This document shows, in pieces, positions 1-64,000 of a DNA stretch of 64,000 nucleotides. The notes below the pieces were generated by a model. It saw nothing but the letters and a program-made list of their open reading frames with translations, was not told the DNA's origin and searched no databases. Origin of the DNA: an uncultured Sulfitobacter sp. (GTDB lineage: Bacteria > Pseudomonadota > Alphaproteobacteria > Rhodobacterales > Rhodobacteraceae); contig CAJXSZ010000002.1 of assembly GCA_913060815.1 (NCBI GenBank), positions 62,001 to 126,000 on the forward strand, given 5' to 3'. The position numbers and the translations under genes are program-made. Every line of letters begins with the position of its first letter. Position 1 is the first letter of the stretch.

Positions 1-821
1 TAGAACGGATCGGCGTCTTTTTCGGTGTAGGCGTTATCACTGGTACAGTTGGCATCAACTATTCCCATGAATTGATGCACCAGAAGAACAAGCTGGAGCG
101 ATGGATGGCCGATCTTCTTCTCGGCATGGTACTCTATTCTCACTTCCGCTCTGAGCATCTGCTGGTCCATCACCGATATGTTGGCACGCCGCGTGATCCT
201 GTCACGGCGCGGTATAATGAGGGGTTCCACCGCTATTATCCCCGCGTTTTGATTGAATGTCTGGTCAGTGGGTTTGGTGCGGAAAAAGCGATGCTGGCGC
301 GCAAGAACCTGCCATGGACAGACCGCAGCAACCCGTTCTGGCGCTACTGGGGGCTGCAGATCGGCTTCCTTATCCTCGCATTGGTCTTGGGCGGCTGGTC
401 TGGCGTGGGGTTGTTTCTGGTGCAGGCGGGTGTCGCGGTCTGGCAGCTGGAACTGGTCAACTACATTGAGCATTACGGGCTAACGCGCAAACATCTGGGC
501 GATGGAACATATGAACATGTCCAGCCACGCCATAGCTGGAACGCAGCGCAAAAGGCCTCCAATTGGCTATTGATCAACCTGCAGCGCCATTCGGACCATC
601 ACTACAAGCCCGACCGCCGCTTTGCCGTGTTGCAGAACTATGGACCAGAGGAAGCACCGCAACTTCCTTACGGCTATCCCGTGATGACTATGCTGGCGAT
701 GGTGCCGCCGCTGTGGCGCCGCGTGATGAACCCTCGGGTGCGGCAATGGCGCGCCATGTATTACCCCGAGGTCACGCAATGGCATGAGTATAACAAAGCG
801 ACGACGCCCCTGCCGCGCTAA
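1..821 (+). CDS. alkB: Alkane 1-monooxygenase (AlkB-type), C-terminal part; 5' end outside window
   Basis: Integral-membrane non-haem di-iron hydroxylase that oxidises the terminal methyl group of medium-chain alkanes with a rubredoxin electron donor (family knowledge). The frame is open from base 3, so the N-terminal third is missing. The 272 visible residues carry the histidine boxes in the right order: HELMHQ near the start, EHLLVHH, the NYIEHYGL motif and LQRHSDHH followed by the conserved P-D-R-R-F-A-V-L-Q stretch. A hydrophobic segment lies between the second box and NYIEHYGL. The AlkB-specific NYxEHYGL motif argues against a fatty-acid desaturase. No rubredoxin or regulator gene follows within the window; the next gene is an unrelated receiver protein. 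Confidence 0.93.
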   Translation, partial: ERIGVFFGVGVITGTVGINYSHELMHQKNKLERWMADLLLGMVLYSHFRSEHLLVHHRYVGTPRDPVTARYNEGFHRYYPRVLIECLVSGFGAEKAMLARKNLPWTDRSNPFWRYWGLQIGFLILALVLGGWSGVGLFLVQAGVAVWQLELVNYIEHYGLTRKHLGDGTYEHVQPRHSWNAAQKASNWLLINLQRHSDHHYKPDRRFAVLQNYGPEEAPQLPYGYPVMTMLAMVPPLWRRVMNPRVRQWRAMYYPEVTQWHEYNKATTPLPR

Positions 822-879
822 GCGCATTTTAATCCCTTTGCCGCATGTTTACCCCATAGCTTTGCAAATGGGGATTTTT

Positions 880-1302
880 ATGCAGCAGAACGCGCACGGA
901 CATCACAGCTCGGGGTCGACTTGCTTGATCGTGGAAGACAGTGCTTTTGATCAACAGATGATGGCCCGCGTTGTAGGACGGGCTGGCCCGAAGATGAACG
1001 TCAAAGTAGCCGCTACGTTACAATCAGCACGTAGCGCTCTTGCGGCAGGTAAAATCTCGCTCATTCTTCTGGACAACAATTTGCCCGACGGGATCGGTGC
1101 GGAGTTCGCGATTGAGCTGGCCGCTGATCCCGAGCTTGGCAACATTCCTGTCATCATGGTGAGTGACTGGCCAACCCCATTCATGTGGGAGAAAGCGGCC
1201 TCTGCTGGTGTCCTCTATGTAGTGAACAAGGCCGAATTTGGCGTGCGCTATGTCGATCAGGCGCTGCGCGGCCGACTGCGCAAGAAAGCGCGCCTGAACT
1301 AG
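880..1302 (+). CDS. Single-domain response regulator (CheY-like receiver)
   Basis: A 140-residue protein made almost only of a receiver domain. The acidic pocket is VEDS near residue 23, the phospho-acceptor is Asp65 in LILLDNNLPDG, and the conserved Lys is in VVNKAE near residue 120. The usual Thr/Ser switch position sits in VSD. There is no output domain, so it probably works by protein contact or in a phosphorelay. The start at 880 is chosen because GGGGA lies about 5 bases upstream; an in-frame ATG at 868 also exists. No histidine kinase is adjacent, so its partner is unknown. The short basic tail (RLRKKARLN) is unexplained. Confidence 0.85.
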   Translation: MQQNAHGHHSSGSTCLIVEDSAFDQQMMARVVGRAGPKMNVKVAATLQSARSALAAGKISLILLDNNLPDGIGAEFAIELAADPELGNIPVIMVSDWPTPFMWEKAASAGVLYVVNKAEFGVRYVDQALRGRLRKKARLN

Positions 1303-1306
1303 GCGC

Positions 1307-1334
1307 AAAAAAAGCCCCGCCATAAAGGCGGGGC
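1307..1334 (-). terminator. Rho-independent terminator for ccrM
   Basis: A perfect 8-bp GC stem (GCCCCGCC / GGCGGGGC) with a 5-base loop is followed on the minus strand by seven T residues. It lies 73 bases beyond the ccrM stop. On the plus strand there is no U-tract, so it would end the plus-strand receiver gene transcript less well. Confidence 0.85.
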
Positions 1335-1407
1335 CAAGGTGAGTGTCATCAGCGCAGTACTCATATGGAGGGTGCGGTGACACTGGCGGTGTTCGAATTT
1401 CGGGAAA

Positions 1408-2517
<1,110 letters not shown>

Positions 2518-2574
2518 TCATTGCCCGGCGAATTATTTCCGCTCGTTGCTTGAGGACCAAGATGACAAGAGAGT

Positions 2575-2612
2575 GATTCGTGGTCAATTTCTTAATTTAA
2601 TCAATCTATTAA
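2575..2612 (-). promoter_or_regulatory. Candidate ccrM control region: GANTC site and TTAA repeats
   Basis: The 107-base gap between rnhB and ccrM is AT-rich, unlike its surroundings. It holds one GANTC site (GATTC, 2575-2579) and TTAA motifs at 2592-2595, 2597-2600 and 2609-2612. CtrA sites are usually TTAA-N7-TTAA; here the closest pair is separated by 8 bases, so the match is imperfect. In Caulobacter ccrM is driven by CtrA and its leader contains GANTC sites; control here is inferred by analogy. Confidence 0.45.
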
Positions 2613-2615
2613 GAA

Positions 2616-3230
2616 TTATTCTTGCCACAAGATGTTGTGTACCGGTTTGAACAGACGTCTATGGTGTGGGGTTACGCCCAATTCTCGCAGTGCAGATATG
2701 TGTCTTTTTGATCCATATCCCATGTTCGTTTCCCAGCCATAACCGGGGTGCTGTTGCGCCAAGGACAACATGACATAATCCCGACATATTTTGGCCATAA
2801 TTGAGGCCGCCGAAATGGAGACTGAACGGGCATCGCCCTTGATGATTGTCTCGGATGGCAGCGTTAATCCGCGAGGAACCATGTTGCCATCTATCAGGCA
2901 GTAGTCAGGTGCCGTCTTGAGCCCCTCGACGGCCCGCACCATCGCGATGTGGCTGGCGCGCAAGATGTTATGCTCCTCGATTTCCTCGACCGTAGCGTGG
3001 GCAATGCTGACATCGGCCACCTCCATGATTTGCTCATAAAGCGCCTCGCGCTTTTTCTTGCTCAGCTTTTTACTGTCGTTGAGGCCATCGGGAATACGCT
3101 TAGGATCCAATACGACTGCCGCCGCAGTCACGGGACCTGCCAGCGGACCACGGCCCACCTCATCCACGCCAGCGATCCGCGTATAGCCGCGCAATTGCGC
3201 AGCGCTCTCAAATGAATAGTCAGGTTCCAT
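2616..3230 (-). CDS. rnhB: Ribonuclease HII
   Basis: Removes RNA from RNA-DNA hybrids and single ribonucleotides from duplex DNA (family knowledge). The 204-residue protein opens with the family signature AGVDEVGRGPLAGPV, which holds the first catalytic Asp-Glu pair, and has LIDGN with another metal-binding Asp near the middle. The Gly-Tyr-Gly-Ser-Lys-H stretch towards the end is also typical. The start at 3230 gives MEPDY, the usual N-terminus in relatives; in-frame ATGs at 3236 and 3266 are less likely. It is followed by ccrM on the same strand. Confidence 0.95.
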   Translation of the reverse strand: MEPDYSFESAAQLRGYTRIAGVDEVGRGPLAGPVTAAAVVLDPKRIPDGLNDSKKLSKKKREALYEQIMEVADVSIAHATVEEIEEHNILRASHIAMVRAVEGLKTAPDYCLIDGNMVPRGLTLPSETIIKGDARSVSISAASIMAKICRDYVMLSLAQQHPGYGWETNMGYGSKRHISALRELGVTPHHRRLFKPVHNILWQE

Positions 3231-3269
3231 GCCCATGGCAAAAGCGCAGACAGCGGCCCGGTGCAACAG

Positions 3270-3298
3270 AAAAGGGAGAGATGCACGAACATCTCCCC
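3270..3298 (-). terminator. Probable terminator after the exported Cys-repeat protein gene
   Basis: Read on the minus strand, GGGGAGATG pairs with CATCTCTCCC around a 6-base loop, with a small bulge, and is followed by TTTT. It lies 80 bases past the stop at 3380 and just before rnhB. Confidence 0.5.
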
Positions 3299-3309
3299 CT
3301 TCCCTTATA

Positions 3310-3338
3310 CCGTATGCGATGGGACGTACCGCATACGG
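3310..3338. repeat. Perfect 9-bp inverted repeat
   Basis: CCGTATGCG at 3310-3318 is repeated in inverse orientation at 3330-3338 (CGCATACGG) with an 11-base loop. It lies between the exported protein gene and the candidate terminator. Neither strand has a T-tract after it. It may be an RNA 3'-end hairpin or a protein-binding site. Confidence 0.5.
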
Positions 3339-3379
3339 AACCGGCGCAGTCGTGTCTTTTCAAACTGCGCCGAATAGCA

Positions 3380-3916
3380 TTAGCTCACCCCGAAACGGTA
3401 TCCGTTTTGACGCAGGCATCGTGCGGCATAGCCCATACGGGGGCCGCGCTCGGTCCTGACGCGCACACCGCAGTGCTGCGGCAAGCGGTGCACAAAGTTA
3501 TAACTACGCTCAAGGCAGCGGCGTGGCAGCATCCGGATATGACCCCTGCGCGTCTCAAAGCTACGCAGGCAGTGTTGCGGCAGGATGTTGCGGCTTACAC
3601 GGCGCGGCAGGGGTTTGGCGGGAAGTCGGCGCTCTTTATACACGTGCGCCTGCCCCTTTTGACGCTGCTTCTTGGCAGTGTGCTGCGTCTGCTTCCTGAC
3701 CTTGGGTTTTTCTTTATAGACGTGCTGGCTCACGTGACCGCGGTCTTTGTTATTGTCGTGGATAATCTTGCCCACAACAGCGAGACCCAGAATAGCAGCG
3801 ATGGCGCGAGCCGTACGCTCTTCATCCGCGAAAGCGGGTGCGGCTGTGAAAGTCGTCAACGCGACGGCAGCCGCAGTCACTGTACCAACAAAGCGGGAGT
3901 TGATTGAGAGTTTCAT
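3380..3916 (-). CDS. Exported basic protein with repeated Leu-Pro-x-x-Cys motifs
   Basis: Unrecognised 178-residue protein. Residues 1-30 form a clear Sec signal peptide ending in APAFA. A hydrophobic stretch follows at about 38-52, then a Lys/Arg/His-rich region. Four Cys occur at 116, 134, 149 and 167; the first three sit in similar contexts (LPQHC, LPRRC, LPQHC), and HVYKEK and HVYKER recur at 65 and 91, so the tail looks built from short repeats. The four Cys could form two disulfides in the periplasm. The start at 3916 has AAGGA upstream. It is monocistronic by position. Function unknown. Confidence 0.75.
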   Translation of the reverse strand: MKLSINSRFVGTVTAAAVALTTFTAAPAFADEERTARAIAAILGLAVVGKIIHDNNKDRGHVSQHVYKEKPKVRKQTQHTAKKQRQKGQAHVYKERRLPAKPLPRRVSRNILPQHCLRSFETRRGHIRMLPRRCLERSYNFVHRLPQHCGVRVRTERGPRMGYAARCLRQNGYRFGVS

Positions 3917-4033
3917 ATTGTGATCCTTTTTGGGTTCAAGCGCTGCACACAAAGTGCACGCAGCGGTATGGGATCAATCTGGTGCGGCGCCGCTCAGACA
4001 GGCAATAACAGTGGATTGTTATCAGATAGCGAA

Positions 4034-4062
4034 CCATCGGCTGGCGATGGATATTGTATATC
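4034..4062. promoter_or_regulatory. Palindromes upstream of the 4090 gene (possible operator)
   Basis: Two perfect short inverted repeats abut: CCATCG-gctgg-CGATGG (4034-4050) and GATAT-tgt-ATATC (4050-4062). They lie 28-56 bases before the ATG at 4090, where a promoter is expected. Function is inferred only from position and symmetry. Confidence 0.25.
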
Positions 4063-4089
4063 AATCGAGAAAACCGCATCTTCAAATCC

Positions 4090-4380
4090 ATGAAAAACGT
4101 ACGCCTTATCCTAAGCGCCGCTTTGCTGGTCGCCTTTACCAGTCCTGCGTTTGCCGCAGACTGCTATGCCGACTACAAAGCAAAACAGGACAATCCCCTC
4201 CGCCTGCACTACGGTGTTGCGCAGATTTCGGGACAATGCAGCAAAGCTGCAGCGCGCACCCAGTTGTCCCAGCGTCTAGCAGCACGTGGCTGGACCCTCT
4301 TAAACGTCGTTTCGGTTTTCGGGCCTGACGGGCTTTCACAAAGGAAAGATAGTGCCGGATCAAATTTCCTCCGCTTCTGA
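4090..4380 (+). CDS. Small exported two-cysteine protein
   Basis: Unrecognised 96-residue protein. Residues 1-22 are a signal peptide ending in SPAFA, before mature ADCYADYK. The mature part has two Cys, about 27 residues apart, and ends in a hydrophobic stretch (GWTLLNVVSVFGPDG). This suggests a small periplasmic protein with one disulfide. The downstream membrane protein gene starts 29 bases before this gene ends, so the two are probably co-transcribed and may work together. The ATG at 4090 is preferred to an upstream in-frame ATG at 4054 because it begins the signal peptide. Confidence 0.75.
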   Translation: MKNVRLILSAALLVAFTSPAFAADCYADYKAKQDNPLRLHYGVAQISGQCSKAAARTQLSQRLAARGWTLLNVVSVFGPDGLSQRKDSAGSNFLRF

Positions 4381-5056
4381 TGTGCGCCGTAGCGGAGGGC
4401 GATTGATCGCTCTTGGCATTTGTGCGGTGGCGGCTCTGCTCGTGATCGGGGCGATTGTAATGTTCTGGGCGCTGCCCGATGCGAATGCATTCAATGCGCG
4501 GGTTGAGCGAATATTTATTGAGAACGATACGCTTACGTCTCCTTCCGAGATCAAGCTGCTGGAGATACTTGCACAGTCTGGTACGGCGTTCTCCGACACG
4601 CTGACCAACTACCGCGTGTTGATTGGCGTCCTGCTCATCTTTGCCGCGGCGATGCTGGTCGCGGCGGTCGTCTTTCTTATGCTGCTTGTCCTGATGAACC
4701 GCCGCATGGCCCAGATTGAGCGAACGGGCATTCAGGTCTCCTCCCTTTTGATCAGCCGCGAAGAGAATAAGGTCTACCTCAACAACCTCGGCTTTTCACT
4801 CACCCCTGCGGCGATGGAGACACTGGCCGTGCTGGCCGAGGCGCGGATGGACGATGACGTCATGTCAGGTTCCGAGATTGAGGGCGTCATATCTGGACGC
4901 TCTGCGGCTGACTGTGACGAAGCCGCAGGGGCCACGCGGATCAAACGTCTGCGTGATACGTTAGGCAACCAGCTCGTCAGCGAACTGCTTGTCAAAAACA
5001 TCGCGCGGCGGGGCTATATGCTGGCGATTGATAAAGACGTGATAAAGGTGCTTTAG
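4352..5056 (+). CDS. Two-pass membrane protein with winged-helix-like C-terminal domain
   Basis: A 234-residue protein with a GTG start preceded by AAGGAAAG at a good distance. Membrane segments are at about 17-40 and 88-116, separated by a loop likely to face the periplasm. The C-terminal part (about 130-234) resembles a winged-helix DNA-binding domain of the OmpR type: a short strand, helices with TPAAMETLAVLAE, then RIKRLRDTLGNQL as a possible recognition helix and ARRGYMLAID as the wing hairpin. If so, it is a membrane-bound transcription regulator, with the domain order reversed from ToxR/CadC (anchor first). The domain call is by eye. It overlaps the exported small protein gene by 29 bases. 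Confidence 0.7.
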   Translation: MPDQISSASDVRRSGGRLIALGICAVAALLVIGAIVMFWALPDANAFNARVERIFIENDTLTSPSEIKLLEILAQSGTAFSDTLTNYRVLIGVLLIFAAAMLVAAVVFLMLLVLMNRRMAQIERTGIQVSSLLISREENKVYLNNLGFSLTPAAMETLAVLAEARMDDDVMSGSEIEGVISGRSAADCDEAAGATRIKRLRDTLGNQLVSELLVKNIARRGYMLAIDKDVIKVL

Positions 5057-5111
5057 CGCCAATATTTGCGAACGACTCGCAAAAGTCAGATCGCGCCCTT
5101 ATATTTTAAGC

Positions 5112-5594
5112 ATGAACAGACGTGAATTCACCGCTTCGTTGGGCGCGCTCTCGGGTGCCGCTGCTATGCCACTCTCAGCTCTACCCGCTGCTGCGGCTGC
5201 AACGCCAGTCTTCTCCTCTGCGACATATGCGTGGGCAAAACTGATTGTGCAGGCGCAGGCAAAAGCCGACCCTGCGTTTTTGGCGAGGTATCTGAAACTG
5301 CAGCCAGACGTGGCGCAGTCCTTGTTCAATACGCTTATCCGTGACGGCGTTTTGCGCGCTACGGGAAGTGCAGGCGTCGCACATGCTGTGAAACCGTTAT
5401 CTACAGTCACACAGCGACCAACAACCAAGGCTGTCCACCAGCAGGCTCGAAACGCGTTGAAGCAGGTTTGGGAAGATACGCGGCCTCTGGTCAAAGAGGA
5501 ACGTCCAGCGCTAGAGTGCGGCGACACTGTTGAAAAGGAAGCCGCAGATGCCCGCCCCCCTGAACCCGTTCAAGAAAGCCCTCGCCGAGGGTAA
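5112..5594 (+). CDS. Small protein with twin-arginine signal peptide
   Basis: Unrecognised 160-residue protein. It opens with NRREFTASLGALSGAAAM, a Tat export signal, followed by an Ala-rich region to about residue 30. The mature part is short and polar with no cofactor motif visible; the segment around KLIVQAQAKADPAFLARYL is helical and amphipathic. Its 3' end overlaps the aldolase gene by 47 bases in another frame, suggesting the C-terminal tail (PPEPVQESPRRG) is poorly constrained. A Tat signal normally means folding or cofactor loading in the cytoplasm, but none is apparent here. Confidence 0.65.
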   Translation: MNRREFTASLGALSGAAAMPLSALPAAAAATPVFSSATYAWAKLIVQAQAKADPAFLARYLKLQPDVAQSLFNTLIRDGVLRATGSAGVAHAVKPLSTVTQRPTTKAVHQQARNALKQVWEDTRPLVKEERPALECGDTVEKEAADARPPEPVQESPRRG

Positions 5595-6324
5595 GTTGCA
5601 GTTTGGCTGCTGGCTGGGGTTGGCCGATGCCTTCTCCGCCGAATTGATGGGACAGGCTGGCTTTGACTGGCTCGTGGTGGATGGAGAGCATGGGCCAAAT
5701 GACCTGCGCTCGATCTTGTCGCAATTGCAGGTGCTGGCCGCCACCGATGCGCACCCTGTTGTGCGCCTGCCCGTTGGCGAAACCTATATGATCAAACAAG
5801 TGCTAGATGCAGGCGCGCAGACTGTTTTGGTGCCCATGGTCGAAAGTGCCGATCAGGCCCGCCAGCTGGTCCGCGACGTAACCTACCCCCCGCATGGCGA
5901 CCGTGGTGTGGGCTACGCGCTCACGCGGGCGTCACGGTTCAGTACGATTGCAGATTACGGCACCACGGCGGATGCGCAGATTTGCCTGCTGGTGCAGGTG
6001 GAAAACCTAAAAGGGCTTGCTGCGCTGGATGACATCTTGGCGGTGGATGGTGTGGACGGAGTATTCATCGGACCTGCTGATCTGGCAGCGGACATGGGCC
6101 ATATGGGCAATGCCGCGCACGCCGAAGTGCAGGCAGCGATTATGGACGCGCTACGGAGGATCAAAGCCGCAGGCAAAGCGCCCGGAATTTTGTCGACCCG
6201 CGACGAGATGACAAATGACTCCATCGCCGCTGGGGCGCAATTCGTTGCTGTGGGAGCAGACGTTCTGTTACTGGGCCAAGCCGCGCGTGCGCTTGCCAAA
6301 AAGTGGCAAGCGACCAAAGGGTAA
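5548..6324 (+). CDS. hpaI: HpcH/HpaI family aldolase (4-hydroxy-2-oxoheptanedioate aldolase type)
   Basis: Class II, metal-dependent aldolase that cleaves 4-hydroxy-2-oxo acids to pyruvate and an aldehyde; HpaI acts in homoprotocatechuate breakdown (family knowledge). The 258-residue TIM barrel shows VVDGEHGPND near residue 45 (catalytic His), the Arg in VVRLPVG, the metal-binding Glu in QVEN and the GPADLAADMG motif with the metal-binding Asp. The start at 5548 has AAGGAAGC upstream; the in-frame ATG at 5530 lacks this. No other homoprotocatechuate genes are present, so the true substrate may differ. The MFS gene follows 7 bases after the stop, suggesting an uptake-and-cleavage pair. Confidence 0.88.
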   Translation: MPAPLNPFKKALAEGKLQFGCWLGLADAFSAELMGQAGFDWLVVDGEHGPNDLRSILSQLQVLAATDAHPVVRLPVGETYMIKQVLDAGAQTVLVPMVESADQARQLVRDVTYPPHGDRGVGYALTRASRFSTIADYGTTADAQICLLVQVENLKGLAALDDILAVDGVDGVFIGPADLAADMGHMGNAAHAEVQAAIMDALRRIKAAGKAPGILSTRDEMTNDSIAAGAQFVAVGADVLLLGQAARALAKKWQATKG

Positions 6325-6331
6325 TTTTCAC

Positions 6332-7516
6332 ATGAATACGGGCATCGCCCTTCTCGCTTTCGCCTATGTGCTGAGCCAGTTCTTTCGCGCCTTTCTGGCT
6401 GTGCTCAGCCCGTTCCTTGGCGCAGATATTGGTGCGTCACCCGAAGATCTCGCGTTTGCGTCTGGGCTGTGGTTTCTCACTTTTGCCGCGATGCAGCCCC
6501 CCATCGGCTGGGCGCTGGACACCATAGGGCCGCGGCGCACAGCGGCTGTTCTGCTGTTGCTGGGCGGCGGTGGCGGTGCAGCAGTCTTTGCGCTGGCGAC
6601 AGCGCCGATTCACGTCACCATCGCGATGGGTTTGATCGGCATCGGCTGTGCGCCCGTCCTGATGGCCAGCTACTATATCTTTGCGCTGGAACACCCGCCC
6701 GCGCGCTTTGCCACGCTCGCCGCGTTGATGGTTGTCGTGGGCATGCTTGGCAATCTGGTTGCGTCATACCCCATGACTTTGGCCGCCGAGACGATGGGCT
6801 GGCGCGCGGCTCTATGGGGGCTGGCCGCAATGTCGACGGCCACCGCGCTGGGCATCTGGGCGCTTGTCCGCGACCCAGCAAAAGCCGCCGACGGCGCAAA
6901 AGGAAGCTTTCTGGATGTGCTGAAAATTCGCGCGCTCTGGTTCATCTTCCCCCTGATGCTGGTCAGCTATGCCGAAGTCGGCGCGCTGCGCGGCCTCTGG
7001 ATCGGGCCCTATCTTACAGAAGTCTTCCGTGCCGAGCCGCGTGTCATCGGGCAGGCGACTTTGGCAATGGGTCTGGCCATGGTCGTGGGGCCGCTGATGT
7101 ACGGCCCGCTCGACCGTATCCTGAACACACGAAAATGGGTAATCTTTGCGGGCAGTGCGCTGGTCCTTGGCGCAACAGTCATATTGTTTTTCACGGCCGA
7201 TACGTCCGTTTTGTGGGTCACAGCCCTGATGTGCCTCATCGCCTTCTTCGGCTCGACGTACCCCGCGATCATGTCACACGGCCGCAGCTTCCTCCCTCCG
7301 CATCTGGTCGGGCGGGGTGTGACCATGCTCAACCTTTGCTCCATCGGCGGGGTCGGGATTGCGCAATTTGTGACTGGGCGAATCTATGCCGCGAACACGC
7401 CTGCCAAATATGAGTCGCTGCCGTTTGCGATGATCTTTCTGTTCTTTGCCGCAGCACTTGCAGTCGGATTGGTGATTTATCTCTTCTCTACCGACACCAA
7501 ACCAGACAGCGCCTGA
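6332..7516 (+). CDS. MFS transporter
   Basis: A 394-residue carrier with about 12 hydrophobic segments. The cytoplasmic loop between helices 2 and 3 reads GWALDTIGPRRTA, a version of the MFS GxxxDRxGRR motif, with a second weaker copy (GPLDRILNTRKW) in the C-terminal half. It starts 7 bases after the aldolase stop, so the two are probably one operon and the carrier may import the aldolase substrate or its precursor; this is inference. The long in-frame extension back to 6215 lies inside the aldolase gene and is rejected. Confidence 0.85.
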   Translation: MNTGIALLAFAYVLSQFFRAFLAVLSPFLGADIGASPEDLAFASGLWFLTFAAMQPPIGWALDTIGPRRTAAVLLLLGGGGGAAVFALATAPIHVTIAMGLIGIGCAPVLMASYYIFALEHPPARFATLAALMVVVGMLGNLVASYPMTLAAETMGWRAALWGLAAMSTATALGIWALVRDPAKAADGAKGSFLDVLKIRALWFIFPLMLVSYAEVGALRGLWIGPYLTEVFRAEPRVIGQATLAMGLAMVVGPLMYGPLDRILNTRKWVIFAGSALVLGATVILFFTADTSVLWVTALMCLIAFFGSTYPAIMSHGRSFLPPHLVGRGVTMLNLCSIGGVGIAQFVTGRIYAANTPAKYESLPFAMIFLFFAAALAVGLVIYLFSTDTKPDSA

Positions 7517-7592
7517 GCCTGTGCCCTTTCCATAAGGGAAAAAGCGGTATAACTGCACATCACCCTCAATCTTATATTCTGGAGTAAACGAG

Positions 7593-8615
7593 ATGGGTTA
7601 TCGCGTCGTGATCGTGGGGGCCACTGGTAATGTGGGCCGCGAAATGCTGAACATTCTGGCCGAGCGTCAGTTTCCTGCGGACGAGCTTGCCGTGTTGGCC
7701 AGCCGGCGTTCGCTGGGCACTGAAGTGAGCTTTGGTGAGAAGACGCTCAAGACGAAGGACCTTGATACGTTTGACTTTACGGGCTGGGATATGGCGCTTT
7801 TCGCTGTCGGCTCGGAAGCGACTAAGAAATATGCGCCCATCGCTGCCAAGCAAGGCTGTGTGGTGATCGATAACTCCTCGCTCTACCGCTATGACGCGGA
7901 TATTCCGCTGATCGTGCCCGAGGTGAACCCCGAAGCGGTTCACAAGTATTCCAATAAGAACATCATCGCCAATCCCAACTGCTCGACAGCGCAGATGGTT
8001 GTAGCACTCAAGCCGCTGCACGACCGCGCCACGATCAAGCGGGTGGTGGTCAGCACCTATCAGTCCGTCTCGGGCGCTGGCAAAGAGGGTGCGGATGAGC
8101 TTTGGGATCAGACCAAGAGCATCTACAATCCCGTCAACGATGTGCCACCGAACAAGTTTCAAAAGCAGATCGCGTTTAACGTGATCCCGCAGATCGACGT
8201 GTTTATGGACAGCGGCGACACAAAAGAAGAATGGAAGATGGTCGTCGAGACTAAGAAGATCGTTGATCCGAAGATCAAGGTCACCGCAACCTGCGTGCGC
8301 GTGCCTGTTTTCGTCGGTCACTCCGAATCCATCAACATCGAGTTTGAAGACCACCTCGACGAGAATGAAGCCCGCGACATCCTGCGCGAAGCGCCTGGCG
8401 TGATGGTGATCGATAAACGTGAGGCGGGCGGCTATGTCACGCCCATCGAATGCGTCGGTGATTTCGCGACCTTCATCAGCCGCATCCGTCAGGACAGCAC
8501 GATCGACAACGGCATCAACCTGTGGTGCGTCTCTGACAACCTGCGCAAAGGTGCTGCGCTCAATGCGGTGCAAATCGCCGAGCTGTTGGGCCGAGAGTGT
8601 CTCAAGAAGGGCTGA
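7593..8615 (+). CDS. asd: Aspartate-semialdehyde dehydrogenase
   Basis: Reduces aspartyl phosphate to aspartate semialdehyde with NADPH, the branch point for lysine/diaminopimelate, threonine and methionine synthesis (family knowledge). The 340-residue protein has the N-terminal nucleotide motif VGATGNVGREM, the catalytic Cys in NPNCSTAQM near residue 132, and the SGAGKEG segment. Length and motifs match the bacterial family. It stands alone, 76 bases after the MFS gene and ahead of a strong terminator. Confidence 0.97.
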   Translation: MGYRVVIVGATGNVGREMLNILAERQFPADELAVLASRRSLGTEVSFGEKTLKTKDLDTFDFTGWDMALFAVGSEATKKYAPIAAKQGCVVIDNSSLYRYDADIPLIVPEVNPEAVHKYSNKNIIANPNCSTAQMVVALKPLHDRATIKRVVVSTYQSVSGAGKEGADELWDQTKSIYNPVNDVPPNKFQKQIAFNVIPQIDVFMDSGDTKEEWKMVVETKKIVDPKIKVTATCVRVPVFVGHSESINIEFEDHLDENEARDILREAPGVMVIDKREAGGYVTPIECVGDFATFISRIRQDSTIDNGINLWCVSDNLRKGAALNAVQIAELLGRECLKKG

Positions 8616-8639
8616 TTTCCGCCCATACGCGAAATCCAG

Positions 8640-8667
8640 AGGGGTGCCTGAAAGGGTGCCCCTTTTT
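8640..8667 (+). terminator. Rho-independent terminator after asd
   Basis: A 10-bp stem (AGGGGTGCCT / GGGTGCCCCT, with three G-T pairs) closes on a GAAA tetraloop and is followed directly by TTTTT. It lies 25 bases past the asd stop. Confidence 0.85.
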
Positions 8668-8719
8668 CTTTGGGGCCCACCGAGGCATGCTGCTGCCTGA
8701 ATAAAAGGATCAGATACCC

Positions 8720-10333
8720 ATGCGCATTCTCCCTCTCGCCCTTGCTGCGTTTCCCCTCCCTGCTTTGGCCGAAAGCTTCACAGTAGAGTCGATGCCGACA
8801 GCGGTGACCGTCTATAGCGGGTTTGCCATGGTGACACGTGAGGTGAGTATCGATGTGCCTGAAGGCTCACATGAGGTCATCTTGCCTGATTTACCCCAGT
8901 GGATCGACGCAGGAAGTCTGCGTGCCTCGATCGGCGGCGCAAGTCTGACAGGGACACGGCTGCGCACAGATGCCCTGCCTCCAGCAGCGGAGGCTGACAG
9001 CGCAGAGGTTCTCGCGGCGAAGGAGCAGATTGAACAAGCGCAACAGGCTTTGGTCGATCTGGATGATGCCGTTCAGGACGCCAGCCTTGCCGCGACAGCC
9101 GCCGCAGCCCGGTTGAATTTCCTTCAAGGCCTGACATCGAGCGAGAGCCTTCCTACCACGCCGCAGGCATTGGCAGAGCTCGCCGAGATGATCGAGGCGC
9201 AAACCCTCGTCGCGACGCAAACGCAGATCACGGCACAGCGTGATATACGCGACATTGAGCAAGACCGCGAAGAATTGCAGCGTAATCTTGATGACGCGCG
9301 CGCGGCACTCGCTGCTTTAACCCCACCCGCGGCACCGAAATCGTTGTTGGCGTTGTCAGTATCCGCAGCGGATGCAGGCACCATTGTTGCCTCTGTCAGC
9401 TATCCTGTGCAGGCGTCGTGGCAGCCAACCTATGACGTTCTTCTATCGCGTGAGGGCGGAGACAGCGTGGCACTGCGCCGTGCAGCATTGATCACCCAGA
9501 ACAGTGGAGAGAATTGGGAGGACGTGTCGATCACATTGTCCACTCTCACGCCGAGCGGTCAGGTGATGCCATCCGAGCTCTATCCACAACTCCTGCGATT
9601 TGAAGACCCGCAAGTTCGTGCAAAAGTCGAGCGGTCCGTGAGCAGTCTTGCAGGTGTCGCAGCAGATGAAGCGCCTGTGATGATCCAAGCCCCTACGCCC
9701 GAGCCGAATTTCGACGGACCCGGTGTGTCCTATTCCTTGCCGACACCCGTGAGCGTTGCGCAAGATGCGGAGGGTGTGCGGATCGAGCTTGATACACTGA
9801 CATTCGATGCGCGCGTATTTGCGCGCGCTGTGCCTGTACGTGATACGACTGCGTTCTTAATGGCCGAAGTTGTCAACGCAAGCCAAGAGCCGCTGTTGGC
9901 AGCCAATAGCGCCCAGATATTTGTCGATGGTTCACTGGTCGGGCAGAGCGGGTTTTCTGCTGTCGCTGCGGGCGAGTCGTTTTCGCAGGCATTCGGCCCC
10001 ATTGAATCATTGCGCCTGAGCCATGCCATTCTGGACAAAAGCGAAGGGGATCGCGGCATAATCAGTCGAAGCAATGCACAGACCCAAGAAGTTCAGATAA
10101 GCGTACAGAACCTTGCCGCAGAAACCTGGGATGTCGAATTGCGCGAAGCCATCCCGTTCAGCGAACAAGACGATCTGGTCATCGACTGGAGTGCGCAACC
10201 TGCCGCCTCATCCAAGGACGTCGAAGATCGCCGCGGATTGATGCAATGGGATTTCACACTTGGAGCGGAGCAATCGCAGGAGATTCTGATAGAACAGACG
10301 GTGCGCTGGCCTGACGGCAAAGTGCTCCGCTAA
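8720..10333 (+). CDS. DUF4139 domain (mucoidy-inhibitor MuiA-like) exported protein
   Basis: A 537-residue protein with a signal peptide (residues 1-18, ending in ALA). An N-terminal beta domain (DUF4140 type) covers about 22-95 and includes VTVYSGFAMVTRE. A coiled coil of about 100 residues follows (95-195, rich in Ala, Gln, Glu). The DUF4139 domain takes the rest, recognisable from SYPVQASWQPTYDV and from SGENWEDVSITLST. Members are found in the periplasm or envelope; the biochemical role is not established. It ends one base before the convergent ribbon-helix-helix gene, so no terminator fits between them. Confidence 0.85.
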   Translation: MRILPLALAAFPLPALAESFTVESMPTAVTVYSGFAMVTREVSIDVPEGSHEVILPDLPQWIDAGSLRASIGGASLTGTRLRTDALPPAAEADSAEVLAAKEQIEQAQQALVDLDDAVQDASLAATAAAARLNFLQGLTSSESLPTTPQALAELAEMIEAQTLVATQTQITAQRDIRDIEQDREELQRNLDDARAALAALTPPAAPKSLLALSVSAADAGTIVASVSYPVQASWQPTYDVLLSREGGDSVALRRAALITQNSGENWEDVSITLSTLTPSGQVMPSELYPQLLRFEDPQVRAKVERSVSSLAGVAADEAPVMIQAPTPEPNFDGPGVSYSLPTPVSVAQDAEGVRIELDTLTFDARVFARAVPVRDTTAFLMAEVVNASQEPLLAANSAQIFVDGSLVGQSGFSAVAAGESFSQAFGPIESLRLSHAILDKSEGDRGIISRSNAQTQEVQISVQNLAAETWDVELREAIPFSEQDDLVIDWSAQPAASSKDVEDRRGLMQWDFTLGAEQSQEILIEQTVRWPDGKVLR

Positions 10334-10334
10334 C

Positions 10335-11042
10335 CTACTCCTGCGGTGTGAGAGCAGTTTGCGATGTTTTGTACGCGAGAGGGTCGCTAGGCAGTCTACA
10401 ACCGAAACGCCTGACCAGATCATCGTAGACCGCGCCGACATCAGCCGAATTACACAGATGTCTGCCGGTTGCAGCATTGTGCAGGCCAAGTGCAGTGCCC
10501 AACAGCCGAAGCTCTATTCCTTCGCAAGCCAAACGGTTTATCAAATCAGGCCAATTGCGCGCTGCCATGATGTGCTCGCAAAATGACTTGTGGCGAATTG
10601 GGTCAATGTTTCCTGCTGGCATAATTCCAGCGCTAGGACTCTTCATAGGGTGTGCAGGCATATCCGCCCCGAACCGCCTGCACAATATGGCGTAGGAAAA
10701 GCCCAGCTCAGACCCTTTGCAGACCCGTGTGCCGCAACTTGTTTTATAGAGCGCCACACCTCCATTCACTTCGCGCATGTCATATCCATGCGGACGAAGC
10801 CGTGCAGCCAGATCATCCCAGTCCTCAGCTTCCGCCAAATCGCGCCCGAGGAGGGCCTGCAAGGCAGCGAGGAGCCGCTCATCCGTCGCCTCGCTCCTAT
10901 TCGCTGTCAATTGCCGTGCGACTTCACGTTTGAGAAGCTGGCGCACCATGTGCCCGATTGTTACTTCACGCGCCGAGGCAACGCGTTGCGCACCTGACAG
11001 CAGGTCACGGGGCAGTTTGAGAGTGACTGATTCCAATTCCAT
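10335..11042 (-). CDS. Ribbon-helix-helix protein with a duplicated C-terminal domain
   Basis: Unrecognised 235-residue protein. Residues 1-45 (SVTLKLPRDLL, then a helix with TIGHMVRQLLKREV) look like a ribbon-helix-helix DNA-binding domain. Two related segments of about 60 residues follow, at 73-132 and 162-221. Both run W-x-D-L-x-x-R-L, a Gly-containing turn, C-x-x-(S)-x-x-G/V, and end in L-x-R-R-F-G-(A/C)-x-(M/L)-P-(A/S)-x-P. Similar units occur in plasmid mobilisation proteins as far as I can judge, but I cannot name the family. It lies 35 bases after sbtB on the same strand and may share its transcript, suggesting a regulator. Confidence 0.72.
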   Translation of the reverse strand: MELESVTLKLPRDLLSGAQRVASAREVTIGHMVRQLLKREVARQLTANRSEATDERLLAALQALLGRDLAEAEDWDDLAARLRPHGYDMREVNGGVALYKTSCGTRVCKGSELGFSYAILCRRFGADMPAHPMKSPSAGIMPAGNIDPIRHKSFCEHIMAARNWPDLINRLACEGIELRLLGTALGLHNAATGRHLCNSADVGAVYDDLVRRFGCRLPSDPLAYKTSQTALTPQE

Positions 11043-11077
11043 ACCCTGAGCCTTGCGCGGGTATGGTTAACAGTGGG

Positions 11078-11389
11078 TTAAAACCGCTCCGCCCTCAGCA
11101 CGTCGCAATCAACCACACTCACCACACCGATGTGCCGCTCTACCACCTCGAAGGCCGCATCGAGCAGCGCATCAAGACGTTCGGGTTTAATGATGCACAC
11201 CACCTGAACCATGCCTTGCGCACGGCTCACCTGACCCGAACGGGACCAAGCACCCGAGCGGCCAGAACCGCCCAGCACAGGCAGCACCGAATATCCCGTC
11301 ACGCCTGCGCCCCGCAGCGCGTCAGTCAGGCGCGATTCCATCACGTTCTCTATAGTGATCTCCACCCGCTTTGCTTTGTATGTTTGCAT
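11078..11389 (-). CDS. sbtB: SbtB-like P-II family signalling protein
   Basis: A 103-residue P-II-like protein. In cyanobacteria SbtB binds adenine nucleotides, including cAMP, and blocks the bicarbonate carrier SbtA (established knowledge). The diagnostic segment is PVLGGSGRSGAWSRSGQVS, similar to the SbtB nucleotide-binding loop, followed by QVVCIIKPERLDALLDA. The C-terminal Cys pair seen in some cyanobacterial SbtB proteins is absent; only single Cys residues occur. It begins 3 bases after the sbtA stop, so the two are certainly co-transcribed, which supports the pairing. Confidence 0.85.
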   Translation of the reverse strand: MQTYKAKRVEITIENVMESRLTDALRGAGVTGYSVLPVLGGSGRSGAWSRSGQVSRAQGMVQVVCIIKPERLDALLDAAFEVVERHIGVVSVVDCDVLRAERF

Positions 11390-11392
11390 CGC

Positions 11393-12376
11393 TCAGCCTC
11401 CTGTGACGGCCATAGCAATACCCACATAAAGCGGGATACCGATGGTCAGGTTAAAGGGAAATGTCACACCCAGCGACAGGGTGAGGTACAGCGACGGGTT
11501 CGCCTCGGGCAGGGCCACGCGCATGGCAGCAGGCACTGCGATATAGGAGGCAGAAGCCGACAGCACCATCATCAGCACGACACCACCCGGCGACAGGCCC
11601 AGTAGCATGCCAGCACCCAGACCAATCAGCGATCCCACCAGCGGCATCAACACGCCAAACGCCAGCACGCCACGGGTCAGCACACCGCCGCCGCCGCGCA
11701 ATCCGCGCCCCGCGACAAGCCCCATGTCCAGCAAGAACAGGCACAACACGCCTTTGAACGGATTGACGATAAAGCTCTCGATTTCTTTGAGGCCTTCCTC
11801 GCCAGTGATCCAACCGATGGCGAAGGCGCCAACCAACAGCACGATAGAGCCGTTAAGCATAATCTCCCGCATCAGCGCGCTGTCCATTCCCTTGCCGCTG
11901 TCGCCATCACTGCGTGAGATAAGCCAAAGTGCGGACAAAATCGCCGGTGCTTCCATCGCAGCAGCGACTGCAACCATATAGCCTTCTGACGGAATGCCTC
12001 GCCCTTCGAGAACGGATGTGGCCGCCACGAAGGTCACGATTGAAATCGAGCCGTAATGTGCCGCAACAGCTGCTGCATCCAGCCGGTTCATCCCTGTCAT
12101 GGCCTTCAGCAAACCGAACGCGATGATCGGAAGAAGGGCAGACAAAATGACCCCCGCAAGCAGAGAGAACCCCAACCGCGCATCAAGACCATAGGAGGCA
12201 ACACTCGCACCACCTTTAAACCCGATTGCGAACAGCAGGTAGATCGACATACCCTTTGCTACCGCCTCGGGGACATTGAGATCAGAGCGCGCAAGCGAGG
12301 CCATGAGGCCCAGCGCAAAACTCAGGATAATCGGGGATAAGAGGTTTTGCCCAGCAAGGCTCAGAAATTCAGACAC
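11393..12376 (-). CDS. sbtA: SbtA-type sodium-dependent bicarbonate permease
   Basis: A 327-residue membrane protein with about 10 hydrophobic segments, matching the SbtA (DUF897) family, which imports bicarbonate with sodium. Typical stretches are LLFAIGFKGGA in the N-terminal half and AAVAAHYGSISIVTF, with a matching ASASYIAVPAAMR in the C-terminal half, consistent with the inverted-repeat fold. The start is GTG at 12376; an ATG at 12395 is out of frame. The gene sits between a beta-carbonic anhydrase and an SbtB-like gene on the same strand, which makes bicarbonate transport the most likely role. Confidence 0.88.
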   Translation of the reverse strand: MSEFLSLAGQNLLSPIILSFALGLMASLARSDLNVPEAVAKGMSIYLLFAIGFKGGASVASYGLDARLGFSLLAGVILSALLPIIAFGLLKAMTGMNRLDAAAVAAHYGSISIVTFVAATSVLEGRGIPSEGYMVAVAAAMEAPAILSALWLISRSDGDSGKGMDSALMREIMLNGSIVLLVGAFAIGWITGEEGLKEIESFIVNPFKGVLCLFLLDMGLVAGRGLRGGGGVLTRGVLAFGVLMPLVGSLIGLGAGMLLGLSPGGVVLMMVLSASASYIAVPAAMRVALPEANPSLYLTLSLGVTFPFNLTIGIPLYVGIAMAVTGG

Positions 12377-12417
12377 GCTGCAGCTCTGCTTTCATCAATT
12401 CCATCTCATGCCTGATC

Positions 12418-13068
12418 CTAGACCTGTTCGAATTTTTCTAATGCAGGACTGAAACATTCCAGACCGCCCTCACCAATATCCGTCCACATACCATGCAGCG
12501 TGAGTGTCCCTGCCTCAACCTTTTCGGCCAGCCAAGGGAAGGTCATCATATTTTCCAGCGACATAAGCACCGCATGCTTTTCCAACTGCCGGAGTTGTTC
12601 GGCCTGATCCGCGATGTCTTTGACCAGTTCATATTTGGGGCGCAGAATATCCATCCAGCGGCCGACAAAACTCTCTTTTGTCTCCAGCTCTGGCGCGTGG
12701 CCTGCACACATATTCAGACAGCCTTGCACACCCCCACAGTTTGAATGGCCCAGAACGATCAGATGTGTGACCTTCAAGACTTCAACAGCATATTCGATCG
12801 CCGCCGAGGTACCGTGCTCAAGCCCGTCGGGTTTGTAGGGTGGGACAAGGTTGGCGACATTGCGGTGAATAAAAAACTCGCCCTGATCCGCCCCGAAAAT
12901 CGAGGTGACATGCACACGGCTGTCACAACATGAGATCACCATCGCGCGCGGGCGCTGGCCATCACTGGCCAGTCTACGATACCACGCGGCATTCTCGGCA
13001 TATGTGGTCGCTTTCCAGCCATGATAACGCTGGGCCAGATAGCTTGGCAGTGCTTTTGCCTCTTTCAT
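12418..13068 (-). CDS. Beta-class carbonic anhydrase
   Basis: Zinc enzyme that interconverts CO2 and bicarbonate. The 216-residue protein has the zinc ligands of the beta class: Cys and the paired Asp-Arg in ISCCDSRV, then His and Cys in LGHSNCGGV. The phosphate-bicarbonate pocket motif HRNVANLV is also present. The ATG at 13068 is preferred to a TTG at 13101. It is 41 bases upstream of sbtA on the same strand, so bicarbonate uptake and hydration would be coupled in one operon (inference). Confidence 0.95.
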   Translation of the reverse strand: MKEAKALPSYLAQRYHGWKATTYAENAAWYRRLASDGQRPRAMVISCCDSRVHVTSIFGADQGEFFIHRNVANLVPPYKPDGLEHGTSAAIEYAVEVLKVTHLIVLGHSNCGGVQGCLNMCAGHAPELETKESFVGRWMDILRPKYELVKDIADQAEQLRQLEKHAVLMSLENMMTFPWLAEKVEAGTLTLHGMWTDIGEGGLECFSPALEKFEQV

Positions 13069-13213
13069 AAACCGAGGATCCCTTGCTTTATTTTCTCCCA
13101 ATTAGCCTGAATTGTCACCGAATTCGAGAGAAAAGACATGATCACTGAAACGATTTGAAAACGCCTGTCCATCATACCAGCGGAAGCCGTGGGGGCATGA
13201 ATAGGGGTAAGAG

Positions 13214-13594
13214 ATGAGTGAAGTCGTAAAAATCCGGTTGTCGGAGCAAATCCATCTGGATGAAAGCAGGTTGGGAACGCTCTACGCGCAACTGGGAGAA
13301 AGCAGTGCAGAAAACATCGTGTGCCGCGCTATGGAGGAACTCGCCGTGCGTATGTCGCAATGTGATACACTATGGCGGTCCAGGAATCTTGAAAAGTTGC
13401 GCAAGCATGCGCGCTCACTCATCGCGATCGCAGACCAGATCGGGATGCACCATCTGGCACAGGTCGCGCGAGACGTAACAGCCTGCATTGATGCAAGGGA
13501 TGATATTGCCGTTGCTGCCACACTGTCACGCATGCTGCGTATCGGAGAACGGTCATTGTCGGCAATTTGGTCTATGGATGATCTGAGTATCTGA
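13214..13594 (+). CDS. Hpt-like phosphotransfer protein
   Basis: A 126-residue, mostly helical protein. The segment LRKHARSLIAIADQIGMHHLA resembles the histidine phosphotransfer motif (H-x-L-K-G-x-A-x-x-x-G), although the usual Lys-Gly after the His is replaced (HARSLIAIADQIG). No kinase or receiver domain is attached. If functional, the His near residue 65 would carry the phosphate. The upstream gap of 145 bases is shared with the divergent carbonic anhydrase gene. The assignment rests on one helix motif, so it is tentative. Confidence 0.65.
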   Translation: MSEVVKIRLSEQIHLDESRLGTLYAQLGESSAENIVCRAMEELAVRMSQCDTLWRSRNLEKLRKHARSLIAIADQIGMHHLAQVARDVTACIDARDDIAVAATLSRMLRIGERSLSAIWSMDDLSI

Positions 13595-13669
13595 ATATTC
13601 GACCGTCCTTGCAGTAGGGGCAGGATGAGATAGCTTGGGACCAATTCCAATAAAAAGGTTCCGAGCCAG

Positions 13670-15052
13670 ATGCCTCTAAGCTTTGCCACCGATACGACCG
13701 ATGCAATCGATCTTCACATTGTCTCACAACAGGACGCTTCTGCTTGGCTCGATATGATGCCAACCGCCACCGCCGACTGGGCGCGGGCGAGCGGGTTTAA
13801 TGGCGGGATCGGGCAAGCTATATCCCTTCCTGCGACCGCAGACCTTCCAGCGCTTGCCGCCGTCGGTTTCGGCAGCGAAAGCAGCCGCAAGCGAGGTCGC
13901 TTTGCCCTTGCCGCTGCCGCCGCCAAATTGCCCGAGGGCACTTACCGCATTGCAAGCGGATTACCCGAAGATCAGTCAGAGACAGAATGCCTCGGCTGGT
14001 TGCTCGCCAGTTACCGCTTCGACCGCTACAAGGCGCTGACACCTATGAAGGCACAGTTGCTTGCTCCTGAAGGGATCGACGTTCAACGTGTCGAGGCCAT
14101 CGCCAACGGGGAAGCGCTCACACGTACGCTTATCAACACGCCCGCCTCGGATATGGGGCCGCCCGATCTGGAACAGGCTGCCCGCGATCTGGCCGCGCAG
14201 CATGATGCCCGGATCGAGGTGACGGTGGGTGATGACCTGCTGGCCGCCAATCTGCCGATGATCCACACGGTCGGCCGCGCTGCTGACCGCGCACCGCGGC
14301 TGATTGACATGCGCTGGGGAGATACAGGGCCAACGCTTACGCTTGTAGGCAAGGGTGTGTGTTTTGATACTGGCGGCCTCAACATCAAACCCGCCAGCTC
14401 CATGGGATTGATGAAAAAGGACATGGGAGGCGCTGCGGCGGTACTTGGGCTAGCGCATATGATTATGGCGACTGGCACAAAGCTACAGCTGCGTGTGCTC
14501 ATCCCCGCTGTTGAGAATTCGATCTCAGGCAATGCATACCGCCCCCAAGACGTGCTCACGTCGCGCAAAGGTCTCACAGTCGAGATCAACAACACAGATG
14601 CCGAGGGGCGACTTGTGCTCGCCGATGCGCTGGCGTTGGCGGATGAAGAAACGCCTGACCAGATCATCTCGATGGCGACACTGACGGGTGCCGCACGTGT
14701 GGCTGTTGGTCCTGATCTGGCACCGTACTTCAGCGATGATCCATCTTTTGTTGCAGCTCTTGAGGCGGCGGCGGCGCAAGTGGCCGATCCGGTCTGGCGC
14801 ATGCCCTTCCACGATCCCTACGAGCAGATGATCGAGCCTGCGGTGGCTGATCTCGATAATGCGCCCTCGGGCGGGTTCGCGGGCTGCATCACCGCAGCGC
14901 TTTTCTTGCGGCGGTTTGTGACCGCTAGCAACTATGCGCACTTCGACATATACGGCTGGCAACCCAGCGCGGCACCCGCCCGCGCCAAGGGGGGCGTGGG
15001 CCAAGGCACCCGCGCCGTATTAGACGCCCTCGACAGGATATTGACCAGATGA
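13670..15052 (+). CDS. Leucyl aminopeptidase family protein (peptidase M17)
   Basis: Two-metal exopeptidase that removes N-terminal residues from peptides. The 460-residue protein has GKGVCFDTGGLNIKP from about residue 227, with KKDMGGAAAV after it, and the family signature NTDAEGRLVLADAL near residue 307. These hold the metal-binding Lys, Asp and Glu residues and the catalytic Arg. The N-terminal domain is shorter and more divergent than in E. coli PepA, which is common in the alphaproteobacterial version. It overlaps the NlpC/P60 gene by 4 bases, so peptide and wall-peptide hydrolysis appear linked. Confidence 0.93.
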   Translation: MPLSFATDTTDAIDLHIVSQQDASAWLDMMPTATADWARASGFNGGIGQAISLPATADLPALAAVGFGSESSRKRGRFALAAAAAKLPEGTYRIASGLPEDQSETECLGWLLASYRFDRYKALTPMKAQLLAPEGIDVQRVEAIANGEALTRTLINTPASDMGPPDLEQAARDLAAQHDARIEVTVGDDLLAANLPMIHTVGRAADRAPRLIDMRWGDTGPTLTLVGKGVCFDTGGLNIKPASSMGLMKKDMGGAAAVLGLAHMIMATGTKLQLRVLIPAVENSISGNAYRPQDVLTSRKGLTVEINNTDAEGRLVLADALALADEETPDQIISMATLTGAARVAVGPDLAPYFSDDPSFVAALEAAAAQVADPVWRMPFHDPYEQMIEPAVADLDNAPSGGFAGCITAALFLRRFVTASNYAHFDIYGWQPSAAPARAKGGVGQGTRAVLDALDRILTR

Positions 15053-15840
15053 GCCACCCCAGACTGACCCCCGATCCCGAATTTTCCGGCCTGAACGAGC
15101 CTGCCCAGATCGGGCGCGGCGTGGTGAACCTGCTGCGCAAACCCAATGGCGCACGTGACCGCCAGCTTCTGCTCGGCGCGGATGTCACGATCCTGTGGCG
15201 CGAGAACGGTTGGGCTTACGTTCAAGCCGCGGCCGATGGCTATTGCGGATTTGTCGGCGTGGCATCGCTTACTGCGCCGCAGGAGACGACACATAAGGTC
15301 AGCGCCCCTGCCAGCCACGGCTATCAAAACGCCAAGATGAAATCCATTGACCGCTGTGCGCTTAGTCACGGCAGCCGTTTGGCAGCGCTGGGTGAAAAAG
15401 ACGGCTTCATCCAGACCAGCCACGGGTTTGTCCCAGTGCAGCATATCACGGCGCTGGATGATTTCGCTGATGACCCTGCTGACATCGCATCGCTGTTCGC
15501 AGGTACACCATACTTGTGGGGCGGTAATAGCCGCCTCGGCATTGATTGCTCGGGGCTCGTTCAGGCGGCATGTCAGGCGTGCAATATCCCATGCGGCGGA
15601 GACAGCGACATGCAGGAGGCCGAGCTTGGCACTTTGCTTGAAGATGGCTCAACGCCCCAGCGCAATGACCTGTTGTTCTGGAAAGGGCATGTGGCAATTG
15701 TCTGGGATGAAGAAACGCTGATCCATGCAAACGCCCATGCGATGGCAGTGGTCTATGAACCGATAGAGGAAGCAATCGCGCGCATCGCGCAAACCGATGG
15801 CCCTGTCACAGCGCACCGCAGGCTGACCCTTACGTCTTGA
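15049..15840 (+). CDS. NlpC/P60 family cysteine peptidase with SH3-like domain
   Basis: A 263-residue hydrolase of the gamma-D-glutamyl-diamino acid endopeptidase type, acting on wall peptides. An SH3-like region covers about 20-85 and another about 95-135. The catalytic domain follows, with Cys167 in GIDCSGLVQAA, His214 in WKGHVAIV and a third polar residue near His226 (LIHANAH). No signal peptide is seen, which fits the family of cytoplasmic muropeptide-recycling enzymes. It overlaps the M17 aminopeptidase gene by 4 bases, and the two could degrade recycled wall peptides in sequence. Confidence 0.9.
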   Translation: MSHPRLTPDPEFSGLNEPAQIGRGVVNLLRKPNGARDRQLLLGADVTILWRENGWAYVQAAADGYCGFVGVASLTAPQETTHKVSAPASHGYQNAKMKSIDRCALSHGSRLAALGEKDGFIQTSHGFVPVQHITALDDFADDPADIASLFAGTPYLWGGNSRLGIDCSGLVQAACQACNIPCGGDSDMQEAELGTLLEDGSTPQRNDLLFWKGHVAIVWDEETLIHANAHAMAVVYEPIEEAIARIAQTDGPVTAHRRLTLTS

Positions 15841-15899
15841 TCTCGGAAATGCTCTGCCCTCTAGTGTAGAAGAACCCTAATGTTTTCTGTCCAACGGAT

Positions 15900-16019
15900 T
15901 TACGCGGCCTCTTGCACGACGTCTGAAACGCCGATCACGGTGCAGACGTCGATCACAGATGTAGTATCTTCATTAATCTGTCCTGTAGCTGCGAAAGCCG
16001 CCACCGCGGCGTCGATCAA
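15900..16019 (-). CDS. Possible 39-residue protein coupled to the DUF2794 gene
   Basis: A short open frame that begins with TTG inside the DUF2794 stop (TTGA overlap) and runs to TAA at 15900-15902. The predicted peptide is Ala- and Val-rich with acidic residues (SVIDVCTVIGVSD). The 4-base overlap is the main support. There is no good ribosome site, the start codon is weak and no family is recognised. It could equally be chance. Confidence 0.2.
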   Translation of the reverse strand: MIDAAVAAFAATGQINEDTTSVIDVCTVIGVSDVVQEAA

Positions 16020-16363
16020 TCTACAGCGCGGATCAACTTACGCTCCAACACGCGCAGCACTGATTTGAGGTCGTGCCCGCGCTTCAAAACCTGCCCGTTC
16101 AAGGCAACGACCGAGTACATGCCTTGCTTGTTGCGCAGCTTTGGACGCTTCTCGATGCGGTAAAGCGACATCTCCGCCGTGCGGCGGAACACGGAGAACA
16201 CCGCCACTTCGCGCAGACATGAAATGCCATAGTCACGCCACTCCCCCGCCGCGACCATCCGACCATAGAGGGACAGGATCACCGACAGCTCGGTACGATG
16301 AAACGCGACCTGCTCGACTGGGCGGCTCTGGGCATTCTGGCTGGGAAGATGAGGTATGTTCAT
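16016..16363 (-). CDS. DUF2794 family protein
   Basis: A 115-residue protein of a family restricted to alphaproteobacteria; function unknown. The visible hallmarks are FHRTELSVILSLYGRMVAAGEWRDY in the first half and the basic tail around RPKLRNKQGMYSVVALNGQVL. The start at 16363 is chosen because it begins the conserved part; the open frame extends 68 codons further upstream but into the divergent paaI promoter. It shares a 114-base upstream gap with paaI. Confidence 0.85.
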   Translation of the reverse strand: MNIPHLPSQNAQSRPVEQVAFHRTELSVILSLYGRMVAAGEWRDYGISCLREVAVFSVFRRTAEMSLYRIEKRPKLRNKQGMYSVVALNGQVLKRGHDLKSVLRVLERKLIRAVD

Positions 16364-16477
16364 ATACAAAGAGTTGCCTTGCAGGCGGCGCAAATCAAGC
16401 CCCCAAAGATCAAATTGCTTGATTGCGTTACAGATGCCGATATAAATTTTCGAAACTGAAACGTATTGAGGCTCCGC

Positions 16478-16918
16478 ATGACACCACAGCAACGCGCAGA
16501 ACAGGTTGCTTCGGCTATGATGGCCAAGGACAAAGCCTCGCGAGGTTTGGGCATGAATGTGACACACATCGCGCCTGGTGCGGCGTCACTCACCTTGCGG
16601 GTCAGTAACGACATGCTGAACGGTCACAGCATTTGTCATGGCGGGTATATTTTCACGCTCGCCGACAGCGCGTTCGCATTTGCTTGCAACAGCTATAACC
16701 GCCTGACGGTCGCACAGCAGAACCAGATTACCTATATCTCGCCCGGCCAGCTGGGAGAGATACTCACCGCGACGGCGACCGAGACAGCACTGACAGGGCG
16801 CTCAGGCGTCTATGATGTGATGGTGCACGGCGAAGACGGACGCACCGTCGCCACCATGCGCGGGCTGTCGCGCACGATCAAAGGGCACGTATTCGACGAA
16901 AGTGGAGACGATACATGA
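16478..16918 (+). CDS. paaI: Hydroxyphenylacetyl-CoA thioesterase PaaI
   Basis: A 146-residue hot-dog fold thioesterase. In the phenylacetate pathway PaaI clears dead-end aryl-CoA thioesters (established). The motif NGHSICHGGYIFTLADSAFAFACNSY matches the family, including the catalytic Asp in LADSAF. The start at 16478 has GAGG 6 bases upstream. It overlaps paaK by 4 bases, which supports the pathway assignment. The other paa genes (oxygenase, ring opening, beta-oxidation) are not in this window. Confidence 0.92.
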   Translation: MTPQQRAEQVASAMMAKDKASRGLGMNVTHIAPGAASLTLRVSNDMLNGHSICHGGYIFTLADSAFAFACNSYNRLTVAQQNQITYISPGQLGEILTATATETALTGRSGVYDVMVHGEDGRTVATMRGLSRTIKGHVFDESGDDT

Positions 16919-18225
16919 AAGACCTGACCCCCGCCCGCGACAGCCTTGATCCCATCGAGATCGCGAGCCGTGACGAGATCAGCGCGCTCCAACTCGAGCG
17001 GCTGAAATGGTCTTTGCGCCATGCCTATGACAATGTGGCCTTCTACAAAAAGAGTTTTGATGCGGCAGGGGTACATCCTGACGATCTGAACGATCTAAGC
17101 GATCTGGCCAAATTCCCGTTCACCGTCAAAACCGATCTGCGCGATAATTATCCGTTCGGCATGTTCGCGGTGCCTCAGGATCAGGTGAAGCGGATACACG
17201 CTTCCTCTGGCACGACGGGGCAGCCGACCGTGGTTGGCTATACCGAAAATGACCTCAAGAACTGGGGCAATGTGGTTGCACGCTCCCTGCGCGCGGCGGG
17301 TATGCGTGCGGGCGATATGCTGCACAATGCCTATGGCTATGGCCTCTTCACAGGCGGTCTTGGCATCCATTTAGGCGCGGATGCGCTGGGGCTGAGCACG
17401 GTGCCGATTTCAGGCGGGATGACACCGCGTCAAGTCAGGTTGATCGAGGACTTCAAGCCGAAGGGCATCACTGTGACGCCGTCCTATGCGCTGTCAGTGC
17501 TGGACGAATTTAACGCGCAGGGCCTTGATCCCCGCGACAGTTCGCTTGAGGTCGGAATCTTCGGAGCGGAGCCATGGACGAACGCGATGCGGTTGGAGAT
17601 CGAGCAAGCTTTCGACATGCACGCCGTCGATATCTACGGGCTGTCCGAAGTCATCGGGCCGGGCGTTTCGATGGAATGCGTAGAAAGTAAAGACGGGCTG
17701 CACATCTGGGAGGATCACTTCTATCCAGAGATCATCAACCCCGAAACAGGAGAGGTAGTGGCGGAGGGCGAGATGGGCGAGCTGGTGTTTACCTCGCTGA
17801 CCAAAGAAGCCTTCCCCATCATCCGCTACCGCACCCGCGACCTGACCCGCCTGCTGGCAGGGACGGCGCGCAGCATGCGGCGGATGGAGAAGGTGACAGG
17901 GCGTAGCGACGATATGATCATCCTGCGCGGCGTAAACGTCTTTCCCACCCAGATCGAAGAGCTGTTGATGGATCAAAGCGCGCTGGCACCCCATTTCCAG
18001 ATCGAGCTGTCGCGCCCTGATCGCATGGATCAGATGCGCATACTGACCGAAGTATCAAACAGCGGCATTGATGCCAGCGCTCGCGATCACGCCACGGCCC
18101 AGCTGGCTGCGGCCATCAAACAATCTGTGGGCATAAGTGCCAAGGTCGAGGTCGGCGATGTAGGTGCCGTCCCCCGCTCCGAGGGGAAGGCCGTACGCAT
18201 CATCGACATGCGGCCAAAGGCTTAG
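16915..18225 (+). CDS. paaK: Phenylacetate-CoA ligase
   Basis: Activates phenylacetate with ATP and CoA to phenylacetyl-CoA, the first step of aerobic phenylacetate breakdown. The 436-residue protein has the AMP-binding signature ASSGTTGQPTVVGYT near residue 100, IYGLSEVIGPG near 240, and the C-terminal hinge region with RSDDMIILRGVNVFP near 330. Length matches PaaK. It overlaps paaI upstream by 4 bases and the convergent I78 lipoprotein gene by 4 bases, leaving no space for a terminator. Confidence 0.96.
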   Translation: MKDLTPARDSLDPIEIASRDEISALQLERLKWSLRHAYDNVAFYKKSFDAAGVHPDDLNDLSDLAKFPFTVKTDLRDNYPFGMFAVPQDQVKRIHASSGTTGQPTVVGYTENDLKNWGNVVARSLRAAGMRAGDMLHNAYGYGLFTGGLGIHLGADALGLSTVPISGGMTPRQVRLIEDFKPKGITVTPSYALSVLDEFNAQGLDPRDSSLEVGIFGAEPWTNAMRLEIEQAFDMHAVDIYGLSEVIGPGVSMECVESKDGLHIWEDHFYPEIINPETGEVVAEGEMGELVFTSLTKEAFPIIRYRTRDLTRLLAGTARSMRRMEKVTGRSDDMIILRGVNVFPTQIEELLMDQSALAPHFQIELSRPDRMDQMRILTEVSNSGIDASARDHATAQLAAAIKQSVGISAKVEVGDVGAVPRSEGKAVRIIDMRPKA

Positions 18226-18515
18226 CCGCAGGTTATCGCAATTATGTTATCGGTGTCGTCCAACTGAACGTTGAGGCGCCCTGCAATGAAGTCGGTGGTG
18301 ACCGCATCCGTGGGGCCGACAAGGCGCTTTGGTTCTGGCAAGGTTAGCGAAGATGCCGCCTCCTGCCCGATCAGGTTCTGATACGCTGCCGCATTACAGG
18401 TGTCAGGCGCATTTGCCGAAGGCGTCGCCCCTGTCTGTGTCGAAAGGCCCGTACCCCCGCAGCCTGCCAGCACCAAACCTGCCCCGCAAAGAGCTGTTAG
18501 AATCGAATTTCTCAT
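18222..18515 (-). CDS. Peptidase inhibitor I78-family lipoprotein
   Basis: A 97-residue protein with a lipobox (VLAGC, Cys near residue 19), so it is probably anchored in the envelope. The mature part has DTCNAAAYQNLIGQ, a conserved RLVGPTDAVTTDF segment and ends in RLNVQLDD, NIIAITCG. These match the I78 (potato-inhibitor-like) family, in which the two Cys can form a disulfide; the role here could be inhibition of a serine protease. Its start overlaps the TetR stop by 4 bases, so the two are one operon, an unusual pairing. Confidence 0.82.
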   Translation of the reverse strand: MRNSILTALCGAGLVLAGCGGTGLSTQTGATPSANAPDTCNAAAYQNLIGQEAASSLTLPEPKRLVGPTDAVTTDFIAGRLNVQLDDTDNIIAITCG

Positions 18516-19129
18516 ACGCCATACCTCGCTAAAAACGTCTCAACCGCGTTGTCGACCACATGATCAATTTCTTCCGCGCTGACTTCTTTGATAACGCCAA
18601 ACATCAGTTGCGGCCACAGCTTTGCTTTGCACAGCTCGCCAAACTGGTCTGCAGCCATCAAGTGATCCTCTATCTTAAGCTCTCCGCGCGCGCAGGCGTC
18701 TTCAAAATAGGCCGCAATCTCGCCACGCATCTTGCCAGGCCCTGAATCGTAGAAACGGCGGCCCAACTCCGGGAATCGCGCGGACTCGGCGACGCTTATG
18801 CGAAAAATCTGTTGGCCAAAATTGCTGGACGCGAACTGCAGGAAATGACGGCCCGTTTGCCCCAAGACATCACGGGGCGCTGCTGTGCGGTCAATTACAT
18901 CCAGTGCGCCACCAGCTTGGCGCTGACATTCGATATCAGCTACTTCCAAGAACAACATCCGCTTGTCAGGGAAGTATTTATAAAGCGTTGCTTTGGACAC
19001 GGCAGACACGCGGGCGATTTCATCGACACTCGCCCCTTCGAAACCATCCGCCATAAAGACGATACGCGCGCCTTCGAGCACCTGATCATACTTGCGGCCC
19101 TTGCGGATATTTTTCGGGCTGACGTTCAT
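18512..19129 (-). CDS. TetR/AcrR family transcriptional regulator
   Basis: A 205-residue one-component regulator. The N-terminal helix-turn-helix is clear: YDQVLEGARIVFMADGF, then ASVDEIARVSAVSKATLYKYFPDKRMLF. The C-terminal ligand domain (about 75-205) is divergent, so the ligand is unknown. A near-palindrome lies 26-49 bases before the start and is a plausible self-operator. The next gene divergent to it is an AEC carrier, a likely target. The I78 lipoprotein gene overlaps its 3' end. Confidence 0.9.
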   Translation of the reverse strand: MNVSPKNIRKGRKYDQVLEGARIVFMADGFEGASVDEIARVSAVSKATLYKYFPDKRMLFLEVADIECQRQAGGALDVIDRTAAPRDVLGQTGRHFLQFASSNFGQQIFRISVAESARFPELGRRFYDSGPGKMRGEIAAYFEDACARGELKIEDHLMAADQFGELCKAKLWPQLMFGVIKEVSAEEIDHVVDNAVETFLARYGV

Positions 19130-19154
19130 TGATACTCCGCTTCTGTCTCGTCAA

Positions 19155-19178
19155 AACTATAAACCGTTTCGTTTAGTT
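19155..19178. promoter_or_regulatory. Candidate TetR operator
   Basis: Imperfect palindrome AACTATAAAC-cgtttc-GTTTAGTT, in the 132-base gap between the divergent TetR and AEC genes. The arms and AT-rich core look like operators of this regulator class. Position suits control of both genes. Confidence 0.45.
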
Positions 19179-19261
19179 CCAAGCGGATTCTTCCAACCCC
19201 ACACTCTCAAGACCGGGGCCAACATCTTGCATCGGTGCAGCACAGGGACTAACCGTCCTGT

Positions 19262-20191
19262 ATGCTGGCAATTTTCCTCAAGACACTTCCATTTTTTGCC
19301 CTGATCGGGCTGGGCTACTGGGCGGGCCGCACACGGTTTTTCACAGCCGAGGCCACAGCATATCTAACCAAGTTTGTCTTTTACTTCGCGTTGTCAGCCA
19401 TGCTGTTCAACTTTTCCGCAAACCTGTCTCTTGCCGAGGTTTGGGACACGCGCCTTGTCGTGGCCTATTTGTGGGGGACATTATTTGTCTACGGGATTGC
19501 AACGCTGGTTTGCTATTTCCGTGGCCTCAACATTGAGGTCAGCGCAATCGAGGCGCAATGTGCCGTGATCGGGAATGTCGGCTTTTTGGGCGTGCCGATG
19601 CTCACGCTGCTGCTGGGACCCGAGGCAATTGGCCCTGTCATGATGGCACTGGCCGTTGATCTGATTGTGTTCTCGTCACTGATTACGATCCTGATAACAG
19701 GCTCGCGCGATGGGCGGATGAGCCTTGCCATTTTGCGTACCGTTGGTCTTGGCCTCGTTAAAAACCCGATGATCGTTGCGATTACACTGGGGCTGCTTTG
19801 GTCGGGTCTGAAAATCCCGATCCCTGTCCCGATGAACGAATTTCTAGCGCTGCTCGGCGCTGCCGCGACACCCGGTGCGCTGTTCGCAATTGGCGCGTCG
19901 CTGGCTTCAAAATCGGCCGAGCGGCTGAGCGTTGCGGGATGGCTGAGCTTTTGCAAACTGGTGCTGCATCCTCTGTTCGTGGCGTTTGCCTGTTTCGTTC
20001 TATTCAAGGTAGAGCCGTATCAGGCGATGGTGGTTATCTCTGCTGCGGCGCTGCCCGTAGCAGGCAACGTCTATATCCTTGCGCAGCACTATGGCACCTC
20101 TCCGCAACGTGTTTCGGCGGCGATCCTCGTCTCTACTGCGCTCAGCATCGTCAGCGTGAGCGTCTGGATCGCGTGGCTGACCAGCAGCTAA
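19262..20191 (+). CDS. AEC family transporter (auxin-efflux-carrier type)
   Basis: A 309-residue membrane protein with about 10 hydrophobic segments. The N-terminal LPFFALIGLGYWAGRTRF and the central segment EAQCAVIGNVGFLGVPM match the AEC fold. Bacterial members carry malonate, malate or similar acids in a few tested cases; the substrate here is unknown. It is divergent from a TetR gene with a candidate operator between, which suggests substrate-induced expression. No ribosome site is obvious upstream. Confidence 0.88.
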   Translation: MLAIFLKTLPFFALIGLGYWAGRTRFFTAEATAYLTKFVFYFALSAMLFNFSANLSLAEVWDTRLVVAYLWGTLFVYGIATLVCYFRGLNIEVSAIEAQCAVIGNVGFLGVPMLTLLLGPEAIGPVMMALAVDLIVFSSLITILITGSRDGRMSLAILRTVGLGLVKNPMIVAITLGLLWSGLKIPIPVPMNEFLALLGAAATPGALFAIGASLASKSAERLSVAGWLSFCKLVLHPLFVAFACFVLFKVEPYQAMVVISAAALPVAGNVYILAQHYGTSPQRVSAAILVSTALSIVSVSVWIAWLTSS

Positions 20192-20250
20192 GGGTTGCCC
20201 CGCAAGCTTAGCCTCGCTAGCCATAGAACAAACTTGCAACGGAGCCTTCA

Positions 20251-21084
20251 ATGGAAACCATTTCATCCAACGCCTGCTTCAACGGCGTGCAACATGTGAT
20301 CAAGCACACATCAACCAGTTGCGCCTGCGATATGACATTCGCGCTGTTCCTACCTGCAGAAGCGCAAGACGGCCCCGTACCTGTCCTGTGGTTTTTGTCG
20401 GGCCTGACCTGTACACACGAGAACGCAATGGTCAAAGCCGGCGCACAGGCATGGGCCGCGGATCAAGGTATCGCGCTCGTCTTCCCCGACACGTCGCCGC
20501 GCGGCGAAGATGTCGCCAACGACGAGGCCTATGATCTGGGGCAAGGCGCAGGGTTCTACGTGAATGCGACCCAAGACCCTTGGGCACCGCACTTCCAGAT
20601 GTGGTCATATATCTCAGATGAATTGCCTGCCCTGCTAGCCGAGAACTTTCCACTGGATATGGAACGACAGGCGATCACGGGTCACTCCATGGGTGGACAC
20701 GGCGCGCTGACGATTGCAATGACATACCCTGACCGCTTCGCTTCGGTCTCAGCCTTTGCGCCAATCGCGCACCCCACAGCAAGCGATTGGGGCCGCAAGC
20801 AGCTTACTGCATATCTGGGCGAGGACGAGACAACGTGGACCGCGCATGATGCGACCTTGCTGATGCAAGAGCGCGGGTTTGATGGCCCTGTTCTGATCGA
20901 CCAAGGCACAGATGACCAATTTCTGGACCTGCTACAACCCGAAGCGCTCAGCGCTGCGATGGCCAAACGCCGCCAGAACGGAACTTTCCGCATGCAGCCC
21001 GGCTATGATCACAGCTATTTCTTTATCGCGACCTTTATGGAGGATCACGTGACCTTCCATGCCGAAGCGCTTTGGTCCGCATGA
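20251..21084 (+). CDS. fghA: S-formylglutathione hydrolase
   Basis: Hydrolyses S-formylglutathione to formate and glutathione in formaldehyde detoxification. The 277-residue esterase-D-type protein has catalytic Ser146 in [10 protein letters not shown], an Asp in DQGTDDQF and a His in PGYDHSYFF. The Gly-Leu-Thr-Cys-Thr stretch near residue 50 ([11 protein letters not shown]) is the usual oxyanion-side motif. The partner glutathione-dependent formaldehyde dehydrogenase gene is not adjacent. It overlaps the following DUF188 gene by 4 bases. Confidence 0.95.
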
Positions 21085-21536
21085 CCGCTCTTTACATCGA
21101 CGCGGATGCTTGTCCTGTGAAGGAGGAGGCCGAGCGGGTGGCCACGCGTCACAAAATCAAGATGTACGTCGTGTCCAATGGTGGCTTACGCCCCTCGCAA
21201 AACCCTTTTGTAGAGACTGTTATCGTGCCTGATGGCCCTGATGTGGCCGATATGTGGATCGCGGATCGCTGCACGCGCGGCGATGTCGTGGTGACGGGGG
21301 ATATACCACTGGCTGCCAAATGTGTCGAAGCGGGTGCACGAGTGATCAAGCACAACGGCGAGGCACTCACGCAAGCGAACATTGGCAACGTGCTGGCTAC
21401 GCGCGACCTGATGACAGACCTGCGTGCTGCTGATCCCTTCCGCCAAGGCGGCGGGAAAGCCTTTACAAAAGCGGACCGCTCCCGCTTTTTGGAAGCGCTT
21501 GAGCGGGAAATCAGGGCAGCGGGCAAGCTCGTCTAA
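21081..21536 (+). CDS. YaiI/YqxD family (DUF188) protein
   Basis: A 151-residue protein of a widespread family with a PIN-like nuclease fold; no firm function is known. The N-terminal signature [17 protein letters not shown] and the central [16 protein letters not shown] are typical and hold the acidic residues expected for metal binding. It overlaps fghA by 4 bases. The ATG at 21081 is preferred because it begins the family motif. Confidence 0.9.
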
Positions 21537-21549
21537 CATTGAGGGTACC

Positions 21550-22170
21550 ATGACACCACAGGCCGTCGTTTTTGACATTGGGAATGTGCTGATCGAATGG
21601 CAGCCCGAGCGGTATTTTGACGGTATCATAGGGGAAGATCGCCGCCGCGCGATGTTTGCTGATGTAGACCTGCACGCCATGAATGACCGCGTTGACCGTG
21701 GCGAAAACTTTACCGATGTGATCCGACAAACCGCCGATGCCTATCCCCAATGGCAATCTGAAATCTGGCACTGGCACGACAACTGGCTTAATCTGGCCTC
21801 CCCCGTGATCGCGCATTCAGTTCGGCTAATGGAAGCTCTGCAAAGCAAAGGCGGGCCTGTCTTCTCGCTGACGAATTTCGGGATCGAGACCTATGCTCTG
21901 GCTGCGACCAAATACTTCTTTTTGCGCGGGTTTGACCGTGATTTTATTTCGGGTCATATGGGCGTGATCAAGCCTGATCCGCAGATTTACAAAATGCTCG
22001 AATCCGGGTCGGGCCTGTCAGGCAAAGCGCTCTTGTTCACCGATGACCGCGCCGAGAACATCGCCGCAGCAAAAGCGCGAAACTGGCGAACGCATTTGTT
22101 CGAAGGGCCGCAAGGCTGGGCGGACAGATTGGTCGCAGAAGGGCTGCTCAGCACCGAGGAGGCACGATGA
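21550..22170 (+). CDS. HAD-superfamily hydrolase (YihX-like)
   Basis: A 206-residue phosphatase-like protein. Motif I is VVFDIGNVLIEW with the nucleophile Asp, motif II is SLTNF, and the late motif is FTDDRAENIAAA with two acids. The FDIGNVL form places it near sugar-phosphate phosphatases such as YihX. The substrate is unknown. It is 13 bases after the DUF188 gene and overlaps the ornithine cyclodeaminase-like gene by 4 bases, so the chain from fghA to the alpha/beta hydrolase is probably a single operon. Confidence 0.88.
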   Translation: MTPQAVVFDIGNVLIEWQPERYFDGIIGEDRRRAMFADVDLHAMNDRVDRGENFTDVIRQTADAYPQWQSEIWHWHDNWLNLASPVIAHSVRLMEALQSKGGPVFSLTNFGIETYALAATKYFFLRGFDRDFISGHMGVIKPDPQIYKMLESGSGLSGKALLFTDDRAENIAAAKARNWRTHLFEGPQGWADRLVAEGLLSTEEAR

Positions 22171-23090
22171 CATCTATCCCCTTCATATCCTTCGAAGCGG
22201 GTGAGGCACTGCTCGACTGGGTCGCCCTGACGGATGCTTTTGCGCAAGGCCACATGCTCCCGAAAGCCGAGATTGGCGATACATTTCTTTACCGTGATCC
22301 CGATACGCTTTTGAGCCGCGCCGCGTGGATTGACGGGATGGGGATGGCCGTGAAATCCGCCACCATCTTCCCGCAAAATTCTGCGAAGGGCATGCCTAAT
22401 ATCAATGGCGGAGTGAGCCTTTACTCTGACACCGATGGCACGCTGGAAGCGATCATTGATTTCCATCTGGTGACGAAATGGAAAACGGCAGGCGATAGCC
22501 TGTTGGCCGCGCGCAGACTGGCGCGCAAGGATGCCAGCCACATCCTACTGGTCGGAGCGGGAACCGTGGCCCGCTCCCTGCACGCGGCCTATTCCAGCGT
22601 TTTTCCGCACGCGTCCTTCACTGTCTGGAGCCGAACGCAGTCGACCGCGCAAAGCATGGCGGACAGTATCCCGAGCATGAGCGCCGCGACTGATCTGGAG
22701 ACAGCAGTGGCTCAGGCCGACATCATCGCAACAGCCACAATGACGACCGAGCCGCTGATCAAAGGAGAATGGCTGCAACGGGGTCAGCACCTTGACCTCA
22801 TCGGTGCCTACCGTCCCGACATGCGAGAAGTCGACGATGCAGCCCTCCAGCGGGCGCGGGTGTTTGTCGACAGTTTTGACACAACCGTGGCCCATATCGG
22901 AGAGATCAAAACCCCGCTGGAGACTGGCGCCATCACACGTGCGCACATCATTGCGGACTTCTATGATCTGGATGCGTTCACTCGACGCTCGGATGAGGAA
23001 ATCACCATTTGCAAGAATGGCGGCGGGGCGCATCTGGATCTTATGACCAGCAGGTATATTCTGGATCAATGGCGCAGGGCGGCCTCTTGA
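22167..23090 (+). CDS. Ornithine cyclodeaminase/mu-crystallin family protein
   Basis: A 307-residue NAD(P)-dependent protein. The substrate-binding half shows KSATIFPQN and the G-V-S-L-Y-S stretch, and the dinucleotide motif is LLVGAGTVARSLHAAY near residue 130. The DLIGAYRPDMREVD segment holds the catalytic Asp of the family. Members interconvert ornithine and proline or reduce imines, so ornithine is only one possible substrate. It is co-transcribed with the HAD gene before it and the hydrolase gene after it, which overlaps by 22 bases. Confidence 0.88.
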   Translation: MTSIPFISFEAGEALLDWVALTDAFAQGHMLPKAEIGDTFLYRDPDTLLSRAAWIDGMGMAVKSATIFPQNSAKGMPNINGGVSLYSDTDGTLEAIIDFHLVTKWKTAGDSLLAARRLARKDASHILLVGAGTVARSLHAAYSSVFPHASFTVWSRTQSTAQSMADSIPSMSAATDLETAVAQADIIATATMTTEPLIKGEWLQRGQHLDLIGAYRPDMREVDDAALQRARVFVDSFDTTVAHIGEIKTPLETGAITRAHIIADFYDLDAFTRRSDEEITICKNGGGAHLDLMTSRYILDQWRRAAS

Positions 23091-24040
23091 TCGTAGTGTT
23101 TGTTGTTCTTGCGATCGGCTTAGCAATCGCTGCACCATTTCTCATCGAACACTACCGTCCAAAGATGAGCGATGGGCGGCGCGGCTCTGCTCCAGGGCAG
23201 TTCGCAGAGCTGAGCCAAGGGGTCACCCATTTTCACCTTCGCGGCCCGAGCGACGGTCCCTTGATTGTCTGCGTCCATGGCCTGACAACGCCCAGTTTTG
23301 TTTGGGAACCACTTGCCAAAGGGCTTGTGCGTCTGGGCTTTCGGGTTCTGGTCTATGACCTCTACGGGCGCGGCTATTCTGATCGTCCTGAAGGGCTGCA
23401 TGACAAAGCGTTCTTCAATACACAGCTGAACGATCTGCTTTCACGTATCGAAATCGAAGACCCGTTTCACTTGATCGGCTATTCTATGGGGGGCGCTATT
23501 GCGACTGGTTTCGCGGCCGCACATCCCGCCAAAGTTAGGCGACTGGTGCTGCTGGCCTCCGCTGGCGCTAAATTGCGACAGACACCCCTGCTCAAGATCA
23601 TCAGGGAGCGTGGTCTTTTGGGCAAGTGGCTTATGCTTGCGGCGTATCCCGCCCAACTGCGCCGTGGAATCCGAGCTGAGCGGGAGGCTATGACGGCCAG
23701 CCCCGAAATCACCCAAGGTCAGGAAGACCAGCTTGCTTTCCAAGGGTTCGTACCTGCCGTTCTTTCAAGCCTGCGCGGCATTATGAGCAGGCCGATGGAA
23801 GGCGAGCATATGGCGCTGCGCCAAGCAGAGCTACCCATCATTGCCATATGGGGCGCCGAAGATGATGTGATTCCAGCAAGCACCATGGGCAATTTCGCGT
23901 CATGGAACCGCGGCATCATCCATGAAGTCCTCGAAGATGCGGGGCACGGTTTGCCCTATACGCACACTGATCAAGTTCTTGCGCATATCACAGAGTTTCT
24001 GCCTGCGCCCGAAGCTGACGACTGGGGGCATGATCCCTAG
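23069..24040 (+). CDS. Alpha/beta hydrolase with N-terminal membrane anchor
   Basis: A 323-residue protein. Residues 5-25 are a single hydrophobic anchor. The hydrolase fold follows: the oxyanion loop VCVHGLTTP near residue 70, the nucleophile Ser in IGYSMGGAIATG near 138, an Asp in WGAEDDV and a His in DAGHGLPYTH. Substrate unknown. The ATG at 23069 overlaps the cyclodeaminase-like gene by 22 bases. The gene converges on the MFS gene with 7 bases between. Confidence 0.87.
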   Translation: MAQGGLLIVVFVVLAIGLAIAAPFLIEHYRPKMSDGRRGSAPGQFAELSQGVTHFHLRGPSDGPLIVCVHGLTTPSFVWEPLAKGLVRLGFRVLVYDLYGRGYSDRPEGLHDKAFFNTQLNDLLSRIEIEDPFHLIGYSMGGAIATGFAAAHPAKVRRLVLLASAGAKLRQTPLLKIIRERGLLGKWLMLAAYPAQLRRGIRAEREAMTASPEITQGQEDQLAFQGFVPAVLSSLRGIMSRPMEGEHMALRQAELPIIAIWGAEDDVIPASTMGNFASWNRGIIHEVLEDAGHGLPYTHTDQVLAHITEFLPAPEADDWGHDP

Positions 24041-24047
24041 CTCTTGT

Positions 24048-25283
24048 TCAAGCGGCGGCGAGGTGCACAGGTTTTTCGCGGATAGGAAGATGCACGATTG
24101 CGCTAAAAGCGCCAACAGCGACACCAATCCACCAGACGGTCGTATAGGTGCCAAAGGCATCATACATCCGCCCGCCAAGCCAGACGCCAACAAAGCTTCC
24201 CAACTGGTGGCTAAAGAAGATGATACCGTAGAGCGTACCCATATAGCGTAGTCCATAAATATGGGCGATCAGGCCGGAAGTCAGCGGCACCGTCGCCAGC
24301 CAGAGCGACCCCATCAAGACTGAGAATACAATCACACTCATCGGAGTGATCGGCATCAGAATGAACACGGCGGCAATGATCGTGCGTCCTGTATAGACCC
24401 CTGCAAGCAGGTACTTTTTGGAGTAACGCTTACCCGCCCAACCCGCCAGCAGCGTGCCACCCACATTCGCGGCACCGATCAACGAGATCGCGACAGCACC
24501 CAGCGCCGAAGTGGTCGTGATCCCCATGTTGTGGAGTGCACTGCCCGCCATGATCGGGCCGCACATCTCTGTTACAAACGCAGGGAAATGCGCTGTGATA
24601 AAGGCCAGTTGATAGCCGCAGGAGAAGAAGCCCAGAAAGATCAGCGTATAGCTGGGGTCTTTGAAGGCACGCAACAGAATGGTGCCCATCGCCTCTTCCA
24701 GCTCTGCGCGGTCTGCCTGCACGGGAGCGCGCATGAAGGGCAGCGTAAGGATCATCGACAGGATCGCCGCAGCAAAGACGCAGAACACCATCTGCCAGCT
24801 CATCATGCCAAGCAAATACTCGGCCACAGGCGCGCCGAATATCTGGCCTGCGCTGCCTGCAGCTGTGATGATGGCCAACGCCATAGAGCGGTTGTCATCT
24901 GACGCCGCACGCGCCACCACCGCCAAAATAACGCCAAACCCTGTTCCCGCGATGCCAAAGCCTACCAACCATGCGTATGTCTGGTGCCCGACGGGCGTGT
25001 CCGCTCCTGCTGACAGAACCAGTCCCAGCGCATAGATCACGGCACCCAAGATGATGGCTTTGCGATCTCCGATCTTTTCAGCCATGGCACCGAACAAAGG
25101 CTGACCAATGCCCCACGCCAGGTTCTGGATGGCAATTGCCAGTGAAAACTCAGCACGCAGCCAACCGAACTCTTCCGCGATAGGTATCTGGAAAACACCA
25201 AAGGATGCGCGGATCGCGAAACTCACCATGATGATAAGACAGCCGACGATCAGGACAGGCGTAAAAAGCGGTGATTTCTGCAT
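24048..25283 (-). CDS. MFS transporter
   Basis: A 411-residue carrier with about 12 membrane segments. The N-terminal half has GFGIAGTGFGVILAV and the loop PLFGAMAEKIGDRKAI; the C-terminal half has LAGWAGKRYSKKYL, both related to the MFS loop motif. The overall look, including SFAIRASFGVFQIPIAEEFGW, resembles the oxalate/formate or monocarboxylate antiporter branch. Substrate unknown. GGAG precedes the ATG at 25283. It is divergent from zapE. Confidence 0.87.
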   Translation of the reverse strand: MQKSPLFTPVLIVGCLIIMVSFAIRASFGVFQIPIAEEFGWLRAEFSLAIAIQNLAWGIGQPLFGAMAEKIGDRKAIILGAVIYALGLVLSAGADTPVGHQTYAWLVGFGIAGTGFGVILAVVARAASDDNRSMALAIITAAGSAGQIFGAPVAEYLLGMMSWQMVFCVFAAAILSMILTLPFMRAPVQADRAELEEAMGTILLRAFKDPSYTLIFLGFFSCGYQLAFITAHFPAFVTEMCGPIMAGSALHNMGITTTSALGAVAISLIGAANVGGTLLAGWAGKRYSKKYLLAGVYTGRTIIAAVFILMPITPMSVIVFSVLMGSLWLATVPLTSGLIAHIYGLRYMGTLYGIIFFSHQLGSFVGVWLGGRMYDAFGTYTTVWWIGVAVGAFSAIVHLPIREKPVHLAAA

Positions 25284-25394
25284 GGGTGGCTCCAATATCC
25301 CTGCATGCAATCTGCGCCCCGCATGCGCCTACGTCAATCAGCCGATTGTATCCACACACTTTCCAAGGATGTCGCGAGGCGCTAGGAAACTCAC

Positions 25395-26456
25395 ATGACA
25401 AGCATGCGCACCCAATACGACACGATGATCGCCGACGGCACACTGCGCCCTGACCCCGCGCAGGCCGCCTTGATGCCCGAGTTTGACCGCATCCTCGACG
25501 CCCTGTCAGCGCCTGTGAAAAAAGGGTTTTTCCGCAAAGCACCAGAGCCCCCAAAGGGTCTGTATCTTTGGGGCGGGGTCGGGCGCGGGAAATCCATGCT
25601 CATGGATATGTTCGTGAATAACCTTGGCGACATCCCCGCACGGCGGGTGCATTTCCATGCGTTCATGCAGGAGATTCATGCTGCGATGCACGAGGCACGT
25701 AAAACGGGTGTTGAGGACGCGATTGCTCCTGTCGCAAAGGCGGTGAGCAGTTCGGTTCGGCTTTTGGCGTTCGACGAAATGCAGATCACCGATATCACCG
25801 ATGCAATGATCGTTGGCCGCTTGTTCGAGGCATTGTTTGCGGATGGTGTTGTTGTGATCACCACCTCCAATCGCATTCCCGGCGACCTCTACAAACACGG
25901 GCTGAACCGTGATCTGTTTTTGCCGTTCATCGAGTTGATCAAACAGCAGATGGTCGTGCACGAATTAGCCAGCCCTACAGATTACAGACAGGACCGTTTG
26001 GCGGGCAGCCCTGTCTATTTCACCCCTATCAATGCCGAGAGCCGCGCACAGATGGACGCTGTCTGGCGTGATCTGTCGGGCGGTGAGGCAGGGCCGTTGA
26101 CCCTACATGTCAAAGGGCGGGATGTGACCCTACCGCTTTTTCGCAATGGCGTGGGACGCACGAAATTTCATGCTATCTGTGGGCAACCGCTCGGACCTGC
26201 CGATTTCTTGGCGGTCGCAGAAGCTGTGAAAGTCCTCATGCTCGATGACATTCCCGCTCTTGGGCGCAGCAATTTCAACGAGGCAAAGCGTTTTGTCACG
26301 CTGATAGATGCACTTTATGAAGCGCGGGTTCAGCTTATATGCTCAGCCGCAGCATCGCCCGAGATGTTATACCTTGAGGGCGAGGGAACATTCGAATTCG
26401 AGCGTACCGCCTCGCGCTTGCGCGAAATGCAAAGCGAGAGTTGGGCGCAGGCCTAG
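25395..26456 (+). CDS. zapE: Cell division protein ZapE (AFG1-type ATPase)
   Basis: AAA-type ATPase that acts on the FtsZ ring in gammaproteobacteria and is related to mitochondrial AFG1 (established). The 353-residue protein has the Walker A motif GGVGRGKSMLMD near residue 58, Walker B LLAFDEMQITD near 125 and the VITTSNRIP sensor. Length is normal. It is monocistronic and converges on a small membrane protein gene. Confidence 0.93.
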   Translation: MTSMRTQYDTMIADGTLRPDPAQAALMPEFDRILDALSAPVKKGFFRKAPEPPKGLYLWGGVGRGKSMLMDMFVNNLGDIPARRVHFHAFMQEIHAAMHEARKTGVEDAIAPVAKAVSSSVRLLAFDEMQITDITDAMIVGRLFEALFADGVVVITTSNRIPGDLYKHGLNRDLFLPFIELIKQQMVVHELASPTDYRQDRLAGSPVYFTPINAESRAQMDAVWRDLSGGEAGPLTLHVKGRDVTLPLFRNGVGRTKFHAICGQPLGPADFLAVAEAVKVLMLDDIPALGRSNFNEAKRFVTLIDALYEARVQLICSAAASPEMLYLEGEGTFEFERTASRLREMQSESWAQA

Positions 26457-26656
26457 TTACCTTCATCCACACTAAGGATGCCGAGCCCGCTATCGCGGCT
26501 GACCTCATTTTCAAACCCCTCCGGATGGTAGGGGGCGTTCTGGCCCATCAGGCTCCATGCACCAAAGCCCATAATACCAATGGCAACAGCACAAACGATC
26601 AATTGACGCGTCACGGGCGACTGTGTGTTGCGCATATCCTGACTTTGTTTTTTCAT
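26453..26656 (-). CDS. Small single-pass membrane protein
   Basis: Unrecognised 67-residue protein. Residues 18-38 (LIVCAVAIGIMGFGAWSLMG) form one membrane segment with a basic N-terminus, so the tail probably faces the periplasm. The tail is acidic (ENEVSRDSGLGILSVDEGN). A GGAG lies 7 bases before the ATG, which supports translation. It overlaps the convergent zapE 3' end by 4 bases. No family recognised. Confidence 0.6.
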   Translation of the reverse strand: MKKQSQDMRNTQSPVTRQLIVCAVAIGIMGFGAWSLMGQNAPYHPEGFENEVSRDSGLGILSVDEGN

Positions 26657-26762
26657 GCTCGGACTCCGCTCGCCGCCACTTTGGAACCTGTGACTTTACA
26701 AAGTCTGACTGCGGGAAGGACATCCCCACGTCAACCTGTGGTAGGCGGATGGCAGGCAGAAC

Positions 26763-28034
26763 CTATCTGTTGTGTTTTAATATGTTGCCGGCAAGATACA
26801 GCGACCCACAGATGAGGATACGAGCCTGCGGTGTCTGGCCGACAATTTTGGACACAGCAGCGGCGACATCAACCTCTTCAAATGCCACCATACCTGCCTC
26901 ACGCGCAGCGCGCGCGGTGACTTCGGCAGGCAGTGTCGCCGCTTCATCAGGGATGGACACAGCATGTAAAGCTGCCACATGCGGCGCTAGCGGCGCCAGA
27001 TATCCGGTGATGTCTTTGGTGTTAAGCATGCCACAAACGAGATAGGTTGGCACTTTCGGCAACTCGTCCAATACAGCGGCCAGGGCATGACCTGCCGCAG
27101 GGTTGTGCCCCCCGTCGAGCCACAGCTCCGCCTGCCCTGCGGCCTCGACCAACGGCCCGTGTTTCAGGCGTTGCATGCGTGCAGGCCACTGCGCCCCGGT
27201 TACGGCACCCTCACAAGCCAAAGCGTCAAAGCCAAGCGCGCGCAGAGTAGCAATCGCACCCCCTGCGTTCTGGACCTGATGCACGCCGGGCAGGTTTGGC
27301 AGCGGCAAATCAAGCAATCCTTGCTCGTCCTGATACACCATGCGCCCTGCCTCGCGGCTTGCGTGCCAGTGTTGGCCAAACACGCTAAGAGGCGCCATAT
27401 TGCGGGCGGCAACAGCCTCGATAACCTCGAGGCCTGCCTCCTGCTGTGGTCCGACGATGCAGGGCACGCGCCGTTTGATGATACCCGCCTTCTCGCCCGC
27501 GATCTGCGGCAGCGTATCACCAAGAAATTGCTGGTGATCCAGATCAACAGGTGTGATGACCGTCGCCACGGGATCGGCGATCACGTTGGTGGCATCCAGA
27601 CGCCCGCCAAGCCCGACTTCCAAAAGTGTATAGTCCGCCTTGGTCCGCGAAAACGCGAGCAGCGCAGCGCATGTCGTGATCTCGAAATAGGTGATGTTCT
27701 CGCCGCCATTGGCTGCATAGCATTCATCGAGCACTTCGCTCAAATGCTCTTCGGTGATCAGCTCCCCCGCGAGGCGGATACGCTCGTGAAACCGTGCCAG
27801 ATGCGGGGAGGTATAGGCGTGCACAGTCTTGCCTGCGGCCTCCAGCCCTGCACGGATCATGGCTTGGGTCGATCCTTTGCCATTAGTGCCTGCAATGTGG
27901 ATCACTGGCGGCAGATTGTTCTGCGGATTGCCCAGCGCGTCTAGCAGACGCAGCATGCGGTCGAGTGTCAGATCAATGATCTTCGGATGCAGCGCCATCA
28001 TACGCTCGAGAATACGATCAGAGTTCTGGGTCAT
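26763..28034 (-). CDS. folC: Bifunctional folylpolyglutamate/dihydrofolate synthase
   Basis: Adds glutamate to dihydropteroate and to folates using ATP. The 423-residue Mur-ligase-like protein has the P-loop HIAGTNGKGSTQAM near residue 47, the conserved SPHLARFHERIR and EVGLGGRLDATN segments, and the GHNPAAG motif near 320. The ATG at 28034 has AGGTG upstream; a longer open frame (to 28154) lies within the next gene. It follows a small membrane protein gene and accD on the same strand, the usual arrangement in this group. Confidence 0.96.
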   Translation of the reverse strand: MTQNSDRILERMMALHPKIIDLTLDRMLRLLDALGNPQNNLPPVIHIAGTNGKGSTQAMIRAGLEAAGKTVHAYTSPHLARFHERIRLAGELITEEHLSEVLDECYAANGGENITYFEITTCAALLAFSRTKADYTLLEVGLGGRLDATNVIADPVATVITPVDLDHQQFLGDTLPQIAGEKAGIIKRRVPCIVGPQQEAGLEVIEAVAARNMAPLSVFGQHWHASREAGRMVYQDEQGLLDLPLPNLPGVHQVQNAGGAIATLRALGFDALACEGAVTGAQWPARMQRLKHGPLVEAAGQAELWLDGGHNPAAGHALAAVLDELPKVPTYLVCGMLNTKDITGYLAPLAPHVAALHAVSIPDEAATLPAEVTARAAREAGMVAFEEVDVAAAVSKIVGQTPQARILICGSLYLAGNILKHNR

Positions 28035-28069
28035 GGGTTTCACCTGTTGAGAGAGAGGGCTTGGCAGCG

Positions 28070-28471
28070 TTATGCGGGAATACGGTGCGTCCGGATGAGT
28101 ATGATCACAAGCACACCCGCAACGAGGTCGAGCGCCCCACAAAACGCAGGCCACCAGACGGGGCCCGGATGCCCTGTAAAGAGAACAAGCACATCAAACA
28201 CACCATGCGCGATCAGCCCCCCAGCAAGCACTATAGCGCTCTTGCGAAATCCAAAAGCGGCGAGCGCTGCGAATAAAACGAAAACCGCAGCGTGAAGTAC
28301 CAGAGTGATCGCGGTTGCATCGGCCTGTACGGCAAATACGGGCCAGAAGAATGCAATTGCGGCCAATAGAACAGCAAGACCGCTTCGCTCTTGAAGCGCG
28401 CCCGTTGAGTAGAGCGCCCCAACAAGAACCAGCCCCGATATGCCCCCGATCACTACGGGCCATAGCATCAT
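28070..28471 (-). CDS. Small four-helix membrane protein
   Basis: Unrecognised 133-residue protein made of about four hydrophobic helices (residues 4-22, 30-48, 55-75, 80-128 in two parts). There is no motif for transport or catalysis. It starts inside the accD stop region, with 4 bases of overlap, and lies between accD and folC on one transcript. The position suggests lipid or folate metabolism links, but nothing in the sequence proves a role. Confidence 0.72.
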   Translation of the reverse strand: MMLWPVVIGGISGLVLVGALYSTGALQERSGLAVLLAAIAFFWPVFAVQADATAITLVLHAAVFVLFAALAAFGFRKSAIVLAGGLIAHGVFDVLVLFTGHPGPVWWPAFCGALDLVAGVLVIILIRTHRIPA

Positions 28472-29412
28472 TTTTGCGGATCACCCTCAGATACGGGTGT
28501 ATCAGCCTCGCTCTGGATTTGCGGCACTTCCTCAGGGGGTGGCAGATCTCCACGAACCTCCGGCGGCAGACCCATTAGCATCCGAGTGATCTTGATCAGC
28601 TCATCGCGCATCTGGGTGCGCGGTGTCACGCGGTCCAGCATTCCGTGCTCAAGCAGGTATTCCGCGCGCTGAAATCCGTCGGGCAGCTTTTCACGGATCG
28701 TCTGTTCGATGACGCGAGGACCCGCAAAACAAATGAGCGCGTTCGGCTCGGCAATATGGACGTCACCCAACATCGCATAGCTGGCTGTGACACCGCCCGT
28801 GGTCGGATGTGTCAGGACGACAATATAGGGCAGGTCGGCTTCTTTGAGCATTTGTACGGCAACTGTGGTGCGCGGCATTTGCATCAGGCTCAGGATGCCT
28901 TCCTGCATACGAGCGCCACCAGCGGCAGAGAAAAGGACCAGTGGGCGCTTGAGCTTCACCGCCTCCTCGGCCGCCGCGATAATCGCGTTACCAACATACA
29001 TCCCCATCGAACCGGCCATGAAGCTGAAGTCCTGCGCACAAGCGACAATCGGCGTGCGCCCGATTTCACCATGGGCAACAAGCATCGCTTCACTCTCGTC
29101 TGTTGCCTTTTGCGCGGCACGCAGACGGTCGGGGTATTTCTTTTGATCGCGGAACTGCAACGGATCAGCGGTGGGTGCGGGAACTTTCACCTCGGTAAAG
29201 ATGCCGCCATCAAACAGCGCGCCGAACCGGTCACGCGGAGAGATGTGCATGTGGTGCCCGCAGTTGGTGCAAACATTGAGGTTTTCGCTGACCTCACGGT
29301 GAAACAGCATCGTGCCGCATTCATCGCACTTCGTCCAAAGGTTCTCTGGCGTCTCGCGGCGCGAAAAAATCGAATTGATCCGGGGCCGGACGTAATTGTT
29401 GATCCAGTTCAT
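28468..29412 (-). CDS. accD: Acetyl-CoA carboxylase carboxyltransferase subunit beta
   Basis: Transfers carboxyl from biotin to acetyl-CoA in the first step of fatty-acid synthesis, together with AccA. The 314-residue protein has the N-terminal zinc ribbon Cys29, Cys32, Cys48 and Cys51, and the crotonase-like core with FSAAGGARMQEGILSLMQM and VLTHPTTGGVTASYAMLGD. The C-terminal tail is acidic and Pro-rich. It is the first gene of the accD - membrane protein - folC run. Confidence 0.97.
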   Translation of the reverse strand: MNWINNYVRPRINSIFSRRETPENLWTKCDECGTMLFHREVSENLNVCTNCGHHMHISPRDRFGALFDGGIFTEVKVPAPTADPLQFRDQKKYPDRLRAAQKATDESEAMLVAHGEIGRTPIVACAQDFSFMAGSMGMYVGNAIIAAAEEAVKLKRPLVLFSAAGGARMQEGILSLMQMPRTTVAVQMLKEADLPYIVVLTHPTTGGVTASYAMLGDVHIAEPNALICFAGPRVIEQTIREKLPDGFQRAEYLLEHGMLDRVTPRTQMRDELIKITRMLMGLPPEVRGDLPPPEEVPQIQSEADTPVSEGDPQK

Positions 29413-29473
29413 ATCGCAGCCTCGCTCACGTTACTCATCCCCTTCAAATAAGAGGGTCTGCTGGGAATTGCAA

Positions 29474-30370
29474 TCAACGCCGCAGTGCAAGACGGGCCGC
29501 AAGCCAGCTCACGATCATCATTGCAAAATCGACGGGCAACCACGCCCGCAGCTGTGCCGCATCCTCCATCCCGAAAGGCGTGTGAAACAGCGCCAGCCCA
29601 CTGAGGGTGTCGGGCAGAGATGTGAGCAACAGCGCACTGATATTATTGAAAAAATGTACGGCCAATGCGGGCCCGATCGATCCTGAGCGCGCAGTAAGGT
29701 CCGCCATTAGCAAACCAAACAACCCTGCCCAGACGGTAATCATAATCGCATTCTGGCCTGCCTCTACGGGTTGATAGTGGCCAAGAGCGAATAGAACAGA
29801 AGGCAAAACCATCCATATCCAGGGCGATGCAAATCGCGCAGCTAGTTGCTGTTGCAGGTAGCCGCGAAAGAAAATCTCCTCCGCGCTGACTTGCACAAAC
29901 ACAGCGATCAGCGACAGAGGCAGAACCAAGGCCCACAGACCAAAGGCCATGTTTGGCACAGACGGACCACCATAGCCGTAGGGCGGAAGGATCATCAGCA
30001 CCGCAGCGAGCACAAGCATCGCAGTGAAGACACGAAAGAATTGTGGCGCGGCAAGGATTGTAGGGCCGAATACGCTCAATGCTTCACGTTGGTGCAGCAG
30101 CCGCACGACGATAAAGACACTCAAGCTGATCAAACCAAAGCTGAACAGCAGCACGTACATCGCCAAGGGTGTGCTGCCTGCCATCAACTCATCTGTAAAC
30201 TGTGGTCGAAAGCGCGTTAGCTCCGAGATGGCTTGCTGATAGAAGAGCGAAAGCAGAACATAGACTGCGACCATTGCCACGATACCCAACAGCAAGCGCC
30301 ACAATTCGGGACGGGGTTCGGCCGCACGCGTGTGTAGCCCATGCGCTGAGTAGTCCGGCCAAAGGGACAT
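29474..30370 (-). CDS. CPBP family intramembrane metalloprotease
   Basis: A 298-residue membrane protein with about 8 hydrophobic segments. It holds the three CPBP (Rce1/CAAX-type, Abi) motifs: EEIFFRG, FALGHYQP and HFFNNISALL, with the Glu and His residues that bind metal. The ATG at 30370 overlaps the stop of the ABC-like gene by one base (TGATG), and AAAGGAG lies upstream inside that gene, so translation is coupled. It may process or partner with the upstream membrane protein; this is inference. Confidence 0.88.
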   Translation of the reverse strand: MSLWPDYSAHGLHTRAAEPRPELWRLLLGIVAMVAVYVLLSLFYQQAISELTRFRPQFTDELMAGSTPLAMYVLLFSFGLISLSVFIVVRLLHQREALSVFGPTILAAPQFFRVFTAMLVLAAVLMILPPYGYGGPSVPNMAFGLWALVLPLSLIAVFVQVSAEEIFFRGYLQQQLAARFASPWIWMVLPSVLFALGHYQPVEAGQNAIMITVWAGLFGLLMADLTARSGSIGPALAVHFFNNISALLLTSLPDTLSGLALFHTPFGMEDAAQLRAWLPVDFAMMIVSWLAARLALRR

Positions 30371-33300
30371 CAAGTGTTCTCCTTTGGATCATCATCGGTT
30401 GCCGGCTCGCGAGGAATTTCGAGCTGTGCATCGCGGATCACCTCCGCTGCGCCTGTCAGGTGGCCTGCTACTGTTTTGAGCAAGCTCATCAAGACCGCAT
30501 TATCGTTTTCGACCACAGAGCTGAACTGTTCCGCGCCAATCCGTAGAAATTTGCTGTCTTCAATCGCCTTGAGGTTCACCTGTCGCGGCTCGCGCAAGAT
30601 CACCGCAAGATCGCCGATGACGCGCCCCGGCTCTACTGTGGTAATATGCTGCTCCACACCCGTTTTATCAAAGAAAGTGATTTCAGCCTTACCATCAACG
30701 CACAGGTAAACAGCATCAGGTTGTTCATCGATATTGAATACAACGGTTCCAGCAGGGGCGTCATACCATTTCGCCGCAAAAGCAAGCAGCCGCTGCGCAC
30801 GTGGTTCCAATGCGCCAAAAAGCTCGTTGCGCTGGATCAGGGTCAGTTTGCGGCGTAAATCGTCCGATATATCGGCCGAGCCATCCGGATTGACCGTGCT
30901 GTCCACGCCGTCCAGCCGGCCGTGGTCAATTTCCACAAACATGTCATAGCTTTCATGGGCATCAAAACGGTCATCCAGAAATATCTGTGTTGTGTCGGGC
31001 ATCAGCTTATGCAGCCGCTCACGGGTGCGCTGCAGATCACTCCCGGAAAGCGCCTGATCAAACACAATCACATCAGGCCGCTTGATCGCCGCACGGGTAA
31101 ACGAAGCGCGTTCCTGAATCGAAAGTGGCAGGTTTGTCCCACCAATCGCCGTCGGGATATCGAATACGTTGGTGGCAACCTGTGCCCGCAAATTGTGTGT
31201 TCGCAACACGTCAGAGACGGCATCCAAAATCAAATCTGCCTGCACACCGGCCATGGCAGAGACGCGGCCATAAATCAGATTGTCCAGAACGCTGATCCGC
31301 GGAAGATAGTTTTGCGGACCGATCGGGACAAACAAATCCTTGGCCAATTCACGCATCTCGGCCCCACGTCTTTCACGAATACTAAGGATTTCGCTTTTGA
31401 ACGTTTCGGGAAAAGCAGGGCCGATCTGCTCTGCCGTGAAGGCGAAGGGCACGGTAAGCAGAAGCGCAAATTCCTCTTCGCTCAGCGCGCCATCCCCTTT
31501 ATTGCGCCGCCGCGTCGCGATATCGACCAGTTGCTCATACAGACCCTCTTCAATCCCGAGTGCGGTAAAAAGCGGATGGTTCGTTCCGTCCATGCCAAAG
31601 GTCTGGTGCAGCGTCTCGATCAGGGTTTGCGAGATTGCGATACCCTTCTCCGCCAAGCCGTTTTCTGCAATCATCGCCATGAACGCTTTTTCAGTCACCA
31701 GCCCTTGCTGGGTGATGTCGCGCAAGGGTGTCGCGAACAAAAGGTTACCACCCAGCGGAATAGCGGGATTAAACTTTTCGGGGTCAAACCGATGGACCGC
31801 ACCATCAAGCCTGCGCTCCTTAAGCACTTCGTAGACCGCAGGGCGCAGATCCACGATTTTCTGAGCCAGATCGGGGTTCTGATTGGGATCAAGCCGCGTG
31901 CCAAGCATGCCACGAATAATGCCTTCGTCAGTATTGAGGACGCGGCTCAGCTCGAACCACCAATCATTCACGTCCTGCATCGTATCCAGACCCGCAAGCT
32001 CGGGGTCAAGCCAGTCTGCGCGCATGCTATCGAGACTATTGCCCGACCTGCGCGCCTCAATCCCCGTCCGATCCCGCTTCTCGGGGTCCCACAGCACCGT
32101 CTTTGGCGAGGTGCGCAGTGACATCAAAAGGTTGTCGCCAATTGTGCCGTGAAAAAGATACGGCTGCGCTGGCACATAGCCGATGCGCGCCGCAATGACA
32201 GCCTGATGTAGTGTTGAGATATCATGGCCACCCATAGAAATGCTGCCCCGCGTCGGTAGCACCTCTCGTGTGAAAAGTTCGGCCAAGGCGCGGCGCTCGG
32301 CCATGGTCGAGGTTTTGATTGCGATCTGCGCACCTTTTGGGATGCTGAGGTTCAGGTCTTCAATAACCATCCCACCGTCAGAATTTCGGACAAAAACGTT
32401 GTTCAGGACAATTTCACCTGAAAGATGAGGTATCTCGTTGGGCGTCCCGTCGAACAACGTCTCGTCAATCACGCCTTTCGGTTCAAATCTCTCTGTAACC
32501 ACGTCCCAACGCAGAGCCATATCCTGCGTCTGGTTGTAGTAGGCCAAGAGCTCTTTCCATGGGCTGCTGAGATCTTTGTAGGCCGCAAGGGCGGCGACAA
32601 GCGCACCCACGGTGATGTCGCCCTGAATAACCAGAATGCCACCCACGAGGTAGAAGAAGAACGGCGTGAGTTGAGTAATGAAGTTATTGAGAAACTTCAT
32701 AAAGAACTTCTTTTTGTAGATCTTGAAGCGGATATCGAACAGCCGCCCCAAGCGGACGGTGAACCCCGCCAGCCTGAAACGCCAGCCGCCGTTGGTGCGC
32801 AGATCCACGATCCCCGCTGCCGTTTCGCCAATCTCCGAGGACAGCAGGCGCACCTCTTTAATGCGGTCTTTGTTCAGAAGATTGATCTGCCGCTGGATCA
32901 TCGGAATGACGTAGGCCTGTAGCGGGATGAGCGCGATGCCAGCCAGACCGAACCAGAAGGACTGTAGAAAGAGAAACACCACGATGATGAGCATCTGGCC
33001 CGCCTGAAACACAGGCTGTGCGATGAAATCACCCATCAGGCCGCCCATCGGCTCCGCTTCGGAGGTGACCATACTCACCAACTCGCCCTGTGATGTGTTT
33101 TGAAAGTACAGCTTGGGGAAACGCATCATCCGCGAGATCAAGCCATAGCGGAACCTGCGCAAAAGACGCTCTGCTACGACCCCTTTCATCGTGTTGAGGC
33201 GCATCTTCAGAAGCCCATGCGCAAGGACTGCCGCCAGATAGCCAAAGCACAGCGCGCTCAGGAACTGGATTTGGCTAAACTGGTAGCCAAAGGCCATGAC

Positions 33301-33456
33301 CATCGGGTCCTCTGCGCCAATCGCGTCGTTGATGATCCGTTTGGGCAACTCAAGCGTGGCGTAGAGAAACGGAAACGTCAGTAGCGTCACCAGCAAGAGA
33401 ACCAGTTGATCCCGCTTGGAGTGTTTCCAGATAAAGGCCGAGAGGCTACGGTCCAT
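30370..33456 (-). CDS. ABC-like half-transporter with degenerate ATPase domain, large insertion and cNMP-binding domain
   Basis: A 1028-residue protein. Residues 1-325 are a six-helix ABC exporter membrane domain. Residues 347-845 follow the ABC ATPase layout, but key motifs are lost. The P-loop region ([19 protein letters not shown], 371-389) has no Gly-x-Gly-Lys. The Q-loop reads VPAQPYLF near 428 (Gln to Ala). The signature is LSIQE near 778 instead of LSGGQ. Walker B ends VIVFDQ (795-801, Glu to Gln), and the H-switch position (LDDRFD, 827-832) is Asp. About 270 residues (445-715) are inserted before a second [13 protein letters not shown] segment. Residues 870-1000 resemble a cyclic-nucleotide-binding domain ([22 protein letters not shown]). 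It may be a regulated non-ATPase membrane protein. Confidence 0.85.
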
Positions 33457-33601
33457 AGCGTTGCTTTCTGCACGTTGGTCTGGACACTATCTAGGGCTAC
33501 TGCCTGCACATTGCCAGCTATGCCCGCGTTGCAAACTCTTGCAGCAATGCGCCCGCGCCAGTATGCCGTTCACAAAGATTTTTTCGCAGGAGCGCCCAAC
33601 G

Positions 33602-35368
33602 ATGACCAGCAACCCACGTTTCGACAAATCCAGATTGCCCAGCCGCCATGTGACCGAAGGGCCCGCGCGCGCGCCGCACCGCTCTTACTATTACGCGATG
33701 GGCATGACGGAGGAGGAGATTCACCAGCCGCTGGTCGGCGTCGCAACCTGCTGGAACGAAGCAGCACCGTGCAACATCGCGCTCAACCGTCAGGCGCAGT
33801 CAGTCAAGGTGGGCGTTGCCGCCGAACAGGGCACACCGCGTGAGTTCACAACTATTACTGTTACCGACGGTATCGCGATGGGTCATGAGGGCATGCGCTC
33901 CTCTCTTGCCTCGCGCGAGGCGATTGCGGACACGGTCGAGCTGACGATGCGCGGCCATTGCTATGACGCGATTGTAGGGCTTGCGGGCTGTGACAAATCC
34001 CTGCCTGGTATGATGATGGCGATGATCCGCCTCAACGTGCCTTCCGTGTTCATGTATGGCGGCTCAATCCTGCCGGGTCGTGCTCCCGAAGGTGCGGATG
34101 TGCCCGCAGGTTTTGCCGACCGCGATCTTACAGTTCAGGACATGTTCGAAGCTGTAGGCAACTGGCAGGGCGGCACAATGTCCGAGGCCGCACTCGATGT
34201 GCTCGAGCGGGTAGCTTGCCCCTCTGCGGGTGCCTGTGGTGGCCAGTTCACCGCCAACACGATGGCTTGTGTTTCCGAAGCAATCGGCCTTGCGCTACCT
34301 AACTCTTCTGGCGCGCCTGCCCCGTATAAAAGCCGCGACGAATACGCGATTGCCTCAGGCAAAGCGGTGATGAACCTGATCGAGAAGAACATCCGTGCCC
34401 GCGATATCTGTACACGTGAAGCCTTCGAGAATGCTGCACGCATCGTCGCTTGCACAGGTGGCTCTACCAATGCGGGCCTGCACCTGCCCGCCATGGCGCA
34501 TGAAGCGGGGATCGAGTTCTTCCTCGAGGACGTCTGCGAAATTTTCCGCGACACGCCGCACTTCGTCGACATGAAGCCCGGTGGCGCCTATGTCGCCAAA
34601 GACCTCTATGAGGCAGGCGGGGTGCCTGTCGTCATGCGTGAGTTGCGCAAAGCGGGTCTGATCCATGAGGACTGCCTGACCGTAACGGGCTATTCCATGG
34701 GTGAAGAACTGGACAAAATCGAGCGGAACGCAGATGGCAAAGTGATCCACGCCATCGAGAACCCGATCAGCACCACAGGCGGCGTTGTTGGCCTCAAAGG
34801 GAACCTTGCCCCTGAAGGTGCTATCGTAAAGATCGCGGGCATGGATGAGGAAGACATTGTCTTTACTGGTCCCGCGCTCGTGTTTGAATGTGAGCAAGAC
34901 GCATTTGAAGCGGTCCAGAACCGCACATACTCCGAAGGCGATGTATTCGTGATCCGCAACGAGGGGCCACGCGGTGGTCCAGGCATGCGCGAAATGCTGG
35001 CAACCACGGCAGCGCTGTCGGGTCAGGGCATGGGCAAGAAGGTGGCACTTATCACCGATGGCCGCTTCTCTGGTGCGACACGCGGGTTCTGTGTGGGTCA
35101 CGTGGGTCCCGAGGCCGCGATGGGCGGACCGATTGGATTGCTGAAAAACGGCGATATGATCACTCTCAACGCGATCACAGGGTCGATATCTGTTGATCTG
35201 ACAGACGAAGAGATGGCTTCGCGCAAAGCGGCGTGGGAAGGCCCGCGCGAGACGATTTATGCCTCTGGTGCGCTCTGGAAATATGCACAGCTGGTCGGGC
35301 CGACATACCTTGGCGCGGTAACGCATCCGGGCGGCGGATCGGAAAAGCATGACTATATGGACCTGTAA
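33602..35368 (+). CDS. ilvD: Dihydroxy-acid dehydratase
   Basis: Dehydrates dihydroxy-isovalerate and dihydroxy-methylvalerate in valine, isoleucine and pantothenate synthesis; carries an iron-sulfur cluster. The 588-residue protein has cluster-type Cys contexts in [17 protein letters not shown] and [16 protein letters not shown], and [21 protein letters not shown] near the C-terminus. The ATG at 33602 has AGGAG upstream; longer in-frame extension is not conserved in character. It is divergent from the ABC-like gene. A lipoprotein gene overlaps its 3' end by 20 bases. Confidence 0.97.
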
Positions 35369-35954
35369 GCCCCTTGCAGCGCTCAGCCTCCTCGGAGTGC
35401 TGGGCGCCTGCGACGCCACGACGGGAGGGGAGGGTCTTCTTGCAGCTCTCACGCCCCCCGAGGACGCGGCCCTGCCTGCAGTGCCCCTGACCCAAGCAAC
35501 GATGATGCGGGGCGGTTTGACCCTTCTCCCACCATCTGGATATTGTATCGACCCTGATAGCCTGACACAGAGCTTCGCGCTTATGGCGCGTTGTGATGCA
35601 TTGGGTGCGTCGACGCAAAGCGCGGATGCGCCCGTTGGCGTTATGACAGTCAGCCTGGCACGCAGCGGTCTCGCACCTGCGCTGCCGTCTGCCCAAGAGC
35701 TTGCGGCAGCATCCAACCTTGGAGCACCAACAGATGCGCGCCAGTCAGAGCAAAGCGTTGTATTCCAGACAACGGGCTCCCCGCCATCGAGCGACCTTTC
35801 GTCCACTCATTGGCGGTCCATCTCAAAAGTCGGGCGCATCACTATGGGTGCCGCGCTTTTTGGACCAGAAGGGCAGCGGGCCGTTTCCTCCGCAGGGGCC
35901 GAGCTGTTGGAAGAAATGATAAGCCGCACCACAGCGCAAACCAGCGCGGGTTAG
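35349..35954 (+). CDS. Lipoprotein of unknown function
   Basis: Unrecognised 201-residue protein. Residues 1-21 form a lipoprotein signal with lipobox LLGVLGAC, so it is probably bound to the inner or outer membrane. The mature part has three regions with Cys in SGYCIDP and ARCDALG, which may form a disulfide, and is low in charged residues. It starts 20 bases before the ilvD stop, so it is co-transcribed with ilvD; no functional link is evident. A hairpin with a 7-bp stem follows the stop. Confidence 0.7.
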
Positions 35955-35966
35955 CGGACGAGTATA

Positions 35967-35986
35967 CTTGCACGAAGGTGTGCAAG
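35967..35986 (+). terminator. Hairpin after the lipoprotein gene (possible weak terminator)
   Basis: CTTGCAC-gaaggt-GTGCAAG, a perfect 7-bp stem 13 bases after the stop at 35954. No T-tract follows on the plus strand, so it could be a Rho-dependent or RNA-stability element. Confidence 0.35.
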
Positions 35987-36076
35987 CATGTCATCTAAAG
36001 GCTAACGCATCTGCGTTCAGTCAATTGCTTCGATTGTGCGCCATAAAAAGATGCCGTGAGCAGCAAGGCAGACAAA

Positions 36077-36850
36077 ATGGCTAAACTTGGTGAACACCTG
36101 TTAGATAAAGCGGTCTTCAGTCGCACGCTCTCGAAATGGGCGCGCAATGCGCGTTTGGCCCGTTCTGCAAATCTGATATCTCTGCGTCGTCAACGGATGC
36201 GTGCGAGGCAGCTCAAAGCGCATTTGGACCAACTTATTCATGTCGCTGACGAACGGCTTGCCTTGCCCCTCGAAGGGTCTACCAGCTTTCCAAAACCCCA
36301 TAATGCGGATTGGTCTTGGCGCCCTGAGCTATGGCGCGGTCCATTGCCCACGCCAGGTATGTCGGCTGCGCAAACGCGCGCCATGCTTGGCAATGAAGTT
36401 ACGCTCTTCCATGACTGCGAGTTCTCGGAGCTGACGCTTCGACAGCTTCGCAATCTTCGTGAACAAGATCTTGCGCCTTACGGTCTGCGCATGGATGTTT
36501 TCCGCTTTGACGGGTCGTTCCTGTCTTTGGTCGTTGATCTGCCCGACAATGGGATCGACGGACTAAAGCGAACGCATTTGATCAGAATGGACGTGATTGT
36601 CGAACTGGAAAAGCCGATCGAGATTTTTGCGCGTCTCAACATCAAGAACGGGCCTAACACGGAGCAAATCGTACGTGAGCTTGACTTGAGCCAAGAGCAA
36701 ACTGTTGTCGAGTTCGACCTCGCCTACTCCAACCTGAACGAACGGCGGGTAGAAGGCGCATGGGTTGATCTTATTTTTGAAGGGCCGGAGATGAATCAGG
36801 TCACCCTTCATGATCTCACCTTTTCACGCCGGCCTCGCGCTCAAATCTAA
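36077..36850 (+). CDS. DUF6478 family protein
   Basis: A 257-residue cytoplasmic protein of a family seen mainly in Rhodobacterales; function unknown. The N-terminus is basic and helical (LLDKAVFSRTLSKWARNAR, then SLRRQRMRARQLKAHLDQLIHVADERLALP). The conserved core follows (DWSWRPELWRGPLP), and the C-terminal half is rich in beta strands. AAGG lies before the ATG at 36077; an in-frame GTG at 36056 is the alternative. The next gene follows 39 bases later, so they are likely one operon. Confidence 0.78.
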   Translation: MAKLGEHLLDKAVFSRTLSKWARNARLARSANLISLRRQRMRARQLKAHLDQLIHVADERLALPLEGSTSFPKPHNADWSWRPELWRGPLPTPGMSAAQTRAMLGNEVTLFHDCEFSELTLRQLRNLREQDLAPYGLRMDVFRFDGSFLSLVVDLPDNGIDGLKRTHLIRMDVIVELEKPIEIFARLNIKNGPNTEQIVRELDLSQEQTVVEFDLAYSNLNERRVEGAWVDLIFEGPEMNQVTLHDLTFSRRPRAQI

Positions 36851-36861
36851 GCCTATTGCCC

Positions 36862-36877
36862 CACCCTTTTGAGGGTG
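36862..36877 (+). promoter_or_regulatory. Hairpin just upstream of the 36890 ribosome site
   Basis: CACCCT-tttg-AGGGTG, a 6-bp perfect stem with a four-base loop, ends 2 bases before the GGAGGA ribosome site of the next gene. It could protect or occlude that site; no T-tract follows. Confidence 0.3.
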
Positions 36878-36889
36878 ATGGAGGAACCA

Positions 36890-37264
36890 ATGTCCAACCT
36901 CGTGCTAACAAAAACGAAACTGCAACAAGGCCGATGGGAGGGCATTTTGTCAGGTGCGACAGCATCTAGCGCGCCCAAGTTATCGGTGACTCATCAGGGT
37001 ACGCAGGTGCAAGATGTAAGCGTCACCGAAATAAGCGATACGAACACTTTTGCAGTCGCCATCCCCATTCCCGCCGAGGCGATTGCAGACGGTATGCAGA
37101 CCCTACTTGTTCAAGATGCGAGTGATGATACGAAGCTGGCCACCATCACACTTATGGCTGGCGAAGCTTTGGGCGATGATTTGCAGGTCGAAGTTGATCT
37201 GCTGCGCGCCGAGCTCGACATGTTAAAGCGGGCATTTCGCCGTCATTGCCTTGAGACAAGCTAG
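36890..37264 (+). CDS. Hypothetical protein paired with the DUF6478 gene
   Basis: Unrecognised 124-residue protein. The first 100 residues are likely all-beta (alternating hydrophobics, many Thr, Ser and Val), similar in feel to an Ig-like domain, followed by an acidic helix (LQVEVDLLRAELDMLKRAFRRH) that may form a coiled coil. No signal peptide is present. GGAGGA lies just upstream of the ATG at a perfect distance, so strong translation is expected. It probably works with the DUF6478 protein; function unknown. Confidence 0.68.
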   Translation: MSNLVLTKTKLQQGRWEGILSGATASSAPKLSVTHQGTQVQDVSVTEISDTNTFAVAIPIPAEAIADGMQTLLVQDASDDTKLATITLMAGEALGDDLQVEVDLLRAELDMLKRAFRRHCLETS

Positions 37265-37472
37265 GCCCAGCCTGCTAGCGATGGCCTACGCCCTGTTCTC
37301 CGTCCGCTTTCGGCAGCATCACTATTGAGAAAGACAGCCGCTAGGTAATGTCGATGCGGCGCGATGATGAATCTGTCGTTTTGGGCGATCGCGGGGGAGG
37401 TGTTTTGCGTGAAAAGGCACCTTGGCCTCGCTGAACGTCACGACAAGACGCAAATGGTTAACACTCCAAAAC

Positions 37473-37503
37473 GAAAAAGGCCGCCCCTTTGACAGAGCGG
37501 CCT
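37473..37503 (-). terminator. Rho-independent terminator after ctpA
   Basis: AGGCCGC pairs with GCGGCCT around a 12-base loop, and on the minus strand TTTTT follows. It lies 25 bases past the ctpA stop. In the 263-base gap 37265-37527 nothing else was recognised apart from short chance open frames. Confidence 0.75.
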
Positions 37504-37527
37504 ATAATCTTGGACGTCAGAAAAGCG

Positions 37528-38865
37528 TTATTCGCTGGTTCCCAGCGCCGACAGGCCTTTGAGAATATCAATAGCGTAAGCGAGCTGGTAATCCTCGATC
37601 CGCAGGTCTGCCGCTCTCTCTGCCTTCTCGCGATCCTCTTCAATCTGTTTGATCTCGTCCTCGCTCAGGCTGTCGTTGTTCAAACTACCGCGCAGGTCTG
37701 CCTCGGAACGGGAGCGACGGATTGTGGAGTCGTCCTCTTCCTCGGTCTCTGCGCTACGTGGTGGCTGGGCCACAACGATATCGGGCGATACTCCCAGCGA
37801 TTGGATCGAGCGGCCCGAGGGTGTGTAATAGCGCGCTGTCGTCAGGCGCATTGCCCCCTCGGAGCGCAGCGGCATGACCGTTTGGACAGACCCTTTCCCA
37901 AAGCTCTTGGTGCCGATTACGATCGCGCGGCGATGGTCCTGCAAGGCCCCGGCAACAATCTCGGACGCTGAAGCAGAACCACCGTTGATCAAGACAACAA
38001 TCGGCTTGCCCTCGGCCAGATCGCCCATTTGCGCATTGATGCGGTCCCCGTCTGCAGCTTCCCGCCCCCGCGTGCTCACGATCTCGCCCTCATTGAGGAA
38101 AGCATCGGATACCTTGATCGCTTGGGTAAGCAAGCCGCCAGGGTTGTTGCGCAGGTCGATGACAAATCCGTTGACGGCATCCATGCCGCCCGCGGCTTCA
38201 ACCTTCTCGGCCAGCTGTTCTGCCATCTTCGGATAAGTCTGATCGTTGAATGTGCTCAAGCGCAGCACAACAGTGTCGCCTTCGGTGCGGGACCGAACAA
38301 CCGTCAATTCAATCGTGTCGCGGATGATGGAAACGTCGAACGGCTCCCCCTCGCCTTCACGGGCAACGGTAATAACAATCTCCGAGCCAACAGGCCCGCG
38401 CATCAAATCAACCGCTTCATCCAGCACGAGGCCCAACAGGCTTTCACCGTTCACGTGGGTAATAAAATCACCCGCTTCGATACCCGCCTCATCGGCTGGT
38501 GTGCCATCAATAGGGGAGACAACTTTGACAAAGCCGTCTTCCTGAGTGACCTCAATACCGAGCCCGCCAAACTCACCCCGCGTCTGTTCGCGCATTTTGG
38601 CGGCGTCCTTGGGGGACAAATAGCTGGAGTGCGGATCAAGCGATGTCAGCATTCCGTCAATAGCAGCTTCGATGAGCTCTCCAGAATCGACTTCCTCGAC
38701 ATACTGCGCGCGGATGCGCTCGAAAATATCGCCGAACAGGTCAAGCTGCTCGTACACGTTCTCGGTTTTGGCTGCCTCCTGCGCCAAAAGCGGTGCCGCG
38801 ATCTGGGTGGTGGCAACAACTCCAAGGAGCGTCCCACCAGCAGCGGCCATCAAAAACTTCTTCAT
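37528..38865 (-). CDS. ctpA: C-terminal processing protease CtpA (S41)
   Basis: Periplasmic serine protease that trims proteins from the C-terminal end and regulates wall hydrolases in several bacteria. The 445-residue protein has a signal/anchor at 1-28, a PDZ domain at about 95-170 (GLGIEVTQEDG) and the catalytic domain with GGSASASE (about 296-302, nucleophile Ser) and SFGKGSVQT (Lys near 324). The acidic tail after 370 is polar. It follows the EnvC-like gene by 3 bases, and wall-amidase activators and CtpA often act in the same pathway. Confidence 0.95.
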   Translation of the reverse strand: MKKFLMAAAGGTLLGVVATTQIAAPLLAQEAAKTENVYEQLDLFGDIFERIRAQYVEEVDSGELIEAAIDGMLTSLDPHSSYLSPKDAAKMREQTRGEFGGLGIEVTQEDGFVKVVSPIDGTPADEAGIEAGDFITHVNGESLLGLVLDEAVDLMRGPVGSEIVITVAREGEGEPFDVSIIRDTIELTVVRSRTEGDTVVLRLSTFNDQTYPKMAEQLAEKVEAAGGMDAVNGFVIDLRNNPGGLLTQAIKVSDAFLNEGEIVSTRGREAADGDRINAQMGDLAEGKPIVVLINGGSASASEIVAGALQDHRRAIVIGTKSFGKGSVQTVMPLRSEGAMRLTTARYYTPSGRSIQSLGVSPDIVVAQPPRSAETEEEDDSTIRRSRSEADLRGSLNNDSLSEDEIKQIEEDREKAERAADLRIEDYQLAYAIDILKGLSALGTSE

Positions 38866-38868
38866 TGT

Positions 38869-39996
38869 CTATCCATCCTTGTCCGTCCTGAACCAAGATG
38901 CGGGATCTTGGGGAACATTGTCCTGTCTTACCTCTATATAGAGCGTTTCTGAGCGAGCAGCGCCAGTGCCATCACCAACTGTTGACAATTCACTGCCTGC
39001 ATCTGCGCCACCCATCAAGCCGATCGGCGTTCCGGCTGCTATAACCTGACCCGTTTCTCCGTATACTGTCTCAAGCCCTGCCAGCACAAACAGCGTATTT
39101 GCACGAGGTTCGAGAATTATCACATTGCCAAAGTCCAGCAGGGGACCTTGATACCGAATGGTAGCAGCGGTTGGCGATGTGACAATGGCACGCGGACGTG
39201 TGGCCAGTAAAAGACCAGGCCGTTTGACGCCAGCGGCATCCGCCTCATTCATGCCGCGCAAAACAAGGCTTTGCACCGGAAGAGGCAGATCGCCAATCTG
39301 ACCATCTATTGTCGCAGGCGCTTCTACCATCACATCTTCGCTCGCAACAATTTGCGACAGGCCAGACGCAAAACCGCCCAGCGTCTCGGTTGAAGCAATC
39401 AGGATCGCGGTGGATACGGGGTCTTCGATAAATCGTTGGGGAAGGTCGGTTCGCTCTGCCATCGCCTTGTTCAACGCGGTGCGAGCGGCCTGTACTGCGG
39501 TAAGGCTGCTGCGCAGTCTGGCTTCAGCATCCGTTTGCAAGATGCGCAAAGTCTGCACATCCTCCAGGTCATTGCGCAGTTGCGCGGCGCGCTGGTTGAG
39601 GGTCGGCGTCAACTCGGCCAGCAACATGCCCGCCCGTGCAGTACCCGTCGGCCCGTCGGGATGCAGGAGCGCCGTGGGGCTGTCTGTCCCGATACTCTGC
39701 AACACAGCAAGGAGTTGTCCGACTTCGCCGTCACGCGCCTCAAGGCGCGCACTCAACTGGCTTTCGCGAATAGCCGCCTGCCGCAGACCTGTGCGCATGG
39801 CCGACAGACCCGTCTCAAAAGCTTGAATCGTTTCTGTCAGGGCGCGGATACGGTCGCGCGCGCCGTCCGCCTGATCCATCTGTTCTGCCGCTGCTTCCAA
39901 CATCCCGACAGCCGCACGCGCCTGCGCAGAGGCGTCATCCTGCGCTAAAGCAGACCCCGCGCAAAGAAGGGCAAGAACGGCTGCGCGCAGAATCAT
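38869..39996 (-). CDS. EnvC-like murein hydrolase activator with degenerate LytM domain
   Basis: A 375-residue exported protein: signal peptide 1-18 (SALA), a long coiled coil at about 25-190, and a LytM/M23-type domain at about 250-370. The zinc ligands of active M23 peptidases are missing: the usual DHG stretch reads IILEPRA, the AHL position reads LAGL, and the HFEIR motif reads LYIEVR. This matches EnvC/NlpD-type proteins, which activate amidases for septal wall splitting rather than cleaving. The stop overlaps neither gene: gpmI ends 4 bases into its start region (39993 and 39996). Confidence 0.88.
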   Translation of the reverse strand: MILRAAVLALLCAGSALAQDDASAQARAAVGMLEAAAEQMDQADGARDRIRALTETIQAFETGLSAMRTGLRQAAIRESQLSARLEARDGEVGQLLAVLQSIGTDSPTALLHPDGPTGTARAGMLLAELTPTLNQRAAQLRNDLEDVQTLRILQTDAEARLRSSLTAVQAARTALNKAMAERTDLPQRFIEDPVSTAILIASTETLGGFASGLSQIVASEDVMVEAPATIDGQIGDLPLPVQSLVLRGMNEADAAGVKRPGLLLATRPRAIVTSPTAATIRYQGPLLDFGNVIILEPRANTLFVLAGLETVYGETGQVIAAGTPIGLMGGADAGSELSTVGDGTGAARSETLYIEVRQDNVPQDPASWFRTDKDG

Positions 39997-41510
39997 TTCA
40001 GCAATGTCTTTCCTGTCATCTCTTTTGGTTGGTCAAGGCCCATCAGATCCAAGATAGTTGGCGCCAAATCAGCCAATCTTCCATCGCGCAACTCCGAGCC
40101 CTCCGGCGCGCCATAGACAGCCACCGGAACAGGGTTCAACGTATGCGCAGTATGCGGCCCGCCAGTTGCGGGATCAATCATCATCTCGCAGTTTCCGTGA
40201 TCCGCCGTAATGACCATGGCACCACCAACTCGCTCCAGCGCCTCAAGCACTTGGCCAAGTCCTTGGTCCACGGCCTCGCAAGCCGCGATTGCTGCATCAA
40301 GGTCCCCTGTATGGCCAACCATGTCGGGATTGGCATAGTTGACGACGATCAGATCATATTTCGCTTCAATGGCCTGCACAAACTGTTCGGTGACTTGGGC
40401 GGACGACATCTCGGGCTGCAAATCGTAAGTCGCCACATTCGGCGATAGCGGCATAAAGCGGTCTTCACCTGTCTCCGGCTCCTCAGCACCCCCATTGAGG
40501 AAGAAGGTCACATGAGGATATTTCTCCGTCTCAGCGAGACGAAACTGTCGCAGGCCTTTCTGGGCAACCCACGCGCCCAACGTGTTCACAATCGCAAGCT
40601 TGGGATACATCGTCGTCATGTAGAGGCTGTGCCCACTGGAATACTCTGCCATTCCCATCACCGCGCACCAGTCAACTGCCCTGCCCCCATCAAACTCATC
40701 AAATTGTGGCGCGGCAAGTGCCGCCATAATCTGGCGTGCACGGTCGGCGCGAAAGTTAAGGCAGAAAAAACCGTCTCCGTCTTGCGCGCCAGCGTAGTCA
40801 CCGACGACGTAAGGTTTGATAAACTCGTCCGTGATCCCCGCGTTATAAGCGGTTTGGACGGCTGAATGCGCACTATCAGCTGAAGGCCCCTCAGCTGAAA
40901 TAATGGCTGCATGAGCAAGGGCAACACGGTCCCAACGATTGTCCCGATCCATCGCGTAATAGCGCCCCGTCAGCGTTGCAATGCGCGCCCCCTCAGGCAA
41001 AGCCTCCTCAAGGGCCTCCAGATCAGCCAATACCGATTGAGGCGCCACATCACGCCCGTCCGTAAGCGCATGGATCGCCACGGGTACGCCTGCGCCGGCA
41101 ATCGCTTGAGCGGCCGCAATCATATGCAAAAGATGCCCGTGCACCCCTCCCCGGGAGACGAGGCCCATCAAATGTGCAGTGCCCCCTGATGCCTTCATTT
41201 TGCCAATAAACTGAATCAACGGCGCATGATTGGCAAACCGCCCCTCTTCAATGGCGAGGTCGATCTGCCCCAAGTCCATCGCGACCACGCGACCTGCGCC
41301 AATATTGGTGTGTCCTACTTCCGAATTTCCCATTTGCCCCCGCGGCAACCCTACATCAGGACCAAAGGTGGTAAGCGTCGCATTAGGACAGGTGTCCATG
41401 ATGCGGTCCATATTAGGAGTATCAGCCAACAGCGGCGCGTTCCCTTCACGCTCCGCACCAACTCCCCAACCATCGAGGATACAAAGAACGACAGGTTTGG
41501 ACTTTTTCAT
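39993..41510 (-). CDS. gpmI: 2,3-bisphosphoglycerate-independent phosphoglycerate mutase
   Basis: Interconverts 3- and 2-phosphoglycerate with two Mn ions. The 505-residue alkaline-phosphatase-like protein has the metal motif LCILDGWG (Asp13), the phospho-accepting Ser63 in GQMGNSEVGH, and late metal ligands in DMVGHTGD and ITADHGNCEMM. Length is normal. It begins a chain gpmI - envC-like - ctpA on the minus strand, a conserved order in alphaproteobacteria. A possible 50-codon ORF overlaps its start by 4 bases. Confidence 0.97.
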   Translation of the reverse strand: MKKSKPVVLCILDGWGVGAEREGNAPLLADTPNMDRIMDTCPNATLTTFGPDVGLPRGQMGNSEVGHTNIGAGRVVAMDLGQIDLAIEEGRFANHAPLIQFIGKMKASGGTAHLMGLVSRGGVHGHLLHMIAAAQAIAGAGVPVAIHALTDGRDVAPQSVLADLEALEEALPEGARIATLTGRYYAMDRDNRWDRVALAHAAIISAEGPSADSAHSAVQTAYNAGITDEFIKPYVVGDYAGAQDGDGFFCLNFRADRARQIMAALAAPQFDEFDGGRAVDWCAVMGMAEYSSGHSLYMTTMYPKLAIVNTLGAWVAQKGLRQFRLAETEKYPHVTFFLNGGAEEPETGEDRFMPLSPNVATYDLQPEMSSAQVTEQFVQAIEAKYDLIVVNYANPDMVGHTGDLDAAIAACEAVDQGLGQVLEALERVGGAMVITADHGNCEMMIDPATGGPHTAHTLNPVPVAVYGAPEGSELRDGRLADLAPTILDLMGLDQPKEMTGKTLLK

Positions 41511-41659
41511 GGGTCAAGTGGCTCGCTTGGATAGTCTACATGCATATAGAGCGCCTTGTAGCCACGACTGGGCTGCGCGTGAACCGTTTTGTAGCCATGC
41601 GGCGAATTGTAGGTAGGTTTTCGCACATATTCTTGTCCAAGCGTCAGTTTGCGCATCAT
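41507..41659 (-). CDS. Possible 50-residue protein coupled to gpmI
   Basis: A short open frame from ATG 41659 to TGA 41507-41509, overlapping the gpmI ATG by 4 bases (ATGA). The predicted peptide is rich in Tyr, His and Pro, with two similar segments, HGYKTVHAQ and RGYKALYMH. CAGG lies 9 bases before the start. The precise overlap favours a real gene; the lack of a known family and the competing frames in this 232-base gap are against. Function unknown. Confidence 0.4.
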   Translation of the reverse strand: MMRKLTLGQEYVRKPTYNSPHGYKTVHAQPSRGYKALYMHVDYPSEPLDP

Positions 41660-41742
41660 AGACAACGGCCTGCCCCTTGCCCGCGTCCCCTACTTTAGCC
41701 ATAACGACCGCAATCACATTCCCCATATCCAGAGGGCCAGAC

Positions 41743-41922
41743 ATGACCATGAGCGCACCAGAAACCCGCATTGTCTCAACCTATCGCGTGTCATGCGACG
41801 GAGCAGAGGGCGCGTTGGGCCACCCCCGCGTCTGGTTGCAAATCCCCAAGGATACAGGCTGGGTCGAATGCGGCTATTGCGACTGCAAGTTTATCCATGA
41901 GGATTTCGCAGACAAAGTCTGA
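41743..41922 (+). CDS. Zinc-finger (zf-CHCC) domain protein
   Basis: A 59-residue protein with the CHCC zinc ligands Cys18, His27, Cys43 and Cys46 ([21 protein letters not shown]). It is related to the small NDUFS6-like subunit family of complex I accessory proteins; the bacterial versions are poorly studied. The ATG at 41743 has GAGG upstream. It is followed by polA after 71 bases on the same strand, and the two may be co-transcribed. Confidence 0.9.
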
Positions 41923-41993
41923 GCCAAACGCTCTGGCGGCTCTAGGTGTAGCGTGGCAAAAGGAAGGCCACCGCACATGAGGAGCACCGCATT

Positions 41994-44783
<2,790 letters not shown>

Positions 44784-44786
44784 ACT

Positions 44787-45413
44787 GTGACGCCGATACT
44801 CTATTCGTTTCGCCGCTGCCCCTATGCCATGCGTGCGCGGTTGGCGCTGCTGCAATCAGGCACACGGGTAGAGCTGCGCGAGGTCGTTCTACGCGACAAA
44901 CCTGAGGCGTTTCTGGCCGTCTCACCTTCGGCGACAGTGCCCTGTCTAGAAACGACCGACGGCGTGATTGATGAGAGCATCGACATAATGCGCTGGGCGC
45001 TCAAGCGGGATGATCCGGAACAGTGGCTGGATATACCTGAAGCGGGTGAGCAGTGGATTGCCCGCTGTGACGGGCCGTTCAAACGTGCGTTGGACCGTAC
45101 AAAATACGCGACCCGCTATCCCGAGGAAGATGCAGAAGCTCATCGTGCAGAAGCTCATGCGTATCTGACGGAGCTTGACGGTGCTTTAACTCCGTGGATT
45201 TTTGAGCGCCCCACGCTGGCAGATTACGCCATTCTGCCATTCGTTCGGCAATTTGCCTTTATCGATAAGCCGCTATTCGACCAGCAACCATGGCCACACC
45301 TTCAACGCTGGTTGGAGACGTTTCTCAACTCTGCAGAGTTTGCTCATATCATGAAGAAGTACCCGCAATGGCACGAAGGTGATGCCCCGACCTTCTTTCC
45401 TCAGCAGCCCTAG
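44787..45413 (+). CDS. Glutathione S-transferase family protein
   Basis: A 208-residue protein with a thioredoxin-like N-terminal domain (ILYSFRRCPYAMRARLALLQ, and the cis-Pro in ATVPCLE near residue 50) and a helical C-terminal domain with ERPTLADYAILPFVRQF, the N-capping region of the family. The C-P-Y motif at 10-12 suggests a Cys-type active site. Substrate unknown. The start is GTG 3 bases after the polA stop. It converges on the hyi gene with 4 bases of overlap. Confidence 0.88.
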   Translation: MTPILYSFRRCPYAMRARLALLQSGTRVELREVVLRDKPEAFLAVSPSATVPCLETTDGVIDESIDIMRWALKRDDPEQWLDIPEAGEQWIARCDGPFKRALDRTKYATRYPEEDAEAHRAEAHAYLTELDGALTPWIFERPTLADYAILPFVRQFAFIDKPLFDQQPWPHLQRWLETFLNSAEFAHIMKKYPQWHEGDAPTFFPQQP

Positions 45414-46168
45414 CTCAGCTGGTCCATCCACCCTAGCGTAGATTGAGTATCGGGTCCCGGAGTGTATTCACCACTCACCCAGCCATCATATCCTACGCCG
45501 CGCATCGCCTCGAACAGTGCAGGGAAATCCACATCGCCTGTTAGTGGCGCACCACGGCTGGGCGTGTCCCCGATCTGGACGTGGGTAATGATGTCTTTGT
45601 ATTGGGCATACACAGCGACAGCATCGCCGTGGATCATCTGCGCATGATAGCTGTCGAATTGCAGCCGCAGGTTGGGTGCGTCCACTGCGGCGATGATCTC
45701 TGCGGCCAGCCCGTAGTCGTTCAGAAAATAGCCTGGCTGCGCCTCTTGGCACAGTGGCTCGAGCGTCAGCATCAGACCTTCATGTGCTGTTTGAACCGCC
45801 TCTTTAAGGTTCGCGATCATCGTGGATTTCGCTGATGCACCCTCAGCCACACCCGACATTACATGCAGCATCGGCACGCGCAATTCCTGCGCATACCGGC
45901 ACGCACGGCGCATGTCATGCGCAAACCGCGCCTCACTTCCAGTGACTGCGGCAAATCCTCGCTCCCCCCCTGTATAGTTGGGAGGTGGCGCGTTGATCAG
46001 GATCATCTGCAAACCGCCCCGCATTAATGCCCGCTGGGTCTCCTTGGCCGGTACATCGTAAGGAAACAGTACCTCAACGGCCTCAAATCCCGCCGCTGCC
46101 GCAGCCGCAAAACGATCAAGATAAGGCAGCTCGGGCCAAAGATGGCTCAGGTTGGCGGCGGGTTTCAT
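45410..46168 (-). CDS. hyi: Hydroxypyruvate isomerase family protein
   Basis: TIM-barrel isomerase that in E. coli interconverts hydroxypyruvate and tartronate semialdehyde in glyoxylate use. The 252-residue protein matches in length, with EVLFPYDVPA near residue 33, LTLEPLC near 135 and LQFDSYHAQMIHGD near 170, which hold the metal-binding Glu, Asp and His residues; VSGEYTPG near 235 gives the last Glu. No glyoxylate carboligase or reductase gene is near, so the substrate is only inferred. Confidence 0.85.
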   Translation of the reverse strand: MKPAANLSHLWPELPYLDRFAAAAAAGFEAVEVLFPYDVPAKETQRALMRGGLQMILINAPPPNYTGGERGFAAVTGSEARFAHDMRRACRYAQELRVPMLHVMSGVAEGASAKSTMIANLKEAVQTAHEGLMLTLEPLCQEAQPGYFLNDYGLAAEIIAAVDAPNLRLQFDSYHAQMIHGDAVAVYAQYKDIITHVQIGDTPSRGAPLTGDVDFPALFEAMRGVGYDGWVSGEYTPGPDTQSTLGWMDQLS

Positions 46169-46177
46169 ATGTTATCT

Positions 46178-46774
46178 CTATTCCTCAGCGGGCAGTTCTT
46201 CGGATGGAATGATGCCAAAGAACGCACCATCCGACCAGACCCCGAACCAGCCTTCATGGTGCACACCCAGATCGACAAGACGATAAAAGCTTTTGCGGTC
46301 AATCAGCGCCTCCAGATTACGGCGCACACGCACGTAGGGCGATGGCTCTCCCGTAGTGTCATCGCGCACAAATCGAAGCGGCACGTCGGCACTAGCGACA
46401 GTGATGTCATCAAGATTGGTGGTAAAGGTCAGGCGCTGGTCAGCGCCCTCCCCCGAGGCCTCGAAATCGACCGCTACGAAGGGAGCATCGTGTACGCGGA
46501 TGCCAACCTTCTCGACGGGCGTGACCAAGAAGTATGAATCATCTTCGCGGATCAGAATCGACGCAAAGAGTTTCACCAAGCCAGGCCTGCCAATCGGCGT
46601 ACCTTCATAAAACCACGTCCCGTCACGCCTGATCTCCATGTCAATGTCGCCGCAAAATGGTGGATTCCATTGCTCAACAGGCGGCAAACCGCGCGTTTTT
46701 GTGGCTTTGATCGACGCCGCGAGGCTTTCCGCCGACGGTGTCACAGTTTTTTGTCCGCTCATACCTTTTGCCAT
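46178..46774 (-). CDS. DUF1285 family protein
   Basis: A 198-residue cytoplasmic protein of a family common in proteobacteria, function unknown. Typical segments are LPPVEQWNPPFCGDIDMEIRRDG, WFYEGTPIGRPGLVKLFASIL and VTPVEKVGIRV. The open frame extends upstream through the divergent MoxR gene; starts at 46774 or 46762 (MSGQK) are most likely. It is divergent from the MoxR gene, with 58 bases between, and lies 9 bases before hyi on the same strand, so they may be one transcript. Confidence 0.85.
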   Translation of the reverse strand: MAKGMSGQKTVTPSAESLAASIKATKTRGLPPVEQWNPPFCGDIDMEIRRDGTWFYEGTPIGRPGLVKLFASILIREDDSYFLVTPVEKVGIRVHDAPFVAVDFEASGEGADQRLTFTTNLDDITVASADVPLRFVRDDTTGEPSPYVRVRRNLEALIDRKSFYRLVDLGVHHEGWFGVWSDGAFFGIIPSEELPAEE

Positions 46775-46832
46775 TCCCTCTGTTCGAGATACATTCACAC
46801 TATACGGATATAACCTGCACAGCGGAGAAGTC

Positions 46833-47855
46833 ATGACATCTGACACACAAGCAGCGGAAGATATGGTCGAACAGATCGAAGCCTTGGGCGAAAAGCTGGG
46901 GCAGGCGCGCGAATCCATTACTGCACGCTTCATCGGGCAGGAGCGCGTGGTCGAGCTGACTTTGACGGCGCTCTTATGTGGCGGCCACGGTCTGCTGGTC
47001 GGTCTGCCTGGTCTGGGCAAGACGCGCTTGGTTGAGACGCTGAGCACCGTGATGGGCATGGACGGCAAACGGGTACAGTTCACACCCGATCTGATGCCCG
47101 CCGATATTCTCGGCTCCGAAGTCTTGGACACAGATGACAAGGGTGGCCGCAGCTTTCGCTTCATTGAGGGGCCCGTATTCTGTCAGCTTCTGATGGCCGA
47201 TGAAATCAACCGCGCCTCGCCACGCACGCAATCTGCGCTGCTGCAAGCGATGCAGGAGAAGACAGTCACCGTTGCCGGACGGAGCCGCCCCTTGGGCAAG
47301 CCGTTCCACGTGCTCGCCACGCAAAACCCGATTGAGCAGGAGGGGACCTATCCCCTCCCCGAAGCCCAGCTTGACCGTTTCCTCGTGCAGATCGATATCG
47401 GCTATCCTGATCGTGGGACGGAGCGTGACATTCTGATCGCCACTACAGGCGAGGCGGATGCCCGATCAGTTGAAGTGTTCACTTCAGATGAACTACTGGA
47501 TGCGCAACAGCTGCTGCGCCGGATGCCTGTGGGCGATAGCGTTGTCGAGATGATCCTCGATCTGGTGCGTGCCTTCCGCCCTGACGAGGAAGACGCCAGT
47601 GCGCGTGTGAAAGAGACTGTTGCATGGGGTCCGGGACCGCGTGCTGCGCAAGCCTTGATGTTGGCCGTGCGGGCGCGGGCGCTGCTGCAAGGGCGCCTTG
47701 CACCCTCCGCCGAAGATGTGATCGACATGGCGCGTCCTGTTCTGACCCACCGTATGGCGCTGAATTTTGCAGCACGTGCCCGCGGTGATAGCCTGACCGC
47801 GCTCATCGACGAGACGGCAAGCGCGCTGGCCACACCGAAAGCTGCTGTTGCATGA
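46833..47855 (+). CDS. MoxR family AAA+ ATPase
   Basis: Chaperone-like ATPase; relatives help to insert cofactors or assemble complexes, usually with VWA or DUF58 partners. The 340-residue protein has Walker A GLPGLGKTRLVE near residue 57, Walker B LLMADEINRASPRTQSALL near 115 and sensor VLATQNPIEQEGTYPLPEAQLDRF. GGAG lies before the ATG. It starts a run of four genes that overlap by 4 bases each, a strong operon signal. Confidence 0.95.
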   Translation: MTSDTQAAEDMVEQIEALGEKLGQARESITARFIGQERVVELTLTALLCGGHGLLVGLPGLGKTRLVETLSTVMGMDGKRVQFTPDLMPADILGSEVLDTDDKGGRSFRFIEGPVFCQLLMADEINRASPRTQSALLQAMQEKTVTVAGRSRPLGKPFHVLATQNPIEQEGTYPLPEAQLDRFLVQIDIGYPDRGTERDILIATTGEADARSVEVFTSDELLDAQQLLRRMPVGDSVVEMILDLVRAFRPDEEDASARVKETVAWGPGPRAAQALMLAVRARALLQGRLAPSAEDVIDMARPVLTHRMALNFAARARGDSLTALIDETASALATPKAAVA

Positions 47856-48733
47856 GTGACCCCACCGCCCTGCGTGCCGCATCAGAGACGGAAGCCAAAG
47901 CATTTCCCGCGCTGTTGGCTAGGGCGGAGCATTTGGCCGGTGCTGTTCTATTGGGCGCGCATGGGCGCAGGCGCGCTGGAGCAGGTGATGATTTCTGGCA
48001 ATACCGCCCCGCGCAGATGGGTGACAGCCGCCGTGCCATTGACCACCGCCGCTCTGCTATGGGCGACACGGAATTTGTGCGGGAGCGCGAATGGCAGATT
48101 GCGCAATCTGTTATGCTATGGGTCGATCAAGGTGCCTCGATGCGCTTTGCTTCCTCCAACAAGCTGCCGCAGAAGATCGAGCGTGCCCGTGTGCTGGCAT
48201 TGGCCACTGCTATCCTCCTCAACCGCGGCGGAGAGCGTGTAGGCCTCACAGGCACCCAGCTGCCTCCTCGCTCGGGTCGTGCGCAAATCCTTTCTCTGGC
48301 CGAGTTGTTTTGCCGTGATGATGCAGCTGACTATTCCCCACCAGAACACCGCGCGATGATCCCTCATGCACGCGCCGTTTTCATTTCTGATTTTATGGGC
48401 GACATCGACGGGGTGAGGACCGCCTTGACCAAAGCCGCTGATCGCGGCGTGCGCGGCGTGCTGTGTCATGTCCTTGATCCCTCTGAAGAGGCATTTCCTT
48501 TCACGGGACGCACAATTTTCCAATCCATGGGCGGCACGCTCAGCCATGAGACACTGAAGGCCAACGATCTCAAAGACCGCTATCTCGAGCGGTTGGCAGA
48601 GCGCAAAGCAGAGCTTCAATCGCTGTGTGCGCTGACGGGCTGGCGCTATGGCGTGCATCATACGGATAAGACGGCCCAAGCAGGCTTGCTGTGGCTTTAT
48701 GGTGCGCTTGATGCGCGGGCAGTTGCAGCATGA
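47852..48733 (+). CDS. DUF58 domain protein
   Basis: A 293-residue protein of the DUF58 family. The family signature DDFWQYRPAQMGDSRRAIDHRRSA, with the following WVDQGASMRF, is present. The fold is related to von Willebrand A domains; members are thought to bind partners of MoxR ATPases. No membrane segment is seen. It overlaps the moxR-like gene and the next gene by 4 bases each. Confidence 0.9.
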   Translation: MSDPTALRAASETEAKAFPALLARAEHLAGAVLLGAHGRRRAGAGDDFWQYRPAQMGDSRRAIDHRRSAMGDTEFVREREWQIAQSVMLWVDQGASMRFASSNKLPQKIERARVLALATAILLNRGGERVGLTGTQLPPRSGRAQILSLAELFCRDDAADYSPPEHRAMIPHARAVFISDFMGDIDGVRTALTKAADRGVRGVLCHVLDPSEEAFPFTGRTIFQSMGGTLSHETLKANDLKDRYLERLAERKAELQSLCALTGWRYGVHHTDKTAQAGLLWLYGALDARAVAA

Positions 48734-51495
48734 TGGTTCTGGGGGGCATAGGGTTCACCGCACCTTGGCTTTTGCTTGCTCTAGCCGCTTTGCCAATCTT
48801 GTGGATTTTGCTTCGCGCCGTGCCACCTGCGCCGATCAAACGCCGCTTTCCCGGTGTGGCGCTGCTGTTGGGCCTAAAGGACGACGAAACCGTATCAGAC
48901 CGCACGCCATGGTGGCTGTTGCTGCTGCGTATGCTGGCTGTTGCTGCAATTATTGTTGGCCTTGCCGGGCCTGTCCTCAATCCGGAGGCCGAGCAAGCAG
49001 AAGGGGACGGCCCCTTGTTGTTTGTGCTGGACGGATCATGGGCAGGCGCCACACGCTGGCCGCAACAGCAAGAGGCTATCGAAGCACAGCTGGTCCGCGC
49101 AAGCCGCCTTGGCCGTACGGTCGGTTTTTTGACCCTAACACGGCCCGAAACGCCCGTTTTTCAATCTGCAGATGTCTGGCGCAGCAGGCTTGCGGGTTTG
49201 ACACCTGCCCCTTGGCAGCCTTCCGAAGCAATGCTCGAAAATGCCCAGTCCGCGCTTGACGATGTCGGAAACTTCGACACGCTCTGGTTTAGTGATACGC
49301 TTGCCTATGTAGGCCGAGACGATCTGCTGTCGCTTCTCCAACAGCGCGGAACAGTCGAGGCGTACCAGACCGCTGCAAACGTGCTGGCGATTCTGCCTGC
49401 CACCTATGAGGATGGTGCCGTGCAGCTCCGCGTTCTGCGCGCAGCGGCGGGAGCAGAACGAGAAGTCGTTATACAGGCCCAAGGCCGCGATCCTGCAGGT
49501 AACGCACGCATTCTAGCTTCAGTCCCTGTCACGTTTGATGAAGGCGCTACGGAGGCACAGACAGCACTTGTTTTGCCATCCGAGTTGCGCGCCCGCATCA
49601 CGCGCTTCGATATTGCAGGCCAGCGCTCTGCAGGGGCCAGCACGTTGAGCGATGACGGTTTGCGACGCCGCGAGGTCGCGCTGATCTCGGCGCGTGAAAG
49701 CCGTGAAGGGTTAGAGCTACTATCTCCGCTGCACTATATTGAGCAGGCTTTGGCTCCTACTGCCGATCTGATCGACGGTAGCCTGAGTGATGTGTTGCCT
49801 GCTAATCCGGATGTAATTGTGCTTGCGGATGTGGCGACATTGTCCGAGGCCGAGGCCGCCCCCCTGACCGAATGGATTGAGGGCGGCGGTATGCTGGTGC
49901 GCTTCGCGGGGCCGCGCATTGCCGCCTCGGACATCTCCCGCATCGACGAAGACCCGCTGATGCCTGTGCGCTTGCGTGCGGGTGGCAGGTCTGTCGGTGG
50001 CGCAATGAGTTGGGGAGAGCCGAAAGCGCTGTCTCCCTTCTCGAACGGCTCTCCATTCTTCGGGTTGAACTTGCCCGATGACGTCACCGTAAGTGCACAG
50101 GTCATGGCGCAGCCCGATCCAACACTGGCCGAGCGCGTCATCGCCTCCCTAAGTGATGGTACGCCGCTGGTGACCCGAAAGAACCTCGGCCAAGGCCAGA
50201 TCGTATTGTTCCACGTTACAGCCACGGCGGAATGGTCTTCGCTGCCGCTGTCAGGCTTGTTCGTCGAGATGATGGAGCGTTTGGCTATCTCCTCTTCTGC
50301 TGCAAGTGCGACCGTTGCCGGACTTGAAGGCACTACGTGGATTCCACGCCGCGTTCTGGACGGCTTTGGCACATTATCCGATGCAGGCACCCTACCGGGC
50401 ATCGACGGGCCAGCATTGGTTGAAGAACCGACAGGGCCATTGCTCCCGCCTGGTCTCTATACCTCGGGCGACAGGACACTGGCGCGAAATGTTCTGACAC
50501 CCGATGCAGCTTTGATGTCTGCATCATGGCCTGCCGATGTACCCGTGCGCGGCCTTGCAATCGCACCAGAACAACCCGTGGCGGGGTGGTTGCTGAGTCT
50601 GGCAATCCTGCTGCTGCTCACTGATGTGGTTGTCTCGCTGGCGCTTTCTGGCCGCCTTTTGGGCAAAAGCAATGCTACGGCTGCGGCTGTCGGCGCTTTG
50701 CTGTTACTCGGCACGCCTGCTGATGCTCAAACGGTAGAAGAAGAGCTTGCCCTATCCGCCACGGCAGAGCTCACACTAGGGCATGTAATCACAGGCGATC
50801 CGCAGCTTGACGAAATTGCTTTTGCTGGCCTGAGGGGCCTCAGCGACATCCTGTTTTTCCGCACGTCTGTCGAGCCGTCGGCCCCGCTTAGCATCAACCT
50901 TGAAACCGACGAGTTGGCGTTCTTTCCAATCCTGTACTGGCCCATCACGCCTAGCCAGCCGACGCCCTCGGCAGAAGCCTATGCAAAATTGAACAATTAC
51001 CTGCGTTCGGGCGGGATGATCCTGTTTGACACCCGCGACGCCGATACTGCCAGTTTCGGCGCCTCAAGCCCGAATGGTCGCAAGTTGCAGGAATTGGCAG
51101 CACCGCTCGATATCCCTGCGTTAGAGCCGTTACCAGAAGACCATGTGATCACGCGCACCTTCTATTTGCTTCAGGATTTTCCAGGGCGCTACAATAGCCG
51201 TGATGTTTGGGTAGAAGCCGCAGACCCCAATGCAGAGCAGATCGAAGGCATGCCGTTTCGTGATCTTAACGACGGTGTGACCCCAGTTGTTATTGGCGGT
51301 AATGATTGGGCCGCTGCATGGGCCGTGACGTCGGGTGGAGCGCCCCTCCTTCCCGTGGGTCGCGGGTTTAGCGGAGAGCGCCAGCGTGAGATCGCCTACC
51401 GCTTTGGCATCAACCTTGTGATGCATGTACTGACAGGGAACTATAAATCCGATCAGGTCCATGTGCCTGCTCTTTTGGACAGGTTGGGCCAATGA
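48730..51495 (+). CDS. Large membrane protein with BatA-like N-terminus and DUF4159 C-terminus
   Basis: A 921-residue protein. The N-terminal 85 residues are the BatA-like membrane part (GIGFTAPWLLLALAALPILWILLRAVPPAP, then WWLLLLRMLAVAAII). A von Willebrand-like or amidotransferase-like middle follows. A membrane helix lies near 620-640, and a short signal-like stretch around 655-675 leads into the DUF4159 domain (about 690-915), recognised by LNNYLRSGGMILFDTRD and the end LTGNYKSDQVHVPALLDRLG. The DUF4159 part is probably outside the cytoplasm. It may be a stress or envelope-integrity system; the exact role is not known. Confidence 0.88.
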   Translation: MMVLGGIGFTAPWLLLALAALPILWILLRAVPPAPIKRRFPGVALLLGLKDDETVSDRTPWWLLLLRMLAVAAIIVGLAGPVLNPEAEQAEGDGPLLFVLDGSWAGATRWPQQQEAIEAQLVRASRLGRTVGFLTLTRPETPVFQSADVWRSRLAGLTPAPWQPSEAMLENAQSALDDVGNFDTLWFSDTLAYVGRDDLLSLLQQRGTVEAYQTAANVLAILPATYEDGAVQLRVLRAAAGAEREVVIQAQGRDPAGNARILASVPVTFDEGATEAQTALVLPSELRARITRFDIAGQRSAGASTLSDDGLRRREVALISARESREGLELLSPLHYIEQALAPTADLIDGSLSDVLPANPDVIVLADVATLSEAEAAPLTEWIEGGGMLVRFAGPRIAASDISRIDEDPLMPVRLRAGGRSVGGAMSWGEPKALSPFSNGSPFFGLNLPDDVTVSAQVMAQPDPTLAERVIASLSDGTPLVTRKNLGQGQIVLFHVTATAEWSSLPLSGLFVEMMERLAISSSAASATVAGLEGTTWIPRRVLDGFGTLSDAGTLPGIDGPALVEEPTGPLLPPGLYTSGDRTLARNVLTPDAALMSASWPADVPVRGLAIAPEQPVAGWLLSLAILLLLTDVVVSLALSGRLLGKSNATAAAVGALLLLGTPADAQTVEEELALSATAELTLGHVITGDPQLDEIAFAGLRGLSDILFFRTSVEPSAPLSINLETDELAFFPILYWPITPSQPTPSAEAYAKLNNYLRSGGMILFDTRDADTASFGASSPNGRKLQELAAPLDIPALEPLPEDHVITRTFYLLQDFPGRYNSRDVWVEAADPNAEQIEGMPFRDLNDGVTPVVIGGNDWAAAWAVTSGGAPLLPVGRGFSGERQREIAYRFGINLVMHVLTGNYKSDQVHVPALLDRLGQ

Positions 51496-53534
51496 CATCC
51501 AGCATCGTATTTGATCCGCTTGTCCCTTGGCCTCTGTTGGCCATGGTGACCGTGATTGCCGCAATTGGCGTTATGCTTGCGCTGGTACGTGGTTTGCGCG
51601 GCTGGCCGTTGCGCGGGCTTGCAGGGTTGGTCGTTCTGGCAGCTCTCGCTGGTCCGTCCTTCCAGCAAGAAGATCGTGCTCCGCTCAGCGATATCGTCCT
51701 GATGCTTGAGGACCAAAGCGCGAGCCAACGCCTCGGCGACCGGGCCGCCCAGACGACAGAGGCCGCTGACCGTGTTGCCGCGCAAATCGAAGCGCGCCCG
51801 AACACCGAACTGCGCCGTATTACTGTTCCAGACGGACAGGGTGACGCTGGGACCGAACTGATGACCGCCCTTTCCAATGCCTTGGCGGAAGAGCCGCGCG
51901 CGCGAGTTGCTGGCGTTATCGCCCTCACGGACGGCCGCGTACATGATGCGGACCTACCTGTTGACCTCCCTGCGCCCTTTCATGTGCTGCTTAGCGGAGA
52001 CCAGACCGACTGGGACCGCCGTCTGCGTGTGTTGGGCGCGCCTGCATTTGCAATTATCGGAGAACCTGTTGTCCTGACGCTCCGCATTGATGATCTGGGA
52101 GCAGCACCGCAAAGCGAAGGTTTTGCAAATCTTGATATCTCGATTGACGGGGAAGATGCGCAACAGTTCCGCGTGCCGATTGGCGAGGACCTCGAACTGC
52201 CCGTGACCCTGCCGCACGGTGGGCGCAACGTGATCCGCTTTTCCCTGCCCGAGGCCGATGGCGAGCTTACCGACCGCAACAACGCCGTCGTGATCCAGAT
52301 GAACGGCGTGCGCGACCGGCTGCGGGTACTACTCGTCAGTGGAGAGCCGCATGCAGGCGGCCGCACATGGCGCAATCTGCTCAAGTCAGACAGCTCGGTT
52401 GATCTGGTACATTTCACCATTTTGCGCCCACCTGAAAAACAGGATGGTGTGCCCGTGTCCGAGCTTTCCTTGATCGCGTTTCCTACGCGCGAATTGTTTA
52501 TGGAAAAGATCGACGACTTCGATTTGATTATCTTTGACCGCTATAAACGGCGCGGCATTCTGCCATCGCTTTATCTTGAGAACATCGCAGAATATGTGCG
52601 CACGGGCGGCGCGGTCCTCGTCTCCGCCGGTCCTGATTTTGCCAGCGCGGACAGCCTGTTCCGCACACCGCTGGGGACCGTGATACCCGCCACGCCCACC
52701 GCGCGGGTGATCGAGGAGCCTTATCTTCCTGTTGTTACAGATATCGGTAACCGTCATCCCGTCACGGCAGGCTTGCCTCAGAATGGTGATTGGGGTCGAT
52801 GGGTGCGGCAGGTCGATGTGAATGCCACGTCAGGAAATATCGTGATGACAGGCATCGAAGATCGCCCGCTCCTTGTCCTTGACCGTGTCGAAGAGGGCCG
52901 CGTTGCCTTGCTTGCCTCCGATCATGCGTGGCTGTGGAACCGTGGCTATGAAGGTGGCGGCCCTCAGCTCGAGATGCTGCGCCGCCTCGCCCATTGGATG
53001 ATGGGAGAGCCAGAGCTGGAAGAAGAAGCACTGACCGCGACGGCCGAGGGCCAAACCATGCGAATCGAGCGTCGCACGCTGAGCGAAGAAGTCCCGCCGC
53101 TCACGATCACAGGCCCCGACGGTGAAATCACTGAATTGGAGCTTTCCCCTGCCGCTCCCGGCCGATTTGAAGCGACGTTTACGGGACCCGAGATCGGGCT
53201 TTACCGCCTAGAAAACGGCGAGCAGCTGAGCGTGATCGGCCTCGGCCCTGCCGCGCCTCGGGAATTTGTCGAAACTATTGCCGATACCGCCGTGTTAGAG
53301 CCTGTTATAGCAGCGATGCGGGGAGGCGCGCTGCGCCTTGAGGACGGCTTGCCCAATATTCGTAACGTGCGTGCCGGACGACCCGCAGCGGGGCGCGGCT
53401 GGATTGGGCTTACTCCACGTACCGCATATGAGACGCGTGATGTCCGCCAGACGCCAATCCTGCCCCCATGGTTGGTTCTCCTGCTAAGTGCAGGTCTGAT
53501 CACAGCTGCATGGCTGCGCGAGGGTCGACGCTAG
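51492..53534 (+). CDS. Membrane protein with amidotransferase-like fold
   Basis: A 680-residue protein with two N-terminal membrane helices (about 12-30 and 40-55) and one near the C-terminus (about 655-672), leaving a large domain outside. The visible part includes VIALTDGRVHDADLP (VWA-like), RDRLRVLLVSGEPHAGGRTWRNLL and DFDLIIFDRYKRRG, then GGAVLVSAGPDFA, which resemble the class I glutamine-amidotransferase-like domain that accompanies DUF58 and MoxR. No catalytic Cys was seen at the expected site, so it may bind rather than cleave. It is the last gene of the operon. Confidence 0.82.
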   Translation: MTSSIVFDPLVPWPLLAMVTVIAAIGVMLALVRGLRGWPLRGLAGLVVLAALAGPSFQQEDRAPLSDIVLMLEDQSASQRLGDRAAQTTEAADRVAAQIEARPNTELRRITVPDGQGDAGTELMTALSNALAEEPRARVAGVIALTDGRVHDADLPVDLPAPFHVLLSGDQTDWDRRLRVLGAPAFAIIGEPVVLTLRIDDLGAAPQSEGFANLDISIDGEDAQQFRVPIGEDLELPVTLPHGGRNVIRFSLPEADGELTDRNNAVVIQMNGVRDRLRVLLVSGEPHAGGRTWRNLLKSDSSVDLVHFTILRPPEKQDGVPVSELSLIAFPTRELFMEKIDDFDLIIFDRYKRRGILPSLYLENIAEYVRTGGAVLVSAGPDFASADSLFRTPLGTVIPATPTARVIEEPYLPVVTDIGNRHPVTAGLPQNGDWGRWVRQVDVNATSGNIVMTGIEDRPLLVLDRVEEGRVALLASDHAWLWNRGYEGGGPQLEMLRRLAHWMMGEPELEEEALTATAEGQTMRIERRTLSEEVPPLTITGPDGEITELELSPAAPGRFEATFTGPEIGLYRLENGEQLSVIGLGPAAPREFVETIADTAVLEPVIAAMRGGALRLEDGLPNIRNVRAGRPAAGRGWIGLTPRTAYETRDVRQTPILPPWLVLLLSAGLITAAWLREGRR

Positions 53535-53542
53535 GAATGGTG

Positions 53543-53968
53543 ATGGTTCGCCCACTGGCACAAAGTGATTTCGAGGGTGCTCTCAGACTCTACCAGACCC
53601 TTACACGCGATCCCGTATCGGTCAGCACAAGCATTGAAGCGTTTCTAGCGGTACTTAATCATGCTGGGACCTCTATCATGGGCGCCAAAGTTAACGGTCT
53701 CTTGGTGGGAATGGCGACGCTGCATCTGCTGCCGAACATGACATCGGGCGGAAGACCGTATGGATTGATCGAGAATGTCGTGACCGACACAGATTACCGC
53801 GGTAAAGGCATTGGCCGTACTGTTTTGCAGGCCTGTGTGGAGCATGCAAAGTTTGAGGGTGCATATAAGCTCATGCTGCTCACGGGGGAAGGGCGCGGCG
53901 CTGTGGGTTTCTACGAAAAGCTTGGCTTCACAGGCTATGAGAAACACGGGCTGATCTACCGCTTCTAA
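53543..53968 (+). CDS. GNAT family N-acetyltransferase
   Basis: A 141-residue enzyme. The acetyl-CoA loop is TDTDYRGKGIGRTVLQACVEHA, and the C-terminal part has GAVGFYEKLGF, as in many amino-group acetyltransferases. The start at 53543 has AGGA 6 bases upstream; ATG 53537 is the alternative. It is 8 bases after the amidotransferase-like gene, so it may be part of that operon, and it converges on the AEC gene with 4 bases of overlap. Confidence 0.88.
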   Translation: MVRPLAQSDFEGALRLYQTLTRDPVSVSTSIEAFLAVLNHAGTSIMGAKVNGLLVGMATLHLLPNMTSGGRPYGLIENVVTDTDYRGKGIGRTVLQACVEHAKFEGAYKLMLLTGEGRGAVGFYEKLGFTGYEKHGLIYRF

Positions 53969-54876
53969 AGCAAATAGTGCGCCCAAAGCGGCAAAGCCAA
54001 AAGCGATAGTACAACCTGCCAAGTCATAATATCCGCATAGAGGTCTGCGTCGCCTCCCATTTGCTTTGCCACGATGTACCCGTTCGAAGCAGCAGGCGCC
54101 GCAAAGACAAGTACGCCCGCCATCAGTTGAATGTTCGGAATACCAACAGTCGTGCCAACGAGCACAAAGACTGTTGAAGCCACCACAGGCCGCATGAAAG
54201 CACCCAAACACACGCGCCAGTCAAAGCGGGTAAGCCTGCGCAGACTAACACCAGCGCCCACAGCCATAAGACCCACGCCAAGCGCCCCGCGTCCGATCAT
54301 ATCTAGTGCCTCAGCCACAGGAACGGGTAGCGACACGCCGCCAATATTCAGCGTGAGGCCAATAACACAGGCCTGCACCAACGGATTGCGCGATAGTGTT
54401 TTAAGCACTTTGGAGACACTTGCCTTTGACGGGCCGAATGAGGCCAGCACCACGATGCAGATGATATTGATGAGCGGGATGAGAACAGCGATTGCGACCG
54501 CCAATATTGCTATGCCACCCGTAAGAAACTGCTCGGCTGCGGCGAGTGCGACAAAGGCGTTCCAGCGAATGCTACCTTGAAACAGGGAGGTGAAGGCCGG
54601 ATTCCCCAGCGCGTCTTTGGACAGCAATCGCAACAAAAGTGCTGATAGCGTCAGGATCACCAGTGTCCCGACCAATGATACACCAAAGCCGCCGAACCGT
54701 TCGAGCGATAGATCGGATTTCGAGATCGCGAGGATAAGGGTTGCGGGGATCAGGCCCCGAAACGATAACGTTTCAATCGCAGCCCAACCGCTTCGCGGTA
54801 TTATCTGGGATTTGGCCAGCGAGTAGCCCGCAGCGATAATAAGCAGCAATGGAAAGACAGATAATGCAAGTGACAT
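53965..54876 (-). CDS. AEC family transporter, second copy
   Basis: A 303-residue carrier with about 10 membrane helices, second member of its family here (the other is at 19262). The N-terminal [22 protein letters not shown] and the conserved [21 protein letters not shown] match the family. The ATG at 54876 starts the hydrophobic helix; a GTG at 54924 is possible but adds a polar stretch. Substrate unknown. It shares a 129-base gap with the divergent histidine kinase gene. Confidence 0.87.
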
Positions 54877-55005
54877 GCGCGGAGCAGTGGCACCCGCATT
54901 GGCGATAGTCCAGTCAAATATCACTTGGATTACTGCGCTCTTAAGGCCGCATTTACTCTAATCAGTGCACAAAGTGGACTTGGCAAGGCAGGTAACGAGG
55001 AATCG

Positions 55006-57186
55006 ATGAGTCTACGACAGAAACTCACCGAAGAACGGCGCGGCAGGTTGGCGGCGGAGCGTATGCTGGAGCTCAAAAAAGCAGAATTGTTCGCCGCAAA
55101 CCGCAAACTGGGCCACCATGCGCGTCAGCTGAGTGACGAGATTGTAGATACGCGCGCACTGGTCGAAAGCATGGGCGCTGAAAACCGAAAGGTTAAATCA
55201 GACCTCAACGCTGCCCACGAGAAAATCGCTGTGGTCGAGCGGCGGCTATGGCACTCCATCGAAACGATCAAGGACGGGTTCGCCTTTTTTGATGCGGACA
55301 ATCATTTGATTATGGCGAACGGCGCATACCTCGCAGTGTTTGAAGGGCTAGAGGTTATCAAACCCGGGGTGAATTTTGTCACCATTCTACAAGCTTTGAC
55401 AGATGAGGGCATTGTCGATCTTGGGGGTATGGAGCCTACAGCATGGCGTCAGCGGATGATGACACGCTTTCAAGGTCGCGAGCCTGAGCCGGAGGTCATC
55501 CAGCTTTGGAATGGTAACTATATCAAGATGATTGACCAGCGCGGTCCGGGGGGGGATGTCGTCTCCCTCGGGCTCGATATTACAGCGACAGTCCAATATG
55601 AACGGGAGCTGGATGCCGCACGCGAACAGGCAGAAGCGGCCAATAGAGCCAAATCAGCGTTTCTTGCCAATATGAGCCACGAGATCCGCACGCCAATGAA
55701 CGGTGTTGTGGGCATGGCCGATCTTCTGGACGAAAGCGTTTTGGACGAAGAACAGCGTCTTTATGTCCAGACCATCAAGAACTCTGGCGAGGCGTTGCTC
55801 GTCATTATCAACGACGTTCTTGATTATTCCAAAATTGAAGCAGGACGCCTTACTGTCAATAAGTCTGCCTTTGATCTGGAGCGCGCGTGTCAGGAAGTGA
55901 TCATGCTGCTGCAACCTATCGCACAGGACAAAGGCCTGCGGCTCCTGCTGGACTACGATCTATTCCTGCCAACTGATTTGATTGGTGATGCGGGGCGGAT
56001 CAGACAGGTGCTCACGAACCTGATTGGTAACGCGGTGAAATTCACAACCCAAGGGCATGTACTTGTCCGTGTGACTGGTGTGGCTGATGCGGCAACGAAA
56101 AATGTATCGGTTCACATCGCTGTTGAGGATACGGGTATCGGCATCCCCGCGCATATGACCAGCCATATCTTTGGCGAATTCAATCAGGTCGAGAACGAAC
56201 GCAATAGACAGTTTGATGGCACGGGCCTTGGGCTTGCCATCACCAAGCGGTTGGTCGAACTGATGGAGGGAGAGATATGGGTCGCCTCTGAGGAGGGCGT
56301 CGGATCTTGCTTTGGCTTCAAGATGAACATGGCAGCTAACGGGGACATCGACATGGCCTACCCCAAGCTAGCCAAACATATGAACCGTGTCATGATCGTT
56401 GACGATGTGTCTGAAAACCGTGCGATCCTCCAGCGACAATTAGGTCAGCTTCAAATTGAGACCATTGGCGTTGCAGATATGGCCGAGGCGCTTGAGATGC
56501 TGGACGATACAATCAACCTGATCATCACAGATCACAAGCTGCCCCATCTTAATGCCGTTGCCCTCGCCGATAGTCTGAGCGAGCGCGACAACCCCATTCC
56601 AGTGCTGTTGCTGAGCGCAAATATTGCCGCTGTCCGATCAGACCCACGCGCCGAGAGTTTTGCGGCAATGCTTCAAAAACCCGTGCCCCGTCACGCCCTT
56701 TTCTCCGAGCTTGAACACCTTGTTCCCGAACCAATAGATCAGTCTGTCAAACAAGCACCCGTAGCACTTCGCAAGATGCGGATACTGGCAGCTGAGGACA
56801 ATCGCACCAATCGGCTTGTCTTCAAAAAGATGGTTAAGAATTTCAACATAGAACTGCAATTCGCAGCAGATGGTGAAGAGGCAGTTCAGCTCTATCAAAG
56901 CTTCAAACCAGACCTCGTGTTCATGGATATCTCTATGCCGCGGATGGATGGCAAACAAGCAACCCTAGAAATCCGAGAGATCGAGCTAGAGACTGGCGCG
57001 CATATTCCTATCGTTGCAATGACGGCACATGCATTGCCGGATGACGACAAAACAATTTTGCAGGCGGGACTAGACCACTATCTCAGCAAGCCTCTTAAAC
57101 GCAGGTCGATAGAGGAGCATATCCTGCTTGCACAACCCAGTGGCACAGAACCGGTCAAAGAAAAGGACGTTCAGGATGCGGGGTAG
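55006..57186 (+). CDS. Hybrid histidine kinase with PAS-like domain and two receiver domains
   Basis: A 726-residue cytoplasmic kinase with no membrane segment. Order: N-terminal coiled coil (1-85), a PAS-like sensor (about 88-195, [19 protein letters not shown]), dimerisation/phosphorylation domain with His225 ([12 protein letters not shown]), the ATP domain ([24 protein letters not shown]), receiver 1 (Asp509 in ITDHKLP) and receiver 2 (Asp641 in [11 protein letters not shown]). The last part ends in an acidic tail without an Hpt domain, so it probably passes phosphate to a separate Hpt protein. GAGGAATCG lies before the ATG. Confidence 0.93.
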
Positions 57187-57950
57187 GGCCGAATGAATAC
57201 GGGCGTGTCTGGCTTGGATTTCGCCGCATCATACGCATAACCGCCTACATCAAAATCCAGAATGCCGTCTGCTTCCTTTATGCGATTCTGCATCACGAAA
57301 CGGGCCATCGCACCGCGTGCCTTCTTCGCATAAAAGCTTACGATCTTGGGACCTTTTCCGTCACCTTTATCTTCCATGAACTGCGGCGTGATCACGCGAA
57401 GCTTCAAAGCTTTGAGATCGACAGCGCCAAAGTACTCCTGACTTGCGCAATTCACCAGAACATCGCTGCCAGTGGCTTCGGCTTGGGCATCAAGCGCTGC
57501 ACACAGGGTGTCGCCCCAATATTCATACAGATTCTTGCCGCGCTTGGTCTTGAGCTTGCTTCCCATTTCAAGGCGGTAGGGCTGAATCGCATCGAGGGGG
57601 CGCAATACACCGTACAGGCCTGAAAGAATACGCAAGTGATCTTGTGCAAAAGCCAACTCGTCCGCATCGAGGCTTTGCGCCTCCAGTCCTTGATAGGTAT
57701 CGCCTGCAAACGCGAGCGCGGCAGGGCGAGTCAGCTCTGCGTTTGGCGTATCCACATAGCTTTGGAAGCGATCACGGTTGAGTGTCGCGAGGTTCTCACT
57801 CAGCGACATCATAGACTTGAGATCCCCCACGCTTAACTCGCGCGCAGTTTTCACCAAATCTGCGGCGGCCTCCAGAAAATCCGGCTGGGTCGTTTCCAAG
57901 TCGCGCTCGGCCCAATCCAACTTTTTTGCAGGTGAAATCACAACAAGCAT
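57171..57950 (-). CDS. yaaA: Peroxide stress protein YaaA
   Basis: Cytoplasmic protein that limits free iron during peroxide stress in E. coli (established). The 259-residue length fits. Motifs include [12 protein letters not shown] at the N-terminus, [25 protein letters not shown] in the middle and [12 protein letters not shown] near the C-terminus. It overlaps the end of the convergent histidine kinase gene by 16 bases and lies 28 bases after recQ on the same strand, so the two are probably co-transcribed. Confidence 0.95.
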
Positions 57951-57978
57951 ATCCGCTCCTCTATATCTAAGCCTTTAC

Positions 57979-60024
57979 CTAGTCCGCTGCCTGCAGGACG
58001 TCCAGAAATGCAGCACCAAAACGCTCCGCCCGTTTCTCACCCAGAATCCGCTCTATCGCGTCCGCGTTCGCATTGTGCATTTGGGCGACTTTCGCCAACA
58101 AGGAGGCAGAACAGCTTAGCGGCTTTTCGGTGCCCAGCGCACCGCGCGACAACGCGGCCTGAACCTCAAGAAGCTGATCATAGACGTCGCCTGCATCGCG
58201 TCCCGCAAGCTTGCGCCGCTGCGGGTGCATCATCTCGGCCTCACCATTGATCACTTCAAGAAAGGCCGCCCCGTAGCTTTCCAGTTTCTTAGCGCCAATG
58301 CCGCTTATCCCTGCCATCTGATCAAGGTCGGCGGGCCGCGTTTCCGCCATCTCGATCAGGGTACGGTCGGTAAAGATGATATAGGCGGGCACTTTCGCTG
58401 TTTCCGCCAGCCCGCGCCGCTTTGCCTTGAGCGCACTTAACAAAGGCGCATCTTCATCACTCACCATCGCTTTGACCGCAGGACGGCGGGAACTGCCTGC
58501 TGCCTTGATGCTATCGCGGCGCAGGGTGATTTTCTGCTCATCCCGCAAAATCGGCAGGGCGGCATCCGTCATGCGCAAAGCACCGTGACGGGAAGGATCG
58601 GGGCGCACCAGATCACGGCCCATCATTTGCCGGAACACCGCCTGCCATTCCGGTTTTGAATACTCGGTGCCGACACCATATGTCGGCAAGGATTGATGAC
58701 CGCGTTGTTTAACCTTTTCAGTCTCATTGCCCAGCAGAATGTCGATCAAATGGCCTGCGCCAAACCACTCCTCGGTGCGCAGCATGGCAGACAGGGCTTT
58801 GCGGACTGCCGTTGTGCCATCGAACGTATCAACAGGGTTGTCGCACAGGTCGCAACGACCACAGGTCACTTCACTCTCGTCAAAATACCCCAGCAGGGTT
58901 TTGCGGCGACACTCCAAAGCTTCGGCCAGACCTAACAGCGCATTCAGTCGACCGTGATCGGCAGCGCGGCGCTCGGGCGGGGCGAGCCCTTCGTCGATCT
59001 GTGTGCGGCGCAGGCGGATGTCTTCGGGGCCAAACAAGGTCAGTGTTTCAGCAGGCGCGCCGTCACGACCTGCGCGGCCAATTTCCTGATAGTAGGATTC
59101 AATACTCTTGGGCAGGTCCGCATGGGCGACCCAGCGGATATCAGGTTTGTCGATGCCCATCCCGAAGGCCACTGTCGCAGCGACGATGAGGCCGTCTTCC
59201 TGCTGGAACTTCCGCTCTGCGATACGGCGGTCGTCGGCTTCCATCCCGCCATGGTAGTGGATCGCCTTCTGCCCTGCATCATTCAGCGCTTTCGCGATGC
59301 CTTCGGTTTTGGCCCGCGTCCCGCAATAGACGATGCCCGATTGCCCGCGCCGTGCAGCAGCAAAGCTCAGGATTTGATTGCGCGGTGAATTCTTGGCCGC
59401 AAATGTGAGATGAATATTGGGCCTATCAAAGCCACCCAAGAAGCTGCGCGGCGGTGTGCCGGCGAACAGCTTTTGCACAATCTCGTTGCGGGTCTCGGCA
59501 TCGGCGGTGGCCGTAAACGCAGCAAGGGGAACGTTCAGCGCGCGCTTCAATTCACCGATGCGCAAATAGTCAGGTCGAAAATCATGACCCCATTGGCTAA
59601 CGCAATGCGCCTCGTCCACGGCAATCATTTTGACCCCGACGCGTTTAAGCATTCCCATGACCGATCCTGCCGCCAAACGCTCTGGCGCCATGTAGAGAAG
59701 CTTGAGCTGGCCCGCCTCCAAGCCTTCCCAAACGGCATCGGTTTCTTCGGGCGTATTGCCAGAGGTGAGCGCCCCTGCACCCACACCCAATTCCTGCAAG
59801 GCGCGCACTTGGTCCCGCATCAGCGCAATGAGCGGTGAGATGACAACTGTTACCCCGTCGCGCATCAGCGCAGGCAGCTGAAAACAAAGAGACTTGCCGC
59901 CGCCCGTTGGCATAATGGCCAACACGTTTTCGCCAGCAGTTACAGCCTCAACGATCTCCTCTTGTCCGGGTCGAAACCCGTCAAAGCCGAATACATCTTT
60001 TAGCAGCGGGGCAGCGCCGGACAT
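57979..60024 (-). CDS. recQ: ATP-dependent DNA helicase RecQ
   Basis: 3'-5' helicase of recombination and fork repair. The 681-residue protein has Walker A TGGGKSLCFQLPAL (Lys44), the DEAH motif VDEAHCVSQWGHDFRPDY, helicase motifs V-VI (QEIGRAGRDG), the RQC zinc Cys cluster (CRRKTLLGYF to CGRCDLC), and one HRDC domain near 520-600 (ISGIGAKKLESYG). The C-terminal 80 residues (RKLAGRDAGDVYDQL onward) may be a second HRDC-like domain. Length is typical. Confidence 0.96.
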   Translation of the reverse strand: MSGAAPLLKDVFGFDGFRPGQEEIVEAVTAGENVLAIMPTGGGKSLCFQLPALMRDGVTVVISPLIALMRDQVRALQELGVGAGALTSGNTPEETDAVWEGLEAGQLKLLYMAPERLAAGSVMGMLKRVGVKMIAVDEAHCVSQWGHDFRPDYLRIGELKRALNVPLAAFTATADAETRNEIVQKLFAGTPPRSFLGGFDRPNIHLTFAAKNSPRNQILSFAAARRGQSGIVYCGTRAKTEGIAKALNDAGQKAIHYHGGMEADDRRIAERKFQQEDGLIVAATVAFGMGIDKPDIRWVAHADLPKSIESYYQEIGRAGRDGAPAETLTLFGPEDIRLRRTQIDEGLAPPERRAADHGRLNALLGLAEALECRRKTLLGYFDESEVTCGRCDLCDNPVDTFDGTTAVRKALSAMLRTEEWFGAGHLIDILLGNETEKVKQRGHQSLPTYGVGTEYSKPEWQAVFRQMMGRDLVRPDPSRHGALRMTDAALPILRDEQKITLRRDSIKAAGSSRRPAVKAMVSDEDAPLLSALKAKRRGLAETAKVPAYIIFTDRTLIEMAETRPADLDQMAGISGIGAKKLESYGAAFLEVINGEAEMMHPQRRKLAGRDAGDVYDQLLEVQAALSRGALGTEKPLSCSASLLAKVAQMHNANADAIERILGEKRAERFGAAFLDVLQAAD

Positions 60025-60138
60025 ACGGGAGACCTAAGGTTTGGAAAACAGCTCTGCGAGATTCACATATCGCTAGCGGAGGGGCAAGGGCTTCTCAAAC
60101 CTGTTCGCCTCATTTTGAAGCCAAAAATGCTGGCACCT

Positions 60139-60426
60139 TTACATAAAGAGTGCGGCGTTATTGGTCAGCACGATCCGTGCCATCGCCACACCGATCAATA
60201 CAGCGAGAGGCGCCAGATCGAGCCCCCCCATATTCGGCAGCACACGGCGAATGGGCGCATAAATAGGCTCCAGCAGGCGGTTAATGCCATACCATATCTG
60301 CGCGACCAAAGGCTGACGCGTGTTGAGCACCTGAAAGTTAATCAACCACGACATCACCACGTGCGCGATAATGAAGAACCACAAGATGTTTAGCAAAAGC
60401 ATCAAGATCATAAAAATTGAGGTCAC
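60139..60426 (-). CDS. YggT family membrane protein
   Basis: A 95-residue protein with two membrane segments (about 4-26 and 70-92) around the conserved loop NRLLEPIYAPIRRVLPNMGGLDLAPL, the hallmark of the YggT family, which is linked to osmotic stress and cell division in some bacteria. It lies upstream of recQ on the same strand with 114 bases between. Confidence 0.93.
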   Translation of the reverse strand: MTSIFMILMLLLNILWFFIIAHVVMSWLINFQVLNTRQPLVAQIWYGINRLLEPIYAPIRRVLPNMGGLDLAPLAVLIGVAMARIVLTNNAALFM

Positions 60427-60558
60427 AGCGCGCAGTCCTTTTTTAAGCTTGTGTCATTCTCAGTTAAGGCCACAGCACATAAAGGACAAGAGTGCCGCGA
60501 GGTTCGTGGTTGACGCCAGTGCTTGAGACGTCATGTGAGGTTCAAGAGGAGTGACCCT

Positions 60559-61098
60559 ATGTTTCCGTTTATCAGATTGTTCAAAGATGTCTTTCTGGCG
60601 CGCCGCCAGCCTAGATTGCAGTCCTTGACGGAAATGCATGTTTCCCAGCATATTTGCTGGCCGCATGACTTGGATATATTTCTAGAACTCAACAACGGGC
60701 GGGCGCTGACTCTCTACGATCTTGGGCGGATCGCAATGGCGCAACGTGCGGGGTTAGTCGACGTGCTGCGCCAAAAGCGCTGGGGCTTGACCATGGCGGG
60801 ATCGCATGTGCGGTTTCGCCGCCGCATCCATGGATTTGAACGGTTCGAAGTGCGCAGCCGTGCCGTCTGCTGGGATGATAAATTCGTTTATATTGAACAG
60901 TCGATGTGGAAGCGGAATGGTGAGTGTGCAAGTCATGTGCTTTACCGTGCAGCGGTGACTGATGCTGAAGGGATTGTAACACCTGTCAGGGTTTTAGCCG
61001 CTTTGGCACAAGACGTCGCATCGCCCCCGATGCCCGACTGGATCGCGCAATGGACGCAGGCCGATGCCGCGCGCCCTTGGCCACCGATGCAGGACTAG
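60559..61098 (+). CDS. Acyl-CoA thioesterase-like protein (4HBT_2 type)
   Basis: A 179-residue hot-dog fold protein. The segment LDIFLELNNGRALTLYDLGRIA resembles the THEM4/YbgC-like thioesterase core, with a possible catalytic Asp in YDLGR, and GSHVRFRRRIHGFERFEVRSRAVCWDDKFVYIEQ follows. Substrate unknown. GAGGAG lies upstream of the ATG at 60559. The UMF1-type carrier gene starts 88 bases later on the same strand. Confidence 0.82.
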   Translation: MFPFIRLFKDVFLARRQPRLQSLTEMHVSQHICWPHDLDIFLELNNGRALTLYDLGRIAMAQRAGLVDVLRQKRWGLTMAGSHVRFRRRIHGFERFEVRSRAVCWDDKFVYIEQSMWKRNGECASHVLYRAAVTDAEGIVTPVRVLAALAQDVASPPMPDWIAQWTQADAARPWPPMQD

Positions 61099-61186
61099 CG
61101 GCACACCCGCCGTCTCGCGCAAACCATTTCTTGCGCGAAAAGATGCAGCCTGTTCTATGGTAGGTGAAACGGGGAGTGGCGGCGGA

Positions 61187-62560
61187 ATGGTGACAATTTC
61201 AAAACGTAAACGCATCTGGGGATGGTACTTTTTCGATTGGGCCAGCCAGCCATATAACACGCTGTTGCTGACGTTTATTTTCGGCCCCTACTTTACAGCA
61301 ACTGTTACTGCCAACCTGGTTGCAGACGGCATGGCGAACGAGGCCGCACGCGCGCAGGCACAGGCATATTGGGGCTGGGGGCTTGCAGCAGCAGGGATCT
61401 TGATTGCGGTCCTCGCGCCTGTACTTGGTGCGATTGCTGATAATTCAGGCCGCAAATTGCCTTGGATATGGCTGTTCTCCCTGATGTATTTTGTAGGCTC
61501 TGGCGCGCTGTGGTGGACCGCGCCACAGGATTTCTCGGTGATTTGGGCTCTTTTCTTTTTTGGCACGGGGCTTATCGGGATGGAGTTTGCAACGATCTTC
61601 ACCAATTCATACCTGCCACAGCTTGATGATGATCCAGCAGAGCTTGGCCGCTTGTCAGGTTCAGGCTGGGCCTTTGGTTATGTCGGCGGAGTTCTGGCGC
61701 TTGCCGTGATGCTGGCACTTTTTCAGGCGACTGCGAACGGCACAACAATGGCGGGGCTCAGCCCTTTGTTGGGTCTTGACCCAGAGACCAAGGCAGACAC
61801 CCGCGTTGTCGGACCGCTGACGGCGATCTGGTTTGCCGTGTTTATGGTTCCATTCTTTCTCTACACGCGAGATACGAACCAAGCGTATGCCACAAGGATA
61901 TCTATCGCCCAAAGCATGCGCGACCTCGCAAACACGCTGAAGGGTTTACCAAGGCACCCGTCTCTCATGGCCTATCTCGGGTCCTCAATGTTCTACCGCG
62001 ATGCACTGAACGGAATGTACACATTCGGTGGCATTTACGCTTTAGGCGTGCTCGGTTGGTCGATCACTCAAGTTGGTATTTTCGGAATTATTGCCGCAAT
62101 TGCAGGAGCGCTCGCTTGTTGGATGTCGGGTAAAATCGACCGGCGCGTTGGTCCAATGCCTGTGATTGTTTTTTGCGTCATCACCTTGGCTTGTGTCGCC
62201 CTGCTGATCGTTATGATCACGCCAACGTCGATCATGGGTATCCCGATTGCAGAAGGATCGAGCGCGCCCGACATAACGTTCTTTATCGCTGGCGCTGTGA
62301 TCGGTGCGGCTGGTGGCTCGTTACAGGCTTCGTCGCGCAACATGATGACACGGCAAGCCAACCCGGAGCGCATGACAGAAGCGTTTGGCCTTTATGCGCT
62401 ATCCGGCAAAGCCACATCCTTTTTGGCGCCGGCGCTCATTGCATTTACCAGCCAAGTTACGGGAAGCCAAAGATTGGGTGTCAGCCCAGTTGTGGGGCTG
62501 TTCATCGTAGGTCTGGTGCTGTTAGTCTGGGTTAAACCAAAAGGAGATTTCTCCAAATGA
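61187..62560 (+). CDS. UMF1-type (Atg22-like) MFS transporter
   Basis: A 457-residue carrier with about 12 hydrophobic segments. The N-terminal WYFFDWASQPYNTLLLTFIFGPYF is the signature of the UMF1 family, related to the yeast vacuole effluxer Atg22. The conserved LSGSGWAFGYVGG and GGSLQASSRNMMTR segments are also present. Bacterial substrates are unknown. GGGGAG lies 7 bases before the ATG. It overlaps mepA by 4 bases. Confidence 0.92.
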   Translation: MVTISKRKRIWGWYFFDWASQPYNTLLLTFIFGPYFTATVTANLVADGMANEAARAQAQAYWGWGLAAAGILIAVLAPVLGAIADNSGRKLPWIWLFSLMYFVGSGALWWTAPQDFSVIWALFFFGTGLIGMEFATIFTNSYLPQLDDDPAELGRLSGSGWAFGYVGGVLALAVMLALFQATANGTTMAGLSPLLGLDPETKADTRVVGPLTAIWFAVFMVPFFLYTRDTNQAYATRISIAQSMRDLANTLKGLPRHPSLMAYLGSSMFYRDALNGMYTFGGIYALGVLGWSITQVGIFGIIAAIAGALACWMSGKIDRRVGPMPVIVFCVITLACVALLIVMITPTSIMGIPIAEGSSAPDITFFIAGAVIGAAGGSLQASSRNMMTRQANPERMTEAFGLYALSGKATSFLAPALIAFTSQVTGSQRLGVSPVVGLFIVGLVLLVWVKPKGDFSK

Positions 62561-63513
62561 AAGCCAGTAAAATCCTTACAATCGCAGCGCTTGGCATGTT
62601 TGTCGGAAGCTGCGGAGGCGCACGCGATATCAGCGGTTCCAAGGCACCGAAAGCAGAACTTCCTACCATTGGAGAGCTTGCTGGGCCGCTTGGGCGGGTC
62701 GAGGCCAAGAAACTGTTTGGCACCAAATCCGCAGCATCTTCACAGTCGCCCGCAGCCTATGGCAGCTACGCAAAGGGCTGCATGGCAGGCGGCGTTCAAT
62801 TGGCCGAAACCGGACCAACTTGGCAGGCGATGCGGCTGTCGCGCAATCGCAACTGGGGCCATCCGGAATTGGTTGATATGGTCACAAAGCTAAGCCAATT
62901 TGCAGCCCAACAACCTGGCTGGAACGGTCTTTATGTCGGCGACATGAGCCAGCCGCGCGGCGGGCCGATGTTGACTGGGCACCGCAGTCACCAGATTGGT
63001 CTTGATGCGGATATCTGGATGCTGCCGCCCACCTCGCTCAGCCTGACGCGCAAGCAACGCGAGAACATATCGTCAATCTCGACACGGCGCGCGAAAGGAG
63101 CCTACGTCAACAACGCATGGACCCGCGCGCATCACGAGATCATCAAAGCAGCCGCTAAAGACCCGCGCACAGAACGGATTTTCGTCTTCCCGGGTGCCAA
63201 GGTACAGATGTGCGATGACGAGCGTGGCAACCGCGCCTATCTGCGCAAGATCAGGCCATGGTACGGACACCACTACCATTTCCATGTCAGGCTGGCTTGC
63301 CCGAGTGGTGTAAGAGGCTGCGTGAACCAAAATCCGCCCCCCGCTGGCGATGGCTGTGATGATGCCCGCGAATGGCAGGCCAACATCCTGAACCCCCCAA
63401 AGGCGAAGCCACAGCCGAAACCCAAGAAGCCTACAGCGCCACGTAAACCGCGTCGTGAACTTACTCTCTCTGATTTGCCAGCCCAGTGTCAGGCTGTACT
63501 GGAGGCGCGGTGA
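62557..63513 (+). CDS. mepA: Penicillin-insensitive murein endopeptidase MepA
   Basis: Zinc metallopeptidase (M74) that cuts D-Ala-meso-DAP crosslinks in peptidoglycan. The 318-residue protein has a lipobox-like N-terminus (FVGSCGG), so it may be a lipoprotein, and the active-site motif HRSHQIGLDADIW (about 142-153) with the late motif HYHFHVRLACP. The six conserved Cys typical of MepA are represented, including CMAG, CDD and CDDA. The tail (KAKPQPKPKKPTAPRKPRR) is basic and Pro-rich, probably wall-contacting. It overlaps both neighbours by 4 bases. Confidence 0.94.
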   Translation: MKASKILTIAALGMFVGSCGGARDISGSKAPKAELPTIGELAGPLGRVEAKKLFGTKSAASSQSPAAYGSYAKGCMAGGVQLAETGPTWQAMRLSRNRNWGHPELVDMVTKLSQFAAQQPGWNGLYVGDMSQPRGGPMLTGHRSHQIGLDADIWMLPPTSLSLTRKQRENISSISTRRAKGAYVNNAWTRAHHEIIKAAAKDPRTERIFVFPGAKVQMCDDERGNRAYLRKIRPWYGHHYHFHVRLACPSGVRGCVNQNPPPAGDGCDDAREWQANILNPPKAKPQPKPKKPTAPRKPRRELTLSDLPAQCQAVLEAR

Positions 63514-64000
63514 TCAGGCTTGCGCTCGCGCTTATTTGCTTGTGCGGTACTGCATTGGCTGATCCATCATTACGCCCCAACGGGACGTTGCGCTGGAAAC
63601 TTGATGCGCCATGGTTTGGCGGCTGGTCAGGGATTGAGGTGCGCGCAAACGGCACGGAGATGACGGTCGTGAGTGACCGTGGGCAATTGGTAGATGCCGA
63701 CATTCGACGCGAGGACGGGCGGATTGTTGGTGTTGATGTTCACAGCAGCATCCGTCTGAACAAATCATCTGGCGGGAGTCTTCGAAAGAAAGCCAGCGAT
63801 GCGGAATCGTTGGCGTTTCTAGAAGACGGTACCGCATTCATATCATTCGAGCACCGCCACCGGATCATGCAGCTTGACCTCAAGAGTGGCCGCACGCGCG
63901 GCAGGATCAAGCTTCCGTTTGTGAACGAGATGGGCAACAACTCTGGCGTTGAGGCGCTGGCTATCAGCCCTGACGGCACACTCTACGCACTTACGGAAAA
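63510..64000 (+). CDS. Phytase-like esterase family protein, 3' end outside window
   Basis: Open to the right edge (163 residues seen). The GTG start overlaps the mepA stop by 4 bases and GGAGG lies before it. Residues 1-18 form a signal peptide ending in TALA. The visible part (GIEVRANGTEMTVVSDRG, DAESLAFLEDGTAFISFEHRHRI, NSGVEALAISPDGTLYALTE) matches the esterase-like-activity-of-phytase beta-propeller domain. The substrate is unknown. Co-transcription with mepA suggests an envelope role. Confidence 0.85.
   Translation, partial: MIRLALALICLCGTALADPSLRPNGTLRWKLDAPWFGGWSGIEVRANGTEMTVVSDRGQLVDADIRREDGRIVGVDVHSSIRLNKSSGGSLRKKASDAESLAFLEDGTAFISFEHRHRIMQLDLKSGRTRGRIKLPFVNEMGNNSGVEALAISPDGTLYALTE

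Follow-up and report, generated by a model that had tools for sequence, protein, structure and literature searches.

The gene at 30370 to 33456 of the window (viz. the whole stretch of 64,000 nucleotides analysed here, from an uncultured Sulfitobacter sp.) encodes an ABC-type membrane protein whose nucleotide-binding domain (NBD) has, by alignment and pattern searches, lost the residues that bind and hydrolyse ATP, all but the Walker B Asp, and whose transmembrane domain (TMD) is the most conserved part of the protein. The TMD carries a family-specific signature which is also found, to a large extent, in relatives that have no NBD. The protein belongs, as a member with a dead ATPase, to a family that derives from ABCB exporters, and we tentatively favour the reading, which may well be correct, that it is an ATP-independent, allosterically gated membrane protein and not a pump.

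Gene and Domain Architecture

The open reading frame starts with ATG, holds no internal stops, and encodes an ABCB-type half-transporter consisting of a TMD, an NBD split by an insertion, and a C-terminal cyclic-nucleotide-binding (CNB) domain (Table 1). The exporter half-transporter layout, which had been proposed in a sequence-only reading of this DNA, is borne out by Pfam, by a structure model, and by Foldseek. The ABC_membrane family matches residues 53–290 above its cut-off (E 5.6e-18; 66 bits vs. 28), as cNMP_binding does at residues 901–985 (E 5.7e-14; 52.3 bits vs. 27.5), and ABC_tran is found at residues 367–459 below its cut-off only (17.6 vs. 25 bits). An AlphaFold2 model of the full protein, made from a 101-row alignment, has a mean pLDDT of 86.4 and a pTM of 0.76, and the first 50 Foldseek matches listed for it are ABC exporters (e.g. 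P-glycoprotein, PCAT1, and TmrAB). On the strength of the Pfam TMD match and the confident model, the predicted protein belongs to the ABC exporter superfamily (ABCB fold). The best phmmer alignment, which is to ComA, covers residues 70–448 and, weakly, a second stretch at 773–848, and hence an insertion of about 287 residues (449–735) splits the NBD; the earlier reading had also noted an insertion that splits the domain and put its length at 270 residues.

Table 1. Features of the ABC-type gene and its downstream neighbour, in window coordinates.
Feature	Position	Strand	Basis
ABC-type membrane protein without ATPase motifs, 1028 aa	30370..33456	-	Pfam, AlphaFold2 model, 29 orthologues
Transmembrane domain, residues 1–330	32467..33456	-	Pfam, model, alignments
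First cytoplasmic (coupling-helix-like) stretch, residues 112–127	33076..33123	-	Alignment
Second cytoplasmic (coupling-helix-like) stretch, residues 222–232	32761..32793	-	Alignment
NBD N-terminal part, residues 341–448	32113..32436	-	Pfam, phmmer, model
Walker A position, residues 381–392; P-loop absent	32281..32316	-	Family alignment, pattern search
Q-loop stretch (weakly repeat-like unit 1), residues 424–447; Gln replaced by Ala	32116..32187	-	hhalign, alignment
Helical insertion, residues 449–735	31252..32112	-	Alignment, models
Repeat unit 2 inside insertion, residues 552–577	31726..31803	-	hhalign; placed by alignment
Repeat unit 3 inside insertion, residues 706–731	31264..31341	-	hhalign; placed by alignment
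NBD C-terminal part, residues 736–850 (signature position LPLSI, Walker B VIVFDQ, switch Asp)	30907..31251	-	phmmer, alignment
CNB domain, residues 886–1000	30457..30801	-	Pfam, model
Phosphate-binding cassette, residues 944–964; Asp for Glu, Arg kept	30565..30627	-	Alignment
CPBP/Rce1-like intramembrane protease gene, downstream; overlaps or abuts the end of the ABC gene; EEIFFR, FALGH, and HFFNN present	29474..30373	-	Pfam, locus comparison

Loss of the ATP-Site Residues

The motifs, with the names and positions generally used for ABC proteins, were compared in an alignment of 129 full-length members, viz. 30 of type A (the window protein and 29 orthologues), 9 other Roseobacter-group proteins, and 90 distant members. 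In this alignment the window protein has Ala for the Q-loop Gln, Gln for the Walker B Glu, and Asp for the switch His. The Walker A Lys, the Q-loop Gln, and the switch His are found in none of the 30 type A proteins and the catalytic Glu in one of them, and Arg fills the Walker A Lys column in all 30. The signature, earlier read as LSIQE, falls in the family register on LPLSI (776–780), two residues away, and is lost in either register. An alignment-free pattern search found neither GxxxxGK[ST] nor LSGG anywhere in the window protein, and the loss of these motifs is therefore independent of the alignment; the check that had been named as able to refute the loss, viz. a Lys or P-loop lying elsewhere in the fold, thus came out negative by both routes. 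What is expected of an active ABC transporter (a Walker A Lys followed by Ser/Thr, the catalytic Glu, LSGGQ, the Q-loop Gln, and the switch His) is missing from the window protein. By these comparisons its ATP-binding and ATP-hydrolysing residues are gone, and the sequence-only reading went too far in counting every ATPase motif as lost, since the Walker B Asp is still present (VIVFD), as it is in 11 of the 30 type A proteins, the window protein included.

The remainder of the family is also unusual in these motifs. The other Roseobacter-group paralogues have no Walker A Lys (0/9). Among the 90 distant members this residue is found in 61 and is Arg in 20, with the Walker A glycines mostly kept at that column, and the Glu is present in 56 and the His in 24; a Ser/Thr after the Lys position and the Walker B Asp are present in only 13 each. 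The Lys, Ser/Thr, Asp, and Glu are all found together in a single member of the 129 (L122), and GxxxxGK[ST], searched without alignment, occurs in 0/30 type A, 0/9 other Roseobacter-group, and 4/90 distant proteins. The distant members have mostly kept a P-loop and rarely the Mg-binding residues, and the family is atypical throughout, with the Roseobacter-group members as its emptied end.

A Conserved TMD Signature, with and without an NBD

The mean identity of the 29 orthologues to the window protein reaches 82% in the TMD (residues 1–330). For pairs of distant members (n = 90) identity stands, on average, at 55% over the TMD, compared with 44% over the insertion and 41 and 43% over the N- and C-terminal parts of the NBD, whereas the four canonical exporters of the window's own genome have identities of 14–26% in the TMD and 29–51% in the NBD. 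The conservation is inverted, the TMD exceeding the NBD, which is the opposite of canonical exporters.

As a TMD signature we have used all 43 positions up to residue 330 that are invariant in 25 NBD-bearing members, 17 of them Lys, Arg, Glu, Asn, or Gln. This set replaced a selection of 30 TMD positions that had been picked with the data in view, which favours the NBD-less rows. There are two groups of NBD-less relatives, one of them mostly found in copper islands. The 8 copper-type rows keep 36–40 of the 43 positions (14–17 of the 17) and the 4 rows of the second group keep 23–27 (11–13 of the 17), and five canonical exporters match 5–11 (0–3 of the 17), a score that is lowered by construction because the positions were picked for conservation within the family. 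Invariant and nearly invariant positions taken together (80) give the same picture, only weaker, with 59–64, 38–39, and 11–19 kept in the copper-type group, the second group, and the canonical exporters, respectively. The TMD signature is thus family-specific and largely polar, and it occurs with a P-loop-bearing NBD, with a dead NBD, and largely without an NBD. The two cytoplasmic stretches in Table 1, to which exporter anatomy would assign the role of coupling helices, are both kept in the window protein and both shortened in the NBD-less relative of its own genome (alignment), in whose group R109, F113, F255, and Q262 are mostly not kept. A TMD tree made by a quick method (71 rows) recovers the Roseobacter-group clade and the copper-type NBD-less clade with support of 100 each, both of which we take as reliable, and the second NBD-less group with 60. 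The outgroup, a single canonical exporter that the method picked up, sits on a very long branch, and we place no trust in the root or the deep branching order; two Rhizobium-type rows (L152 and L153) and three canonical rows were left out for want of a TMD profile match.

The Insertion and the Spread of the Family

The insertion is helical and contains an internal tandem repeat, as indicated by profile-profile comparison (hhalign), in which units 2 and 3 match with a probability of 97.4 (E 9e-12, score 71; 20 column-shuffled controls scored at most 16.9). Unit 1, which is the Q-loop stretch, is only weakly similar to the others (probability 58 to unit 2 and 22 to unit 3), and for this reason the idea that the insertion arose from a copied Q-loop segment is put forward as a suggestion. 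Modelled alone the insertion has a pLDDT of 89.3; a Foldseek search with this model gave no solved-fold match (best E 0.71) and its profile matched no PDB sequence up to E 1, so that this domain, though modelled with confidence, has no counterpart in the PDB.

The insertion profile matches 131 of 385 Alphaproteobacteria genomes, and the match of profile A4 to the window's own genome (E 1.5e-71) arises by construction, since A4, with 58 rows, includes the window sequence itself. The full-length family profile finds 32 of 398 genomes across the phylum at E 1e-60, NBD-less relatives included, and some loci from MAGs carry a beta- or gammaproteobacterial label. Neither the insertion nor the TMD is peculiar to the window gene, both being family-wide. 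Relatives are present in Sinorhizobium meliloti 2011 (pSymB) and Rhizobium johnstonii 3841 (pRL11), model organisms in which deletion tests are easy. The family is little-described; an open-access literature search found no paper recognisable as being about it.

Selection and Gene Neighbourhood

Values of omega for the six closest orthologue pairs are about 0–0.10 in all six tabulated domains, pairs of the window with its four nearest relatives having been left out of the ratio because their dS is high or saturated. A frame of more than 1000 aa is open in all 30 type A loci listed. The flanks were compared for 26 type A loci, out of 48 type A genomes (the window's own counted), and in all 26 the homologues of folC, accD, CPBP, ilvD, DUF6478, and S41 and two small ORFs occur in one order; M23 is found in 19 and gpmI in 15 of these loci, the shortfall probably reflecting lack of flank. 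In view of the low omega and the conserved gene block, the window gene is under purifying selection and is not decaying, in agreement with what had been concluded earlier from a frame intact over 1028 codons. Among 57 same-genus relatives type A is present in 47 (45 full length, G056 in two overlapping pieces, and G005 as a partial match only) and absent from 10, and the gene is therefore dispensable.

The neighbours of the distant members were counted at 79 loci of more than 9 kb, and these counts are rough, having no background rate and coming from ORF picking that missed some genes. Glycosyltransferase genes are found at 62 of the 79 loci (GT28-type cluster 53, GT4 cluster 52, either 62), a dipeptide-type ABC ATPase at 43, a histidine phosphatase at 26, and a separate CNB gene at 26. 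A glycosyltransferase cluster is also present in 2/3 type B loci (L056 and L058) and in 0/5 type C–E loci of that set, and neither glycosyltransferases nor the other neighbour types of the distant loci are among the genes annotated around the window gene. In Rhizobium (3841 pRL11 and WSM1689) one strand carries the ABC gene, a CNB gene, three glycosyltransferases, a dipeptide-type transporter, and an adenylate/guanylate cyclase, the last 10 kb upstream. Guessed locus tags led to papers that deal with capsular or O-antigen genes (PMC5539429, PMC11103875), which were set aside, as the tags could not be tied to this gene.

The CNB Domain and Its Putative Ligand

The proposal that residues 870–1000 form a cNMP sensor stands as far as the CNB-type tail is concerned, the above-cut-off cNMP_binding match placing it in the CRP/CNB superfamily, but sensing of cAMP or cGMP is weakened. 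Receptors of cAMP and cGMP carry a Glu/Arg motif in the phosphate-binding cassette. In type A the Arg is kept in 30/30 and Asp replaces the Glu in 30/30, and type B also has Asp (3/3); the Glu is present in paralogues C–E (6/6), Glu and Arg in the distant fused CNB domains (5/5), and Glu in 24/26 and Arg in 26/26 of the separate CNB genes of distant members. The window's own genome has zero matches to PF00211 and PF01295 (class III and class I cyclases, the two classes searched), and it is one of 13 among the 48 type A genomes without a PF00211 match, three of the 13 being at most 90% complete. Because of the missing cyclase matches and the change of Glu to Asp, cAMP or cGMP sensing by the type A protein is doubtful and was put aside for the window protein, yet some of its paralogues adjoin cyclase genes. 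Such genes lie within 2 kb of 10/35 type C–E loci, against an expectation of 0.26 genes derived from the counts in the individual genomes; P is about 3e-13, or about 4e-7 for the 6 loci that remain when the 4 profile seeds are removed, both values being overstated because the pattern had been noticed before it was tested and some of the genomes are closely related (e.g. G022 and G036). None was found at 26 type A or 8 type B control loci, and among 91 distant loci 11 have a cyclase gene, whose distance varies. Part of the family thus probably has a link to cyclic nucleotides.

For the type A CNB domain, c-di-GMP is a candidate ligand, because three GGDEF genes are present in each of 9/9 genomes tested and Asp is reportedly found at the cassette Glu position in Xanthomonas Clp as well, although an open-access literature search found no paper on that Asp.

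Interpretation and Alternative Explanations

Under the reading that we favour, the TMD would have an activity of its own without ATP hydrolysis, viz. the transport or gating of an anionic substrate linked to lipid or glycan, or the provision of an ion path. The dead NBD, the helical insertion, and the CNB tail may form a single cytoplasmic allosteric module, which would open and close the TMD through the retained coupling stretches. The ancestral protein probably translocated glycans or glycolipids, given the glycosyltransferase genes found close to most of the distant relatives. Points against this reading are that a channel and a flippase are indistinguishable, that roughly half of the 43 positions are lost in the second NBD-less group, and that the window gene has no glycosyltransferase neighbour, its orthologue is missing from 10/57 same-genus genomes, and its own genome has no PF00211 or PF01295 match. 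Of the earlier suggestion of a ligand-gated channel, scaffold, or signalling protein evolved from a transporter, the transporter ancestry and a gated or regulatory rather than pumping nature are retained, and the specific role stays a proposal. A wider account, possible if somewhat doubtful, is that a branch of ABC exporters became ATP-independent: a TMD with a charged network would be an autonomous translocator or channel, the NBD would have been altered, then emptied in the window clade, and is absent in two groups, and in the window clade the NBD, the insertion, and the Asp-bearing CNB would gate the TMD by another ligand, with c-di-GMP as candidate.

Rather unlikely is a scaffold or pseudoenzyme, in which the TMD would be an anchor and the dead NBD, insertion, and CNB would keep in place or control a partner in the envelope, e.g. 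the adjoining CPBP protease. The CPBP homologue lies directly downstream of the ABC gene in 26/26 type A loci examined, the junction in the window is TGATG, and M23 and S41 peptidase genes are nearby. However, CPBP and accD are still present in 10/10 same-genus genomes without the ABC gene, which led us to reject an obligate coupling of the two, and the most conserved region is the TMD and not the cytoplasmic part. That the protein is the degenerate half of a heterodimeric exporter, with its catalytic half encoded elsewhere, is improbable. Exporters in which one of the two sites is degenerate are well documented (PMC7756269) and the window's own genome has other ABC exporter genes, but an ABC-ATPase-like ORF was found in 0/26 type A loci (Walker A plus LSGG[QEM] motif search, about 7 kb flanks), the only pattern match in the window, at 25386–26453(+), sits where Ruegeria conchae has zapE, and none of the five canonical exporters tested carries the TMD signature of the family. 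Very improbable is a misalignment that hides an active ATPase whose residues are displaced: the Arg of the Walker A Lys column could touch phosphate and the Walker B Asp is present, but the glycine-rich motif is nowhere in the protein, model confidence is high over the NBD, and the same column is mostly Lys or Arg, with glycines, in distant members. A gene on its way to loss, to which the 10 genomes without it and the broken or partial copies in G056 and G005 might point, is hardly tenable, as it would need a neutral omega and is already contradicted by the omega values, the open frames, and the conserved block.

ABC transporters are defined by their use of ATP, and here a widely conserved bacterial lineage, in which the ATPase ranges from altered through dead to absent, keeps one TMD signature. 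As a natural experiment this lineage could show what the TMD of an exporter can do alone and how NBDs may become allosteric modules.

Comparison with Known Systems

The window protein shares the TMD and NBD folds and their order with ABCB-type (type IV) exporters (viz. PCAT1, ComA, MsbA, and TmrAB), and differs from them in having no usable ATP motifs, an added CNB domain, a 287-aa insertion between the Q-loop and the signature, and, in its family, a TMD more conserved than the NBD. CFTR and SUR (ABCC7/8/9) are examples of the ABC architecture turned into a channel or channel regulator; unlike the window protein they bind ATP, belong to another subfamily, and are eukaryotic. A CNB domain is tied to an ABC exporter in the NHLP bacteriocin-type transport proteins (TIGR03896 and TIGR03796) as in the window protein, whose scores for these models are far under the curated cut-offs (27.8 vs. 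161 and 112.7 vs. 853). The exporters TM287/288, TmrAB, and MsRv1273c/72c have also lost NBD catalytic residues, but in the window protein the entire P-loop is missing, with no catalytic partner encoded in the neighbourhood; in the exporters reviewed, a second site works, and several can still bind ATP at the degenerate one (PMC7756269). Fusions of a transporter with a CNB domain are also described, as MFS-CNB proteins (PMC10710835), in which the CNB is a regulatory module of a membrane transporter that is of the MFS type, whereas the window protein is of the ABC type with a dead NBD.

Genes adjoining the ABC gene and its relatives

Within the window, the ABC gene (type A, comprising the window protein and its orthologues) is adjoined by a gene for a CPBP protease in which the protease's own motifs are present, and this adjacency was observed in 26 of 26 type A loci. 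The CPBP gene is also retained in the same-genus genomes without a type A ABC gene (10/10). A gene for a DUF6478 protein is likewise kept within the conserved type A gene block in every locus (26/26).

Features in the window and at loci of relatives lacking a nucleotide-binding domain (NBD)
Feature	Location	Strand	Remark
CPBP protease	window 29474-30373	-	own motifs present; adjoins type A ABC gene
DUF6478 protein	window 36056-36850	+	part of conserved block around type A gene
NBD-less ABC-exporter-type TMD protein	L038:5953-7254	-	own genome, G000:C7
Second-group NBD-less TMD protein	L142:6616-7644	+	

Among the dead-NBD paralogues, a class III cyclase gene lies at most 2 kb away at L052, L054, L055, L057, L169, L173, L175, L185, L189, and L190. 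A recurring cluster adjoining family genes (viz. GT28, GT4, a histidine phosphatase, a weakly DUF2334-like protein, and a dipeptide-type ABC importer) is found at L040-L042, L044-L046, L048, L056, L058, L059, and others.

NBD-less relatives

The loci L038, L139, L140, L141, L145, L147, L148, and L149 encode TMD proteins of the ABC-exporter type that lack an NBD and are roughly 380-465 aa long; these proteins form a single clade in the quick-method tree (support 100*). Cupredoxin-type or multicopper-oxidase genes occur at 6 of these 8 loci, as called by Pfam for L038, L148, and L149 and by cluster assignment for the remaining loci. The member from the genome holding the window (L038) matches 65 plasmid records at 60-80% identity. 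A second NBD-less group consists of L142, L143, L144, and L146, with a clade support of only 60; at L142, the TMD gene overlaps the end of a gene for an oligopeptide-type double ABC ATPase.
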